This document shows positions 1 to 61,029 of a stretch of DNA of 61,029 nt, piece after piece. Under the pieces are notes generated by a model. It did no database searches. It had not been told where the DNA came from and worked only from the letters and a program-made list of their open reading frames with translations. The DNA is from Marinifilum caeruleilacunae. GTDB taxonomy: Bacteria; Bacteroidota; Bacteroidia; Bacteroidales; Marinifilaceae. The position numbers and the translations under genes are program-made. The DNA is taken from assembly GCF_013141825.1 (NCBI RefSeq), contig NZ_RZNH01000016.1:41360-102388 (forward strand), read 5' to 3'. How positions within the stretch are numbered: the first letter of the stretch is position 1; each line of letters begins with the position of its first letter.

Positions 1-34
1 GACCGCCAAAACATTAGTTCTTTAAAATATTTTT

Positions 35-108
35 GGTCCGGTAGTTCAGTTGGTTAGAATACATGCCTGTCACGCATGGGGTCGCGAGTTCGAGTCTCGT
101 CCGGACCG
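35..108 (+). tRNA. tRNA-Asp (GTC)
   Basis: A complete cloverleaf can be folded. The acceptor stem GGTCCGG (35-41) pairs with CCGGACC (101-107) and is followed by discriminator G108. The anticodon stem CATGC/GCATG encloses loop CTGTCAC with anticodon GTC, and the T arm contains GTTCGAGTC. The G discriminator and GTC anticodon identify an aspartate tRNA. No CCA is encoded. A hairpin terminator follows directly. The 3' half of this gene is copied twice downstream. Confidence 0.97.
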
Positions 109-119
109 CTGAAAATATG

Positions 120-153
120 AAGCCTTCGATTCTTATGAGTCGGAGGCTTTTTT
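120..153 (+). terminator. Terminator of tRNA-Asp
   Basis: Stem AAGCCT.CGA (120 onward) pairs with TCGGAGGCTT, ending in a T run at 148-153. It lies 11 bases after the tRNA. The same hairpin recurs at 353-386 and 736-769. Confidence 0.8.
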
Positions 154-175
154 GTACCTTCAATTTTCTTATAAG

Positions 176-286
176 CAATGTTTCATTCTACGAACATAGC
201 GTACTGAAAAAAGATGAATCCATAGAAAAAGGTCATAAAACAAAAGAGCAGAACATTTATTGAAGAACTAATCTGCTCTTCCAAAT
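176..286 (+). pseudogene. Decayed GIY-YIG endonuclease gene (remnant)
   Basis: This stretch matches both ends of the intact GIY-YIG gene at 423-671 but lacks most of its middle. The left edge shares TTTCATTCTA with the bases just before and over the intact start codon. The right part shares CAAAAGAGCAGAACATTTAT and TGAAGAACTAATC with the intact 3' end, followed by the same TTCCAAATGAATACATGACTG flank. Most of the catalytic core is missing, so it cannot make a working nuclease. I read it as a deletion derivative of an earlier copy of the same mobile unit. Confidence 0.7.
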
Positions 287-341
287 GAATACATGACTGT
301 CATCCCGAGAATCGGGACGAGTTCGAGTCTCGTCCGGACCG
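287..341 (+). pseudogene. tRNA-Asp 3'-half pseudogene, copy 2
   Basis: From GAATACATG onward this resembles the real tRNA-Asp. It carries the T arm and acceptor 3' strand unchanged (GAGTTCGAGTCTCG then TCCGGACCG). The anticodon-stem region is replaced by a short hairpin (TCCCGAGAATCGGGA), and no D arm or acceptor 5' strand is present. It cannot fold as a tRNA. The same terminator follows. Confidence 0.8.
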
Positions 342-352
342 CTGAAAATATG

Positions 353-386
353 AAGCCTTCGATTCTTTTGAGTCGGAGGCTTTTTT
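353..386 (+). terminator. Copied tRNA-Asp terminator, copy 2
   Basis: Same hairpin as at 120-153 with one base changed in the loop, ending in TTTTTT. It is part of the duplicated unit and has no intact tRNA in front of it. Confidence 0.7.
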
Positions 387-422
387 GTACCTTCAATGTT
401 CAAGTAAACAATATTTCATTCT

Positions 423-671
423 ATGCACTATGTATATATTTTGCAAAGTCAACTGGATCAATCATACTATATTGGCTATACCTCGAATCTTGAAAACAGG
501 ATAAATTATCACAATAATGGCAGGTCTCGATATACTAGAAAAAAAATGCCTTGGAAAATCGTGTATACTGAAAAGTTTGACTCAAAAACAGAAGCTTTAC
601 GTAAAGAAAAGTTCATAAAGAAACAAAAGAGCAGAACATTTATTGAAGAACTAATCAACCCTTCCAAATGA
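423..671 (+). CDS. Small GIY-YIG nuclease family protein
   Basis: Encodes 82 residues, the usual length for the stand-alone UvrC-N-terminal-like GIY-YIG proteins that are common in Bacteroidota. The core motif appears as YVYIL (residues 3-7) and YYIGYTSNL (15-23), followed by the conserved R26, H30 and a C-terminal KKIKxQ-like basic stretch. The family's expected activity is cutting DNA; members are often annotated as excinuclease-like, and their real job is mostly unknown. The gene sits between two copies of the tRNA-Asp 3' end, and a decayed relative sits in the previous interval. That arrangement suggests a site-specific mobile or homing-like behaviour (inference). Confidence 0.9.
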   Translation: MHYVYILQSQLDQSYYIGYTSNLENRINYHNNGRSRYTRKKMPWKIVYTEKFDSKTEALRKEKFIKKQKSRTFIEELINPSK

Positions 672-724
672 ATACATGACTGTCATCCCGAGAATCGGGA
701 CGAGTTCGAGTCTCGTCCGGACCG
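670..724 (+). pseudogene. tRNA-Asp 3'-half pseudogene, copy 3
   Basis: Practically identical to 287-341: GAATACATGACTG, the TCCCGAGAATCGGGA hairpin, then the exact T arm and acceptor 3' strand of tRNA-Asp. It begins at the stop codon of the GIY-YIG gene, so gene and tRNA fragment are physically joined. Confidence 0.8.
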
Positions 725-735
725 CTGAAAATATG

Positions 736-769
736 AAGCCTTCGATTCTTTTGAGTCGGAGGCTTTTTT
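736..769 (+). terminator. Copied tRNA-Asp terminator, copy 3
   Basis: Third copy of the tRNA-Asp hairpin and T run. It may terminate the GIY-YIG transcript. Confidence 0.7.
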
Positions 770-800
770 GTACCTTCAATTTTAATTACCTCCTCGCCTC

Positions 801-869
801 ATTACTCATTACTCATTACTCATTGTTCATTGTTCATTGTTCATTGTTCATTGTTCATTGTTCATTACT
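801..869. repeat. Heptamer tandem repeat
   Basis: Three copies of ATTACTC are followed by six copies of ATTGTTC and then ATTACT(A). The array fills the gap of about 300 bases between the GIY-YIG unit and the PLP-enzyme gene. Nothing else is seen in 770-983 apart from A+T-rich DNA that must hold the promoter of the next gene. Confidence 0.9.
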
Positions 870-983
870 AATTATTTAAGCTTTAATTCTTCAATTAATA
901 TTATTTCAGACCAAAAAGTCTTTTATTCCTGTTTTTTTTGCCATCTTTAATAGAATACAATTAAATAGTAAGACTTTACAAAA

Positions 984-2189
984 ATGGAAGAATTTAAATC
1001 AGCAGATAAAATACAGGATTTGCAGAATTTTGGCGAGTTTGGTGGAGTTAATCCATCCATAACAGATTCTTCGACCTACACATTTCTAAAAGCAAACACA
1101 ATGCAAGCTGTGTTCGAAGGAAATATTGAAGGCTGTTATTTGTATTCACGACACTGGAATCCTAGCAATTTATATCTATCCAAAGCAATGTCCGAATTAG
1201 AAGATACTGAAAGTGCTTTGGTAAGCTCTTCGGGAATGGCTGCCATTAGCTCTACCCTATTGCAAATTTGTAGCACTGGAGACGAAATTGTTGCCAGTAG
1301 AACAATTTATGGGGGCACCTATGCCCTACTAAAAAACTACTTGCCCAAATTTGGGATTACAACACGCTTTGTGAACACAACAAGTAGTGAACAGGTAAAA
1401 CAAGCCGTAAGCTCAAAAACCAAGCTTATTTATTGCGAAACCATGAGTAACCCGATGTTGGAAATCACAGATATTCGTGAACTTTCCAAAATTGCGAAAG
1501 ACAATCAATGTTTATTGGTGGTTGACAATACATTCTCGCCAATGATATTTGCACCAGCAAGACTTGGTGCAGATATTGTAATTCACAGTCTCACAAAGTT
1601 TATTAATGGAATGAGCGATTGTGTTGCTGGTGCTATCTGCGCAAGCAAAGAATTTATTGATTCCTTATACGATGTAAATAATGGATCGGCCATGCTCCTG
1701 GGGCCTGTTTTAGACAGTATTAGATCGGCTAGCATACTGAAAAACCTCAAAACACTTCACATTAGAATGCGCCAACATAGCTCAAATGCCCTCTACTTAT
1801 CTGAAAAATTAGAGGCGGATGGATTTCGGGTAATTTATCCTGGTTTAGCATCGCATCCGCAACACGAATTAATAAAAAATATAGGCAATAGAAGCTTTGG
1901 CCATGGAGGTTTATTTGTGATAGATTTAAAAGAAAAAGAGCTTGCCAACCAGTTTATGGAGGCCATGCAGGATGCCAACATTGGTTATTTAGCAGTTAGT
2001 TTAGGTTCCTACAAAACTTTATTTAGTGCGCCTGGCGGAAGCACTTCGTCGGAAATTCCAGAAGAAGAAAGAATGCAAATGGGATTAACCGATGGCCTGG
2101 TGCGCATCTCTATTGGCCTGGATGACAACATCGAGCGAACTTATCTAAAAATGAAGGAATGTCTTGAAGTGGTTCTTGACAAAGTTTAA
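984..2189 (+). CDS. Cys/Met metabolism PLP-dependent enzyme (methionine gamma-lyase-like)
   Basis: A 401-residue fold-type I PLP enzyme of the trans-sulfuration family (cystathionine gamma-synthase, cystathionine lyases, methionine gamma-lyase), acting in the cytoplasm on sulfur amino acids. Visible motifs are YSRHWNPSN (54-62, cofactor phosphate contacts from the neighbouring subunit), SSGMAAISS (82-90), VVDNTFSP (179-186, with D181 on the pyridine nitrogen) and HSLTKF (201-206) with K205 as the Schiff-base lysine. Length is normal. Sequence alone does not separate lyase from synthase; gamma-lyase is the more likely guess. It stands alone on the plus strand, 77 bases before the next gene. 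Confidence 0.88.
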   Translation: MEEFKSADKIQDLQNFGEFGGVNPSITDSSTYTFLKANTMQAVFEGNIEGCYLYSRHWNPSNLYLSKAMSELEDTESALVSSSGMAAISSTLLQICSTGDEIVASRTIYGGTYALLKNYLPKFGITTRFVNTTSSEQVKQAVSSKTKLIYCETMSNPMLEITDIRELSKIAKDNQCLLVVDNTFSPMIFAPARLGADIVIHSLTKFINGMSDCVAGAICASKEFIDSLYDVNNGSAMLLGPVLDSIRSASILKNLKTLHIRMRQHSSNALYLSEKLEADGFRVIYPGLASHPQHELIKNIGNRSFGHGGLFVIDLKEKELANQFMEAMQDANIGYLAVSLGSYKTLFSAPGGSTSSEIPEEERMQMGLTDGLVRISIGLDDNIERTYLKMKECLEVVLDKV

Positions 2190-2266
2190 TGTCATTCCTG
2201 CCACACTGATTTTAATAGCCTCAATATTATTTCGTAACTTATATCATGTAAATAAAAATCACACTT

Positions 2267-3067
2267 ATGCAACAACAACTTTTTAACGAACTTTGGAAAG
2301 GATATACAGATCAAAATCCTTCTGCCCAGGCAATTCACGACCTTTTTTCGAACGAAGGAGAATTGGTGATCAACGATCATGTGGCATTTAGAACTTTTGA
2401 TGATCCAAGGATGAATATCCAGGTATTGGCCAAAAAGTTTCTAAAGGCAGGATACGAATATGTGGGTGAATACAAATTTGAAGACAAGCATTTAAATGCT
2501 GTCCATCTTGAACATCCGGGAGAAGATGCTCCAAGGGTATTCATCTCCGAATTAATTCTCTCAGAATTTTCTGATGAGTTTCAGAAGATTATTAAAAACC
2601 GTTTGAATTCAATTGGAAATGCCTATTATTCAGATCCTGATTTGATTCACAAAGGAAGCGTTTGGGGAAAACCTTCATACGAAATTTACCAAAAACTTCG
2701 AGAAGAGTCGGAATATGGAGCATGGTTATATGTTCACGGTTTTAGGGTTAACCATTTCACGGTTAGCATTAATGCTTTAAAGAAATATGACAGCATCGAA
2801 AAGGTAAATCAGTTTTTAAAAGACAATGGTTACCCTATGAATACTTCAGGAGGTGAAATTAAAGGTTCGCCGGAGGTTTACCTACAACAGTCATCTACCT
2901 TATCGGATATTATTAAAGTAGAATTTGAAGAAGGAGTTTATGATATTCCTGCTTGTTTCTACGAATTTGCCATTCGTTACCCCGATGAGTCTGGTAATCT
3001 TTTCTCAGGATTTATCGCTGCCAATGCCAACAAAATATTCGATAGTACAAACTACAGAGAAGCATAA
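2267..3067 (+). CDS. DUF1338 family protein (2-oxoadipate dioxygenase/decarboxylase-like)
   Basis: A 266-residue protein of the DUF1338 family, whose characterised member HglS is an Fe(II) enzyme converting 2-oxoadipate to 2-hydroxyglutarate in D-lysine breakdown. The family's metal-site motifs are present: NDHVAFRTF with H38, VNHFTVS with H163 and YEFAIRYP with E233. Two vicinal-oxygen-chelate-like halves are implied by these spacings. The protein is shorter than the proteobacterial members of about 460 residues, as is usual for the Bacteroidota form. The substrate here is unknown, and no lysine-catabolism genes lie nearby. A strong terminator follows. Confidence 0.85.
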   Translation: MQQQLFNELWKGYTDQNPSAQAIHDLFSNEGELVINDHVAFRTFDDPRMNIQVLAKKFLKAGYEYVGEYKFEDKHLNAVHLEHPGEDAPRVFISELILSEFSDEFQKIIKNRLNSIGNAYYSDPDLIHKGSVWGKPSYEIYQKLREESEYGAWLYVHGFRVNHFTVSINALKKYDSIEKVNQFLKDNGYPMNTSGGEIKGSPEVYLQQSSTLSDIIKVEFEEGVYDIPACFYEFAIRYPDESGNLFSGFIAANANKIFDSTNYREA

Positions 3068-3089
3068 TTCAGATCATCTGTGATGATAG

Positions 3090-3126
3090 AAAGCAAAATT
3101 CATTCATTGGATTTTGCTTTTTTTTA
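3090..3126 (+). terminator. Terminator after DUF1338 gene
   Basis: Perfect 10-bp stem AAAGCAAAAT/ATTTTGCTTT (3090-3099, 3111-3120) with an 11-base loop and a T-rich tail. Confidence 0.85.
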
Positions 3127-3191
3127 TTTAATCAGATAAAGATTACCTGCCGATAATGTTATCTTTAGGCGGATAATCTAACATACCAAAA

Positions 3192-5747
3192 ATGAACAAA
3201 CAACTAACATTTATGATTCTTATTTGCATGCTGATAACAGCCTGTAATAAGAGCCAAACACCTCTACCTGTTGAAACAGGAGTAGCAAAAACGCTAGCTG
3301 ATTTCAGAGAACAAAATATTTCCAATTTGGAATATCATCTGCAATTTGATATCCCGGAAGGAAAAAGCGTTGAAATTCCGGGTAAAAACAAGATTGTTTT
3401 TGAGTTACAATCGACTGATCAGGATTTACAAATCGATTTTCGTGAGCGTGCAGATTTGATTAAATCGGTGAAAACCAATGGTAACACATCTGCTTACCGT
3501 TTCGAAAACGAACATGTTATTATTCCTAAACAGGAGTTGAAAGAAGGGCGAAATGAAATCGAACTGGAGTTTATAACGGGGAACACATCTTTGAACAGAA
3601 ATGATGAATTTTTATACACATTGTTTGTACCAGATCGTGCCAGAACCGCCTTTCCTTGTTTCGATCAACCCAACTTAAAAGCAAAGTTCGCATTAAAACT
3701 TAGCGTACCTTCGCATTGGAAAGCAATGGGAAATGGAAAATTGAAGCAAGCAAAGGAAGAAGGCGAAAGAACCACATACGATTTTGCTCAAACAAAACCA
3801 TTGCCAACTTACCTGTTTTCCTTTGTGGCGGGAAAGTTTGAAACCATAACACGCGAGCACAATGGCCGAAAACATACCATGTACCATCGCGAAACCGATC
3901 CTGAAAAAATCGATAATAATACGGATGAAATCTTCAGAATACTTTTCGAATCGTTGGATTGGCTTGAGGAATATACCGATGTACCTTATCCTTTCGCAAA
4001 ATACGATATCGTGGTGATTCCTTCATTCCAATATGGTGGAATGGAACATACCGGAGCTACTCTTTATAATGCTTCGCGAATGTTCTTGGATAAAAATGCC
4101 ACCAAAAACAGGTTACTGGCACGTGCCAACCTAATTGCACACGAAACTGCTCACATGTGGTTTGGCGATTTGGTAACCATGAAATGGTTCGACCAGGTTT
4201 GGTTAAAAGAGGTATTCGCCAATTTCCTTGCGGATAAAATTACAAATCCGAGCTTCCCGGATATGAACCACGACCTGAAATTTCAGATGGCACACTTTCC
4301 AAGTTCTTTCAGCGTTGATCGAACAAGTGGAGCCAATCCAATTAACCAGGTTCTGCCTAACTTAAAAGATGCAGGAACTGTGTATGGAGCCATTATTTAT
4401 CACAAATCTCCAATTGTGATGAATATGCTTGAAAATATAACAGGTGAAGAAGCCCTGAAAAAAGGTTTACAAACCTATATGAAAGATTACGCCTATGGAA
4501 ATGCCAGCTGGGAAGACCTGATTGCTATACTGGATGCCACCACAGACTTCGATTTAAAGCAATGGAGCAAAGTTTGGGTAGATAAAGGTGGTAGACCTAC
4601 AATTTCGTGTGAAATTGCTTCAGAAGGCGGTAAAATCACCAATTTAGCATTGTCTCAAACCGATATTAAGGGGAACCCAGGAAATTGGACGCAAGATTTA
4701 CATTTGGTATTGGGATATCAGGATTCTTTCAAATCGCTTCACCTAAACATGAATGGCGCTGATGTGCCTGTAACAGAAGCCAAAGGAATGGATGTGCCCG
4801 AATATATCATTCCAAACGCAAAAGGTGATGCTTATGGATTTTTCACATTAGATCACAAAAGCAAAGAATACCTGCTGAAAAACTTCCACAATATCGATGA
4901 TGATTTAATTAGAGGAATTGCATTAATTAACTTGTATGAAAATCTTCGTGGAGGATTGGTAACAGGTCTTGAGTTTGTTACGGCAATGGAAAAGCAAATC
5001 GAGGTTGAAGAAAACAGTTTGATTTTGGAGCGCCTGCTTTCCTATGTAAAATCGGCTTACTGGCTTGATTTAAATATGAATGAGAGAAAGCAAGTTGGCA
5101 AAAGTTTGGAAGAAACCCTTTGGATTAGATTGAGTAGTGAAAAAGACATGAGCAAAAAATCGAGTGTCTACTCTGCATTAAGCAGTATTACTGAAACTCC
5201 CGAACGATTGTCTCAACTATATAAAGTCTGGAAAGAAGAAATTGCCATTGGTGGTTTTAGTTTATCAGAAACAAAAGCTACTGCCCTGGCTTGCAATTTG
5301 GCCATTAAAATGCCTGAGAAAGCTGATGAGCTTATTCAGACCCAAATTGAGCGAATCAAAAACCCTGATCGCAAGAAAAAGATGCAATTTGTTGCTCCTG
5401 CCCTTTCTGCCAACCAGGAAGTTCGCAAAGCATTTTTTCAAAGTTTGAAAAATGAAGAGAACCGACAAATTGAACGTTGGGCCCTGGAAGGCTTGCGTTA
5501 TTTAAATCATCCGATAAGGGAACAAGAAGCACTTGGCTATTTGCCGCAAGCACTTGAATTGTTGCAGGAGATACAGATTACAGGAGATATTTTCTTCCCT
5601 TACAACTGGTTAAGTGCAAGTTATAGCGGCCACCAATCGAAAGAAGCGGGTGATATTACTCGTAAGTTTCTTGAGGAAAGGCCAGATTATCCTGAAAATC
5701 TGAAATTGAAGATTTTACAGACTGCGGATGTAGTTCTGAAAAAATAA
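3192..5747 (+). CDS. M1 family aminopeptidase, lipoprotein
   Basis: An 851-residue zinc metallopeptidase of family M1 (aminopeptidase N type), predicted to be membrane-anchored by lipid at C18 (lipobox LITAC). The order is an N-terminal beta-saddle domain (about 40-225), a thermolysin-like catalytic domain and a helical C-terminal domain (about 540-851). The exopeptidase motif is YGGMEHTG (281-288). The zinc site is HETAH (317-321) with E340 in LKEVFANF. All catalytic residues are present and the length is normal. It should trim N-terminal residues from peptides outside the cytoplasm. It is not obviously in an operon: a terminator lies upstream and the next gene is a regulator. Confidence 0.93.
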   Translation: MNKQLTFMILICMLITACNKSQTPLPVETGVAKTLADFREQNISNLEYHLQFDIPEGKSVEIPGKNKIVFELQSTDQDLQIDFRERADLIKSVKTNGNTSAYRFENEHVIIPKQELKEGRNEIELEFITGNTSLNRNDEFLYTLFVPDRARTAFPCFDQPNLKAKFALKLSVPSHWKAMGNGKLKQAKEEGERTTYDFAQTKPLPTYLFSFVAGKFETITREHNGRKHTMYHRETDPEKIDNNTDEIFRILFESLDWLEEYTDVPYPFAKYDIVVIPSFQYGGMEHTGATLYNASRMFLDKNATKNRLLARANLIAHETAHMWFGDLVTMKWFDQVWLKEVFANFLADKITNPSFPDMNHDLKFQMAHFPSSFSVDRTSGANPINQVLPNLKDAGTVYGAIIYHKSPIVMNMLENITGEEALKKGLQTYMKDYAYGNASWEDLIAILDATTDFDLKQWSKVWVDKGGRPTISCEIASEGGKITNLALSQTDIKGNPGNWTQDLHLVLGYQDSFKSLHLNMNGADVPVTEAKGMDVPEYIIPNAKGDAYGFFTLDHKSKEYLLKNFHNIDDDLIRGIALINLYENLRGGLVTGLEFVTAMEKQIEVEENSLILERLLSYVKSAYWLDLNMNERKQVGKSLEETLWIRLSSEKDMSKKSSVYSALSSITETPERLSQLYKVWKEEIAIGGFSLSETKATALACNLAIKMPEKADELIQTQIERIKNPDRKKKMQFVAPALSANQEVRKAFFQSLKNEENRQIERWALEGLRYLNHPIREQEALGYLPQALELLQEIQITGDIFFPYNWLSASYSGHQSKEAGDITRKFLEERPDYPENLKLKILQTADVVLKK

Positions 5748-5796
5748 ATCTAATAGATGACTGAGTAAATGTTTATCGATTAACAAAGCAAACAAG

Positions 5797-6907
5797 ATGT
5801 ATATATTTGTTGGTTTGGGAGCATTTCAAGCCTTTATATTCTCGCTATTGCTGATCACAAAAAAGAAAAACAGCCGATAATTTTTTGGCTGCTTTCTTCT
5901 TTATGATTTGCCTGTACTTGCTAAACATTTACTCAGTTAAATATGATTTGTGGAAAAGTGTTCCAAATATTTTCCTCTTTATTACTGTAGTTGCTCTAAC
6001 TTTTGGACCATTATTGTACTTCTATGTGACCTCATTACTTGGCAGAAAAATAAGCCGTAAACAATTGTTATTTCATAGCATTCCAATCGTGCTAACATTT
6101 CTAATTATTTTACCATTCGCTTTTCGCGATAACAGTGAAAAATGGCTCTATTTCACCGATAAATTTATAAACCTGCCAATCAACCTGGCTATCGGTACAT
6201 TTTTACAATATTTATCTGCGCCCATTTATTTCATTTGGATCATTAGCATTTTAAGGCAACACAAAACCATTATTAAACAAACGCATTCATCTATTGATAA
6301 AATAAGTTTGAATTGGATGCGTAAACTTTTATATGGAGTTGCATCTGTTTGGATTGTGGATTGCTTATTTGTTTTATCCATAAATTTCACTCAATTTGAA
6401 ATTTATTATGGAATATCGATCATCATTAAATATACATTCATCTTTCTCATGATCCTGTTGGGATTTTATGGCATTAATCAAGGCTATATATTTTCATCGA
6501 ATCACAAGTCTGACCATAAGAATCAAAAGGAGAACAATGATGCTAAGAAGCGAATTCCTGATGAAACGATTGAAGAGTATACAGAAGCTTTACTCCAATT
6601 CATGCAGAATGAAAAGATCTATTTAAACAGTGAAATCAGAATACAAGATTTGGCCATTGGGGTAAACATGCCCGTTCATATTTTATCTCATGTTATCAAT
6701 TCGAACCTAAATCAGAATTTTTACGACTTTATCAACTCCTACCGTATTGATGAAGTAAAAAAGCGTTTGCACGATAAAGATTACGCCAATTATACCATAG
6801 TTGCAATTGCCAATGATTGTGGTTTTAATTCAAAAGCCACATTTAATCGATTGTTTAAGCAATACACAGGCGTAACCCCAAGTCAATATAAAAAAGCCTC
6901 GCCTTAA
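5797..6907 (+). pseudogene. AraC-type regulator with membrane N-terminus, frameshifted
   Basis: The C-terminal 340 codons (from 5885) give four to six membrane segments followed by an AraC DNA-binding domain (about residues 235-340; final helix region FNSKATFNRLFKQYTGVTPSQYKK). The natural start is probably ATG 5797: it encodes MYIFVGLGAFQAFIFSLLL, the usual first membrane segment, but that frame stops at TAA 5878. Removing one A from the run at 5859-5864 or 5866-5870 joins it as ...LLITKRKTADNFLAAFFF..., restoring a protein of about 369 residues. The gene is therefore either broken, slippage-controlled, or affected by a homopolymer sequencing error. If expressed from TTG 5885 it would lack its first transmembrane helix. 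Confidence 0.8.
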
Positions 6908-6998
6908 AACATTTCACAAATGAGTCTCATTATAAAAAACTGAGACTCTTATCTCCTGATCTATACTCATATTTGCTCATCAACAAAAACAAATAAAG

Positions 6999-8150
6999 AT
7001 GAGTCACAATTTCTATCCAACCGTTTCCAATCATCGAATTGAACTTCTAGATGTTCTTCGAGGTTTTGCCATTATTGGAATACTATTATCGAATATTTTA
7101 ATTCTAAGCGGATACATTTTTACCCCATTTTCTGATTTGGAAAAAATGCATCTTCCGAATCTTAACAGCAAGCTAGACCTCATGATTGGAATACTTGTTC
7201 GTGGAAAATTTTATCCCATATTCATGATTCTTTTTGGCGCAGGATTATACATGCAATTCAGAAAAAGTAGTGAACAAGGCTTCCTAAAATTTTTCGGATG
7301 GAGAATGTTTGTACTGGTATTAATTGGTCTTATGCATCAAACTTTTTGGGCTGGAGATGTTGTTACGGTTTACGCCTTATTTGCTTTTTTACTGATTCCA
7401 ATGCGAAAGATGAAAGCCAAAACATATCTTATTTTAGCATCAATCATGTTTGTTTTGCACTTTATATCCTACTATTTTTTAAACGCCTACCTCCCAACAG
7501 AGCATCCTACCGAACGTATTGCACAACTCCATCTTCCAGGAGTTGGACCAAACGAATTAATAACATCTGTTAAAAACGATGGCATCGCCGGACTTTGGTT
7601 CATCACAAAAAGTCAGCTGGGTTTTCTTTGGACAATTCCACGATACATAAGAGTGAGTCCGAGTACGGTATTTTTATTCATGCTAGGTGCCTACCTGTTG
7701 GGAACTGGATTTTTTGTAGAAAAAGCTCATAAACCCAAGTATTACATCAGCTTTCTGATATTAGGTGTAATTGGAACCTATCTAATGTGGAGCTATTCCT
7801 ATTCATTTAGCATTATAGGTAATGTATTTTTGGCACTCTTTTACATTTCTGTAATTGCATTGATTATGAGAAGTACTTATGGACAAAAATTCTTAAAAAA
7901 ACTTGCACCCTTAGGTCGAATGGCGCTTACTAACTACATTATGCAATCCATTATCTGCATCCTAATTTTTTATGGAGTTGGATTAGGATATTTCGCAGAA
8001 CTTCCGCTTTACATGGTAATATTCGTTGCCATTTTAATTCTTCAATTCCAGATATTATTCAGCAAGTATTGGCTGAAGAAATTCAAATTCGGACCGTTAG
8101 AAGGCCTGTGGAGAAAATTAACATACGGCAAAAACTTCAACAAACAATAA
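6999..8150 (+). CDS. DUF418 domain-containing membrane protein (YeiB-like)
   Basis: A 383-residue multi-pass inner-membrane protein. The start, with IELLDVLRGFAIIGILLSN (14-32), is the family signature of the DUF418/YeiB group and resembles acyltransferase-3-like membrane proteins. About eight to ten hydrophobic helices follow, with a C-terminal stretch containing GRMALTNYIMQS and a final FGPLEGLWRKLTYG typical of DUF418. The biochemical role is not established. It follows the AraC-like gene by 91 bases and may be its target (inference). Confidence 0.88.
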   Translation: MSHNFYPTVSNHRIELLDVLRGFAIIGILLSNILILSGYIFTPFSDLEKMHLPNLNSKLDLMIGILVRGKFYPIFMILFGAGLYMQFRKSSEQGFLKFFGWRMFVLVLIGLMHQTFWAGDVVTVYALFAFLLIPMRKMKAKTYLILASIMFVLHFISYYFLNAYLPTEHPTERIAQLHLPGVGPNELITSVKNDGIAGLWFITKSQLGFLWTIPRYIRVSPSTVFLFMLGAYLLGTGFFVEKAHKPKYYISFLILGVIGTYLMWSYSYSFSIIGNVFLALFYISVIALIMRSTYGQKFLKKLAPLGRMALTNYIMQSIICILIFYGVGLGYFAELPLYMVIFVAILILQFQILFSKYWLKKFKFGPLEGLWRKLTYGKNFNKQ

Positions 8151-8191
8151 GAATGAAAACAGTTAGGGGTTTTCATTTCCTTGAAAGTGGT

Positions 8192-8222
8192 AAGTGAGCT
8201 TTTGCAGCTCACTTATTTTTAT
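8192..8222 (+). terminator. Terminator after DUF418 gene
   Basis: Stem AAGTGAGCT/AGCTCACTT (8192-8200, 8206-8214) with a 5-base loop, then ATTTTTA. It sits between two convergent genes. Confidence 0.8.
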
Positions 8223-8236
8223 CGCAATTAGGAACT

Positions 8237-9613
8237 CTATTTGTCTTTGGCTGAAGTTGCAGGGCTTACTTCATGCAAATAAAAGCAGGCATCCCACTCC
8301 AAAGCTTCCATTTTCATGTAATAATCATTCTCGCGCAAGCTGGTTTCACTTTCCAACCAGGGAAGAGCCTCAACCGGTGCTTTTGCCCAATTCACAAAAT
8401 AATTCTTGTCGGAAAGTTTCTTCATTACAGACTCCATTCCATCGGCCTTCGCAGCTTGTATATCATCTATAAATCGTTCGGCCGGACGTTGCCATTTGTT
8501 CCAAAACTTCCCGCCACCATAACACATCCCAATTACATAGAACTCATTGCCTAATTCTTGTTTTATCAATTGCGCCATAGGTGTAAAATTTCCCCAAACA
8601 CCATCTTGCAGCTGACTTTTTGTTTTGGTGTGTACCACATGGTTAATCAGGATAATTTTCGCATCTTCTCTCTGGTTTAAAGCCCATAAAACATTGTGTG
8701 CCATCATTAGTTCGCGACCGTTTAATCCGGCATATCGATGTGGCTCCATCCCTTTTCTATCGCCATAATTGCGGTAGTAATTCTCTGCCATTCGCATGGC
8801 AATGCTGCTTTGTAGTGCCCATTGGTATTCTGCATTGTTCCATTTGGCTATAAATGCATCCCTATTCTGGTTAAAATGCTCAATCACCTCATCGAAAATA
8901 ATAGCCAGGTGTGCTTTTTGTTCTGCACTTAATTGTTCCTGATAATTCAGCCTTGCCTGAGTAGTTCCCATGATTTTCAGTATTGGGTCAAGCTTTGACA
9001 TCAAGTGTTTGGCGTAATCAGGGTCAACTTTTTTCAGATAACCGGTAATACGCTCTACCGGCGGATACCAATTGGTGTAGAAACCACCAATATCTGCACC
9101 ATAATATCTCAATACATTGTCATGATTTTGGTTGTATTCGCGCATCCAGTTCACCAGGCTTCTTCCCTCTTCCCAGGCTCCATACATCTTGTTAAAACCT
9201 TGCTTGTAAACATTACCTTCCACCTTTTTTCCCAGTATAAAATCATAAACCATTCGCGACTCAGGAAAGCCACTTTCTGTAATTACAGTATTAAATCCTT
9301 TTTCCTGAACCAGGTATCGAATTAGCCTTTCGTGAAGCTGCATCATTTCCTTACAGTTATGGAATCCTTCGCTAATGGCAACTACCCGGGCATCTCCAAT
9401 GGATTCGGCAATGGCTTTAAGGTCATTATTTTCGGTAGTTGGAAGCAGAGAATTAATTACAATTGCATTCTGTTTTCCCCATTCTACAAATGCTGTTTGG
9501 CTTTTGGTAAGAACCTCATGTTTTGTAATGTTTTTATTGGGTGCATGCTTACAGGAGAAAAAGCTTATCGCGATAAGCAAAAGAGAAGAATTAAGTAGTT
9601 TAAATGCATTCAT
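8237..9613 (-). CDS. Erythromycin esterase family lipoprotein
   Basis: A 458-residue member of the EreA/EreB-like superfamily (also called succinoglycan-biosynthesis-protein-like), with a lipoprotein signal (cysteine at residue 21, FFSC). Family motifs appear as VVAISEGFHNCKEM, FNTVITESGFPES and KIILINHVVHTK, supplying the acidic and histidine residues thought to form the active site. Most family members outside resistance plasmids have no proven macrolide activity, so a resistance role should not be assumed; the true substrate is unknown. It is transcribed towards the DUF418 gene and follows the LytTR regulator gene on the same strand by 59 bases, so it may be cotranscribed with it. Confidence 0.85.
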   Translation of the reverse strand: MNAFKLLNSSLLLIAISFFSCKHAPNKNITKHEVLTKSQTAFVEWGKQNAIVINSLLPTTENNDLKAIAESIGDARVVAISEGFHNCKEMMQLHERLIRYLVQEKGFNTVITESGFPESRMVYDFILGKKVEGNVYKQGFNKMYGAWEEGRSLVNWMREYNQNHDNVLRYYGADIGGFYTNWYPPVERITGYLKKVDPDYAKHLMSKLDPILKIMGTTQARLNYQEQLSAEQKAHLAIIFDEVIEHFNQNRDAFIAKWNNAEYQWALQSSIAMRMAENYYRNYGDRKGMEPHRYAGLNGRELMMAHNVLWALNQREDAKIILINHVVHTKTKSQLQDGVWGNFTPMAQLIKQELGNEFYVIGMCYGGGKFWNKWQRPAERFIDDIQAAKADGMESVMKKLSDKNYFVNWAKAPVEALPWLESETSLRENDYYMKMEALEWDACFYLHEVSPATSAKDK

Positions 9614-9672
9614 GTAATTGAGCTTTAATTTTCAAAACATAAATGTACACAAAGCCATAATAATTTGAAAAA

Positions 9673-10362
9673 TTAGGATACCTTCCCTTTTAATTTCTCT
9701 TTTAAAACCTGTTTATACTTTCTACCAATGGGTAATTCCTGGTTTTCGATTAAAACAGATGCACTGGATATTTTTTCAATTTTTTGAAGTGATACAATAT
9801 AGGACCTGTGAATTTGACAGAAATCTTGCTTCGATAAAATTTCGTTCCAATATTTTAAGGGAGAGTTTACCATGTATTTTTTGTTGATGCAATGCAGGAA
9901 TGTATAATCTCCATCCGATTTCACGTATAAAATATCAGCAAGATTAACACTTGCATATTCATAACCTACCTTCACCAATAAACTTTCTTTCTGCTCTTTT
10001 TCATCCTTAGTGTACTCTCTCTCAACCCTCTCCATAGCTTTCTTAAATCGATCAAAAGAAATTGGTTTCAGAAGGTAATCCAATACGTCAAAATCGTATG
10101 ACTGAACAGCATATTCATGAAATGCAGTGGTTAAAATCACAAGTGGTTTGTAGTTCAATATTTTCAGAAAATCCATTCCGGAAAGTTTAGGCAAGTGGAT
10201 ATCCAAAAAAATCAGGTCAACTGGAATTTCTTTCAGATATTCCAGGGCCTCGATAGGATCCGAAAATGTAGCTTTAATTTCAAGATTGGCATAATCGCCT
10301 ATGTATTTTTGCAATATTCTCTGTGCAGGTGCCTGATCCTCAATTATAATACATGTAATCAT
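9673..10362 (-). CDS. LytTR-type response regulator
   Basis: A 229-residue response regulator: an N-terminal receiver domain with the phospho-acceptor D54 in FLDIHLP and acidic E8/D9, then a C-terminal LytTR DNA-binding domain (about 130-229) with the family's HRSYIVSLQKIE and PIGRKYKQVL patterns. It overlaps the histidine kinase gene by four bases, so the two are translationally coupled and form one signalling pair. Its targets could include the downstream esterase or the divergent TonB receptor (inference). Confidence 0.93.
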   Translation of the reverse strand: MITCIIIEDQAPAQRILQKYIGDYANLEIKATFSDPIEALEYLKEIPVDLIFLDIHLPKLSGMDFLKILNYKPLVILTTAFHEYAVQSYDFDVLDYLLKPISFDRFKKAMERVEREYTKDEKEQKESLLVKVGYEYASVNLADILYVKSDGDYTFLHCINKKYMVNSPLKYWNEILSKQDFCQIHRSYIVSLQKIEKISSASVLIENQELPIGRKYKQVLKEKLKGKVS

Positions 10363-11384
10363 TGTTTTATCTGCTTAAGGTTCATCTTCAGTTTTACAAT
10401 GTATTTGTCACCACTTCTTGTACTTTGGAGCTGATAGGCATTTGGATAGAGCAACTCTAAACGAGATTGTACATTTTTTAGCCCAATACCTCCTTCAATA
10501 TCAGTTAAATTTACTTTTTTATCGTAAGTATTTTCGCAATTGAACTCTAAGTGTCCATCTCTCATCTTAAGCCATATTGAGATTTGAATTCCTTCGCTCT
10601 GACTTGCCAAACTGTATTTAAAGGCATTCTCGACAAAGACAATCAATATCATGGGTGCGATATAAAAATCGTGGTCCATATAACTTGTATACTCCACCTT
10701 TCCTTTTCCTTCCAGTTGCAACTCATTCAGTTTGATAAAAGAATTTAAATTTTGCAACTCTTTCTCCAAACTAACGGTATTGCCTTTGCAGTCGTAGAGC
10801 ATATACCGAAGTATAGAAGATAGTTCTAGAATAATTTCGGGTGTTTTAGGCGATTTTTCGATTGCATATGAATACAGATTATTCAAATTATTGAATAGGA
10901 AGTGGGGATTAATTTGCTGCTTTAAATACTCCAACTTGCTCTCAGCCATTATTCTGCTTAGATGTTCAATTTTATTCTGGTTTACGGTGGCATCCCAAAC
11001 AAACTTACTGGCTACCAATATCAGTATTAATGGCAAAACATCGAGTAAACTATGTATAAATTCAAAATGATTGCCCCTGCTTTTGGGATAGAATATCTGT
11101 TCCAACACAAATTCTTCAATAAATATTGCAAGGCCGCAAACCAATATAAAACCAATGGCAAAATAGACATACTTTCTTTTGTAATAGAATTGCGGTAACA
11201 GATAATAATTTACAATAAGCGCCATCACAAAGTAATTGGAAAGAAATAAAACCTCATCCCAATGAAGATGTGGATGATGTTTATCAAACACGATTAAAAC
11301 AAATAAGAGCAATAGAATCATGATTTGAAACAAGAGCTCTTTATAGATGGATTTTAAGCGGTATTTCATTGGCTTGTTTTTCAA
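10359..11384 (-). CDS. LytS-like sensor histidine kinase
   Basis: A 341-residue membrane sensor kinase of the His_kinase/LytS class. Four hydrophobic segments fill residues about 15-135 without a separate sensor domain. A linker coiled coil follows, then the phospho-acceptor H161 in QQINPHFLFNNLNNL and an ATPase region with VENAFKYSL and GGIGLKNVQSRLELLY. It is paired with the overlapping LytTR regulator. Confidence 0.93.
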   Translation of the reverse strand: MKNKPMKYRLKSIYKELLFQIMILLLLFVLIVFDKHHPHLHWDEVLFLSNYFVMALIVNYYLLPQFYYKRKYVYFAIGFILVCGLAIFIEEFVLEQIFYPKSRGNHFEFIHSLLDVLPLILILVASKFVWDATVNQNKIEHLSRIMAESKLEYLKQQINPHFLFNNLNNLYSYAIEKSPKTPEIILELSSILRYMLYDCKGNTVSLEKELQNLNSFIKLNELQLEGKGKVEYTSYMDHDFYIAPMILIVFVENAFKYSLASQSEGIQISIWLKMRDGHLEFNCENTYDKKVNLTDIEGGIGLKNVQSRLELLYPNAYQLQSTRSGDKYIVKLKMNLKQIKQ

Positions 11385-11534
11385 TTTTAGTAAAGATATT
11401 GATACTTACAAATGTAGTCAAACAGATAATCTCTCCCGATATGAATCGACCAACAACAGATTGACAAGGTCGAATAACCAAATTTACCTTCCAGATGCTT
11501 TCAGGCAAGATAAAATTGCCCTCCATCGAACTTC

Positions 11535-11566
11535 TTTGGTCAGTTTTTGAAGTGAGAATAATTTTG
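11535..11566 (+). promoter_or_regulatory. Bacteroidota-type promoter of the TonB receptor gene
   Basis: TTTG (11535-11538), a 20-base spacer and TAATTTTG (11559-11566) form an exact match to the Bacteroidota -33/-7 pattern. The predicted transcription start is about 11571, 25 bases before the start codon. Confidence 0.75.
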
Positions 11567-11596
11567 GCTTAGATCAGAATTTTAAACTCACTCAAT

Positions 11597-13981
11597 ATGA
11601 ATAAAAAATTACTAAGCTTATTTGGCTTACTCATTACACTTAGTTGCTTTCAGGCTTTTGCTGAGACTAATATTCGAAAAATAGTTGTTAGCGGAAAAAT
11701 AATTGAAAAAAGTAGTGAAGTACCTATAGAATATGCAACCATAGCAATTCTTGCAAACGATGGACAGCTAATAACCGGCGGTATTAGTGGAAAAGATGGA
11801 AGTTTTCAACTTGAATCACCTCGTAAAGATTTTTACATCAAAGTAAGTTTTATAGGATATCAAACCATTGAAATAAAAGATTTTAACATTAAAAACAATA
11901 AGCTTGAATTGCACGCTATTTACCTAAGTAGCAGTCATGCACAACTTGGCGATGTAATTGTTAGAGCCGAAAAATCTCAAACTGTTTTTAAACTCGATAA
12001 AAGGGTATTTAATGTTGGTCAAGACCTGGTAAGTGCCGGTGGCAGTGCCCTGGATATTCTCAATAATGTACCATCGGTTGATGTGAGTATTGAAGGAACC
12101 ATAAGCCTGCGAGGCAGTTCGAGTGTGCAAATGCTGATTAACGGAAAACCATCGGTTATGGCCAGCAGTAAAACCCTGGGAACAATAACTGCAGACATGA
12201 TTGATCGTGTTGAAGTTGTTACCAATCCTTCGGCAAAATATGATGCTGAAGGAACCAGTGGTATTATTAATATTATCCTGAAAAAGGACAATAAAAAAGG
12301 CTTGAACGGAGCGGTAACAGCAAATGTAGGAAGTCCGAAAAACTATAGTTTTGGCTTAGGCATGAACAGAAGAACCGAAAAACTAAACCTGTTTACTCAA
12401 ATTGGAATTGGTGACAGAAGATTTTTGTCGGAGAACTACAGCAAAACCATTAATTATTTGAGTGACACTCAGCCACAAACGATCTCGAAAGGCGATGGAG
12501 AAAAAAATGAACAGTTCTACAATTTTATTTTGGGAGCCGATTACCATATCAGTAAATATCAAAGCATTAGCGTTTCGGGACATTATGCTTATGAATCGGA
12601 GGATGAATATTCTACAACCAATTATGAATACAATGAATTACTTGGTAGTGGAACTGATGAATCGATTCGAAAAGAAACCACCAGTGCAAGCAATCCCAAA
12701 TGGCAATATGAGCTGAATTACACCAAAGAGTTTGCCGACAACAAAGAACGAAAACTAAGTGCAAGTGCTACAGGTTCCTTTTTTGGGAAAGATAAAATTT
12801 CGCTATTTACCAATACTGAAGGCAATGGCTATTTGAATTTAAAGGATGAGAAAATAGACAACGATTTTTCCAATGCTGAATATAGTTTCCAGGCCGATTA
12901 CGTTCATCCATTCTCTGAACATACCATTTTGGAAAGCGGGGTAAAAATGGATATTAATCTGAACAAAGATGAACAAATTCAGTATGATCAATCGGGTGAA
13001 GATTGGTTGGTGAATGATAATTTGAGTAACAAATTCGAATTCGATCAAAATATAAGCGCCCTATATTCAACTTATGCCTACGAAGGTGAGAAAATCAGCT
13101 TTAAGCTAGGTTTAAGGGCCGAACATGAGTATAAAAAAAGTAAACTTGAAAACACACAGGAAAACAATAGCTCAAATGATACAAGGCTTTTTCCAATTTT
13201 TCATACTTCCTATAAAATGAACGAAGGATTTTCATTGCAAGCGGGCTATTCGAAACGAATTAGGAGACCACACATGTGGGATTTGAATCCATTCGAAAGT
13301 TTTCGTGATCCTTTAAATATCAGCAAGGGAAATCCCGATCTGAAACCAAGTTTAAGCGATGCTTTCGAGATAACAGCCATTAGGCAGTTTAAATCAGGAT
13401 CGATTAATGCATCGGTTTTTTATACTCACACAAAAGATGTTGTTGATGATATCTATTTTGTAAATGATAATGTGAGAACCACCATGCCAGTAAATGTTGG
13501 AAAGAGTAAAAATACGGGTGTTGAAATCAATAGTAAACTTGAACCATTGCAATGGTTGTCCTTGCTTGCCGAGGCAAATTTTACGGCTTACAAACGAACT
13601 GGATCGTACGAAGAACAGGACTTTGATTTTAGTAACGAATCGTGGTCGGCACGAATGACTGCCAAATTTAAATTGCCATATCAAATAGATGCCGAATACA
13701 AATTCAGATACCGATCGAAAGCCGAAAGTTTGCAAGGTTTCTATAAAGCCATTAGCTATTCTGATTTTGGGATTCGTAAGAAATTCATGAAAGGAAAGGC
13801 TGTGATTAACCTAAGTGTAAAAGATGTATTTGACTCCCGCAAACGCAAATTTGAATCGAAGAGCAGCGATTTTTACACCTATAGCGAACACCGCCGCAGC
13901 GGCAGACTATGGGTAGTAGGAATAAGTTTTGGATTCGGGAAAGGTGAAACCATGGAATATTCTGGTGTAAAAATGTTTTAG
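11597..13981 (+). CDS. Outer-membrane TonB-dependent receptor-like protein
   Basis: A 794-residue protein with signal peptide (1-22), a carboxypeptidase-regulatory-like domain (about 28-110), a plug domain (about 115-230, including SLRGSSSVQMLINGKPS) and a large beta-barrel of the OMP_b-brl_3 type that ends in an aromatic-rich strand (SFGFGKG...). Unlike SusC it is short and has no SusD partner. It probably imports a small ligand or acts in the outer membrane; the substrate is unknown. Divergent from the LytS/LytTR pair, with its own strong promoter. Confidence 0.88.
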   Translation: MNKKLLSLFGLLITLSCFQAFAETNIRKIVVSGKIIEKSSEVPIEYATIAILANDGQLITGGISGKDGSFQLESPRKDFYIKVSFIGYQTIEIKDFNIKNNKLELHAIYLSSSHAQLGDVIVRAEKSQTVFKLDKRVFNVGQDLVSAGGSALDILNNVPSVDVSIEGTISLRGSSSVQMLINGKPSVMASSKTLGTITADMIDRVEVVTNPSAKYDAEGTSGIINIILKKDNKKGLNGAVTANVGSPKNYSFGLGMNRRTEKLNLFTQIGIGDRRFLSENYSKTINYLSDTQPQTISKGDGEKNEQFYNFILGADYHISKYQSISVSGHYAYESEDEYSTTNYEYNELLGSGTDESIRKETTSASNPKWQYELNYTKEFADNKERKLSASATGSFFGKDKISLFTNTEGNGYLNLKDEKIDNDFSNAEYSFQADYVHPFSEHTILESGVKMDINLNKDEQIQYDQSGEDWLVNDNLSNKFEFDQNISALYSTYAYEGEKISFKLGLRAEHEYKKSKLENTQENNSSNDTRLFPIFHTSYKMNEGFSLQAGYSKRIRRPHMWDLNPFESFRDPLNISKGNPDLKPSLSDAFEITAIRQFKSGSINASVFYTHTKDVVDDIYFVNDNVRTTMPVNVGKSKNTGVEINSKLEPLQWLSLLAEANFTAYKRTGSYEEQDFDFSNESWSARMTAKFKLPYQIDAEYKFRYRSKAESLQGFYKAISYSDFGIRKKFMKGKAVINLSVKDVFDSRKRKFESKSSDFYTYSEHRRSGRLWVVGISFGFGKGETMEYSGVKMF

Positions 13982-14003
13982 GTGTAGATAAAAGTAGTGT
14001 GTA

Positions 14004-14037
14004 AAAGCCGTTTTTCCATTTGCAGGAAGAGCGGCTT
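14004..14037 (+). terminator. Bidirectional terminator
   Basis: AAAGCCG/CGGCTTT stem with extra TTTTCC/GGAAGA pairing, between the convergent receptor gene and DMT transporter gene. Confidence 0.65.
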
Positions 14038-14065
14038 TATTATTTCAGTAGCCCAATAAAAAGTT

Positions 14066-14509
14066 TTAAAATTTCTGAATCACCAAAACTCCTGCAAGTA
14101 TCAATAAAACGCCAAGAATTCTTCCCCAATTTACAGGCTGCACCTGTATGCCAAACAAGCCAAAGTGATCGATAATCAATGAAAAAGCCAACTGTCCCAA
14201 AACGATAAGTGCAAAACTTAGAGCTGCTCCCAGGCGAGGAACCAGAAAGATTACCGATGATACATAAACGGCTCCAATGGCTCCGCCAATCCATGCATGT
14301 AATGGTGCTTCTTTTACTGCTTGTAAAATGTTATTGGGTGTTCTCATACCTAGAACCACGAAGAGTAAGATGCATCCGCCCACCATAAAATTGACCAAGG
14401 CAGCCATTAGTGGCGCTTTCAGGAATGATCCTAACTTGGCATTCACACTTGCCTGAATCGGCATTAGGCAGCCAACCAGCAATATCAAAATCATTAGGAA
14501 ATATCTCAT
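14066..14509 (-). CDS. DMT-family transporter (YdcZ/DUF606)
   Basis: A 147-residue inner-membrane protein with five predicted helices, matching the DUF606/YdcZ branch of the drug/metabolite transporter superfamily, in which a half-size protein acts as a dimer. Visible family features are the start ILLVGCLMPIQASVNAKLG and GGAIGAVYVSSVIFLVPRLGAA. The substrate is unknown. Confidence 0.88.
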   Translation of the reverse strand: MRYFLMILILLVGCLMPIQASVNAKLGSFLKAPLMAALVNFMVGGCILLFVVLGMRTPNNILQAVKEAPLHAWIGGAIGAVYVSSVIFLVPRLGAALSFALIVLGQLAFSLIIDHFGLFGIQVQPVNWGRILGVLLILAGVLVIQKF

Positions 14510-14574
14510 AGCTTACATTTTTTGTGTAAAAGTAGTGATTTCTATGAGCTATTCTTCCTTGAAATCCTAAAAGC

Positions 14575-15288
14575 CTATTGATTCATGGGTACTTCCATTA
14601 ACAGAATGGTTGAGCCTTTTCCCGCTTGTATACTGATTTGTTCGGCATCCCAAATCCCCATTCCATCGCGTGCTATTAATTCCTGATTTTCAATCATAGC
14701 ATTTCCCTCAATCACAAACACATACACCCCATTGGTTTTTGAGTGCAACTGGTATTCCTGATTATTGCCATTCGTAAATTGGCCAATATGGAACCATGCA
14801 TCCTGGTGAATCCAAACACCCTGATCATCGGCATTCGGAGAAAGAATTTGATTGAATTGATTTTCTTTGGAAATATCAGCAATAGAAATTTGATCGTACC
14901 TTGGCTCTACCTGCTGTTGGTTTGGAATGACCCAAATTTGTAGAAACTTTACTTCTTTATCCTTGTTTTTATTGTACTCGCTGTGATACACACCTGTTCC
15001 TGCACTCATTACCTGAATTTCGCCGGTCTTAATCCTGGCAATATTCCCCAAACTATCTTTGTGCTCCAGTTCTCCTTCCAATGGAATCGAAATAATTTCC
15101 ATATTCTCATGCGGATGCGTTCCGAAACCTTGTCCTCCGGCAACTGTATCGTCATTAATTACCCTTAAAACTCCAAATTGCATTCTCTCTGGATGGTAAT
15201 AATTTGCAAAACTAAAGGTATGATATGAATTCAACCAGCCATGATTTGCATGTCCTCTTGTATTGGCTTTGTGTAGTATTTTCTTCAT
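14575..15288 (-). CDS. Pirin family protein (YhaK/YhhW-like)
   Basis: A 237-residue double-cupin protein. The N-terminal cupin carries the metal site GTHPHENMEII (H58, H60) with H102 and E104 in GVYHSEYN. These residues bind Fe or similar in pirins, and YhhW-type members show quercetin dioxygenase activity in vitro. The N-terminal NHGWLNSYHTFSFANYY is a family signature. It is a cytoplasmic stand-alone gene. A redox or stress role is usual for the family but not shown here. Confidence 0.92.
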   Translation of the reverse strand: MKKILHKANTRGHANHGWLNSYHTFSFANYYHPERMQFGVLRVINDDTVAGGQGFGTHPHENMEIISIPLEGELEHKDSLGNIARIKTGEIQVMSAGTGVYHSEYNKNKDKEVKFLQIWVIPNQQQVEPRYDQISIADISKENQFNQILSPNADDQGVWIHQDAWFHIGQFTNGNNQEYQLHSKTNGVYVFVIEGNAMIENQELIARDGMGIWDAEQISIQAGKGSTILLMEVPMNQ

Positions 15289-15417
15289 CGATTCTAATTT
15301 TTTATCTTAAAAGAATAACATCTAATCGGCATTAAATGTTCGCTTAAAAAAAGCTATAAAAACATTATTGAGAAGTTAAATAAATTTGATATCAGAAATT
15401 AAATGCTGGGTCAAGTA

Positions 15418-15810
15418 TTATCTTTTTCTACCTTTTTTCGAGGGAAAAGCATAAATAAAGAAGCTACCAAATGCAATACTTATTAAACCAATAAAATAAC
15501 TAAATGGATTAAACACAGGCAGTATTGAGGAGATAAATTTCACCAGGTTTTCCTGCCCAATGGCAAAGAAGATAAGAGCTGCCATAATAAACAGCATTCC
15601 AATCACTTTAATTGCAAGAGGGTGTTTGGAGGCTTTGGCCGATAAAAGAAGAATGATTCCCAAAAAAAGACGCACCACGATAGCAGTAATATACACCCAT
15701 TTTTGTTCTTTATTGTGATCTATAAAGTCAAAAATTAATTCAGGAGCAAAGAGTAGAGATATCCCTGCAAGAATTAAAAACAATCCGAATAATTTAATAA
15801 TTAACTTCAT
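15418..15810 (-). CDS. Small four-helix membrane protein, unknown
   Basis: I do not recognise this 130-residue protein. Four hydrophobic segments (about 5-22, 38-58, 66-86, 98-122) and a basic C-terminal tail (KKGRKR) indicate an inner-membrane protein with its tail in the cytoplasm. It follows the VanZ gene on the same strand after 66 bases and may be cotranscribed with it. Confidence 0.7.
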   Translation of the reverse strand: MKLIIKLFGLFLILAGISLLFAPELIFDFIDHNKEQKWVYITAIVVRLFLGIILLLSAKASKHPLAIKVIGMLFIMAALIFFAIGQENLVKFISSILPVFNPFSYFIGLISIAFGSFFIYAFPSKKGRKR

Positions 15811-15876
15811 AAGCTTACAATCTTATTGTTAACACATTAGATTCAGCAATAGTGACTTCAATTTTGTTTGTAGTTT

Positions 15877-16422
15877 CTATAGTGGATTTTTCCGAATCCA
15901 TTGCCATAATACACTGGCACCAACAGCCATGGCAGCTGCAATTCCATTGAAAAAGAAGTCGGCCATATCGAATACACGACGTGGTATAAAAACCTGAACA
16001 CATTCGTCTAAAACTCCAATTAAAAAAGATAGTAGAAGGGTTAAACCTGCAATCTGAAAAACTTTGTATTTCCCCTTATACCTTTCCAGCATGGCCCGAT
16101 GAATAAAAACGGTTAGCACCGAATATTCGATCAGGTGAGAACGCTCGGCCAATCCGAGACGCATAAATAGCATCATAAAAACGGCCAGAATTCCCAGAAC
16201 GGTAACCGTATCATTCTTGTCCTTTGCCCTGCGAAAGGCATGTAAAATTACGGTTGTGCCAATAATAATCATGCAGAGAATAAAAATAAGTGCCTCCATA
16301 TTTTCGGCTCCCAGTTTTTGCAGTACAGGGTATCCAAAAATAAGGCTGGTTAAAATGGCCAACCACACCAGGAGAACATATCCCCATAATCTTTTTTCCA
16401 ATGATGATTTAAATAAAGGCAT
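15877..16422 (-). CDS. VanZ family protein
   Basis: A 181-residue membrane protein with about five helices and the VanZ hallmark near its C-terminus, FLIGVLDECVQVFIPRRVFDMADFFFNGIAA, where the acidic and arginine residues around D-E and R-R-x-x-D-x-x-D are conserved. VanZ-like proteins are linked to low-level teicoplanin resistance, but in Bacteroidota their function is mostly unknown. Confidence 0.85.
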   Translation of the reverse strand: MPLFKSSLEKRLWGYVLLVWLAILTSLIFGYPVLQKLGAENMEALIFILCMIIIGTTVILHAFRRAKDKNDTVTVLGILAVFMMLFMRLGLAERSHLIEYSVLTVFIHRAMLERYKGKYKVFQIAGLTLLLSFLIGVLDECVQVFIPRRVFDMADFFFNGIAAAMAVGASVLWQWIRKNPL

Positions 16423-16787
16423 AATCTTATTTCTGTTGAATTATTCTGTAAGATAATACCCTAAAAAATAGATATCAAGCTTTTCCGCTTACTTTAGTGC
16501 AGAACTTGTTTTTTGGCTGTAAAGTCTGTCAGAGTTTTGATGCTCTGACAGATTTCTTATTTTTTCCATTGATATTGATAAGGCAACTTATAAAGAATCA
16601 TGGAAAGACAAATGTCCCTAATTCATAAATGAACAATTTTGATATTTAAATTCAGCTTTCTTTTTGCCTTAACTTACTGATTTTCGTAAATTTAATAAAA
16701 GAGCGACAATCATTGAACCTTTGGTTCTTTTGAGTACTTCTGAACCTTACACCTTCTCTCCCTGTTCAACCTAAAAAATCAATTCTC
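16423..16787. other. Intergenic region between divergent vanZ-like and slipin genes
   Basis: No gene is seen in these 365 bases. They hold a perfect 10-bp inverted repeat TCTGTCAGAG/CTCTGACAGA (16525-16534 and 16543-16552, 8-base loop) and, further right, the slipin promoter. The hairpin is followed by a T-rich tract on the plus strand but has no plus-strand gene in front of it, so it may be a regulatory structure or a small-RNA terminator. Confidence 0.6.
16663..16694 (+). promoter_or_regulatory. Candidate promoter of the slipin gene
   Basis: TTTG (16663-16666), a 20-base spacer and TAAATTTA (16687-16694, one mismatch to TAnnTTTG). This leaves a leader of about 90 bases. Confidence 0.55.
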
Positions 16788-17576
16788 ATGGATATTCTTC
16801 TTATTTTATTTTCGGCAGTCGTAATCTTCTTTTTTGCAGGAGTACGCATTATTTTCGAGTACAAACGAGCCTTAAAATTCCGATTTGGCAAGTACATTAA
16901 AATTTTGAATCCTGGTTTCCGTTGGATCATTCCAATCGTTGAAACGGTAAATATTGTTGATATCCGCGTCATAACAATCAATATCGATTCACAGGAAGTA
17001 ATGACCGAGGATAATGTTCCATGTAGCATAGATGGTGTGGTGTTTTTCAAAATTGATGATCCTGAAAAGGCAGTTTTGGAAGTGGAGGAATATAAATTTG
17101 CCATTATGCAATTGGCACAGGCTGCTTTGCGCGATGTTTGTGGTAAAGTTGAATTGGACACCATTCTTTCGAAACGCGAAGAGATGGGTAAAAACATCAA
17201 AACCATAGTTGAGAAAGAAACCCAGGAGTGGGGAATAATTATTATCGATGTCAAGATTAAAGATATTCAACTGCCTGAAAACATGCGCAGAATGATGGCC
17301 AATCAGGCCGAGGCCGAGCGTTCGCGCAGAGCTCGTGTAATCTTGGCCCTTGCCGAAGAGGAGGCTGCAGAAAATCTGTTATCGGCCGGAAAACTTATCG
17401 ATAAATCACCTTCAGCCATTAAGCTAAGATTGTATCAAACACTGGCAAATATTGCTTCTGAAAAGAATTCAACCATATTATTCCCGTTCCCGGAAGAAGT
17501 ATTGCCTCGAAATACAAAAGAGTTGGAGGTGGAAGTAAAACCTGAAAAAGTAAAAGGCAAGAAAGATAAAAAGTAA
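16788..17576 (+). CDS. Slipin / SPFH-domain (stomatin-like) protein
   Basis: A 262-residue protein with one N-terminal membrane segment (1-20) followed by an SPFH/Band-7 domain (about 22-190). Typical stomatin features are the segment GFRWIIPIVETVNIVDIR, the ALRDVCGKVELDTILSKRE region and a C-terminal helix rich in Ala/Glu/Arg (QAEAERSRRARVILA). Slipins form oligomers in membrane microdomains. Bacterial slipins often accompany an NfeD protease partner, but none is present here. The C-terminus is lysine-rich. Confidence 0.93.
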   Translation: MDILLILFSAVVIFFFAGVRIIFEYKRALKFRFGKYIKILNPGFRWIIPIVETVNIVDIRVITINIDSQEVMTEDNVPCSIDGVVFFKIDDPEKAVLEVEEYKFAIMQLAQAALRDVCGKVELDTILSKREEMGKNIKTIVEKETQEWGIIIIDVKIKDIQLPENMRRMMANQAEAERSRRARVILALAEEEAAENLLSAGKLIDKSPSAIKLRLYQTLANIASEKNSTILFPFPEEVLPRNTKELEVEVKPEKVKGKKDKK

Positions 17577-17582
17577 ACAAAT

Positions 17583-17615
17583 TAAGCTCCCTTTACACTT
17601 GTAAAAGGGAGCTTA
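17583..17615. terminator. Bidirectional terminator
   Basis: Perfect 12-bp stem TAAGCTCCCTTT/AAAGGGAGCTTA (17583-17594, 17604-17615) between the convergent slipin and XRE genes. Confidence 0.85.
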
Positions 17616-17620
17616 CAATT

Positions 17621-18487
17621 TTATTCGGCATTTAAACTTTTCTCTTTTGATTTAATGATTTCTATTGCCTTAAATATCAGTATAATTTCTAATAATTCTA
17701 CAGGAATAATGATAATCATCCCAATAAATGAGAGGATGATGGTAAGAAAAAAGCAGGCAGCAATAATTTGTAAAACCCCGGCAAAAGTGGCAATATTACC
17801 CAAGGAATCTTTCAGCCTATGTAGTGAAACTCCATAAATAATTCCTATAATTCCGAAAGAAACTGAGGCAGCAAATAAAATAAACTCCCTTTCGAGCGCA
17901 ACATAAAAAACCGAGGCAATATCATAGGCAATCAACAAAATGTTAAAACCTATCATAATTCCGGTAACAATTTTCAGCAGGTAATTTTTAAAGATTCCTC
18001 CAATCAGGATAAAACCTCTCAGAAAAAAGAGTACCGATATTAAAACCGTAACTTTTAAAATGATATATCCATAATTGCTGAAAATCATTTCTGATTCGCG
18101 ATACCTGTAGTATTCGGCGGCAACTTCCAAAAATCCCAAAATGAAATAGCAAATCCCAAAAATACAGGCAACATACAACTGTTTAATCAGGAAATTGCTA
18201 GGTTTACTGGTGTCGATATCGATAAGCATGAGATTTCGAAACCAATTGGTAATCGAATCTGCTGAATTTTCATTCTTCACTCCCTGAATCATTTCCAGAT
18301 CGTAATCGAGCGCATCTAATATGGCTTTTACGGTATAGCTTCTGGGCTCTACATCGCCCGATTCTATTCTCTGAATGGTGCGTACGCTGATGTTACACTT
18401 GTCGACAAGTTCTTCCTGTGTAAGTCCTTTTGCCAAACGAAGTTCAACTATTTTTTGGCCTAGTTCCGGTTGTTTCATGTGAATCAT
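17621..18487 (-). CDS. XRE-family regulator fused to a membrane domain
   Basis: A 288-residue protein with an N-terminal helix-turn-helix of the Cro/CI type (residues about 9-64, GLTQEELVDKCNISVRTIQRIE) joined to about six hydrophobic helices (100-280). Such HTH-membrane fusions are frequent in Bacteroidota and are thought to sense membrane or cell-surface state, with no known ligand. The start ATG 18487 lies close to a good promoter; an in-frame ATG three codons later is equally possible. Confidence 0.85.
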   Translation of the reverse strand: MIHMKQPELGQKIVELRLAKGLTQEELVDKCNISVRTIQRIESGDVEPRSYTVKAILDALDYDLEMIQGVKNENSADSITNWFRNLMLIDIDTSKPSNFLIKQLYVACIFGICYFILGFLEVAAEYYRYRESEMIFSNYGYIILKVTVLISVLFFLRGFILIGGIFKNYLLKIVTGIMIGFNILLIAYDIASVFYVALEREFILFAASVSFGIIGIIYGVSLHRLKDSLGNIATFAGVLQIIAACFFLTIILSFIGMIIIIPVELLEIILIFKAIEIIKSKEKSLNAE

Positions 18488-18502
18488 TTTTTGGTCCTAT
18501 TG

Positions 18503-18534
18503 CAATGTTAGGGTGAAGCAGGAAACTGTCCAAA
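18503..18534 (-). promoter_or_regulatory. Bacteroidota-type promoter of the XRE regulator gene
   Basis: On the minus strand, TTTG (18534-18531), 20 bases, then TAACATTG (18510-18503, one mismatch to TAnnTTTG). It lies 15 bases before the start codon. Confidence 0.55.
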
Positions 18535-18633
18535 ATTTCTGATTGAAATTCACCCGCCATTTACCCGCCATTTCACATTTACTACTGTAAGATAAGACTA
18601 TATCGACAAAAGCACATCCATTTTAAAACCTTA

Positions 18634-18663
18634 TAAAAAAATCCCCTGGCTGTGTACCAGGGG
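18634..18663 (-). terminator. Terminator of the two-lipoprotein operon
   Basis: On the minus strand, CCCCTGG/CCAGGGG stem (18643-18649, 18657-18663) followed by seven T. Confidence 0.85.
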
Positions 18664-18685
18664 AAAATGAAAAGACTCTATTGCA

Positions 18686-19567
18686 CTAGTGCATATATGT
18701 TCCATCAGGCAGTACTGTTGGAAATTTGTATTTCGGATCGGTTAGCAAAGCGTAAATTTCAGGATCTTTCTGCTGCACCAACTCTTTGGTATGTAATCTC
18801 CATTCATGGCCAATTTCATTTGACCTGTTTTCCTGTGCGCCCAGAATTGAACTCATTGCCCAATAAAAGTATTCAACGGTTTGGCAATCGGCATATCCGC
18901 AAGTTGTATCATCGTATGTATACCAGGCATTTTCAGGGTACACTTTTGGTATTTCCAAAAATTTTCCTCCTCGGGCAACATCCATGGCATTGGCCAAAAC
19001 TGTTCCTTCTTCCAAACCAAAAACTTCTGGATATACCTGGCAGTGGCCTGCAAAATTAATCAGGTGCCAAACCTCTTCAATCGAAGCATCAAATTCTCCC
19101 TTTTTGCCATTTTTCACAAATTCAGGATTGGTCTCTTCATTGCCCAGATCTTGTCCTGCTGCATCATCGGGTATGTTTATTTTTTCCATATCCGATTCCG
19201 ATGCCCACATAAAAAGAAAGGCATTGTTTTCCTTCATTTTATCCAGCACATCCTGGTTGTCTACTTTTCCATCTTCATCGTTATCGAGGTATTGAGCCAT
19301 AACATTTGCAGCATGCAATAATTTCTTGTCCTCTACTTCTTTTACTGCGTAAATCGAAATTCCAAACACCTCTACTTTCCTGTTTACTCCTGTAAATCTG
19401 CTATCGGTGTTTGCCACTATCTTAAAATTTGGGTCGTTTCCAGCCTCTATTTTACTCACTTCATTATCCTTATCATCATCTTTATCACAAGATGTTAAAA
19501 CAGTTGTTGCAACTGCTCCAAATAATAATAGACTTAACACTCCACTTTTTAAAATCGTTATATCCAT
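18686..19567 (-). CDS. Lipoprotein with EF-hand-like loop, unknown function
   Basis: I do not recognise a named family. The 293-residue protein has a lipoprotein signal with C27 (VLTSC) and then an acidic linker. One EF-hand-type loop, DNDEDGKVDNQD (95-106), has acidic residues at positions 1, 3, 5, 9 and 12. The segment EEVWHLINFAGHCQ (164-177) brings together E164, E165, H168 and H175 and could be a metal site, as could EIGHEWRLH (251-259). Two cysteines in TTCGYADCQ may form a disulfide. The gene follows another lipoprotein gene by 10 bases, so they form an operon ending in a terminator. A calcium- or metal-dependent surface protein is a guess. Confidence 0.7.
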   Translation of the reverse strand: MDITILKSGVLSLLLFGAVATTVLTSCDKDDDKDNEVSKIEAGNDPNFKIVANTDSRFTGVNRKVEVFGISIYAVKEVEDKKLLHAANVMAQYLDNDEDGKVDNQDVLDKMKENNAFLFMWASESDMEKINIPDDAAGQDLGNEETNPEFVKNGKKGEFDASIEEVWHLINFAGHCQVYPEVFGLEEGTVLANAMDVARGGKFLEIPKVYPENAWYTYDDTTCGYADCQTVEYFYWAMSSILGAQENRSNEIGHEWRLHTKELVQQKDPEIYALLTDPKYKFPTVLPDGTYMH

Positions 19568-19577
19568 GCTTTATCTT

Positions 19578-20375
19578 TTAATAAATTGTATATGAAAAAT
19601 TATCTAATACCGGTTGATTTGATGTAATTACAGTGTTTTCCGCAAAGCCCATAATACCAACATCCATACGATCGGAATCGGACAATTTCCAGTTGTCTAA
19701 ACCCTTCGCATCAATTTGTTTTCCTTCTCCTACAATGGTGTTATCGATAAATAAACTAAGTTTTTTATGACTACTACAAAACCTAATTTTAAGGCTAGCC
19801 AATTCTTTGGATTGCTTCAAAGCAGTGTATTGTACATTTATGGGATCTTCTCCCAATCTGTTAGCTATTAATTGCGCCTGTACAAATCTTTCACCTCCAT
19901 TAATTGCTGCCATATTGCATTCGTATACTTTTGATGATTGCCCTGAGCTAACGGGTTTACCAACAAATATTCCAGCACCTACTTGAGCGTCTTTCCCACC
20001 GTTTGAATTCCAATAAAGAGGAATGTGAACATCAACAGAAATTTCCCATGATTTGTTATATGGCATTTGTACTTTGTACAATTTCCAGGCTTCCAAAGCT
20101 TGTGATGTGTTATTGGAGTCTGCCCTTAATTGTCCTTTTTCATTAACCAATTTAATATCTGCATTCTCCGATTCCCATCGTAAACTTTGGGTAAAATGTT
20201 CAGAAAAATTGCTGTCGAAACCATAGGTTTCCGTTTTACTAATGGTTAAAGTGCTAAAGTCGCATGCCTCCACTTCTGGTGTTGGATCATCTTCCTTACT
20301 GCAAGATGTGCAAGATCCTAATACAGCACTCATAAAAATGATTACCATTGTTAGACTTGACAATTTTTGCTTCAT
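19578..20375 (-). CDS. Lipoprotein with lectin-like beta-sandwich, unknown function
   Basis: A 265-residue predicted surface lipoprotein (lipobox around C22, VLGSC, with more cysteines nearby). After an acidic linker, the pattern of short strands (WEISVDVHIPLYW, AGIFVGKP, LKIRFCSSHKKLSLFIDNTIVGEG, VLDNFSYTIY) is what concanavalin-like or laminin-G-like sandwich domains look like. In these, the phrase on a small difference caused by the fluorescent- or ligand-type insertion is not visible, so no ligand can be named. It is the first gene of a two-gene operon with the EF-hand lipoprotein, which suggests they act together. Confidence 0.65.
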   Translation of the reverse strand: MKQKLSSLTMVIIFMSAVLGSCTSCSKEDDPTPEVEACDFSTLTISKTETYGFDSNFSEHFTQSLRWESENADIKLVNEKGQLRADSNNTSQALEAWKLYKVQMPYNKSWEISVDVHIPLYWNSNGGKDAQVGAGIFVGKPVSSGQSSKVYECNMAAINGGERFVQAQLIANRLGEDPINVQYTALKQSKELASLKIRFCSSHKKLSLFIDNTIVGEGKQIDAKGLDNWKLSDSDRMDVGIMGFAENTVITSNQPVLDNFSYTIY

Positions 20376-20475
20376 AAATTCTTTTTTAAATTAAACATTG
20401 CACCAATGCTCGACATCGGTCAACAAATGAACGTTCAATTTTAAAATTTATGAAACCAAAGTAGTCCAACTGCTT

Positions 20476-21594
20476 CTATTCGGACTTTTTTAGCATCAAT
20501 TCGTACTGTTTCGGAGTAATTCCTTCCTGAGCTTTAAAGGTTGTGTAAAAGGTAGATTTTGAATTGAATCCGGCTTCTTCGGCGAGTCCTAACAAAGACA
20601 ATTGAGATGATTTTGGGGTTTGGAGCAATCTTTTGAACTCTTCCACCCTGAATCGATTAATAAATTGATAAAAGTTCTGTTTGGAATGCTGGTTGATCAA
20701 GCGGGAAATCTCTTTTTCGTTCAGATTTACCGATTCGGAAAGAAGTCTAAGGTTCAATTTGGGATTGGTATACAGTTTTTGTTCCTGGATTTGATGGCAC
20801 AAATTTTCGTAATCAGAAATGGCAAGTTGTAACTTTTCGGAGTGCTCCCTTACCTCCTCTTGATCGCTATCATTTTCTTCTCGAATAAATAACTTCTTTG
20901 TAAAAGTTTCTGATTGAGAAAAGCCATTGTGCCCTATCCAAAAAATCATGAAAAAGGTTAAAATGTTCGAAAAAGCGGCAAAGTAATCAATGATAAGATC
21001 ATTTTGGAATGCAATGATATCTTCCACAATCCATAAAACATGAAAGGCGAAAAAAACATAAACAATAGCCTTGATCCAGTGTAAAGATTTATGCTCCAAA
21101 TCTGAATAGTAGTTGTTCACCATTTCACGATGTTTTCGAATTACAAGCAATATCAGCACCAGGATGCTGATATTGAATAGGTATTCAAAGAAAATCAGTT
21201 CATGAAAATCTATTCCCAAATAAAAAATTAAATTTTGAATAATGCCTGCAGCAAATAATAATACATACCAAATTTTAATGCTGCTGTTCATACTTTGATG
21301 AATGTACAACAACAAAAAGGGGATGGTGAATAATGAGGTTTGCAGCAGAACAATATTTTGATTGATGATTGCCTGACTCAACACATCCAGCACCTCGCCG
21401 CAGAGACAGCAAAGCATTAATCCCAGGTATACATTTGCTTTTTTATTCTCCGATTTCGAGAGTAAAAACAATACTCCCAACATAAAAGCCATTGATGCTG
21501 ATAGAATATCAGTTAAAGAAAAAAGGTCGAGTCCCAGTTGGAGTGGATCGTGCATAAAGGCAGATTTTATAGGTATGCTGTAATTAACAGGCAA
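20476..21594 (-). CDS. AraC-family regulator with membrane N-terminal domain
   Basis: A 372-residue protein. Its first part (about 20-225) has seven hydrophobic helices, and the C-terminal part (about 265-370) is an AraC DNA-binding domain ending ...FNSKSTFYTTFKAQEGITPKQYEL. It has the same architecture as the frameshifted gene at 5797-6907. An in-frame ATG at codon 14 (21555) could be the real start, because the first membrane helix begins soon after it. It sits just downstream of the sulfatase-GH43-GH13 operon, separated by a terminator, and is a candidate regulator of it (inference). Confidence 0.88.
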   Translation of the reverse strand: MPVNYSIPIKSAFMHDPLQLGLDLFSLTDILSASMAFMLGVLFLLSKSENKKANVYLGLMLCCLCGEVLDVLSQAIINQNIVLLQTSLFTIPFLLLYIHQSMNSSIKIWYVLLFAAGIIQNLIFYLGIDFHELIFFEYLFNISILVLILLVIRKHREMVNNYYSDLEHKSLHWIKAIVYVFFAFHVLWIVEDIIAFQNDLIIDYFAAFSNILTFFMIFWIGHNGFSQSETFTKKLFIREENDSDQEEVREHSEKLQLAISDYENLCHQIQEQKLYTNPKLNLRLLSESVNLNEKEISRLINQHSKQNFYQFINRFRVEEFKRLLQTPKSSQLSLLGLAEEAGFNSKSTFYTTFKAQEGITPKQYELMLKKSE

Positions 21595-21621
21595 AATTAA
21601 AAAATATTATCTGCACGAAAT

Positions 21622-21657
21622 AAAAAATCCCCCAACAATAAAAACTGCCAGGGGATT
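21622..21657 (-). terminator. Terminator of the sulfatase-GH43-GH13 operon
   Basis: On the minus strand, AATCCCC/GGGGATT stem around a 17-base loop followed by a run of six T. Confidence 0.7.
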
Positions 21658-21676
21658 CTTCATTCTAACTCTATTT

Positions 21677-23527
21677 CTAATTTATCTCTAAAATCAAGGC
21701 CGTTTGTGCCGGAACCTCGATGCTTCCATTCAACTCATATGTTTTTCCAGATAAAACATCCTTACCACTTGTTTCGCCATTTAGCATTTCGTGGTATCTA
21801 CCTGTTTCCATCTGTACAGCTTCTTTGTTCTTGTTCAGAATCACCATTACTTTTCCTGAATCAGTAAATCTGAAATAGGAGTAAATTCCAAAATCCGGTG
21901 CATAATGCATCAATTTCCCTTCATGAATAATTTCATTGTCTTTTCTCCAGTTCAATATTTTTTTCATGTAGGCTTGTGCATCCTTTTCCTGATCGCTTAA
22001 TCCTTCTCCTGTAAAGGCATTAATTTGGTCGCCTTCCCAACCGCCTGGAAAATCGCTGCGCAACATTCCATGGTCGCCGCCAAAATCGCTTTTCACAAGA
22101 ATTTCGGTACCATAGTAAATTTGAGGAATTCCACGCATGGTTAAAGTGTAAGCCATTGCCAGTTTAAACAATTCATAATCTCTTCCCAATTGGTCGAAAA
22201 TTCGCTCCATATCATGATTATCCGGGAAAATCACCAGGTTGCCAGGATCGGCATACAAGAAATCGTTGGCCAAACCTTCATACAACTTAATCCAACCGGT
22301 TCCCCAGGTTTCTTCTTTGGTTAAAGCTTGTACCATGGCATATTGCAATGGAAAATCCATTAAGCTTGGCAGGTAAGAAACGTATCCATCGTGGTTTACT
22401 TTCCCTTTTTGCCAATAAGAAACAATGGCAGGATTGGTACTCCACTCTTCACCTACAATGTTAAAGTTTGGATATTCTTCCATTACTCTCCTGGTCCATT
22501 CAGTCATAAAATCAGCATCAGGATATGGATAAGTATCCATTCGAATTCCTTGTAAGTCGGCATATTCTACCCACCAAATGGTATTTTGAATCAGGTAGGT
22601 AGCCATAAATTCATTGCGCTGATTTAGGTCGGGCATAGTTTTCACAAACCAACCATCGGCGAACTGTTTCAGATCTTCTTTCGATGCATATTTATCCTGT
22701 ACAGTAGTACGTTTATGAGAGGTACGCACAAATTCCCCACCAAAGTTAATCCAGTCTTTCGATGGTAAATCCTTCATCCACCAATGCTCCGAACCACAAT
22801 GGTTCACAATCATGTCCATAATCAGGCCAATGCCTAATTTTTTGGCCTCTTTCGCCAAATTGCGATATTCTTCATTGCTTCCAAATCGTTCATCAACCTT
22901 GTAATAATCGGTAGTTGAGTATCCATGATATGAAAAATTCTCCTGGTTGTTTTCCAAAACAGGATTCACCCAAATTGAGGTAAAACCCATGTCCGAGATG
23001 TAATCCAGATGGTTGATAATTCCTTCAATATCACCTCCATGACGACCCGATTTATCATTTCTGTCAGCCTGTTCAGGCATCCCATCCACATTATCGTTGT
23101 CCGGGTTTCCATTGGCAAATCGATCTGGTGTAATCAGGTACATTACATCTTTTGGGGTAAAACCAATTCGTTCCGCCGAACCTTCTTCTCTCTGCAATAG
23201 TTGGTATTTGTAGCTCACTGCCGTTTTCTTCCCCTTCTTAAAAATGATATCGAATTCACCGGCTTTTGCACGCTCATCGATCAATAAATCAACAAACAAA
23301 TAGTTTGGATTTGCTACGCGACTTACCTTTTCGATGCTAACGCCATCATAATTCAATTCTGGTTTCAGGTTTGAGATATTCTCGCCATGAACCATCAATT
23401 GTAATTTTGGATTCTTCATTCCAACCCACCAAAATGCAGGCTCCAGATGATCAATTTGATCCTTTGCCAAGGCAGTGATGTTTCCTAAAAACAACACAGC
23501 CATAAATGCCAATAATAATCGTTTCAT
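21677..23527 (-). CDS. GH13 cyclomaltodextrinase/neopullulanase (SusA-like)
   Basis: A 616-residue exported alpha-glucan hydrolase. Signal peptide (1-21) is followed by the cyclomaltodextrinase N-terminal domain (about 24-115, EPAFWWVGMKNPKLQLMVHG), a GH13 barrel (about 125-515) and a C-terminal sandwich. The catalytic triad is visible: Asp in GIRMDTYPYPD, Glu in FNIVGEEW and Asp in FPDNHDMERIF. It should act in the periplasm on maltooligosaccharides, cyclodextrins or pullulan, like SusA. A paralogue lies at 34677-36548. It is the last gene of a tight operon, 8 bases after the GH43 gene, which is odd company for an amylolytic enzyme. Confidence 0.93.
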   Translation of the reverse strand: MKRLLLAFMAVLFLGNITALAKDQIDHLEPAFWWVGMKNPKLQLMVHGENISNLKPELNYDGVSIEKVSRVANPNYLFVDLLIDERAKAGEFDIIFKKGKKTAVSYKYQLLQREEGSAERIGFTPKDVMYLITPDRFANGNPDNDNVDGMPEQADRNDKSGRHGGDIEGIINHLDYISDMGFTSIWVNPVLENNQENFSYHGYSTTDYYKVDERFGSNEEYRNLAKEAKKLGIGLIMDMIVNHCGSEHWWMKDLPSKDWINFGGEFVRTSHKRTTVQDKYASKEDLKQFADGWFVKTMPDLNQRNEFMATYLIQNTIWWVEYADLQGIRMDTYPYPDADFMTEWTRRVMEEYPNFNIVGEEWSTNPAIVSYWQKGKVNHDGYVSYLPSLMDFPLQYAMVQALTKEETWGTGWIKLYEGLANDFLYADPGNLVIFPDNHDMERIFDQLGRDYELFKLAMAYTLTMRGIPQIYYGTEILVKSDFGGDHGMLRSDFPGGWEGDQINAFTGEGLSDQEKDAQAYMKKILNWRKDNEIIHEGKLMHYAPDFGIYSYFRFTDSGKVMVILNKNKEAVQMETGRYHEMLNGETSGKDVLSGKTYELNGSIEVPAQTALILEIN

Positions 23528-23535
23528 ATTGTGTT

Positions 23536-25227
23536 TTATTTTAAAGTTTCGTAATTACATTTCACCCAATCGAAATCGGCGAAAGCTTTGGTTTTATTTC
23601 CATTCGAAGTTGCATAGAGACCCAGGTAAGCGCCCGTATATCCCCTGCTAATCAGATGATTGTTTTCCAGTGCAGCTAAAGATTTAAACTCATCTTCAAC
23701 TCCCAAAGTATATTCAAATGTATAGCTATCTTTTGTTCCTGAGACTTTCAGCAGGATATCACCTTTGTATCCTTCAAGTTCTTTTTCCTCAAGCACTTTA
23801 GTAGCCGTATCGTGCGCCTTCAATGTCAGTTTTAGAAAATAGGATTTATTTCTTCTCTCCACGGTAAAGTTGATATGATTATCATCCTTTTGAAAGAGGC
23901 TCAATCCAGCTTCTACACCCTTCTCTCTGGTTTTGAAGCTCATTTTTGCCTGGTAATTGAACAAGCTTTGCTTTTGGCGAAATCCCATTAAACTGGCTCT
24001 TCCACGTTCTTTTATCACATTAGGATGCGCAAACAATCGAAGATGATCCTCACGTTCAGTAAGCGAATAGGTATTTTCCAATGGTACTCTTCTAAAATTC
24101 CATTCCAGCTTTAAGGATTCTGATTGGAAATCATCATTAAATTGTGTTTTAATCTTCTGTTTTGTATTCTCGAATGGCACTGTGTTGATTCGTTCCACTC
24201 TTCCGGTTTGCGGTGCGCATACTGGCCATTCGTATTTTATTTCCTGCCACTCGAAAGGTTCTCTTTCCCATTGTACAGGAATCAAATGCGATTCTCTTCC
24301 CATGTTCGATCGACGGTCAATATCGCCACGAATTCCCAGGGCTACCATATACCATCGGCCATCGGCCAACTCAATTAAATCGGCATGCCCGGTACTATTT
24401 ACCCAAAAATCATAAGTCAAGTGCCTGCTTGAAAGAATAGGGTTTCTAGGGTTTGAAAGATAAGGACCTTTAATATCATCACTTACCGCAATCATTACTG
24501 CATGATTGAAACTTGTTCCACCTTCAGCAACCATCAGGTAATACCTTCCATCGCGTTTATACATGTGCGGTCCTTCCACCCAAACACCACCGCAGGCTCC
24601 TCTCCACAAATAATTTCTTTCACCTGTCAATTTCCAGTTTTCCATATCGATTTCCTGTAGCCAGATCTCTCCCTCTCCATCGAAATTTGGATTTTCAGGC
24701 GAATGAGTTCCTACATACCAAACTTTGCCATCATCATCGAAAAAGATATCCGGATCGATGCCAGGAGCACCTTCTAAAACATGTGGCTTCGACCAAGGAC
24801 CATCAGGTGATTTTGCAGTAATGATAAAGTTCACAAAATCAGTAGGATTCTCTTTTTTATCTGGATCGTAGTACACATTGGTTGTAATAATGTAGAATGT
24901 TCCTTCGTGGTAACGGATGGTAGGTGCATGTATTCCTCCGTTTGAATTTACATCTACCAAATTAACCGCACCATTGCATTGATTTTCGCGATGCAAACCA
25001 TAACCAATAAGCTCCCAATTTACCAGATCTTTGCTGTGATGTATTGGCAAGCCCGGAAAATACTCGAAAGTAGAATTCACCATGTAATAATCATCACCCA
25101 CCCTGCAAATAGAAGGATCAGGAAATCCACCACTAAGGATTGGGTTTTCGAAAGTGTTTTCTTGTGCAAATAAATTTGAGTGAATCAAAATCAATGCACA
25201 AACCATGTATTTTAGCATTTTGTTCAT
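23536..25227 (-). CDS. GH43 glycoside hydrolase (beta-xylosidase/arabinofuranosidase-like)
   Basis: A 563-residue exported five-bladed propeller enzyme with a C-terminal lectin-like sandwich (about 365-560), the layout of beta-xylosidases with a GH43 C-terminal domain. Inverting catalytic residues can be placed: base D37 in GGFPDPSI, the pKa-modulating Asp in PGIDPDIFFDDDG and acid Glu in WVEGPHMY. Signal peptide is 1-21. The subfamily and substrate (xyloside, arabinoside or galactoside) cannot be read from the sequence. The gene starts 4 bases after the sulfatase stop codon and ends 8 before the GH13 start, so the three are cotranscribed. Confidence 0.92.
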   Translation of the reverse strand: MNKMLKYMVCALILIHSNLFAQENTFENPILSGGFPDPSICRVGDDYYMVNSTFEYFPGLPIHHSKDLVNWELIGYGLHRENQCNGAVNLVDVNSNGGIHAPTIRYHEGTFYIITTNVYYDPDKKENPTDFVNFIITAKSPDGPWSKPHVLEGAPGIDPDIFFDDDGKVWYVGTHSPENPNFDGEGEIWLQEIDMENWKLTGERNYLWRGACGGVWVEGPHMYKRDGRYYLMVAEGGTSFNHAVMIAVSDDIKGPYLSNPRNPILSSRHLTYDFWVNSTGHADLIELADGRWYMVALGIRGDIDRRSNMGRESHLIPVQWEREPFEWQEIKYEWPVCAPQTGRVERINTVPFENTKQKIKTQFNDDFQSESLKLEWNFRRVPLENTYSLTEREDHLRLFAHPNVIKERGRASLMGFRQKQSLFNYQAKMSFKTREKGVEAGLSLFQKDDNHINFTVERRNKSYFLKLTLKAHDTATKVLEEKELEGYKGDILLKVSGTKDSYTFEYTLGVEDEFKSLAALENNHLISRGYTGAYLGLYATSNGNKTKAFADFDWVKCNYETLK

Positions 25228-25231
25228 TTAT

Positions 25232-26857
25232 CTATCTACTTAAATCTGATTTTAAAATGGCCTGATTCAATGAGTCAGTATCATGATATTGCTTCCTCAG
25301 CTTATTTAATTTTTCCATTAAATCCTTCTTCACCAATTCATAGGCAGGATCATTGATCAGATTCATCATTTCTTTCGGATCTTTCTCGAGATCGTAAAGC
25401 TCCCATTCATCGATATCGTAATAGAAATGGATGAGTTTATGCGTTTTGGTACGCACCCCGTAATGACGTTTAACAGCATGAATTCCTGGGTATTCCCAGT
25501 AATGGTAATAAACCGCATCGCGCCAATCCTGATTGTCTCCATCGAATAATGGTAGCATGCTTTTCCCTTGCATATCGCTCGGAATTTCTACTCCTGCAGC
25601 ATCAAGAAAAGTTTCTGCAAAATCGAGATTCTGAACCAAATCGGTATTTACCGTTCCCGATTTTACTTTGTTTGGCCAGCGAATTAAAAGTGGTGTTCTG
25701 AACGACTCTTCATACATGAACCTTTTATCGAACCAACCATGTTCTCCAAGATAGAATCCCTGGTCGGATGTATACACTACAATGGTATTTTCTGCCAATC
25801 CGGTCTCATCAAGATAATCCAATACTCTACCAATGTTTTTGTCTACCGATTCGATACAAGCCAAATAATCTTGCATGTATCGCTGATATTTCCAGCGAAT
25901 TAATTCTTTTCCTTTTGGTGTGTTTTTCTCGAAATCACGATTAATCGGACCATAAACTTTATCCCAGGCAGCCTTTTCCTTTTCAGTCATTCGAGCCAGG
26001 TTATTTTTGTAAGCACCTTCGTACCATCCCATAAATTGCTCAAAACCCAGGCTCTTTACAATTTCAGGGTCTATTTTATTGTCATTGCTCAATCCCATGT
26101 GGTCAGAAATTCGCATCTCTGCTTCTTTGGCTGCACGTCCTCTGCCTTTGTAATCATCGAACAATGATTCTGGTTCGGTAATCAAATCAGCTTTAAAATC
26201 AGTCAGGTGTTCCATAGCCGGCAACCATTCGCGATGCGGTGCCTTGTGGTGGTACATCATCATAAATGGTTTCGATTTGTCTCGCTTACTATCCAACCAC
26301 TCCAAAGCCATATCGGTAATAATATCGGTAACATAGCCATCTTCCTGAACAATCCCCTCCGGTGTTCTGAAATCGGGATTGTAATAATGTCCCTGGTCTG
26401 GCAGTACTTTCCAATAATCAAAACCTGTTGGTTGCGATTTTAAATGCCATTTTCCCAGTACGGCTGTTTGGTAACCTGCTTTTTGCAATAGTTTTGGGTA
26501 CGTTTGCTGGGTACTGTCAAACACATTAATATTGTCTCTAACTCCATTCAAATGACTGTGCTTTCCGGTAAGTACAACAGCCCTGCTAGGCGAACAAATC
26601 GAATTGGTTACAAAGGCATTATTGAAAAGTGCTCCCTCATTGGCTAATCTATCGATATTGGGAGTTTTGTTTAAAACAGATCCATAGGCTCCAATAGCCT
26701 GATATGCATGATCATCGCTCATAATAAATATAATATTCGGACGTTCATGTTCAATTTTACTTGTTGATTTTTGCTTGCACCCAATGGCAAATAATGCAAT
26801 TAAAATGCAAAGAATGGTTTTGTTATACTTCATGAAATCTATTTTGGACTTGTTCAT
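25232..26857 (-). CDS. S1-family sulfatase, lipoprotein
   Basis: A 541-residue formylglycine-dependent sulfatase. The activation motif is CSPSR (88-92, C88 to become formylglycine) followed by the family's LTGK. The metal site at the start of the domain is [14 protein letters not shown] (44-57). Further motifs are LGKWHLKS and [25 protein letters not shown] lipobox cysteine follows (ALFAIGC, C27); ATG at codon 9 is an alternative start. It needs a formylglycine-generating enzyme from elsewhere in the genome. It probably removes sulfate esters from algal polysaccharide fragments. First gene of the sulfatase-GH43-GH13 operon. Confidence 0.94.
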
Positions 26858-27117
26858 TATCGGTATTGTTGCGAATTCTTATCCCAAGTAATGGAAGTCT
26901 CTATAAGTTAGCAAATTATTTTAACAGAATACCTATAGAGAAGTATGTATTGCAAGCCTGGTTTTACGATGGCATTCGTCCTTTAATGCGAACAACTGGG
27001 GATGTAAATCATGTATTTCGTCCTGCAAAAGCCACTCGACTTGTGTCAAACTTGTTTTGTACGTAAAAATGAGGTAAAATAGCAAGGAATTGATCTTCAC
27101 TAACAAGTACAACAGAA

Positions 27118-28182
27118 ATGATAATAATAGCAGCCGACAAATCGAGATTTGCTAATATCTTAAATAACAGATGGGTTCAGCACATTAGTTACTGGATATT
27201 CTACCTGCTTTTCTTTGCCGTTACCTGGGGAAGCTACGATATGAATTTCGAGAAAACCATGATGGTTGAACTTGTAAACCTACCAGCGAAAATTGCTTTG
27301 GTGTATTGGGTAATTTATTACCTGTTTCCAAAATTCCTTTACAAAAGACAAATTGGAAAATTCATTTTACTCTTTGGAATTTCCCTTATTGTTGTGGCGT
27401 TCACAACTCGTTTTACCGACAATTATATTATTCTGAAATACTACCTGAAAGAATTCGAAACACAACCTCTCTTCAGCTATGTACAAATTATACGCAGTTC
27501 AATTAATTTAGGAACTGTAATCGCCATTCCATTTATCCTAAAACTGGTCGATCATGTAAACAGAGTTCAGCAAAACGAACAACTTCTTGTAAGGGAAAAG
27601 CTTGAAGCTGAGCTGGTATTTCTCAAAAATCAGGTTCAACCACATTTTCTGTTCAATACTTTAAACAGCTTGTATTCTTTAATTCTTAAGAAATCGGATC
27701 AATCACTGGATGTCATTCTAAAACTATCCGAATTACTGCGATACATGTTATATGAAACCAACTCAAAAAGTGTTGATCTTACCAAAGAAATTGACAGTAT
27801 TAAAAGTTATTTGGAGCTTGAAAAAATCCGATATGGCGATCGTATTGATTTAAGTTTTAACCTTTGGGGAGATTTGGGTTCCAACCAAATTGCTCCCATG
27901 CTGATTCTTCCTTTCATAGAAAACAGCTTTAAACACAGCACCAAAGGTTTTGATGGCAATGCATGGATTACCATTGATCTCGGAATTACAAATAATGAAC
28001 TTAAATTGAAAATCGAAAATAGTGTTCCTCAGTCGAGCTCGGATCAAGAATCTATTATTGGAGGAATAGGTTTGCAGAATGTAAAAAGGAGGTTATCTTT
28101 ATTATACGCCGACAAATACGAGTTAAAAATTACTGATAATGAAGATTCGTATTCGATTAATTTAAACTTACAATTGCAATGA
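27118..28182 (+). CDS. LytS-like sensor histidine kinase
   Basis: A 354-residue membrane kinase: four hydrophobic segments in residues 22-145, a coiled-coil linker, phospho-acceptor H176 in NQVQPHFLFNTLNSL, and the ATPase region with IENSFKHST and GGIGLQNVKRRLSLLY. Divergent from the sulfatase operon with 260 bases between them, and overlapping the LytTR gene by four bases. The placement suggests control of nearby glycan genes, but no binding site was identified. Confidence 0.93.
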   Translation: MIIIAADKSRFANILNNRWVQHISYWIFYLLFFAVTWGSYDMNFEKTMMVELVNLPAKIALVYWVIYYLFPKFLYKRQIGKFILLFGISLIVVAFTTRFTDNYIILKYYLKEFETQPLFSYVQIIRSSINLGTVIAIPFILKLVDHVNRVQQNEQLLVREKLEAELVFLKNQVQPHFLFNTLNSLYSLILKKSDQSLDVILKLSELLRYMLYETNSKSVDLTKEIDSIKSYLELEKIRYGDRIDLSFNLWGDLGSNQIAPMLILPFIENSFKHSTKGFDGNAWITIDLGITNNELKLKIENSVPQSSSDQESIIGGIGLQNVKRRLSLLYADKYELKITDNEDSYSINLNLQLQ

Positions 28183-28904
28183 AGATAAAGTGTTTAATTG
28201 TTGATGATGAAGATTTGGCTATTGATGTGATCGAAGAATATATCAATAGAATTGACTATTTACAATTGGAAGGCAAGTGCAAAAGTGCCGTAGAAGCTTT
28301 ATCGGTATTAAACTCGAAACAGGTCGACTTGCTGTTTTTGGACATCCAAATGCCAGGATTAACAGGCATTCAGTTGCTCAAAAACCTATCCAATCCTCCA
28401 AGTGTAATATTTACTACGGCCTATTCAGAATTTGCCCTGGAGAGTTATGAGTTGGAAGCTTTGGATTATCTCATCAAACCAATTCCTTTTGGAAGGTTTA
28501 TTAAGGCTATCAACCGATATTTTAAGATGAATCAGCCCCAGTTCCAGATTCCCGAAATGAAAGAAGAGATTACCTCAGAACAACCTTTTATTTTTGTAAA
28601 ATCGGAGAAACGAATGGTGAAGGTTTTTCTACACGAAATCCAATACATTGAAAGTTTGCGAAACTACGTTTCCATTTACATGGAAAACGGACAGGAAATT
28701 ATTACGCTGAATACCATCAGCAATATTGAAGAGAAACTGCCGGAATCGTCCTTTTTAAGAATCCACCGTTCGTTTATTGCATCCATCAACAAAATACAAA
28801 GTTATACTTCCAGCAATATCGAAATTGCAGGTAAACTGATACCGATTGGGCGCAATTACAAAAGTATGGTGGTGAGTATTCTGGAGAAAAAATCAATCCT
28901 GTAA
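28179..28904 (+). CDS. LytTR-type response regulator
   Basis: A 241-residue regulator with a receiver domain (D55 in FLDIQMPG, D9/D10 acidic pocket, K in LIKPIPFGRF) and a C-terminal LytTR DNA-binding domain (about 140-235; HRSFIASINKIQ, PIGRNYKSMV). Translationally coupled to the kinase before it. Convergent with the amylase operon. Confidence 0.94.
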   Translation: MKIKCLIVDDEDLAIDVIEEYINRIDYLQLEGKCKSAVEALSVLNSKQVDLLFLDIQMPGLTGIQLLKNLSNPPSVIFTTAYSEFALESYELEALDYLIKPIPFGRFIKAINRYFKMNQPQFQIPEMKEEITSEQPFIFVKSEKRMVKVFLHEIQYIESLRNYVSIYMENGQEIITLNTISNIEEKLPESSFLRIHRSFIASINKIQSYTSSNIEIAGKLIPIGRNYKSMVVSILEKKSIL

Positions 28905-28956
28905 ACCGTGAACAGTAAAAGCATTCGTCTTCGCAAAATCCAACAAGCTCCCTCCG

Positions 28957-29004
28957 ACTTTTAGACTTTTCGACTTTTAGACTTTTAGACTTTTAGACTT
29001 TAAA
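28957..29004. repeat. Octamer tandem repeat ACTTTTAG
   Basis: Six 8-bp units: ACTTTTAG, ACTTTTCG, three more ACTTTTAG and a degenerate ACTTTAAA. It lies between the LytTR gene and the amylase operon terminator. Confidence 0.9.
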
Positions 29005-29032
29005 AAAAAGAAAGCCGCTCCATAAGAGCGGC
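29001..29032 (-). terminator. Terminator of the alpha-glucan operon
   Basis: On the minus strand, GCCGCTC/GAGCGGC stem (29026-29032, 29014-29020) with a 5-base loop, then TTTCTTTTTTTT. It ends the MFS-to-GH13 operon. Confidence 0.88.
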
Positions 29033-29087
29033 CATCATTGGGATATCGGATTCCGAAAAAATCGGAAATCGGTTTTACTATCTTTTC

Positions 29088-30464
29088 TTATTTAACATAT
29101 ACTCTGTATTCCCAAGGCTTTAATTCCACCTCAAGCTTTTCCGCTAAATCGTGTTTGTTCGCATCTTTGTAACAAGCATAGTTTCCTGCATTTGCACCCA
29201 TTTCAAGAGTTGCTTTAGTAGCTTCTTTGCTCAGGTTCAAAATTACAACAACTTTGTTTCCTTCTGCTTCACGAGAGAAAGCAAATACCTTCTCGTTCTG
29301 ATCAGATGGAATGCGAACCAATTTTCCTCCTTTAACACCATTCCAAAGTGCTTTGTTGTTCTTTTTCAAAGCAATTAATTCCTTGTAGAATTCAGCCATT
29401 TCAAGATTCGACCAATCGATCTCATCCTTCTCGAAGAACTTCAAACGCTTGTTTAAACCAGCTTCTTGTCCACTATAAATTAATGGCATACCTGGCATAG
29501 TGAAAGTCAATACAGCAAAAGTTTTTGCACCTTCACCCATTCTCTCTTCAGTAGTACCATTCCACGAGTTTTCGTCATGGTTGGTTGTAAAGTTCATTAG
29601 ATAAGAATCCGCTGGAAAAACTGTATCAACTTTATGGAAGAATGCTTCGATGTCGTTGGCTGTTTGCTCCCCTTTAGCGACTTTATTCATAATATGGTGG
29701 AAATCCCAACCATATCCCATATCAAAGGCATTTTCCAATAGTTCATGACCACCATCTTCAGCCAACATGAACACAGGCTTAATTGCATCCAACTCAATTC
29801 TTGCTTTCTCCCAGAATTCGGTTGGAACCATTCCCGCAACATCGCAACGGTATCCGTCAATATTTGCTTCTTTGATCCAGAATTTTAAAGACTCGGTCAT
29901 GTACTTACGCATTTCCTCGTTCTCGTAGTTTAAATCAGCAGTATCGGTCCAATCGGTTCCTTCAGGAATTACGATTTCGCCTTTCTCATTCTGAGTGTAC
30001 CAGTCTTTGTGCTCTTCCATAATTATATTATCCCAACCTGTGTGGTTTGCCACCCAGTCAAGAATAACATACATACCCATTTCGTGAGCTTTGTTTACCA
30101 GGTTTTTAAGGTCATCCATAGTTCCAAATTCAGGATTTACTGCCTGGTAATCCTTCACCGCGTAGTAGCTTCCCATGCTCCCTTTTCTGTTCTTTTCAGA
30201 GATCGGGTAAATTGGCATCAACCATAAAATATCAACACCCATTTCCTTTAAACGAGGCATGTGCTCTACAAAAGCATTAATGGTTCCTTCTGGAGTATAC
30301 TGGCGAATGTTTACCTCATAAATATTCGCATCTCGGCTCCACTCTACAGGCTTTTCAGCCTTCTTTTCCTCAGCTACATTAGTTGAAGCCGGCTTGTTCT
30401 GGCATGATGCCAAAATTCCAGCAACCAACAATAGGCTCATTACAGTTTGAAATACTCTTCTCAT
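29088..30464 (-). CDS. GH13 alpha-amylase, lipoprotein
   Basis: A 458-residue glycoside hydrolase of family 13 with lipobox cysteine at about residue 21 (GILASC). The catalytic triad is Asp in DGYRCDVAGMVP, Glu in VFMLAEDGG and Asp in FTTNHDENSW. The barrel is short and is followed by a small C-terminal sandwich ending in WEYRVYVK, so it is a compact oligosaccharide-type amylase rather than a multi-domain starch enzyme. Last gene of the alpha-glucan operon, separated from the previous amylase gene by 116 bases that contain a short tandem repeat. Confidence 0.92.
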   Translation of the reverse strand: MRRVFQTVMSLLLVAGILASCQNKPASTNVAEEKKAEKPVEWSRDANIYEVNIRQYTPEGTINAFVEHMPRLKEMGVDILWLMPIYPISEKNRKGSMGSYYAVKDYQAVNPEFGTMDDLKNLVNKAHEMGMYVILDWVANHTGWDNIIMEEHKDWYTQNEKGEIVIPEGTDWTDTADLNYENEEMRKYMTESLKFWIKEANIDGYRCDVAGMVPTEFWEKARIELDAIKPVFMLAEDGGHELLENAFDMGYGWDFHHIMNKVAKGEQTANDIEAFFHKVDTVFPADSYLMNFTTNHDENSWNGTTEERMGEGAKTFAVLTFTMPGMPLIYSGQEAGLNKRLKFFEKDEIDWSNLEMAEFYKELIALKKNNKALWNGVKGGKLVRIPSDQNEKVFAFSREAEGNKVVVILNLSKEATKATLEMGANAGNYACYKDANKHDLAEKLEVELKPWEYRVYVK

Positions 30465-30505
30465 TTCAATAATTTGATTAGTTATTATGATGTTTTTATT
30501 ATTTC

Positions 30506-30533
30506 GTGAATGAGTGAATGAGTGAATGAGTGA
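30506..30533. repeat. Octamer tandem repeat GTGAATGA
   Basis: Three and a half copies of GTGAATGA lie between two cotranscribed amylase genes, about 42 bases upstream of the start codon of the downstream gene (29088-30464). Confidence 0.9.
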
Positions 30534-30580
30534 TTTAAAATTCTAATATCATTCAGTCTCCACTTAGCACACATTTCATT

Positions 30581-32236
30581 CTATTTTATAATTTCCAATA
30601 GTAAAATGTCGAATTCAGTATCAATGCTTACTTTTCCGTTTTTCACTTCTGTTTCTTTACCAGAATATGCATCTCTTAGCTTGGTTCCATTTTCCAATTC
30701 AGCAAGCGAAATTTCTTTCGCTCCTTTGTCCAAATCCAAAGCCACAAAAACCTGATCCTGGTATGCTCCCTTGCTAAACGATCTGCGGAAAACATAAGGG
30801 CTTTCAGAAATCATTTTGTGCACACCTGCCCCCACAGCTGGGTGATTTGCACGGAATTGCCCCAATTTTTGCCAGTGACTTAATACCGCTTGCGTTTGGG
30901 CATCATTTTCAATATCCTCCCAGTTCATAAACGAACGAAGGGTAGCATCGCCTTCTGTCCCTTCAACCAATAATGTTCTGGCCGATTCATCGCCATAATA
31001 TACTTGTGAAGTTCCAGGCGATAACAATAGTTTGGTAGCAGATTCGAATGTTCTCTCTCTTTTCTGGTCAAATGGAGAACCGTCATCATGAGATGTCAGG
31101 TAGTTCAATACACCATATCCTTTTAGGTCACCATTCAGGATATCAGAATACATAGAGAATAATTCTTCGTATGACGATTGCGCATTGTACTTAAACTCAA
31201 AATTGATCAGATCGGTAAATCCATTGGCATAATAGTTCACTTTTTTATCTCCAAAATCAAAAGCAAATTTATGGCTGATATTGTAATTGTAAACCTCTCC
31301 CACAGTGTAGAAATCATTATCATCCAACACCTTGTCAGGATTGTTTTTCTTCCATTGTGCAAAGGCATATTCACATTCCTTACGAAAATCGCCCCAAACC
31401 GATTCCTCGGTATGCTTTACCGTATCAACACGATAGCCATCAATCCCAAATTCTACAATATAATCGCACAACCATTTGATGATATAATTTTTAGGAGTTC
31501 GAGGATATCCTGTACGAGCAAAAAACTCGTCCAATTCCTTCACCTCCTGATCATATCTTCCTTCTGCTTTCCATTTTTGAACCAGGCTCTCAGGAAGCTC
31601 CACTTCTTTCGTGCTTTCAGTTTTTATATCCGGAAGGTTCTTAACCAAAGTACATTCAATGGTATTTTTGTAGCTATCGTAAGTACATTGTGGCTCTGTT
31701 CTCACCCAATCGTTTTCCCAAACCGGATCTTTCCCGGTTACCGGACCAGTGTGATTGATAACAGCATCCATTACCACACGAATTCCATTGGCATGAGCGG
31801 TTTCAACAAGCTCTTTCAGATCTTCCATACTTCCAAAGTTTGGATCCAAAGCTGTCCAGTCTTTTGCCCAATATCCGTGGAAACCATAAGTGTTTCCTGT
31901 GCCTTCGTCAACTGCACCATGAATTTGCTCTGTTACAGGAGTAAACCAAATGGCATTAATTCCCAGGTCGGTAAAATAACCATCATTAATTTTCTGAATA
32001 ATTCCCCTGATATCGCCACCTTCGAAGCCACGTAGCTTTCCGGTTGGTAAATTTCTTTCAAAATTCACATCATTATCCGCAGTTCCATTATTGAAACGGT
32101 CGGTTAACATGAAATATAGGTTGGCCCCTTCCCAAACAAAAGGAGTTTCTTGCTGCTCTACTTTTTTATCAACTTTAGCACAAGCCGATAATAAAATTAA
32201 TACCGATGCAAAAATGCTGAATACTTTCACCTTCAT
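30581..32236 (-). CDS. GH13 alpha-amylase, lipoprotein
   Basis: A 551-residue GH13 enzyme with lipobox cysteine C19 (LLSAC). The barrel begins at NLYFMLTDRFNNG. The triad is Asp in DGYRVDTVKH, Glu in YTVGEVYNY and Asp in LTSHDDGSPF. The length and long B domain resemble the bacterial lipoprotein alpha-amylases that cut maltooligosaccharides in the periplasm or at the surface. Its start codon overlaps the GH31 stop codon by one base (TAATG), so translation is coupled. Confidence 0.93.
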   Translation of the reverse strand: MKVKVFSIFASVLILLSACAKVDKKVEQQETPFVWEGANLYFMLTDRFNNGTADNDVNFERNLPTGKLRGFEGGDIRGIIQKINDGYFTDLGINAIWFTPVTEQIHGAVDEGTGNTYGFHGYWAKDWTALDPNFGSMEDLKELVETAHANGIRVVMDAVINHTGPVTGKDPVWENDWVRTEPQCTYDSYKNTIECTLVKNLPDIKTESTKEVELPESLVQKWKAEGRYDQEVKELDEFFARTGYPRTPKNYIIKWLCDYIVEFGIDGYRVDTVKHTEESVWGDFRKECEYAFAQWKKNNPDKVLDDNDFYTVGEVYNYNISHKFAFDFGDKKVNYYANGFTDLINFEFKYNAQSSYEELFSMYSDILNGDLKGYGVLNYLTSHDDGSPFDQKRERTFESATKLLLSPGTSQVYYGDESARTLLVEGTEGDATLRSFMNWEDIENDAQTQAVLSHWQKLGQFRANHPAVGAGVHKMISESPYVFRRSFSKGAYQDQVFVALDLDKGAKEISLAELENGTKLRDAYSGKETEVKNGKVSIDTEFDILLLEIIK

Positions 32237-34644
32237 TATTTCGCTAGTTTTATTGTAATTGATTGATTTTTTCCTGCCTTAAGCTCTCCACTAAATCGAA
32301 GAGTATGTGAGTTTTCATCCCAGCTATAGTCTAGTTTTTTACCATGGCTGCTTACTTTCTTTGGTGCTTTTTCAATATTGTGAATACTGAATGAAATGTT
32401 TTTATCAGTGGCCTGATAATTATTTCCCAGGTCACTCACAATATCAATAGATAATTTTCCTGCCTCAAAAGTTGAACTGAATTGTAACAGTTCATATTCA
32501 CCTTTTTCGTATGCTTCAGGAGTTTCACCATTATCGTTGTATACTTTTCCCTTACTTTCTTTTACCGATGCATCGTGATAGTAATGCAAATCCATATTTT
32601 TAAGCGAGTAGCCAATGGTATTTTTCATGCCATTCACCATCGGAATAAACGACCCACCTCTTACAAATACTGGAATATTTTCTTCTCTTGTCTGAATGGT
32701 ATAAGATTTACCTCCCTGGTATTTTTTCTCGCTAACAAAATCGAACCAAACAGAATTTTTAGGCATATAAACCTCTTTGCTCTTCAGGCCTGCATCTGTT
32801 ACTGTCGATACCAAAAATGCATCGCCCCACAAATAGGTATCAGAAATGTGCAATAGGTCTTTGTTGTCTTCTTCTTCGAAGAAAAGTGGTCGCATTAGTG
32901 GCAAACCAGTCTGGTTGTTATCAAATGCCATGTTATAAATATATGGCATCAGGCGGTAACGCAACTCAATCGCTTTTTTCGCCAAGGCCTTTGTTTTAGG
33001 CTCTCTAAAAACTGGTTCCGAAGCTACATCTTCTTGTGCGTGCGGACGGAATATTGGTTGGAAAACACCATATTGTAACCAACGGGTATACAATTCATCG
33101 TCTAAATTAGCGCCTGCAAATCCACCCAAATCGGAATGCATGTAAGAGATGCCTTGTAATCCCATCTGCAAAGAAATTTCTGTTTGTGGTTTTAAACCAT
33201 CCCAGCTTCTGCTCACATCTCCAGTCCAGGGTATCATACCATATCGTTGAGAACCAACTGCTCCTGCACGCATCAGAATAAACGGGCGTTGCGTTGGAAA
33301 ATCTTTCTGATATCCATCGTAAACCAATTTGGCCCAGTAATGACCATAGATATTGTGAACCTCATCGGCAGTACCATTTACATGTAGCAATTCCGCCGGA
33401 TGTACTTCAGGTTCTCCAAGGTCGCCCCACCAACCGGCTACACCTTTATCGGCCAAGCCTTTGTAAATATTCCAAAACCAATCAATCGCTTTTGGCTTAA
33501 ATACATCAACCAATCCGGTATTTCCAAAAAAGAAATCATATGTGTATGGATTTCCCAATGAATCAAGGCCCAAAACTCCTTCTTCAACTGCTTCATCCCA
33601 ACGATCCGAAGTCGTTAAAATAAATGGTTCAGTAATCAGAATTGTTTTCACTCCCCTGTCATTCAAATCGGAGATCATCTTTTCAGGATTTGGGAATGAA
33701 TCTCTGTCAAAGGCAAGATTCCCCATTTCATCCTTCACTGTTTTTCCAAACCAGTACAAATCCAGAATAATGGCATCAACCGGAATTGAATCTTTCAGAA
33801 AATGATCGATGGTTTCAACAGTTTCTCTTTGCGAGTGATATCCAAATCGGCTCGAGAAATTTCCAAATGCCCAACGTGGTAACATTGGCTGACGGCCTGT
33901 AAGCTCGGTAAACTCGAATGTAAAATCTTCCCATGTATCGGCTGCAATCACCTGGTATACTTTTCTGCCACTTATGGTTTCGTAACGAAGTGTATTGTTT
34001 TTTTGACTATCCAAATCTAAAAATCCAATGGGTGCATTATCGAAATGAACCGCATATTTCTTCGACGATATGGCAAGCGGCATGGTATAATTCATCAATT
34101 CAGAATGTGTTCCATAGCCATAATGAGCGCGATTGTACAACTGAAGACGATTTCCCCGGCGGTTCATCCCCAATACACGTGCTCCACCACCAAATAATAC
34201 TTCGTCTTTATCAATTGTAAAATCGATATTTTCTGTACTGTCAGTTTTGGTATATCCTTCCTTTTCGGATATCAGGTTCTTTCCTTTATACAAATACTGA
34301 ATCGAAAATGGCGACTTTGATATTTCTACAACAAGTCCTTTCGACATGTAAGCTAAAGTTCCATTTTTTTCAATCAGGCTAAGACCTTCCACTTCCGGAT
34401 TCATCACCACGGCATGCGAAATCCCTTTTTCTTCTCCATTGGGTATAAATGCTGTCTCTACAATGTGTTCATTATAAAACTGAATTTCATAAGTACCATC
34501 GTTGGTTTCAACTTCTAAAACCTTTCCCTTTAATTGAGATGAACGAAACTCTCTTGTACTATTTTGCGCAAAAACACTTGTCGCTGCTGCAAGCAATACA
34601 ACACATACGAATAATCTCAATCTTAATCCTTGTAATAATCTCAT
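32236..34644 (-). CDS. GH31 alpha-glucosidase
   Basis: An 802-residue exported family-31 enzyme. Signal peptide is about 1-26. An N-terminal sandwich is followed by the barrel with the substrate-pocket motif ILDLYWFGK, nucleophile Asp in WWGDLGEPEVHP and acid/base Asp in WTGDVSRSWDG, then the proximal and distal C-terminal domains including a DUF5110-like end. It should release glucose from the non-reducing end of malto- or isomaltooligosaccharides in the periplasm. It complements the GH13 enzymes, and the neighbouring genes support an alpha-glucan substrate. Confidence 0.93.
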   Translation of the reverse strand: MRLLQGLRLRLFVCVVLLAAATSVFAQNSTREFRSSQLKGKVLEVETNDGTYEIQFYNEHIVETAFIPNGEEKGISHAVVMNPEVEGLSLIEKNGTLAYMSKGLVVEISKSPFSIQYLYKGKNLISEKEGYTKTDSTENIDFTIDKDEVLFGGGARVLGMNRRGNRLQLYNRAHYGYGTHSELMNYTMPLAISSKKYAVHFDNAPIGFLDLDSQKNNTLRYETISGRKVYQVIAADTWEDFTFEFTELTGRQPMLPRWAFGNFSSRFGYHSQRETVETIDHFLKDSIPVDAIILDLYWFGKTVKDEMGNLAFDRDSFPNPEKMISDLNDRGVKTILITEPFILTTSDRWDEAVEEGVLGLDSLGNPYTYDFFFGNTGLVDVFKPKAIDWFWNIYKGLADKGVAGWWGDLGEPEVHPAELLHVNGTADEVHNIYGHYWAKLVYDGYQKDFPTQRPFILMRAGAVGSQRYGMIPWTGDVSRSWDGLKPQTEISLQMGLQGISYMHSDLGGFAGANLDDELYTRWLQYGVFQPIFRPHAQEDVASEPVFREPKTKALAKKAIELRYRLMPYIYNMAFDNNQTGLPLMRPLFFEEEDNKDLLHISDTYLWGDAFLVSTVTDAGLKSKEVYMPKNSVWFDFVSEKKYQGGKSYTIQTREENIPVFVRGGSFIPMVNGMKNTIGYSLKNMDLHYYHDASVKESKGKVYNDNGETPEAYEKGEYELLQFSSTFEAGKLSIDIVSDLGNNYQATDKNISFSIHNIEKAPKKVSSHGKKLDYSWDENSHTLRFSGELKAGKNQSITIKLAK

Positions 34645-34676
34645 ACTCTAACTCAAAATGCCCACAGGCTTTTTAT

Positions 34677-36548
34677 CTATTTCTTTAATTCCAATATCAT
34701 TGATGTGTTCCCTTTCACTTCCAATTTCCCAGTTGAAAAAGAAATGCTCTGTTCACTCAAAATATCATATCCTTTAGTAAAATCTTTTATTTTTTCCGAA
34801 AAGCGACCTAAACTCAACTCCTGCTTTGCTTCACCATTATTAAGCACAACCATTACCGTCTTTTCCTTATTCGATCTAAAGTAGACATACACATCATTTT
34901 CTGGTATGTAATGTGTGAGTTTACCGTTATGAATAACGGGGTTGATCTTTCGCCACTGTAGCAATTTTCGCAAGAAATTAAAAGCTTCATTTTCTTTATC
35001 GTTTCTACCTTCGGCGCTGAAAGCATTTCTTTCATCTCCTTCCCAGCCTCCTGGAAAATCAATTCTCATTTTACCATCACCATCACTTTTCTTCCCTTCC
35101 ATAAGAATTTCAATCCCGGCATAAATCTGGGGTATTCCCCTGGTGGTCATCAGAAAAGTGTTCATCAGTTTGAATTTTTCCAAATCTCCTTTCAGGGTAG
35201 ACATGATTCTTTGGGTATCATGATTCTCCGAAAAAATCAGGATGTTGTTCAAATCTTTGTATAAATAATCTGCCGAAAGGCTTTTATACAAACGCACTAC
35301 ACCATTTTCCCACTCCTGGGCTTCCAGAAATGCTTTTTCCATTGCAAAGAACAATTGAAAATCCATTACACATGGCAAGTTGGAATTGTATCCATCGGCA
35401 TTTAAGGCATCTTTTTGCCAATAAGCGATGTCTGCCGCATTTTTGTACCAGGTTTCGCCGACAATATTCAAATGCGGATACTCTGTAAGAAGAGCTTCTC
35501 CCCATTTGGACATTCCCTGCGCATCGTTGTACGGATGCGTATCCATTCTAATTCCATCTAAATTGGCATACTCTACCCACCAAATACTGTTCTGTATTAA
35601 ATAGGTCATCAGCAATTCATTTTGCTGATTCAGATCTGGCATGCTGATATCAAACCATCCATCGGTAAATTGGGTTTTATCTACTTGTGCGGCGTGTGGA
35701 TCTAGCAGCGTAGATTTGCGGTGATTGGAGTTGGTGTACTCATCGTGTTGGTGCACCCAATCCTTTTGCGGAAGGTCTTTCATCCACCAATGTGCGCTTG
35801 CACAATGGTTAAAAACCATGTCTTTAATGAGTTTAATTTCTCTTTTTTTGCACTCTTCCGACAGTTTTAGGTAGGCTTCGTTGCCACCATATCTTGCATC
35901 AATATTGTAGTAATCAGAAATTGCGTAAGTGTGGTATGAGCCTCTTTCCTCATTATCTTCCAGCAAAGGAGTACTCCACAATGCCGTAATTCCTAAATCC
36001 TCTAAATAGTCAAGCTGATTAATGATTCCTGCTATGTCGCCACCATGGCGTCCATCGTAATGATCGCGATTTAGCTTTTCCGCCATTCCTTCAACTGAAT
36101 CGTTTTCGGAATTGCCATTGGCAAATCGATCTGGCATTAGCAAGTACATTACATCCGAAGAATCAAAGCCTTGTCGTTTGGCCGAGTTCTCTCTTCTTTC
36201 TTTCAACTCGTACTGATATACAATTTCCTTGCCATTTGGCTTGGTAAATGTAATCTCAAATTGTCCTGCTTTCGCAGATTTGTCAATCCATAAATCAATA
36301 AACAAATAGTTATTGTTCTCAACATTGTGCACTGCTTTCAAACTCACACCAGGATAATGAAGTGTAGGTTGATAGCTTCCTATTCCCTCACCATAAATTA
36401 GTAATTGCAGGTTTGGATTTTCCATTCCAACCCACCAAAATCCAGGTTCAAGTTTCTCAATTTTACTCTTTGCTGCAAATGAGGTCAGACTTAAAAAAGA
36501 GAAAAACAAAATTGGAATAATTGATTTGTTCACAGTGCTCATAACCAT
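34677..36548 (-). CDS. GH13 cyclomaltodextrinase/neopullulanase (SusA-like)
   Basis: A 623-residue periplasmic enzyme with the same architecture as the product of 21677-23527: signal peptide, cyclomaltodextrinase N-terminal domain (EPGFWWVGMENPNLQLLIYG), GH13 barrel and C-terminal sandwich. Catalytic residues are Asp in GIRMDTHPYND, Glu in NIVGETW and Asp in SENHDTQRIM. The two are clear paralogues in separate operons. The codon-2 methionine alternative (MSTVNKSIIPIL) would also give a good signal peptide. Confidence 0.93.
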   Translation of the reverse strand: MVMSTVNKSIIPILFFSFLSLTSFAAKSKIEKLEPGFWWVGMENPNLQLLIYGEGIGSYQPTLHYPGVSLKAVHNVENNNYLFIDLWIDKSAKAGQFEITFTKPNGKEIVYQYELKERRENSAKRQGFDSSDVMYLLMPDRFANGNSENDSVEGMAEKLNRDHYDGRHGGDIAGIINQLDYLEDLGITALWSTPLLEDNEERGSYHTYAISDYYNIDARYGGNEAYLKLSEECKKREIKLIKDMVFNHCASAHWWMKDLPQKDWVHQHDEYTNSNHRKSTLLDPHAAQVDKTQFTDGWFDISMPDLNQQNELLMTYLIQNSIWWVEYANLDGIRMDTHPYNDAQGMSKWGEALLTEYPHLNIVGETWYKNAADIAYWQKDALNADGYNSNLPCVMDFQLFFAMEKAFLEAQEWENGVVRLYKSLSADYLYKDLNNILIFSENHDTQRIMSTLKGDLEKFKLMNTFLMTTRGIPQIYAGIEILMEGKKSDGDGKMRIDFPGGWEGDERNAFSAEGRNDKENEAFNFLRKLLQWRKINPVIHNGKLTHYIPENDVYVYFRSNKEKTVMVVLNNGEAKQELSLGRFSEKIKDFTKGYDILSEQSISFSTGKLEVKGNTSMILELKK

Positions 36549-36564
36549 GAGTTCGTTTATTAAA

Positions 36565-36595
36565 ATTCAGGACAGCAAAAACTGCCATCCTGAAT
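36565..36595 (-). promoter_or_regulatory. Intra-operon hairpin
   Basis: ATTCAGGA/TCCTGAAT (36565-36572, 36588-36595) lies in the 62-base gap between the GH65 and GH13 genes, without a real T run. It is more likely an RNA-stability or processing element, or an attenuator, than a full terminator. Confidence 0.45.
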
Positions 36596-36610
36596 TGTCA
36601 TAACTATTAA

Positions 36611-38923
36611 TTAAGCGTGTTCTACCACTAGACTGCTTTCTTTTTCAACTTTGTATTCATCATCCTTAATGAAGATGTTAATGGTTTCACCTTCTTCATT
36701 GATCACGCCTACTCCATCTTCAGAAACCCTTACATTTAACAAGTTGCCTCTAAAGCGAACTTTAAACGAGTATGATTTCCATTCTTTTGGAAGCATTGGT
36801 TTGAAAACCAATTTTCCGTCTACAACTCTCATACCACCAAAACCTTCAACGATAGACATCCAGGTTCCGGCCATACTTGTAATGTGCAGACCTTCGTGAA
36901 CTTCTTTGTTGTAATCATCCAAATCCAAACGCGAAGTTCTTAGGTACAGGTTGTAAGCTCTCTCTTCATCGCCAATTGTTGCTGCCAAAATAGAGTGGAT
37001 ACATGGCGATAATGATGATTCATGTACTGTTCTTGGCTCGTAGAAATCGTAGTTCTTGCGAATGGTTTCCAAATCGTACTGATCTTCGAACAAGTAGATT
37101 CCCTGAAGAACATCGGCTTGTTTGATAAAACAAGAACGTAGGATTCTATCCCATGACCAGTGCTGGTTGATCGGACGAATTGCAGGGTCTAGTTCCGAAG
37201 CCAGGATTTGCTCCTTGTCCATGAAACCATCTTGCTGCATGTAAACTCCTGTTTCCTCATCAACCGGATAGTACATATTTTCAATAATATCGGTCCATTT
37301 TGCGGTTTCAGCATCGAAATCGAAGTTTAGGTTCTTCATAATTTCGTCGAAACGAGCAGGATTGGTTTCTTTCACATGAGCCATTGCCTCTTGTGCATAT
37401 TTCATACACCATGTTGCAATGGTATTTGTGTACCAGTTGTTGTTGATATTATTTTCGTATTCGTTAGGACCAGTTACGCCTAACATTACGTATTTCTTTT
37501 TTGCCTGAGAATAGGATACGCGCTGGCTCCAGAATCTTGAAATTCCGATTAACACATCTAGTCCATATTCTTCTAAATATTTTTTATCGCCTGTGTGGCG
37601 GATATAGTTGTAAATCGCAAAAGCAATTGCTCCATTACGGTGAATTTCTTCGAAGGTAATTTCCCATTCGTTGTGACACTCTTCACCATTCATTGTAACC
37701 ATTGGATACAAGGCAGCTCCATTGGTAAAACCAAGTTTCGCTGCATTTTCGATGGCTTTTTGTAATTGTTTATGACGATAAATCAACAAGTTACGAGTAA
37801 CCTCAGGCTTTGAAGTACTCAAGTAGAATGGTACACAATAAGCTTCAGTATCCCAATAAGTTGATCCTCCGTACTTTTCACCAGTGAAACCTTTAGGACC
37901 AATATTTAGTCTTTCATCTTCACCTGTGTAAGTCTGATTCATCTGGAAAATGTTGAATCGAATTGCTTGCTGCGCTGCAACATCTCCTTCAATCATGATA
38001 TCGCTATGATCCCACTTGTCGGCCCATGCTGTTACATGCTCTTCCAATAAAGCACCATAACCTTTAGCTTGCGCTGCTTCCACTACCGATACAGCATCCG
38101 AAGAGATATCAGTTTTGCTGTGGTTCAAAGAACTTAATACAGCAGCATACTTGTAAATCGAGTATTCAACATCCTGTTCTGCTTCGAACTCAACAGTATT
38201 GGCAACATATTTGGCATTCTCGGTAATTACCGGGCTCAATTCAAGCTTCTGACCATCTTTATAAACATCATATTTCATGCTCATGCTAACATGAAAATCA
38301 AGCTTTTTGGTTGCAGCGGTAATGTAGGCTTCACCTTTCATCGATTTTGCCTGTAGCACATTCCAGAACTGCTCATCGTAGTTCGAATCTTCGTTGGAAA
38401 CATCTGCATCAACATATGGAGTGAAAGCAATTTTTCCATCAAAATTCAATGGTGTAACTGAGTAACGAATCGCTCCAACTTCCGAAGTAACAATGCTTAA
38501 AAATCTTTTGGCTTCAACTTTTACCTTATTTCCATTCGAAAGTGTAGCTACAAAGCTACGCTCCAAAACACCTTCCTTCATGTTCAGGGTGCGAACAAAA
38601 TCGCTCACTTCACATTTGGCAAGGTCAAGCATTTCACCATTAATTTTCACATCGATTCCGATCCAATTTGGCGCATTTAAAACCTTCGCAAAATATTCAG
38701 GGTATCCATTTTTCCACCAACCTACTCTGGTTTTATCTGGATAATAAACACCAGCTACATAAGTTCCCTGTAGGGTTTCGCCAGAGTAATGCTCTTCGAA
38801 CATGGCTCTTTGTCCCATGTTTCCGTTACCAAGGCTAAATATACTTTCTGATGCGCGGTGGTTTTCAGGATTAAAGCCTTCCTCAATGATACACCACTCA
38901 TCATGCTTTAAATACTCATTCAT
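36611..38923 (-). CDS. GH65 phosphorylase (maltose phosphorylase-type)
   Basis: A 770-residue family-65 enzyme without a signal peptide, so cytoplasmic. N-terminal super-sandwich (1-280), linker, (alpha/alpha)6 barrel (about 310-700) and C-terminal sheet. The general acid is E488 in VTGPNEYENNINNNWYTN, the place occupied in maltose phosphorylases. The family converts a disaccharide plus phosphate to glucose and beta-glucose-1-phosphate. Maltose is the likely substrate because the next gene is beta-phosphoglucomutase and the operon is amylolytic. Trehalose or kojibiose specificity cannot be fully excluded from sequence. Confidence 0.92.
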   Translation of the reverse strand: MNEYLKHDEWCIIEEGFNPENHRASESIFSLGNGNMGQRAMFEEHYSGETLQGTYVAGVYYPDKTRVGWWKNGYPEYFAKVLNAPNWIGIDVKINGEMLDLAKCEVSDFVRTLNMKEGVLERSFVATLSNGNKVKVEAKRFLSIVTSEVGAIRYSVTPLNFDGKIAFTPYVDADVSNEDSNYDEQFWNVLQAKSMKGEAYITAATKKLDFHVSMSMKYDVYKDGQKLELSPVITENAKYVANTVEFEAEQDVEYSIYKYAAVLSSLNHSKTDISSDAVSVVEAAQAKGYGALLEEHVTAWADKWDHSDIMIEGDVAAQQAIRFNIFQMNQTYTGEDERLNIGPKGFTGEKYGGSTYWDTEAYCVPFYLSTSKPEVTRNLLIYRHKQLQKAIENAAKLGFTNGAALYPMVTMNGEECHNEWEITFEEIHRNGAIAFAIYNYIRHTGDKKYLEEYGLDVLIGISRFWSQRVSYSQAKKKYVMLGVTGPNEYENNINNNWYTNTIATWCMKYAQEAMAHVKETNPARFDEIMKNLNFDFDAETAKWTDIIENMYYPVDEETGVYMQQDGFMDKEQILASELDPAIRPINQHWSWDRILRSCFIKQADVLQGIYLFEDQYDLETIRKNYDFYEPRTVHESSLSPCIHSILAATIGDEERAYNLYLRTSRLDLDDYNKEVHEGLHITSMAGTWMSIVEGFGGMRVVDGKLVFKPMLPKEWKSYSFKVRFRGNLLNVRVSEDGVGVINEEGETINIFIKDDEYKVEKESSLVVEHA

Positions 38924-38995
38924 GTTTGATTTTCTTTTAATTAGCTTTTAGCAGATAACTTTTAACCAATTACTGCTAACTGTTAATTGTTACCG

Positions 38996-39643
38996 TTAAA
39001 AGTTTAATTGAGTCATAGAAAAACCCACGAATCCAGGAACAACGATATTCGCTTTTCCCAAAACATCAGGTGATCCGATTCCGACACATTTCATATTACC
39101 ATTTATGGCAGCTTCGACACCAGCTTCGGCGTCTTCAAAAACAACACATTCCGATGGAGAAACACCTAGCAATTCAGCTCCTTTCAGGAATACTTCAGGA
39201 TCTGGTTTTGCATTGCTAACGTGAGTGCCATCAACCACTGCATCAAAATAATCAGTCAGTTCCAACTGATTTAAAATGGTCATAGCGTTTTTACTGGCCG
39301 AACCTAAGGCAATTTTTATCCCCTGGTCCTTAAGTTCATTAAAGAAATCTTTTACCCCTGGAAGAATCTCATCAGGAGTCATTTTAAGAATGAACTCCAC
39401 ATAGTTTTTATTTTTCTTATCTGCCAGTTCTAGTTTTGTTTTTTCATCCAATTCAACTCCACCAATTTCCAAAAGGATATCCAATGAGGTCATTCGGCTA
39501 ACGCCTTTTAACCTTTCATTATCCTCTTCGGTAAAGTCGAATCCCAATTCATTTGCTAAACTCTTCCATGCGATGTAATGATACTTTGCCGTATCAACAA
39601 CCACACCATCTAAATCGAAGATGCATGCACTAATCTTTCCCAT
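38996..39643 (-). CDS. pgmB: Beta-phosphoglucomutase
   Basis: A 215-residue HAD-superfamily enzyme with the nucleophile/acid pair in FDLDGVVVDT (D10, D12). The cap segment HYIAWKSLANELGFDF contains the His/Trp/Lys that handle the sugar. Further motifs are ALGSASKN and VVFEDAEAGVEAA, which complete the Mg2+ site. It converts beta-glucose-1-phosphate to glucose-6-phosphate. The position directly before the GH65 gene is the classic pairing for phosphorolytic maltose use. Confidence 0.95.
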   Translation of the reverse strand: MGKISACIFDLDGVVVDTAKYHYIAWKSLANELGFDFTEEDNERLKGVSRMTSLDILLEIGGVELDEKTKLELADKKNKNYVEFILKMTPDEILPGVKDFFNELKDQGIKIALGSASKNAMTILNQLELTDYFDAVVDGTHVSNAKPDPEVFLKGAELLGVSPSECVVFEDAEAGVEAAINGNMKCVGIGSPDVLGKANIVVPGFVGFSMTQLNF

Positions 39644-39665
39644 CAGTTTTTATAAATTGTTTTTA

Positions 39666-41009
39666 TTATTTATCTGATTCTTTCACGAAGAACACAGATA
39701 TTGCTCCTAAAATCATGATAACACCGGCCAGAACAAGAATGTAAATTCCATCGCCGTTGAAAAAAGTTCGAAGTATTGGTCCACCAAATACACCACTTAA
39801 AATTTGAGGTACAACCACGGTAAGGTTGAATAATCCCATGTAAATACCCATGCGTTTTGCAGGCAATGCTCCCGAAAGAATTGTATATGGCATAGCCAAA
39901 ATACCTGCCCATGCAATCCCTACACCAATCATGGAAATTAATAACATGTATTGGTCGTTAAACATCATGGTAGAAATGAAACCTAATCCACCCATTACCA
40001 AAGCACCGGCATATACTGTTTTTCTACTGGTTAAGCTGATAAGCTTAGGCATTATCACAGAAAACAATGCAGCTACCAAACTGTAAACAGCAAAACAGAT
40101 TCCTACCCAGTTACCGGCTTCGTTAAAAGCATCCAAAACTTGTTTGTTGGTTTCTGTTTCTGCATTAAAATCGATAGGTACACCAAAATAATGCTGAGAA
40201 ATTGCAGTAGTTGAATATACCCAAAGCAAGAATAGCGGAAACCATGAGAAAAGCTGAACAATCGACAATTGTTTCATTGTCGCCGGCATGTTTTTCAATA
40301 AGTTCCAGAAGCTTTCTTTTTGCTCCTTATCTTCTTCGGTAATATTATTATAGGCTTCAAATTCTTCTGGTGGATATTCTTTGGTTTTTAGCACTGTTAC
40401 CAATACACTAATCAGCAATAGTGAACCACCAATATAAAATGACCAGATTACCGAAGGTGCTACATTACCTGCTGATGACTCGTTGGAAATACCAGCTGCA
40501 GTCATGATAAATGGCAATGCCGAACCAATAACGGCACCTACGTTTATTAAGAAACTCTGAACCGAATAGCCCACATTTCTTTGCTCTTCAGGTGTCATAT
40601 CAGCAACCAATGCTCTAAATGGTTGAAAGGTTACATTAAATGAACCATCCATTAAAGCAAGCATTACTACACCAAATACCAATGCACTACCTGCTTTTAC
40701 AAACATTGGCGCATTAGGCATCAAGAACATAGCCAACATGGAAACAATTGCTCCAAACAAAATGTATGGAGATCGACGTCCAAATCGATTCCAGGTTTTA
40801 TCACTAGCGGCACCTACCACTGGCTGAACTACCAATCCCATAATTGGTGCTACCAACCAAAAAAATGACAGTTCGTGTGGATCTGCCCCTAAACTTGTTA
40901 ATATTCTACTGGCATTTGCATTTTGTAATGCAAAACCAAACTGAACACCTAAAAATCCGAAGCTCAGGTTCCAGATTTGCCAAAAGCTTAAACGAGGTTG
41001 TTTCTTCAT
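39666..41009 (-). CDS. MFS sugar transporter (SLC45-like, maltose uptake)
   Basis: A 447-residue inner-membrane transporter with 12 predicted helices. The start FWQIWNLSFGFLGVQFGFALQNANASRI and the loop DKTWNRFGRRSPYI are signatures of the GPH/SLC45-like MFS carriers linked to maltose and sucrose. First gene of the long alpha-glucan operon, 22 bases before pgmB. It should move maltose or short maltooligosaccharides from periplasm to cytoplasm for GH65. It is preceded by a leader of about 280 bases from a strong promoter. Confidence 0.92.
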   Translation of the reverse strand: MKKQPRLSFWQIWNLSFGFLGVQFGFALQNANASRILTSLGADPHELSFFWLVAPIMGLVVQPVVGAASDKTWNRFGRRSPYILFGAIVSMLAMFLMPNAPMFVKAGSALVFGVVMLALMDGSFNVTFQPFRALVADMTPEEQRNVGYSVQSFLINVGAVIGSALPFIMTAAGISNESSAGNVAPSVIWSFYIGGSLLLISVLVTVLKTKEYPPEEFEAYNNITEEDKEQKESFWNLLKNMPATMKQLSIVQLFSWFPLFLLWVYSTTAISQHYFGVPIDFNAETETNKQVLDAFNEAGNWVGICFAVYSLVAALFSVIMPKLISLTSRKTVYAGALVMGGLGFISTMMFNDQYMLLISMIGVGIAWAGILAMPYTILSGALPAKRMGIYMGLFNLTVVVPQILSGVFGGPILRTFFNGDGIYILVLAGVIMILGAISVFFVKESDK

Positions 41010-41292
41010 CTGATCGTTATTATTTCTTCTTACTTTTTTAGAAGTTTGATTTCAATTGTAAACCATGCTTACAAACACAGTTTATTACACTAAGCTGGAT
41101 AAAAGAAACAAAAGGTAATAATCATGATCCACAGTATTGCATACACAACACGATTAAGACCAACTAACTTTTAACGTTCAAAAATCGAAAAATGGAATTA
41201 GACCATATTCATTTCCTTCAATTACCCGGAAATGAGATCATATTACTTGGAAGTATATTATATAAGTCGGAACAGAGGTTTCCCTCCGGGAT

Positions 41293-41324
41293 CAAAAGTA
41301 CGGAAAATGAATGAATATGTCAAA
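41293..41324 (-). promoter_or_regulatory. Bacteroidota-type promoter of the MFS-GH65 operon
   Basis: On the minus strand, TTTG (41324-41321), 20 bases, TACTTTTG (41300-41293). This is an exact consensus match. Predicted start is near 41288, giving a leader of roughly 280 bases. Confidence 0.75.
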
Positions 41325-41380
41325 AAGAAATGAAAGCATCACTCCCTAAAAGCCAGTAAAAACAGGCTACATAACCTATT

Positions 41381-41393
41381 TCAAACGATTGCA
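41381..41393. promoter_or_regulatory. LacI-type operator upstream of the MFS operon
   Basis: TCAAACGATTGCA, an imperfect palindrome around a central CG. It matches the two sites before susC and lies about 100 bases upstream of the predicted transcription start of the MFS operon. The rest of 41010-41505 holds this site, the promoter, a long leader and the lacI terminator; no gene is seen. Confidence 0.6.
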
Positions 41394-41452
41394 ACAATTG
41401 TCTAAAAAAAATTATTTTTTCATTTGAAAGGGTGAGTTTAGATCAAGAAAAC

Positions 41453-41481
41453 AAAAAAGGAGCTGATCACAAATCAGCTCC
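41453..41481 (-). terminator. Terminator of the LacI-family gene
   Basis: On the minus strand, GGAGCTGAT/ATCAGCTCC stem (41473-41481, 41459-41467) with 5-base loop and a T6 tail. Confidence 0.88.
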
Positions 41482-41505
41482 CTATATAATATTATACTCT
41501 TTAAA

Positions 41506-42549
41506 TTAATTTTTGGTAGATCCTCTAACAATTAAATTGGTTTTAACCACTTTGGTTACTGGTTCGTAATCCATATCCCCTTCGGTAATTCGCCCCACCA
41601 GTAATTCACTGGCTCTTAATCCAACTTCGTATCCATGTTGTTCCAATGTTGTTAGGGCCGGGTCGGATGTTCTGGAAACCACACCATCGGTAAAACCAAT
41701 AATCGATATATCCTCTGGAACTTTGAAACCTGCTTTCTTAACAACCGACAATGCGCCAGCAGCAGTAAGTTCGTTCACCGCAAATATTGCATCTGGTGGA
41801 TTTGGTAACCTTAATAAGTCGGGAGTCTTTTCAATGGCTTCTTCAAAACTATCGCATTTAATGATCAGATCTTCATCAACCGATAGCTTATGCTTCAAAA
41901 GTGCCTGTCTGTATCCTTTCTGACGATTTTGCCCTAAAAGCATGTGTTGGGGAGCCGACAAATGAGCAATTCTTTTGCAGCCAGTATTAATCAAATGTTC
42001 TACTGCTGAAAAAGCACCTGCGAAATCATCCACAATTACATTGTCGGAAGAGAGTTCGTTACACACCCTATCGAAAAACACAATTGGAATTCCATTGTCC
42101 CTTAACTCCTTAAAGTGGCTAAAATCATTGGTTTCTTTCGACATGGAAACCAACACGCCATCCACCCTACTCGACAATAGGGCTTGAACATTGGCCATCT
42201 CTCTTTCATAGGATTCGTTAGACTGGAACATCATTACATTGTAACCTGCCTCGTGTGCAATCTTTTCGATCCCACTAATAACAGATGAGAAGAAATGATG
42301 AACAATTTCAGGAATAATTACCCCAATAACATTTGATTTGCTATGTCTTAAGCTAAGAGCTACGGCATTGGGTTTGTAGTGCCACTTCTTTGCCAATTCA
42401 TTTACAGCTTCTTTAGTTTTAGAACTGATATCCGGATGATCTTTTAAAGCTCTGGACACCGTAGAGGCAGAAATGCCTAATTCTTTTGCGATATCTTTAA
42501 TTGTAACCTGGCCGCTTCTCATAGATATTTTAGTGAGTTTGTAAATCAA
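41506..42549 (-). CDS. LacI-family transcriptional regulator
   Basis: A 347-residue regulator. The helix-turn-helix is VTIKDIAKELGISASTVSRAL with the hinge KKWHYKPNAVALSLR, followed by a periplasmic-binding-protein-like effector domain (about 75-345). ATG at codon 10 (MRSGQVTIKDIA) is a likely alternative start. It lies between the two arms of the alpha-glucan locus, and matching LacI-type operators occur before both. A maltooligosaccharide is the expected effector. The upstream placement of the sites fits activation as well as repression. Confidence 0.94.
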   Translation of the reverse strand: MIYKLTKISMRSGQVTIKDIAKELGISASTVSRALKDHPDISSKTKEAVNELAKKWHYKPNAVALSLRHSKSNVIGVIIPEIVHHFFSSVISGIEKIAHEAGYNVMMFQSNESYEREMANVQALLSSRVDGVLVSMSKETNDFSHFKELRDNGIPIVFFDRVCNELSSDNVIVDDFAGAFSAVEHLINTGCKRIAHLSAPQHMLLGQNRQKGYRQALLKHKLSVDEDLIIKCDSFEEAIEKTPDLLRLPNPPDAIFAVNELTAAGALSVVKKAGFKVPEDISIIGFTDGVVSRTSDPALTTLEQHGYEVGLRASELLVGRITEGDMDYEPVTKVVKTNLIVRGSTKN

Positions 42550-42713
42550 AGAGACAAATACAACTTCAATGTTATCAAAGCATTAACAAATACCTGGGCA
42601 AACAACATCAAAAATTGCTGTAACATCCGTAAATATAGGAAAAATTAAACAAATTTGTAGGTTTAATTGTTTTTATTTTAGCCCCAAATACACATATTGA
42701 CATACCTAGATAT

Positions 42714-42736
42714 CAAACGTTTGCGGTAACGATTGC
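42714..42736. promoter_or_regulatory. Double LacI-type operator upstream of susC
   Basis: CAAACGTTTG (42714-42723, perfect palindrome in TCAAACGTTTGC) and GGTAACGATTGC (42725-42736) have centres 12 bases apart, about one helical turn. Both share the central CG and the TTGC half with the site at 41381-41393. The gap 42550-42951 otherwise holds only promoter sequence. Confidence 0.65.
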
Positions 42737-42766
42737 GATGATTTATTTGCACTTAATTATCAATCA

Positions 42767-42799
42767 TTTAATACTTGATTTTGGCATTCCATATCTTTG
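42767..42799 (+). promoter_or_regulatory. Candidate susC promoter
   Basis: TTTA (42767-42770, one mismatch), a 21-base spacer and TATCTTTG (42792-42799, exact -7 match). This implies a leader of about 150 bases and puts the operators 75-90 bases upstream of the start. Confidence 0.55.
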
Positions 42800-42951
42800 G
42801 TAATAGAAAAAATTAAGGCTAACTTAAGGATAAGGTAATATTTGAGTGTGGTAGTGGAAGCTAAAGAGTCGGAAACTTGAGTTCATATTTCTACCTGTTT
42901 AAAATTTATCTTACCTATAACTAATTTCTAATTTATCTTAAATTTCTATTT

Positions 42952-45924
42952 ATGGAACTTAACATTAGTATGCTAAGAAAACTGCTTCTCATGCTTGTTA
43001 CGGTTTTTTCTTTTACCGTTTTGCAAGCACAGGAAAAGGCAGTTAGTGGTACTGTTACCGATGCAAACGATGGCATGGGTATACCTGGTGTTTCCGTTGT
43101 AGTTAAAGGTACCACTGTTGGTACAACTACAGACATTGACGGAAATTATATGCTTAATGTCGATGCGAATTCTACACTTGTATATTCATTTGTGGGATAT
43201 AAGACACAAGAAATATTAGTTGGGGAACAAACTCAAATTAATGTTGTTTTAAGTGTTGAAACCGAAAACCTTTCCGAAGTGGTTGTGATTGGTTACGGTC
43301 AAGTGAAAAAAGATGATGCAACAGGATCTGTAACTGCTATTTCTTCAGACGACTTTAACAAAGGAGCAATTACATCTCCACAGGAATTACTTTCTGGTAA
43401 AACTGCTGGTGTTCAAATTACATCTGGTGGTGGTGCTCCTGGTGCTGGTTCTACAATTCGTATCCGTGGTGGTTCTTCATTATCTGCTAGTAACGATCCT
43501 TTATTCGTTATCGATGGTGTACCTGTAGATACTGAAGGTATTAACGGTATGAGAAACCCTTTAAATACAATTCACCCATCTGATATTGAAACATTCACTG
43601 TATTAAAAGATGCATCAGCAACTGCAATTTACGGTTCTCGTGCTTCGAACGGTGTAATCATTATTACCACTAAAAAAGGTAAAAAAGGTGGTGATCTTAA
43701 AGTAGGTTACAATGGTTATTTCTCGGTAAGCACCAGATCAGACGAAATTGATGTATTGGATGCTACTGCATACAGAGAGTTGTTCACTCAACAATTTGGT
43801 GATAACCCAAATGCTACAGCCTTACTTGGAAATGCTGATACTGACTGGCAAGATGAAATTTTCCAGACTGCTATTAGCCATGACCACAATGTAAGCTTAA
43901 CGGGTGGTATTAAAGGTGTTCCTTTCAGAGCTTCTATTGGTTACACTGATCAGGAAGGTATTTTAAAAACTTCTGAATTACAACGTAACACTGCTTCTGT
44001 TGGATTTAGCCCAAGTTTATTTGATGATCACTTAAAAATTAATGTGAACCTGAAAGGGATGTACATTGATAACAGATTCGCAGATACAGGTGCGATTGGT
44101 TCTGCAATTGCTTACGATCCAACTCAGCCAGTATTTGATGAAACAAGTCCATACGGTGGATACCACACCTGGACAGTAGGTAGTACTGGCGATCCTGTAG
44201 ATATCGCAACTACCAACCCACTTGCTCTTTTACAGATGCGTAAGGATGAGTCAACTGTAAAAAGAAGCATTGGTAATGCACAGTTTGATTACAAAATGCA
44301 TTTCCTACCTGAATTGAAAGCAAACTTAAATGTTGGTTACGATTACTCAAAGAGTGATGGAACAATCTTTGTTCCTGAGAATGCTTCTTGGGAGTACGAC
44401 GCTCAAAACGGTGGTGGTGTAGACAGAGAATATTCTCAGTCGAAACGTAACAAACTACTTGATTTCTATTTTAACTACGTAAAAGATCTAGATCAGATCG
44501 ACAGTAGAGTTGATGCAATGGTTGGTTACTCATGGCAGCATTTCTGGAGAAGTGAACAAACTTACCAGACTAACGTTGCAGGTACAATTGTAGACAACGA
44601 TACTGATAACAGAACAGAAAACTATTTGGTTTCTTTCTTTGGTCGTTTGAACTACTCTTTCAAAGATCGTTACCTATTAACTTTAACAGTTAGACGTGAT
44701 GGTTCATCTCGTTTCGCTGATGGTAACAAATGGGGTACTTTCCCTTCAGCAGCTTTCGCATGGAAAGTGAACGAAGAAGCATTCCTTAAAAATGTTGATG
44801 TTGTTTCTGACCTTAAATTAAGATTAGGTTACGGTGTAACTGGTCAGCAAAATATTACTTCAAACGATTATCCATACTTGAACAGCTACACTTATAGTGA
44901 AGCGAATGCACAATACCAGTTTGGTGACAAATTTGTAACAACACTTCGTCCATCTGGATACGATGTAAACATCAAGTGGGAGGAAACTACAACTTATAAT
45001 GCCGGTTTAGATTTTGGTTTATTCAACAACAGAATTACTGGTGCTGTTGATGTATACTACAGAAAAACCGAAGACCTATTGAATACAATTCCTGTGGCAG
45101 CAGGTACGAACCTTACCAACCAAATTCTTACCAACGTTGGTGATTTGGAAAACAAAGGTATCGAATTCGAAATCAATACTCGTCCAATCTCTACTCCTGA
45201 TTTATTCTGGGAAGTTGGATTCAATGTAACTTACAACAAAAACAAAATTACCAAATTAACTGCTGTTGATGATCCTAACTATTTAGGTGTTGCTACTGGT
45301 GGTATTTCTGGTGGTGTAGGTAACAATGCACAAATCCATAGTGTAGGACATGCTTCTAACTCATTCTTCGTATGGGAGCAGGTATATGATGCAAATGGAA
45401 AACCAATTGAAGGACTTTATGTAGACCGTAATGGCGATGGTGAAATTACTGAAGATGACAAATACCATTACAAAAAAGCAGCTCCTTCAGTTTATTTAGG
45501 ATTCTCTTCTAAGTTATCTTATAAGAATTGGGATTTCAGTTTTGCTGGTAGAGCAAACTTCAACAACTACGTATACAATAACGTAGACTCTAACGCAGGT
45601 GTTCCTGGACAAATGTATTATTCTGCAGGTTACCTGACTAACGTTACTGAAGATGCTTTAAATACCGGTTTTAACAGAGCTCAGTATCTTTCAGATTACT
45701 ATGTTCAAGACGGTTCCTTCTTAAAGCTTGACAATATTACATTAGGTTACAACTTTAATGAAGTATTTAATGGCAAAGGAAACATCAGACTTTACACAAC
45801 TGTACAGAATGTATTCACAATTACAGATTACGAAGGGCTAGATCCTGAAGTAAGCAGTGGTATCGATAACAACATCTATCCACGTCCAAGAACATTCTTG
45901 TTAGGTGTAAACATTGATTTTTAA
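42952..45924 (+). CDS. SusC-type TonB-dependent outer-membrane transporter
   Basis: A 990-residue SusC/RagA protein. Signal peptide (about 1-26; ATG at codon 7 is an equally good start), a carboxypeptidase-like N-terminal domain (28-105), TonB-box region SEVVVIGYGQVKKDD, plug (about 115-225, with IRIRGGSSLSASNDPLFVIDG and VLKDASATAIYGSRASNGVI) and a 22-strand barrel ending in a typical LGVNIDF. It imports maltooligosaccharides with SusD as lid. First gene of susC-susD-susE, 22 bases before susD. Codon choice is more uniform than in neighbours, fitting strong expression. Confidence 0.96.
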   Translation: MELNISMLRKLLLMLVTVFSFTVLQAQEKAVSGTVTDANDGMGIPGVSVVVKGTTVGTTTDIDGNYMLNVDANSTLVYSFVGYKTQEILVGEQTQINVVLSVETENLSEVVVIGYGQVKKDDATGSVTAISSDDFNKGAITSPQELLSGKTAGVQITSGGGAPGAGSTIRIRGGSSLSASNDPLFVIDGVPVDTEGINGMRNPLNTIHPSDIETFTVLKDASATAIYGSRASNGVIIITTKKGKKGGDLKVGYNGYFSVSTRSDEIDVLDATAYRELFTQQFGDNPNATALLGNADTDWQDEIFQTAISHDHNVSLTGGIKGVPFRASIGYTDQEGILKTSELQRNTASVGFSPSLFDDHLKINVNLKGMYIDNRFADTGAIGSAIAYDPTQPVFDETSPYGGYHTWTVGSTGDPVDIATTNPLALLQMRKDESTVKRSIGNAQFDYKMHFLPELKANLNVGYDYSKSDGTIFVPENASWEYDAQNGGGVDREYSQSKRNKLLDFYFNYVKDLDQIDSRVDAMVGYSWQHFWRSEQTYQTNVAGTIVDNDTDNRTENYLVSFFGRLNYSFKDRYLLTLTVRRDGSSRFADGNKWGTFPSAAFAWKVNEEAFLKNVDVVSDLKLRLGYGVTGQQNITSNDYPYLNSYTYSEANAQYQFGDKFVTTLRPSGYDVNIKWEETTTYNAGLDFGLFNNRITGAVDVYYRKTEDLLNTIPVAAGTNLTNQILTNVGDLENKGIEFEINTRPISTPDLFWEVGFNVTYNKNKITKLTAVDDPNYLGVATGGISGGVGNNAQIHSVGHASNSFFVWEQVYDANGKPIEGLYVDRNGDGEITEDDKYHYKKAAPSVYLGFSSKLSYKNWDFSFAGRANFNNYVYNNVDSNAGVPGQMYYSAGYLTNVTEDALNTGFNRAQYLSDYYVQDGSFLKLDNITLGYNFNEVFNGKGNIRLYTTVQNVFTITDYEGLDPEVSSGIDNNIYPRPRTFLLGVNIDF

Positions 45925-45946
45925 TTAATAATTCAAAGAAGAAATC

Positions 45947-48151
45947 ATGAAAATAAGATATATTAAACTCCTATCGTTTTCCGTATTAGCCGTTCTTTTG
46001 GCTTTTACGTCTTGTACCGACGATCTGGATACGTTACCAATTGATGATGATGTACAATCTTCTGCAAGTGTTTATGAAGATCCGGCATCATACGAACAAG
46101 TATTAGCAAAATGTTATGCAGGTTTAGCTGTTTCAGGACAGGAAGGACCAGCTGGAAACTCAGATATTAGTGGTATTGATGAAGGTTTCGGACAGTACCT
46201 AAGAGGTTACTTCTACCTTCAGGAATTAACTACTGATGAAGCAATTATTGGTTGGAATGACCAAACCATTTATGACTTCCACGAGCAAGATTGGACATCT
46301 ACTGATGTATTCATGACTGCTTTCTATTACAGAGTATTCTATCAGGTATCACTTTGTAATGAGTTCATCAGAGAAACTACTGATGCGAAATTGGATGGTA
46401 GAGGTGTAAGTGGTGCACTAAGAACTGATGTTGAGTACTACAGAGCTGAAGCAAGATTCCTTAGAGCTTTAAGTTATTTCCACGCAATTGATATGTTTGG
46501 AAATGTACCTTTCGTTACTGAAGAAGATGCTGTAGGTTCATTCTCACCAGAGCAAATTTCAAGAGCAGACCTTTTCACTTACATCGAAAGTGAATTGTTA
46601 GATATCGAAGACAAGTTAATGGCTCCTTTGGCAAATGTTTATGGTCGTGTTGATCAGGCTGCTGCCTGGATGTTATTGTCTAAATTGTACCTAAATGCAG
46701 AAGTTTACACCGGTACTCCTAGATACAACGATGTAATTACTTACACTGAAAAAATCAACACTTCTGGTTATGCTTTGGATGCTGATTACGATCACCTTTT
46801 CTTAGCTGATAACCATACTGCTGATGGTGTTATCTTCCCAATTACTTACGACGGAATTAACACATTAACATACGGTGGTACTTCATTTATTATTCACGCT
46901 GCAACTGGTGGTAGCATGACTCCAACCGACTACGGTATTTCTGGTGGTTGGGCTGGTTTAAGAACCACAAGTGCTTTGGTTGACAAATTTATCGATATCG
47001 AAACTTTAAAGTCGACTACATTAGGTACTAAAGCAGCTGTGAATGGTTCGTATCCTGTTGTTTATGTTCCTGGAGCACACCAGGGATGGGATCCATCTAT
47101 CGACACTACAGTTCTTGCATCGGTTAACGACGATGGAAACTACGAAGGTTACCTTTGGTTTGCTGACGACAACAATGAGTTTAAAATTAACGAAACTCCA
47201 AGCTGGGATGTGAACTATGGTGATGATGGTGCTGATGGTACTTTAGATGCAGGTGGTTCTAATATCGTTGCTGGAACAGCAGGTTATTACAAAATCAATG
47301 CAAATTTAAATGACCTAACATACACAATCCAAAGAACCGATTGGGGACTAATTGGTAGTGCAACTCCTGGTGCATGGGATAATGACACTGATATGACATT
47401 TGACCCTGCTACTGAAAGCTGGACATTGGTTGTTGACCTTGTTCCTGGTGAAATCAAATTCCGTGCGAACGACGATTGGGCTCTTAACTACGGTGATAGC
47501 AATGGCGACGGCATTCTTGAAGAAGGTGGTGACAACATCGCAATTACTGTTGGTGGTGCTTACTTAATTACCATGAAATTAGGTGCTGGTGACTATACTT
47601 TCTCTGCAGAAAGACAACCATATGACAGAAGAAGCATGTTCTATACCGATGGTCAGACTCTTGAAATTGCTAACGTAGGTGAATTTACCGAAGGTTATGC
47701 AATCACTAAATTCAAGAATATCGATCAGAATGGTAACCCAGGACAAAGTCTTGACTATCCTGATACTGATTTCCCAATGTTCCGTTTGGCAGATTCATAC
47801 CTAATGTATGCTGAAGCTGTATTACGTGGTGGAAACGGTACAAGTACAAAAGCGCTTGAATACGTAAATAACGTTAGAGAAAGAGCTTACCAGGATCCTG
47901 CAGGTCACATTTCTCAAGGAGAACTTACTTTAGATTTCATTCTTGACGAAAGAGCAAGAGAATTCTACTGGGAGTGTTCAAGAAGAACCGACCTTGTAAG
48001 ATTCGGACAGTTTAGTGATGGAACATACGTATGGCCTTGGAAAGGTGGCGTTGCGGAAGGTATTGCTGTTGACAGCAAGTTCAACCTATTCCCAATTCCA
48101 GCTGATGATTTGGCAGCGAATCCAAACCTTCAACAAAATCAGGGTTACTAG
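45947..48151 (+). CDS. SusD-type lipoprotein with inserted tandem SusE-like binding modules
   Basis: A 734-residue SusD/RagB surface lipoprotein (C23 in AFTSC), about 190 residues longer than ordinary SusD. Residues 24-350 give the usual helical repeat core (YYRAEARFLRALSYFHAIDMFGNVPFV, RVDQAAAWMLLSKLYLNAEVY, SGGWAGLRTTSALVDKF). The core resumes at about 559 (DRRSMFYTDGQ ... FPMFRLADSYLMYAEAVLRGG ... LDERAREFYWECSRRTDLVRF). Between them, residues about 366-558 form two modules that match the two C-terminal modules of SusE, encoded next: WGLIGSATPGAWDNDTDM and IKFRANDDWALNYGD. These SusE/F-type modules normally bind starch at the cell surface. The protein thus looks like a SusD carrying its own extra glucan-binding sites. 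Confidence 0.9.
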   Translation: MKIRYIKLLSFSVLAVLLAFTSCTDDLDTLPIDDDVQSSASVYEDPASYEQVLAKCYAGLAVSGQEGPAGNSDISGIDEGFGQYLRGYFYLQELTTDEAIIGWNDQTIYDFHEQDWTSTDVFMTAFYYRVFYQVSLCNEFIRETTDAKLDGRGVSGALRTDVEYYRAEARFLRALSYFHAIDMFGNVPFVTEEDAVGSFSPEQISRADLFTYIESELLDIEDKLMAPLANVYGRVDQAAAWMLLSKLYLNAEVYTGTPRYNDVITYTEKINTSGYALDADYDHLFLADNHTADGVIFPITYDGINTLTYGGTSFIIHAATGGSMTPTDYGISGGWAGLRTTSALVDKFIDIETLKSTTLGTKAAVNGSYPVVYVPGAHQGWDPSIDTTVLASVNDDGNYEGYLWFADDNNEFKINETPSWDVNYGDDGADGTLDAGGSNIVAGTAGYYKINANLNDLTYTIQRTDWGLIGSATPGAWDNDTDMTFDPATESWTLVVDLVPGEIKFRANDDWALNYGDSNGDGILEEGGDNIAITVGGAYLITMKLGAGDYTFSAERQPYDRRSMFYTDGQTLEIANVGEFTEGYAITKFKNIDQNGNPGQSLDYPDTDFPMFRLADSYLMYAEAVLRGGNGTSTKALEYVNNVRERAYQDPAGHISQGELTLDFILDERAREFYWECSRRTDLVRFGQFSDGTYVWPWKGGVAEGIAVDSKFNLFPIPADDLAANPNLQQNQGY

Positions 48152-48175
48152 TCATTAACTTTAAATCAATCTAAA

Positions 48176-49252
48176 ATGAAAAAAATAAGTTTTCTATTAA
48201 TTGCAGTTTTCGGGATGTTTATCCTGAACTCTTGTAGCGATGAAGATTTTGATCCGGTTGTGGAGGTAACTAGCACTCCTACGATTTCAGCTCCTGCATC
48301 CGGTGCATCATATGTTCTTACTGAAGCGAATGCCGCTGAGGTTTTTGAAACATTCACATGGAGTGCTGCCGATTTTGGTTTCCAGGCAGCAACCTCTTAC
48401 GCGGTTCAAATTGATAATGCTGGTAACGGTTTTGCTGATGCATTAACTATTGGATCTACTAATGAATTAACATTTAGCCTTACAAATGGTGATATGAACC
48501 AAAAATTGTTGGCCTTTGGTGTTCCTTACGGTGCTCCTGCCAGCATGGAAATGAGAGTTGTTGCTAGCATTTCTGATTTGGTTGATCAGGTTGTATCAGA
48601 AACAATTGCTTTCACAGTAACGCCTTACGAGGTTGTAATTGTTTATCCAAGCTTATACGTTCCTGGAAATTACCAGGCAGCTAGTGGATACAGTGCTGGC
48701 GACTGGTCTCCAGACACTGCTCCTGAGATTCACTCAATTAAGAGTAATGATGTTTACGAAGGTTTCATTTATCTAACCAACGCAAACTCTGAGTTTAAGT
48801 TTACAACTGAACCAAACTGGGATTTCGCTTATGGTGATGATGGTGCTGATGGTACTTTGGAATCAGACAATGCAGCGAATATTGTTGTTGCTGATCCAGG
48901 TATGTACAAACTTGATGTAGATGTTCCTAATTTAACATACACAGTAACTGCAGCGAATTTCGGTGTAATTGGTAGTGGAACTCCTACAGGTTGGGATTCT
49001 GATACCGATATGACCTGGGATCCAGCAAATCAGGTTCTAACAGTAACATTAGACATTGCTGCTGATGGTGAAGGTAACCGTCAGATTAAGTTCCGTGCGA
49101 ACGACGATTGGGCAATTAACTACGGTGATACCGACAGAAACGGTACGCTTGTAGCAGGTGGAGAAAACATCGATGTTCCATCGGATGGTAACTACACCAT
49201 TACTTTAGATCTTAATGGTCCTGTATACAGATACACGCTTACAAAGAACTAA
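48176..49252 (+). CDS. SusE-type outer-membrane starch-binding lipoprotein
   Basis: A 358-residue surface lipoprotein (C20 in FILNSC): N-terminal SusE domain (about 25-150, PTISAPASGASYVLTEANAAEVFETFTWSAADFG) followed by two SusE/F-type binding modules (about 155-258 and 259-358). These include FGVIGSGTPTGWDSDTDM and IKFRANDDWAINYGD. Such proteins hold starch at the cell surface for SusCD. The last two modules are nearly the same as the insert in the preceding SusD. It follows susD by 24 bases and ends the susCDE transcript at a strong terminator. Confidence 0.92.
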   Translation: MKKISFLLIAVFGMFILNSCSDEDFDPVVEVTSTPTISAPASGASYVLTEANAAEVFETFTWSAADFGFQAATSYAVQIDNAGNGFADALTIGSTNELTFSLTNGDMNQKLLAFGVPYGAPASMEMRVVASISDLVDQVVSETIAFTVTPYEVVIVYPSLYVPGNYQAASGYSAGDWSPDTAPEIHSIKSNDVYEGFIYLTNANSEFKFTTEPNWDFAYGDDGADGTLESDNAANIVVADPGMYKLDVDVPNLTYTVTAANFGVIGSGTPTGWDSDTDMTWDPANQVLTVTLDIAADGEGNRQIKFRANDDWAINYGDTDRNGTLVAGGENIDVPSDGNYTITLDLNGPVYRYTLTKN

Positions 49253-49269
49253 AATAGCTTACAAATAAA

Positions 49270-49297
49270 AGAGCATGCTTCGGCATGCTCTTTTTTT
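49270..49297 (+). terminator. Terminator after susE
   Basis: Nine-bp stem AGAGCATGC/GCATGCTCT with a TTCG tetraloop (49279-49282) and seven T. It may be leaky, giving less amylase than SusCDE. Confidence 0.92.
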
Positions 49298-49339
49298 ACC
49301 TAATAACATCAAATTACAAAGGATTAGATCGCATTTACT

Positions 49340-52300
49340 ATGAAGAAAATTTACACATATATCCTTTTTGTTTTGCTATTGCTGCCAACAATAGTACAAG
49401 CTCAAATTACAACCAATCCTGAATTCCCAAATGTTAATTCTGAAATCACAATTACATTTGATTCATCACAGGAATCCAGGTTAGGAACATTCTCGGGAGA
49501 TCTTTACGCTCATACAGGTGTACTGATTGAAGGGAATACAGAATGGCAACATGTTATTGGCTCGTGGGGAGATAACACGGCACAACCTCAGTTAACCAAC
49601 AACAACGATGGTACCTACACTTTGGTTATTACTCCTAATATTACTGATTTTTATTCCGTTCCAGGCAATGAGGTTGTTAGACAAATGGCCTTTGTATTTC
49701 GCTCGGCAGACGGAAGCCAGCAAACCGATGACATTCTTGTTGATGTTTACGATGAAGGCTTGGTGGTAACATTCGATGCTCCTTCGGATAATGAAATGAT
49801 CGCCAAAAATGAAGTACTACAGGTTGAAATTAAGTCAAATATCAGCGAAAGCTTAAGCCTTTACCTTGATGATGTACTGGTTGAAACAACCACTACCGAA
49901 CAAGAAATTAATACCACCGTACAAAGCAATGTTGCGGGAACTCACAAGTTAGAAGCTGTAGCTGTTTCGGGTTCAGAGGAAGTACGAAAAACCATCAATT
50001 TTTACGTACGTGAAGATGTGGTAATTGAAGATATGCCAGCAGGCATTATCGAAGGGATCAACTATATCGATGACAATACTGTAACTTTGGCAATGTATGC
50101 ACCTAATAAGGACTTTGCATTCGTGATTGGTGATTTTACAAATTGGGAAATCAACAATAACTATCAGCTGAAAAAAGATGAAGATTATTTTTGGATTACC
50201 ATCGACAACCTTACTGCAGGACAAGAGTATGTTTTCCAGTATCTTATCGACGGTAATGTGAAAATTGCTGATCCATATGCCGACAAATTATTGGATCCTT
50301 GGAACGATCAGTATATTTCAGATACTACCTACCCGAACTTAATTCCTTATCCTTCGGATAAAACAAGTGAAATTGCAAGTGTTCTTCAGACCGGACAAAC
50401 TGCCTTTAACTGGACCGACTCACAATTTAGCATGCCAGCCGAAGAAGATCTTGTGATTTACGAACTTCATGTGAGAGATTTTGTGGCATCTGGCGACATT
50501 AAAACCGTTACCGATACATTGGATTACCTACAATCTTTAGGTGTAAATGTAATTGAACTAATGCCATTTAACGAGTTTGAGGGCAACGATTCATGGGGAT
50601 ATAACCCATCTTTCTACTTTGCTCCTGATAAGGCTTACGGAACAAAAAACGACTATAAAAACTTTATTAACGAGTGTCATAATCGTGGAATTGCAGTTTT
50701 CATGGATATGGTATTGAACCATACCTACGGACAATCGCCATTTTTAAGAATGTATTTCGATGGCTCGCGTCCTACTGCTGATAATCCATGGTACAACCAG
50801 GAGCATAACTTCCAAAACACTGATGCTCACTGGGGATACGACATTAATCACGAAAGTGCTGCAACGCAAAAGTTGGTAGATCGTATCAATGCATACTGGA
50901 TGAACGAATACCACATTGATGGTTTCCGTTTTGATTTTACCAAAGGTTTCTCGAACAAATCACATCCAAATAGTGGATCGGACGTATGGGGAAGCGATTA
51001 CGATGCCGATAGAATTAGATTATTGAAGAGAATGGCTGATGAAATTTGGGCCGTTAAATCGGATGCAGTGGTGATATTTGAGCACTTATCAGAGAATTCG
51101 GAAGAAAAAGAACTGGCTGCTCACGGAATCATGTTATGGGGCAATGCCAACCACGATTACAGCGAAGCATCTATGGGTTACTCGTCGAGCTTAAATAGCG
51201 TATCGTGGAAAAACAGAACATGGGATGGCCCCAAGTTGGTAAGTTATATGGAAAGTCATGACGAAGAGAGAATGATGTACCGCAACCTGAATTTTGGTAA
51301 CTCTGCAGGCGATTACAATGTAACTGAACTGAATACCGCATTGGCAAGAGTAGAAGCTGCCGCAGCTTTCTTTTTCACCATTCCTGGTCCGAAAATGATT
51401 TGGCAGTTTGGAGAACTGGGTTACGATTTCTCTATTGATGAAAATGGTCGTGTAGGTAGAAAACCAATTCGTTGGGATTACTACGACAACACCAACAGAA
51501 AAAGATTATATGATGTGTTTTCTTCTCTTATCGATATCAAGATAAACGAAGTTGCATTTGAATCGAATGATTTTGTTTTGAATACGGGTAGCTTCCTAAA
51601 ACGCATCGAAATTAACCATAGCGATATGGATGTTCGCGTAATTGGAAACTTCGATGTTGAAGAAGGGGAAATCGATCCAAACTTCAGTCAGACAGGAAGT
51701 TGGTACGATTATTTTAGTGGTCAGGAAATCAGCGTAAGCGATGTAAATGCAAAAATTACATTGGCTCCTGGAGAATATCATATTTACACTACAAAGCAAT
51801 TAACAACTCCTGATGTTGCTTCTGCTCCATTGGCATCTAATGTAAGCATTAGCGGAACATTCAGAGAAGATGAAGTGTTAACGGCAAGCTATACTTATTC
51901 TGATGTAAATAACGATTTGGAAGGCACATCGACCTACCAGTGGTACAGAGCCGAAGATGCAAATGGAACCAATGAAGTGGCCATTAGCGGTGCTACAGAT
52001 TTAACTTACACACTTGCAAGAGCCGACAGGGCAAACTTTGTACGCTTTTCGGTGACTCCGGTGGCACAAACTGGCGAATTATTAACTGGTAATACGGTTT
52101 ATAGTGCATATACCGATGAAATTGCATACTCAACTGGAATTGATGATGTATTGGCAAAAGAGCTAAAACTTTATCCTAATCCGGTGAAAGATATTCTTCA
52201 CCTTGCGAATATGAACCAGGTAAGCAATGTTCATATTTACACAGCTAACGGAATGCTTGTAAGAAGTATTGCTGCACCTAATTCGTCGGAAGAAATCAAT

Positions 52301-52387
52301 CTAGGCAATTTAGCAAGCGGTACCTATTTAATGGTTTTTGAAATGGAAGATCGTTCGAAATTGACCAGAAAAATCATAAAGCAGTAA
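49340..52387 (+). CDS. Multi-domain GH13 alpha-amylase with T9SS sorting domain
   Basis: A 1015-residue secreted amylase. Order: signal peptide (1-21), N-terminal starch-binding-like sandwich (22-140), Ig-like domain (about 145-225), CBM48/E-set domain (about 230-325, VTLAMYAPNKDFAFVIGDFTNW), GH13 barrel (about 365-760) and C-terminal sandwich. These are followed by an Ig-like domain (about 830-925, TYQWYRAEDANG) and a type A sorting domain (about 942-1015, LKLYPNPVKDILHLAN ... GTYLMVFE). The triad is Asp in GFRFDFTKGF, Glu in VVIFEHLSEN and Asp in YMESHDEERMM. It should be exported by type IX secretion and anchored or released at the surface to start starch breakdown, taking the place of lipoprotein SusG. 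Confidence 0.93.
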   Translation: MKKIYTYILFVLLLLPTIVQAQITTNPEFPNVNSEITITFDSSQESRLGTFSGDLYAHTGVLIEGNTEWQHVIGSWGDNTAQPQLTNNNDGTYTLVITPNITDFYSVPGNEVVRQMAFVFRSADGSQQTDDILVDVYDEGLVVTFDAPSDNEMIAKNEVLQVEIKSNISESLSLYLDDVLVETTTTEQEINTTVQSNVAGTHKLEAVAVSGSEEVRKTINFYVREDVVIEDMPAGIIEGINYIDDNTVTLAMYAPNKDFAFVIGDFTNWEINNNYQLKKDEDYFWITIDNLTAGQEYVFQYLIDGNVKIADPYADKLLDPWNDQYISDTTYPNLIPYPSDKTSEIASVLQTGQTAFNWTDSQFSMPAEEDLVIYELHVRDFVASGDIKTVTDTLDYLQSLGVNVIELMPFNEFEGNDSWGYNPSFYFAPDKAYGTKNDYKNFINECHNRGIAVFMDMVLNHTYGQSPFLRMYFDGSRPTADNPWYNQEHNFQNTDAHWGYDINHESAATQKLVDRINAYWMNEYHIDGFRFDFTKGFSNKSHPNSGSDVWGSDYDADRIRLLKRMADEIWAVKSDAVVIFEHLSENSEEKELAAHGIMLWGNANHDYSEASMGYSSSLNSVSWKNRTWDGPKLVSYMESHDEERMMYRNLNFGNSAGDYNVTELNTALARVEAAAAFFFTIPGPKMIWQFGELGYDFSIDENGRVGRKPIRWDYYDNTNRKRLYDVFSSLIDIKINEVAFESNDFVLNTGSFLKRIEINHSDMDVRVIGNFDVEEGEIDPNFSQTGSWYDYFSGQEISVSDVNAKITLAPGEYHIYTTKQLTTPDVASAPLASNVSISGTFREDEVLTASYTYSDVNNDLEGTSTYQWYRAEDANGTNEVAISGATDLTYTLARADRANFVRFSVTPVAQTGELLTGNTVYSAYTDEIAYSTGIDDVLAKELKLYPNPVKDILHLANMNQVSNVHIYTANGMLVRSIAAPNSSEEINLGNLASGTYLMVFEMEDRSKLTRKIIKQ

Positions 52388-52418
52388 AATAAGTTTTCTT
52401 TATAGTTTATAGATCAGT

Positions 52419-52458
52419 AAAACTCCCGTAAACATTTCGATGTAAACGGGAGTTTTTT
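52419..52458 (+). terminator. Terminator after the amylase gene
   Basis: Stem AAAACTCCCGT/ACGGGAGTTTT (52419-52429, 52446-52456) with T6. Confidence 0.85.
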
Positions 52459-52464
52459 ATTAAC

Positions 52465-52587
52465 CTGAGTTCGATTAAAAATATCAGCACAGTTTGAACT
52501 GGTTTTGCGTAGAAATATTCTCAGATTTTCGAAGTAAATCCCGAATAAATCTGGCTTTCTGTGATGGATAGTTTTAATCGAACTCAG
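52465..52587. mobile_element. MITE-like element with 16-bp perfect terminal inverted repeats
   Basis: CTGAGTTCGATTAAAA at 52465-52480 is the exact reverse complement of 52572-52587, and pairing continues imperfectly for about 12 more bases (TATC..CACAG on both arms). Total length is 123 bases with no coding capacity. It lies 4 bases past the stop codon of the next gene. Defined ends, small size and non-coding interior suggest a non-autonomous transposon derivative; no target duplication is clear. Confidence 0.6.
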
Positions 52588-52591
52588 CTTA

Positions 52592-54034
52592 TTATTTCAC
52601 TGTAAGTTCCAACCGGTATTTTATTTCAGAATCACCTGGCTGCATAATTAGTTTATAATCGCCGGGAACCAGTGGTTCGTCGGGCATCGATACTTTAAAC
52701 ACAAATGGTGATTCTCCGTAATATCCCATCTGCTCTCTTACCAATTGTTCCTTGCTATCGAATATTTTCAGATTTAATTCGCTATTCATAAACTGCTTTA
52801 AATGAAATTGCACAAAAACATTCTCCGATTCTGAGTAGTAGTATTCCTGATCGGCTCCCATAAACTCTTCCCGCTCCTGCTTATTGTTTTCATTTAAATC
52901 GATAAAGCCAGTGAAGAAAAAGAAGCCTTCCTGTCCTTTAGAAAATTCAGGAGCCAGATTTTCTACATTCTCTTTTACATTCATTGCCATTTGTGGAGCT
53001 TCAGGAATCTCCTCTGTTACTTCTTCCAGTTCAGGACTCTCTTCTGTCGTTTCTGCTGCAACAACATCATCTGTTTTCACGATATTGGCAATGGAATCTC
53101 CAATTTGTACCAGCAGTCGGTATTGTATCGGATTTTTCACGCCCATCGAGGCAGTAATCATATATTCTCCTTCGGGTACTTTTTTCAATACTCGCAAAAA
53201 CTGGTTTCCTACATTCACAGTATCTTCCTTCATGGTATAGTGTTGCAAACTGTCCATTTTTGAAATGTTCATGGCAATCATATCATAGGTCGAATTCCAA
53301 ACCTGGTATACCACCATATTATCGTTCATCGGAAGATTTAAACCTACTTCAAAATCTACCTTGCCAAGTTCAAATTGCCTTTCATCGAGTCCAATTACTT
53401 CGGCACTATCCAATCTCATGTCTCCATCTTCATCAATCCACTCTTTAAAAAGATGAAAACTTTCGGGCAGGAGTTTCTTTCTAATTTTAGCAAAAGCATT
53501 TCCGTTGGGCTCCTTTATCAGGAAACTGATTTGATAGGTTTTCCCAGATTCGGCAGGATTAACGGTCATAATGTACTCTCCTACTGGCAGAAAAGCATCG
53601 AAATTGGAGTAGGTAAACAACGGTTTCGAGGTATAATTTTTTCGTACGGTTCGAATCAAATTCCCGCTGGTATCCCAAATTCTAAGTTTAAGATTTGTTC
53701 CCTCTTTAATGGCAGGGTCGTTAAGTGAGGCGCTTATGGATTCTCCTTTTGAGTAGGAGCTTTTTCCAAGGCCAAAAAACTCGTTTCGTTCTACAATTTC
53801 ATTTTCGTTTAAATCTACCCATTTATTGTAGGCAAACAGCCCAATGGGGATTCCATTTTGGTACGTTTTATCCTGTTCTTGCGGCTCTACTTTATCGGCA
53901 GAACTTAATTCATCTTTTGGGAGAGAATCTTGAATAAATTGATCCTGAGCACTTACAATTAAAGTTGTGCCAACCAGTATGGCAAGTATCAAATAACACC
54001 TACCAATAATACATTTCATCTTTTTGTATATCAT
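52592..54034 (-). CDS. Exported protein with three EF-hand-like repeat units, unknown function
   Basis: Not a family I recognise. The 480-residue protein has a hydrophobic signal (about 10-29, ending VSAQ) and three related units of about 110-130 residues. Each unit begins with a phrase like FxxFxxWxDxNENxxxxRxEFxGL, then a beta-rich half with LKLRIWDTSGNLIR-type and GEYIMTVNP-type phrases. Each has a textbook EF-hand loop: DLNENEIVERNE (74-85), DEDGDMRLDSAE (201-212) and DLNENNKQEREE (379-390). A Glu/Pro/Thr-rich linker (about 323-362) separates units 2 and 3. A calcium-binding periplasmic or surface protein is likely; its link to the neighbouring glucan genes is only positional. Confidence 0.8.
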   Translation of the reverse strand: MIYKKMKCIIGRCYLILAILVGTTLIVSAQDQFIQDSLPKDELSSADKVEPQEQDKTYQNGIPIGLFAYNKWVDLNENEIVERNEFFGLGKSSYSKGESISASLNDPAIKEGTNLKLRIWDTSGNLIRTVRKNYTSKPLFTYSNFDAFLPVGEYIMTVNPAESGKTYQISFLIKEPNGNAFAKIRKKLLPESFHLFKEWIDEDGDMRLDSAEVIGLDERQFELGKVDFEVGLNLPMNDNMVVYQVWNSTYDMIAMNISKMDSLQHYTMKEDTVNVGNQFLRVLKKVPEGEYMITASMGVKNPIQYRLLVQIGDSIANIVKTDDVVAAETTEESPELEEVTEEIPEAPQMAMNVKENVENLAPEFSKGQEGFFFFTGFIDLNENNKQEREEFMGADQEYYYSESENVFVQFHLKQFMNSELNLKIFDSKEQLVREQMGYYGESPFVFKVSMPDEPLVPGDYKLIMQPGDSEIKYRLELTVK

Positions 54035-54349
54035 GGTATTTGGTTTAAAGCTGAATAAATAAGAGTTGCTGTCTATTTAAATACGGTTTAAATAGCATAT
54101 ATGTTTTACCCTCAGACCAATACTTTGATGAAATGACCTAAAAAAAACTTAAAAAATCTTAAGGAGTATTAATTTCCTCATCTAGCGAATTTAAAAATGA
54201 GATATGTGACATTCTTTTTGGCCTTTCTCTAATCAATCTACAATAATAAATCCAGTTCGATGAAGTATTCCAGAACAATAAAAAAAACGTGCTACTCCAC
54301 CAGGAATAGCACGTTTGTTTTGCGTGTTAAAAATATAATAGAGAAGTCT
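54035..54349. other. Intergenic region with terminator of the carboxyltransferase gene
   Basis: No gene is seen. The right part holds the terminator at 54281-54316; the left part must hold the promoter of the EF-hand protein gene, but no good consensus match is present. Confidence 0.5.
54281..54316 (-). terminator. Terminator of the carboxyltransferase gene
   Basis: On the minus strand, AAACGTGCT/AGCACGTTT stem followed by a run of T from the A-rich stretch 54278-54284. Confidence 0.8.
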
Positions 54350-57300
54350 TTAACTTACTAATCTGCTTTTAGGCTTTTGTGCCGTAAGCATTTCTTTGGT
54401 TTTGATATCAAGTTTTGATTCTTTCTCCTCTGGCTGCGTAATTTCATCGGCAGCTTGTTTAGAATCGCCAGCCAGGCTATACAATCCGCGAAGAAGCATC
54501 TCATATTTTTCTTCGGCCGAAATGGCAGCAAAAGCAGCTTTTTTCTCTTCGATGATACGTTGTTTTTCTGTCTCTTCGGCATTTACTTTAGCATAGTAGG
54601 CATCAGCTTTTCTATTGCGAAGGAAAGGACCTGCTACGCTTGGAAACAATTCAAGCAGAAGCATTTCTTTTTCGTTCTCGGCTAGTTTCATGCCTCCAAA
54701 CTCATGCAAAACAGGATTTTCTGGCGATTGATATTTGTTCACATCAAAATCGCTGGCTTCACTTTGTCCACAAATCTTATGACGGAAATCTGGGTCAATA
54801 TCAATTGGAGTTTCGCCATATTCTCCTTTCACAAGATTAAAGAATTGGTTGTTCACATTTGTGTATGGCGCCTTACCGCTGTTTACATCTAAAACGTAGT
54901 TTACAGCCTGCACACCTACAATTTGTGATGATGGCGTTACCAAAGGAGGACAACCGGCAGCAACTCGTACTTCAGGCACTTTTTCCAAAACTGTTGGAAG
55001 AAGATCTTCTAGTCCCAAAGCTTTTAGCTGTGCCAACATGTTGGTATACATTCCACCTGGTATTTCGGCAGCCTTCACCTCTTCGTTTGCAGCCGGGAAG
55101 TTGAAGAATTTCTCGATGGCATGGCAAGTAGCCAGGAGCTCTTCTTCTTTATCGGCCTTTGCCAGTTCAATGGCTTTATCGAACAGGGCATCAATCTCTT
55201 TTGGAAGATAATCAGCAGTAATATCAAACTCAAGTGGGAACATTTTGTAAGAATCGAACTCAGCAATTCTCTCACGAATTCCCTTCAGCTCTTTGTTAAT
55301 GGCAACAACCGATTCTAAATTCACACCGGTATCTAAACCTAACTTATCTGCAAAAATCTGTATCAATTCGAATGAAGGTGCAGCCGGACCACCTGCAAAA
55401 TTCAACATACAGGTATCTACCACATCAACACCATTTACGATCGCCATTAATACAGCTCCCAAACCATAACCTGGCGTACAATGAGTATGAAAATCGATTG
55501 GCAGATTGGTTTCTTTCTTCAAACGCTTTACAATCTTACCTGATAATGATGGTGGAATTAAACCAGCCATATCTTTCACGGTAATCATATCAGCGCCAAG
55601 CGCTTCCATTTGCTTTGCTTTATTTACGAAATAATCTACATCGAATATTTTCTTCGGCAATTTTTTACCCGATAAAAGTGCTTTCCATCTTTGTTTTTTG
55701 GTGAATTTTGGATCTACCGTATAACAAACTGCACAGTCGGCAATGCCTCCTGCTTCTTTCATATACTTTATGGTGGTTTCCATGTTCTTCACATCGTTCA
55801 AACAATCGAAAATACGCATGATTCCCAGTCCCGATTTCACAGCATTCTTATTGAAACCTTCGATTACCGATTCAGGATATGGAGAGTAACCAAACAGGTT
55901 TCTACCTCGCGATAATGCGGTTAGGTGTGAAACATCGCCAATTACCTCTTTAATGGACTCTAAGCGATGCCATGGATCTTCGTTCAAGTAACGCATTACC
56001 GAATCGGGAATTGCACCCCCCCAAACTTCTAATGCATAAAAGTTTGCATCTTTATACAAAGGCAGAACCTTTTCGATTTCGTGCTGAGGTACACGGGTTG
56101 CAAAGAGTGATTGCTGACCATCGCGCAATGTAAGGTCACGAATTTTTAGTTTGCCTGTTCTTTTAATTGCAGCTCTCTCGGCAGCAATTTTTCCACGATT
56201 CTCTTCTCTTTTGGATTCGAATTCAGCTTTTCGCTTTCCTTCAAGATATCCTTTTGCCACCAACGGGAATAGCTCCAGTAGCATGTACTCCTTATCGTCG
56301 ACAGCCAATTTTACATTGCCGTACTGAGGCAATTGCGGATTTTCTGGTGCCTGATAATTGCTTACATCATAATCTTGTCTTTCTGCATTGCCCGTTATTT
56401 TCTCACGAAATTCGGGAGCAATTTCGATAGGAGTTGTTCCATACTCTCCTTTTACCAGGCTAAAAAACTGGTTGGATACATTGGTATAGAACGGGCGACC
56501 TGAGTTCTCGTCGATCACACAGTTTACGGCCTGTACACCTACAATTTGTGAAGAAGGGGTAACCAATGGCGGACAACCAGCGTCCAATCGAACCACTGGC
56601 ACCACTTCTAACACTCTCTCAAGCAGGGTTTCCAAACCTAAAGCTTTCAACTGGTTTAGCATGTTTGTGTACATGCCACCAGGAATTTCCGCCTTCTTAA
56701 CCATTTCGTTAGGAGCCGGGAAATTAAAATATTTTTCAATTGCATGACAAGCATTTAAAAGCTCTGCTTCCTGATCAGCCTTAGCATATTCAATTGCATC
56801 ATCAAACAGTTTATCGATATTGGCTGGTAGCTTGTCTTTTGTAATGTCAAATTCAATTGGGAATTGCTTATAGCTGTCTACTTCAGCCAAAGCATTGGCA
56901 CGAATCTCTTTCAGTATTTTATTAATTTCAACTACTGTTTTCGCATCACCATCCAGTTCAATGCCCATTTTCTGGCAGAACAGGTAAATCAATTCGTAAG
57001 CCGGAGCTGCAGAGCCACCTGCGAAGTTCATGATATTGGTATCAATAATATCAACCCCATTTACAATGGCGCTGAGCGCCGATGCCAAACCATAACCTGG
57101 CGTGGAATGCGAATGAAAATCAACAGGAATACTTAACTCTTCTTTAAAACGGCGGATGATCAAACCAGCACGTGAAGGAGAAGCCAATCCTGCCATATCC
57201 TTTAGGGAAATCATATCAGCGCCAAGCGTTTCTAATTTTTTGGCTAGATTTACAAAGTAATCCACATCAAAAATCTGATCGGGAAGGTTTTTAATCGTTA

Positions 57301-57790
57301 GTCGCTCACGATCTTCTTCTTTTTCAGGAAATTTCGAATCTACGGTATAACAAACAGCGCAATCGGCCATACCACCAGCTGCTTTCACATACTTAATGGT
57401 CGACTTCATGTTCTCTATATCATTCAAACAATCGAAAATACGCATAATGCCCAAGCCCGATTTTACCGCTTGTGTATTAAATTTCTCGATTACTGATTCG
57501 GGATAAGGACTGTAACCGAAAAGATTTCGTCCGCGAGATAAGGCCGTAAGTTTGGAAACATTGCCAATCTCCTTTTTAATGGACTCCAATCGGTACCATG
57601 GATCCTCGTTTAAATAACGCATTACAGAATCAGGAACAGCACCACCCCATACTTCCATCGCATAAAAGTTTGCCTTTTTATACAAGTGCAGAACTTTTTC
57701 TATTTCTGCCTGTGGCATTCTGGTCGCAAAAAGAGATTGCTGGCCATCTCTTAACGTTAGATCTCTAACTAATAATTTCCTTTTCTTCAT
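54350..57790 (-). CDS. Tandem-duplicated biotin-dependent carboxyltransferase subunit
   Basis: A 1146-residue protein made of two nearly complete copies of one carboxyltransferase (oxaloacetate decarboxylase alpha, pyruvate carboxylase B or transcarboxylase 5S type). Copy 1 spans about 5-520 and copy 2 about 547-1060. Both start with RDLTLRDGQQSLFATR and share CLND..NM.TIKY, CAVCYTVD, NFPA.NE and AGCPPLVTPSSQIVGVQAVN. Each keeps the metal site: D15, K197 (carbamylated in the family), H226 and H228 in copy 1; D557, K739, H768 and H770 in copy 2. There is no biotin-attachment motif anywhere. A charged, helical extension (1060-1146) ends the protein. It should use carboxybiotin on a separate carrier to carboxylate or decarboxylate a 2-oxo acid such as oxaloacetate/pyruvate. 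A single subunit is normally about 500-600 residues. Confidence 0.9.
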   Translation of the reverse strand: MKKRKLLVRDLTLRDGQQSLFATRMPQAEIEKVLHLYKKANFYAMEVWGGAVPDSVMRYLNEDPWYRLESIKKEIGNVSKLTALSRGRNLFGYSPYPESVIEKFNTQAVKSGLGIMRIFDCLNDIENMKSTIKYVKAAGGMADCAVCYTVDSKFPEKEEDRERLTIKNLPDQIFDVDYFVNLAKKLETLGADMISLKDMAGLASPSRAGLIIRRFKEELSIPVDFHSHSTPGYGLASALSAIVNGVDIIDTNIMNFAGGSAAPAYELIYLFCQKMGIELDGDAKTVVEINKILKEIRANALAEVDSYKQFPIEFDITKDKLPANIDKLFDDAIEYAKADQEAELLNACHAIEKYFNFPAPNEMVKKAEIPGGMYTNMLNQLKALGLETLLERVLEVVPVVRLDAGCPPLVTPSSQIVGVQAVNCVIDENSGRPFYTNVSNQFFSLVKGEYGTTPIEIAPEFREKITGNAERQDYDVSNYQAPENPQLPQYGNVKLAVDDKEYMLLELFPLVAKGYLEGKRKAEFESKREENRGKIAAERAAIKRTGKLKIRDLTLRDGQQSLFATRVPQHEIEKVLPLYKDANFYALEVWGGAIPDSVMRYLNEDPWHRLESIKEVIGDVSHLTALSRGRNLFGYSPYPESVIEGFNKNAVKSGLGIMRIFDCLNDVKNMETTIKYMKEAGGIADCAVCYTVDPKFTKKQRWKALLSGKKLPKKIFDVDYFVNKAKQMEALGADMITVKDMAGLIPPSLSGKIVKRLKKETNLPIDFHTHCTPGYGLGAVLMAIVNGVDVVDTCMLNFAGGPAAPSFELIQIFADKLGLDTGVNLESVVAINKELKGIRERIAEFDSYKMFPLEFDITADYLPKEIDALFDKAIELAKADKEEELLATCHAIEKFFNFPAANEEVKAAEIPGGMYTNMLAQLKALGLEDLLPTVLEKVPEVRVAAGCPPLVTPSSQIVGVQAVNYVLDVNSGKAPYTNVNNQFFNLVKGEYGETPIDIDPDFRHKICGQSEASDFDVNKYQSPENPVLHEFGGMKLAENEKEMLLLELFPSVAGPFLRNRKADAYYAKVNAEETEKQRIIEEKKAAFAAISAEEKYEMLLRGLYSLAGDSKQAADEITQPEEKESKLDIKTKEMLTAQKPKSRLVS

Positions 57791-58391
57791 ACCCTGACTT
57801 TTTAAATCCTACTATCCAATTTACTAGAGAGTGTCCCTTTTTTTCGATCTACAAACCCAAGATTTGTTGATCTTTGCATCAAAAATAAAAACAAATATCT
57901 AATAAGGAAATTTTTCGCTATTAACCGCAGCATGTTGTATAATACCCGTTTTTATGGGTATTTTTACTCATGTTGATTGCTGATTTATTTCTTTAATAAT
58001 ATCATCTGGATTTCGCAATCGATAACGAAATTTGCAATCTCGACATTGCACTTTTCGAAAAGCCCTTTAAAATTGCACTGCTCGGCATGTTATGGAACAT
58101 TAGCATTCTATTTAACCATTTTTATTTACTGTACAGTATAAGCATGCAGAAAACACCCATCCTGTTTTTATTCAGAACAGAAAACATGCTCTACAACATG
58201 CACTTTATTCAATTTACATTGATATTCGTTTTGGCTGCCAATTGAAAGCAAAGGATTGCACTCACAATCGAACAGAAAGTTTCCTTTTCCAATATCTGGA
58301 AGTGAAATCGTAAAAAGTTGCGTACTTTTACGCCATAAATTGAAAAAACCATCAGATTCGTTTTAAATGAAAACTGATTAAAAGATAGCTT
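57791..58391. other. Long intergenic region between divergent genes
   Basis: No gene is seen in 601 bases. Contents: the candidate promoter at 57880-57910, a 7-bp hairpin AATACCC/GGGTATT with T5 after it (57941-57965, plus strand, no gene before it), and a 12-bp palindrome TACTGTACAGTA (58127-58138). Upstream of the next gene, TACTTTTA near 58322 resembles a -7 box but lacks a partner. Confidence 0.5.
57880..57910 (-). promoter_or_regulatory. Candidate promoter of the carboxyltransferase gene
   Basis: On the minus strand, TTTC (57910-57907, one mismatch), 19 bases, then TATTTTTG (57887-57880, exact -7). This leaves a leader of about 85 bases. Confidence 0.4.
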
Positions 58392-59228
58392 GTGAGTATT
58401 ATAGGACAATATGCAGAATTAAAAGTTGCTAAAATAGTAGACTTTGGAGTGTTTTTAGAAGGTGAAGATGAAGCTTTAATCTTGTTGCCGAATCAATATG
58501 TTCCTCCGAAAACTCAAATTGATGATACCATTAAAGTATTTATCTACCGCGATTCGGAAGATAGAATTATTGCTACAACGCTTAAACCCAAAGCAACTGT
58601 TGGAGAATTTGCCGTTTTAAAGGTAAAATCAGTAACCAATGTTGGTGCATTTTTAGATTGGGGACTTGCCAAAGACCTATTGGTACCATTTAGCGAGCAA
58701 AGAGATAAAATGCAGGTGGATCTGTCCTACCTGGTATATATATACCTCGATAATGCAACTGGTAGAATTGTAGCCACTGCTAAAATTGAAAGAATACTTC
58801 GTGAGAATGAAGTGTCTTACCAGGAAGGAGATGAAGTTGAAATTTTAGTTGGTAAAAGAAGTGAATTGGGTTTCCAGGTGTTGATTCATGATGATGCATT
58901 GGGTATGGTGTATAAAAACGAAATTTTCGGCCACCTAAAAATTGGAGACAAAAGAAAGGCATACATTAAAAAGGTTCGTCGCGATGGCAAAATTGACGTT
59001 AGCCTGCAACAACAGGGTTATGCCAAGGAAGTACCAAAATCGGGACAACAAATTCTTGATCTGCTTAAAGAAGAGGAAGGCTTTCTGCCTTTAAATGATA
59101 AAAGTACGCCAGAGGACATTTACTACACCCTTAAAATGAGTAAAAAGAACTTCAAAAAAGCAATTGGACTTCTGTACAAACAAAAATTAATTACCATCGA
59201 GGATACGGGAATCTTCCTTGTTCAGTAA
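58392..59228 (+). CDS. S1 RNA-binding protein, CvfB-like
   Basis: A 278-residue protein starting at GTG 58392; no other start fits the first S1 domain. It has three S1-like OB folds (about 3-62, 70-130 and 140-215; GEFAVLKVKSVTNVGAFLDWG is typical) and a C-terminal winged helix (about 220-278, LPLNDKSTPEDIYYTLKMSKKNFKKAIGLLYK). This is the CvfB layout, in which the protein binds RNA and influences virulence or global expression in Gram-positives. Cytoplasmic, stand-alone or in an operon with the dipeptidase gene that follows 35 bases later. Confidence 0.92.
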   Translation: MSIIGQYAELKVAKIVDFGVFLEGEDEALILLPNQYVPPKTQIDDTIKVFIYRDSEDRIIATTLKPKATVGEFAVLKVKSVTNVGAFLDWGLAKDLLVPFSEQRDKMQVDLSYLVYIYLDNATGRIVATAKIERILRENEVSYQEGDEVEILVGKRSELGFQVLIHDDALGMVYKNEIFGHLKIGDKRKAYIKKVRRDGKIDVSLQQQGYAKEVPKSGQQILDLLKEEEGFLPLNDKSTPEDIYYTLKMSKKNFKKAIGLLYKQKLITIEDTGIFLVQ

Positions 59229-59263
59229 TCAATGCGAATCACTAATCAACACAATACCAAAAC

Positions 59264-60850
59264 ATGAACAAATTATTGAATTGCCTATTGTCAGGACTAT
59301 TTGTCCTTATGATAGGCAGCACTTACGCCCAGGACAAGTCTGATTGGCAAAATGGTGTGCCAGAAGGTTGTACCACAATTACAGTAGGTAAAAAAGCAAC
59401 TATCGATGGATCGGTAATTACATCGCACACCGATGATAGTCACAGAACGCGAGCATGGATGGATGTTACTCCAGCCAAGAAATACAAAAAGGGAAGCAAG
59501 TTTGCATTATACGAAAGGTCGGCATACGATAGCCTTGCTATGCCAACTTACCAGCATAAAAAAATTGGTGAAATTGATCAGGTTGAAGAGACCTACCAGT
59601 TTTTAAATACTGCATACCCATGTATCAACGAAAAGCAATTGGCAATTGGTGAATCGACTTTTGGTGGTCGTGAAGAATTGTACTCAAAAGAGTGTTTGAT
59701 TGACTGCCAGCGCTTGCAACAGCTAATGCTTGAAAGATGCACCACTGCAAGGGAAGCCATTCAGTTAGCCGATGAATTGTTAATGAAATACGGTTGGAGA
59801 GATTACGGAGAATGCCTTACCATTGCTGATAAAAAGGAAGTATGGCATTTTGAGGTTGTTGGTCCGGGTGAAGGTAAAGTAGGTGCAGTTTGGGTGGCAC
59901 AGCGTGTTCCAGACAATCACATTTCGGTTAATGCCAACGCCAGTACCATTAAAGAAATCAATCTTGAAGATACTGATCATTTTATGGCTTCGGAAAACAT
60001 TTATTCGGTAGCAAAAGAAAATGGCTGGTGGACAGAAGGCGAAGTTTTCAAATGGAATTATGCTTATGCACCTAAAAGTCGATTATCATTAGCTTCGAGA
60101 AGAAGAGAGTGGAGAGTTCTTTCAATGGCAGCTCCTTCATTAGAATTGGATGCGAACGATAAAGATTATCCTTTTTCGGTTGAACCGGATGAAAAAATCA
60201 CCATGGACAAACTGGTAGAAATCTTTAAGGATTACTACGAAGGAACTCCTTACAACTTTGTGAAAAATATCAAACAAGCAGATAAGGACGGAAAAGAAGT
60301 ATTGTCCCCTTTTGCAAATCCGTTTATGCCATATGATATGAACCGCTTGTTCCGTGTAAACGGTGGTTGGGGCGAATTGGGAGAAAGAACCATTGCCCGT
60401 TGGTATACCATGTATGCAACCATTATTCAGTGTCGCGATTGGCTGCCTGATGAAGTGGGAGGCATTGTTTGGTTAGCTCAGGATAATGTAGCTACATCTA
60501 TTTATATTCCGGTATATGCAGGTACAACCGACCTGGCTGATTCGTATAAAGTAAAAGCACGTAGAACTGGCTACACTCGTACTTCGGCCTGGTGGGCATT
60601 CAATCGCCTGGGAACATTAACGGCTCAGCGCTGGGGCGATATGCGACACGATGTTGACGAAGTATTTGTACCACTGCAAAAGCAATATTTCGAAGAACAA
60701 TTATTAATCGACGAAAAAGTGAGCAAAATGAGTAAGAAAAAACGCAAGGAATTTCTTACCAAAAGAAGTATAAAACTAGGGAATGAAGTTGTAGATAAAG
60801 CCTGGGAAATTGGCGATGGACTTTGGACCAAATACGATGAAAAATTTTAA
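59264..60850 (+). CDS. C69-family dipeptidase
   Basis: A 528-residue exported N-terminal-nucleophile hydrolase. Signal peptide (1-22) and a short propeptide end before C36 in EGCTTITVGKKATIDGSVITSHTDD, the Cys that becomes the catalytic N-terminus in the C69 (PepD-like, formerly U34) family. Other family patterns are AIGESTFGGREEL and YHEV-like WHFEVVGPGE, plus the ARWYTMYATI region. It should cut dipeptides or small amides in the periplasm. It follows the CvfB-like gene by 35 bases. Confidence 0.92.
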   Translation: MNKLLNCLLSGLFVLMIGSTYAQDKSDWQNGVPEGCTTITVGKKATIDGSVITSHTDDSHRTRAWMDVTPAKKYKKGSKFALYERSAYDSLAMPTYQHKKIGEIDQVEETYQFLNTAYPCINEKQLAIGESTFGGREELYSKECLIDCQRLQQLMLERCTTAREAIQLADELLMKYGWRDYGECLTIADKKEVWHFEVVGPGEGKVGAVWVAQRVPDNHISVNANASTIKEINLEDTDHFMASENIYSVAKENGWWTEGEVFKWNYAYAPKSRLSLASRRREWRVLSMAAPSLELDANDKDYPFSVEPDEKITMDKLVEIFKDYYEGTPYNFVKNIKQADKDGKEVLSPFANPFMPYDMNRLFRVNGGWGELGERTIARWYTMYATIIQCRDWLPDEVGGIVWLAQDNVATSIYIPVYAGTTDLADSYKVKARRTGYTRTSAWWAFNRLGTLTAQRWGDMRHDVDEVFVPLQKQYFEEQLLIDEKVSKMSKKKRKEFLTKRSIKLGNEVVDKAWEIGDGLWTKYDEKF

Positions 60851-60886
60851 TAATAGATAAGCAAAAAAAGCCTTAGAAATCTGAAC

Positions 60887-61029
60887 TGCACCCCAAAAGT
60901 TGGACACAACATTTGGGGTGTTTTTATGACTAAAAAAAAGAGAAACAAATTTAGTATTGAGGATAGAGAACAAGCAGTTCTAAAAATACAGAACGAAGGA
61001 AGATCTTGCCTATCTGTTGCACGAGAATT
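60887..61029 (+). mobile_element. Left end of an IS3-family insertion sequence (cut by window edge)
   Basis: The sequence TGCACCCCAAAAGTTGGACA beginning at 60887 has the TG start and body usual for IS3-family (IS3/IS150 type) terminal inverted repeats. The transposase reading frame begins 39 bases inside. Inside the end, CCCCAAA pairs with TTTGGGG as a short hairpin. Only 143 bases are in view, so the subgroup, right end and target duplication cannot be seen. The site is 37 bases after the dipeptidase stop codon. Confidence 0.8.
60926..61029 (+). CDS. IS3-family transposase orfA, N-terminal part (partial)
   Basis: Only 34 codons are in view: MTKKKRNKFSIEDREQAVLK followed by IQNEGRSCLSVARE. 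The basic start and FSIEDREQAVLKI...SVARE match the helix-turn-helix of IS3-family orfA, which binds the inverted repeats. A second frame (orfB with the DDE domain), reached by frameshifting, is expected beyond the window. Confidence 0.8.
   Translation, partial: MTKKKRNKFSIEDREQAVLKIQNEGRSCLSVARE

Follow-up and report, generated by a model that had tools for sequence, protein, structure and literature searches.

The 61,029-nucleotide window, the whole stretch of Marinifilum caeruleilacunae DNA that was analyzed, contains a sus gene cluster in which a starch-type SusD carries two additional modules inside its core. The features are as follows.

41506 to 42549, minus strand: LacI-type regulator (name from reading), the intact left flank, 94.4 to 96.2% identical in four congeners
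42952 to 45924, plus strand: susC, 990 amino acids (TIGR04056, 828 bits)
43250 to 43300, plus strand: probable left edge of a replaced cassette, where DNA identity to four congeners falls from 86 to 94% to 68 to 72%
45947 to 48151, plus strand: susD with insert, a single open frame encoding a 734-amino-acid lipoprotein, core at about residues 1 to 350 and 558 to 734
46997 to 47041, plus strand: entry linker, residues 351 to 365, pLDDT below 50
47042 to 47332, plus strand: insert module 1 (X25/SusE type), residues ∼366 to 462, X25_BaPul_like, module HMM 369 to 461, pLDDT 94.9
47216 to 47244, plus strand: 29-base run in susD, identical to 48830 to 48858 in susE
47333 to 47620, plus strand: insert module 2 (SusF_SusE/X25 type), residues ∼463 to 558, SusF_SusE, module HMM 464 to 551
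47459 to 47481, plus strand: 23-base run in susD, identical to 49091 to 49113 in susE
48176 to 49252, plus strand: susE, 358 amino acids, with the N-terminal SusE domain (PF14292, 91 bits), SusF_SusE, and X25
49340 to 52387, plus strand: GH13 with CBM48 and a T9SS tail, 1,015 amino acids, 66 to 68% identical to congeners overall

The susD gene sits between susC and susE, directly downstream of susC, the adjacency by which a SusD is recognized. Its product scored above the curated cut-offs for SusD_RagB (117.2 bits; cut-off, 23.1) and SusD-like_3 (35.2 bits; cut-off, 27). With the NCBIfam exception model NF033071, which has a Bt-like SusD basis, it gave 442.8 bits, below the cut-off of 725, and is therefore not assigned to that narrow model. 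Cys23 is invariant among 50 aligned SusD proteins and is taken as the lipid-modified cysteine. An earlier note on this DNA had described a 734-residue SusD with its core interrupted at about residues 366 to 558, and this was confirmed, as there is one open frame and solved SusD structures match the flanks only. B. vulgatus SusD (3jys) and Bt SusD (3ck7) align to residues up to 348 to 350 and again from 558 to 572; they lack loop modules and have 13 and about 60 residues, respectively, between the matching parts. The predicted core fold matches 3jys with a TM score of 0.90 and Bt SusD with 0.83 to 0.84, each normalized by the target. The starch-site residues of Bt SusD, which we take to be D73, R81, W98, N101, Y296, and W320, fit the aligned 3ck7 chain with an offset of 24. 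Aligned to them in the window SusD are D78, R86, W103, D105 (for N), the Tyr of a TYGG motif, and W335, and five of the positions are invariant across the 50 SusD proteins. Core fold, starch-site residues, and the position after susC are thus common to the window SusD, Bt SusD (3ck7 to 3ckc), and 3jys. The insert site is the loop after the helix that follows the conserved W335. An assembly or frame artifact was considered and rejected, because the frame is open and 19 other genomes from the phylum and order draws described below share this layout.

The earlier reading of the insert as a tandem SusE-type (X25) pair is upheld alike by family, sequence, and predicted fold. In searches against Pfam, two families exceeded their cut-offs: X25_BaPul_like, at SusD residues 376 to 438 (27.1 bits against a cut-off of 27; 33.1 for the insert alone), and SusF_SusE, at residues 468 to 581 (51.9 bits against 27.5; 54.8 for the insert alone). 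Neither SusD nor the insert gave a listed PF14292 match at an E value of ≤0.1, and by these profiles the insert is modules only, without the SusE N-terminal domain. The stretch absent from insert-free SusD proteins amounts to about 206 residues in the window SusD, since the low-confidence entry linker counts as part of it. Two Trp residues are present in each module, as is characteristic of X25 and SusE/SusF modules; the residues of note are W381, K413, W420, and N439 in module 1 and W477, K504, W511, and N530 in module 2. In the predicted structure, the insert folds as beta-sandwich modules like those of SusE and SusF, and the predicted fold of module 2 matches SusF, SusE, and Sca5 X25-2. Against the PDB, a single-sequence search with the insert gave no match at an E value of ≤5, and a profile search gave BT3088 as the sole match (E value, 0.0002).

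The neighboring SusE has two X25-type modules of its own (residues 157 to 257 and 261 to 353 by module HMM), and the insert is indeed collinear with them, showing the same two Pfam families and identity at 84 of 202 alignment columns (42%). The identical runs of 29 and 23 bases, also pointed out previously, are direct repeats in register and the longest identical runs in the codon alignment. With the two proteins held fixed and the codon usage of the window genes, a longest run of at least 29 bases arose in 0.52% of 5,000 simulations and a second run of at least 23 in 0.06% of 5,000, such that the DNA likeness of susD and susE lies above the expectation from protein conservation. With Met and Trp excluded, 79 identical residues were compared and 57 of them use the same codon, whereas the codon usage of the sus genes predicts 40.3 (z, 3.9). 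This is the highest z of all own insert-SusE pairs compared, the others ranging from -1.0 to 2.6 in a set of 17 and from -1.2 to 2.8 (highest, 2.79; runs of ≤23 bases) in a set of 32 that overlaps the first in some loci. The window insert gave z values of -1.6 to 2.5 with 24 foreign SusE proteins and -1.3 to 3.1 with 19 foreign inserts, and the window SusE gave -1.0 to 2.5 with 19 foreign inserts. Gene conversion, as raised in the earlier note, draws slight support from the top-ranking z of the own pair, and counting against it are the excess that persists outside the two runs (z, 2.7) and the value of 3.1 reached with foreign inserts. The codon excess is a modest sign that suggests a short, later exchange between susD and susE on top of an old homology.

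In a pair tree that joined both modules and included 44 SusE pairs, the 20 double inserts group as a single clade (98/73, the SH-aLRT value being 73; 97% of 200 bootstrap trees); three-module SusE proteins and the long or incomplete SusE rows L117, L136, and L058 were omitted from it. Pairing of the window insert with its own SusE was rejected (AU P = 0.021), and the fairly recent copy of the adjacent SusE that had been proposed is not sustained. On this sequence evidence the module pair has an old shared origin, and the graft looks old and common to many Bacteroidota rather than a recent local copy. The SusD cores tell a different history. A single clade of insert-bearing cores was rejected (AU P = 0.0086), and the insert state required eight changes on the core tree, which had 78 rows after removal of the duplicates L078 to L096 (including the truncated L094), L059, and L062. 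One has therefore to suppose that the insert was lost or transferred, so an old module pair would often have disappeared or moved between lineages. In a tree of 166 modules, single modules labeled f25 cluster with module 1 and three labeled f7 with module 2 types, placements that hint at separate grafting events. Module 1 on its own does not resolve the double inserts into one clade; AU tests using 24 of 52 SusE module 1 rows, picked from the 166-module tree, gave P = 0.15 for a single origin of the double inserts plus the f25 singles and P = 0.224 for the double inserts as one clade. These data decide neither way and leave room for repeated grafting.

The insert-bearing form is found in many genomes. 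Of 395 genomes drawn from the phylum, 104 matched at an E value of ≤1e-40; two-module SusD proteins occurred in the window and two more genomes and one-module proteins in 11. An order draw (393 genomes, 136 matching) added 17 two-module SusD proteins and one further that is cut off at a contig end. Both modules are intact in all 20 inserts from the two draws. The four glucan-stacking Trp residues are retained in 18 of them, module 1 lacking both in the other two (L039 and L040), and the Trp, Lys, and Asn positions are near-fixed across families. The best 80 of 518 relatives in a named collection comprised 47 loci with two modules (5 at contig ends), one with three, nine with one (two at contig ends), 21 with none, and two without a SusD. 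Record titles of the two-module loci include Prolixibacteraceae, Lentimicrobium, Mariniphaga, Saprospiraceae, Chitinophagales, and Neolewinella aurantiaca; those of the one-module loci include Rhodohalobacter halophilus, Flavobacteriales ALC-1, and a Polaribacter metagenome-assembled genome (MAG). In total, at least 63 nonidentical SusD loci, the window included, have two or more modules, one of them three. The three-module protein, from a Prolixibacteraceae MAG (L179, 5026 to 7587, 853 amino acids), has all its modules in the same loop, and two 613-residue SusD proteins (L052 and L053) have another stretch of about 80 residues there that is unmatched by the module HMM. The earlier suggestion that the insert form is new to SusD thus stands in part: it is common in genomes, and no SusD with such an insert was found described in the open-access literature searched.

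An adjacent two-module SusE is kept in 40 of 51 insert loci scored, duplicate genomes included. Any adjacent modular SusE is missing in 10 of the 51 double-insert loci, which have a multimodule protein elsewhere in the locus. Loci of this kind are L039 and L040 together with eight of the Saprospiraceae type (L168, L170, L174, L176, L177, L178, L183, and L192), and in them a protein of three to five modules is encoded upstream on the opposite strand. Further modules within 3.5 kb were found in 1 of 51 double-insert loci versus 6 of 48 insert-free loci; both sets include duplicates and lack independence, and we make no claim of a trade-off between the insert and other X25 proteins.

Closer relatives of M. 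caeruleilacunae have a different SusD. In a family draw of 56 genomes, 26 others matched at an E value of ≤1e-60, and SusD open frames were no longer than 572 amino acids among the matches listed. One SusD relative in that survey (G410:C11:2735396-2736391) has a single in-frame TGA. All five same-genus genomes matched, with SusD frames of 524 to 526 amino acids, and the locus was compared with four of them. The flanks are syntenic: besides the regulator, an MFS transporter is 94.2 to 94.4% identical in all four, and a 480-amino-acid protein after GH13 (52592 to 54034) is 83 to 84% identical in the three congeners covering that gene. Between the flanks, SusC is 61 to 62% identical overall, and the insert-free congener SusD shows 49 to 51% identity to the window SusD over the half that aligns. 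The interval from SusD to GH13 holds SusE alone in the window. In the congeners it encodes two proteins, one of 363 amino acids in which a single module is detectable and one of 578 to 579 amino acids with three. SusC itself is chimeric. Its first 100 residues are 94 to 98% identical to three congeners versus 26 to 57% to five other relatives, and past them other families are as near as the congeners or nearer. The protein is congener-like up to about codon 115, and DNA identity drops at about 43,300, around codon 116. On the right, the boundary of the replaced block is indistinct and lies perhaps in the first third of the GH13 gene, since over most of its length GH13 resembles the congeners more closely (N-terminal 300 residues, ∼47 to 63%; remainder, mostly 61 to 92%). 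Since the start of SusC, to about codon 115, resembles that of the recipient, the insert-free version native to the genus has probably been replaced at this site by a foreign susC(barrel)-susD-susE cassette. The core tree places the five same-genus genomes among other genera of the family (support, 100/100) and the window apart from them, which makes the window genome the likely recipient. A single 102-kb contig carries both the flanks and the cassette, and misbinning is therefore unlikely.

Our preferred reading, to which we give a probability of roughly 0.7, is that the window SusD is a lid with a once-grafted, old X25 pair that acts as a tethered alpha-glucan clamp and arrived by cassette replacement. 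A starch-type lid would have received the tandem pair once, long ago, in the loop after W335, gaining a flexibly tethered second site for alpha-glucan while keeping its own starch site. The pair would hold a chain near the products of the GH13 and susE genes, and the lid, while opening and closing, would present chain ends or fragments to the SusD/SusC cavity, such that the chain stays at the transporter between cuts. The glucan binding and affinity of the pair, its position and orientation on SusC, and the handing over of the chain are all predictions of this model. A broader version, in which the loop is a port where one, two, or three modules were grafted more than once to give a capture arm that spreads by susC(barrel)-susD-susE replacement with the recipient SusC N-terminal domain retained, we hold at somewhat less than even odds.

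Other explanations were weighed against these. The insert could be a docking or assembly arm that holds SusE or GH13 on the transporter and need not bind glucan itself. The SusC lip carries a glycan-binding protein and a hydrolase in levan and dextran systems (PMC7618045), and most insert loci keep the adjacent SusE; its absence from 10 of 51 loci and the retained Trp residues make docking unlikely as the main role. A recent copy of the neighboring susE modules, or ongoing conversion homogenizing both genes, would account for the identical runs and the shared codons, but it is highly improbable given that the window insert clusters with foreign inserts, that its pairing with its own SusE is rejected, and that its protein identity is 42% to that SusE versus 43 to 64% to ten foreign inserts. 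Least credible, by a little, is a functionless passenger tolerated in a loose loop: the loop does vary, from zero to three modules or the unrelated 80 residues, yet the near-fixed Trp, Lys, and Asn positions and the intactness of both modules in all 20 inserts from the two draws speak against it.

The tethered clamp has precedents for its parts. Bt SusE and SusF (4fem, 4fch, and 4fe9) have tandem X25-type modules with Trp pairs like those of the insert, but each is a lipoprotein in its own right and starts with a SusE domain, whereas the window pair lies inside SusD without that domain. Sca5 X25-2 and Sas20 domain 2 of Ruminococcus bromii (7rpy) are likewise tandem X25 pairs with four Trp residues, although they belong to Gram-positive amylosome proteins and, unlike the window SusD, have no SusD core. 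According to PMC9112005, the Sas20/Sca5 tandem pair clamps one chain and binds maltoheptaose at submicromolar affinity, which single modules do not. The alpha-glucan SusD proteins of marine Flavobacteriia are starch-type, like the window SusD, and are divided into looped and open variants by a loop near the site; that loop is about 17 residues, and the available portion of the paper does not mention a module insert (PMC11093988). Lid opening and closing is known from levan utilisomes, and in the Bacteroides starch model capture (SusE and SusF) and lid (SusD) are separate, with the looseness of their association debated (both from PMC7618045). SusD core and X25 modules are each known, and their combination in one lid appears new from the open-access literature searched. 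Here, across many lineages, capture modules are built into the lid, whereas they are separate proteins in the Bacteroides starch model. Marinifilum offers a natural experiment, with the same site and regulator and the modules either in SusD or in a separate congener lipoprotein, and with it a way to test whether capture has to be coupled to the lid. A further point is how cassettes may be swapped with the recipient N-terminal domain retained, as the chimeric SusC shows.

Two minor observations concern genes downstream of GH13. The 480-amino-acid protein seems to contain internal repeats. At 54350 to 57790, both halves of a 1,146-amino-acid frame start with a near-identical carboxyltransferase-like stretch (LRDGQQSLFATR), and the frame looks like a tandem fusion of two copies.
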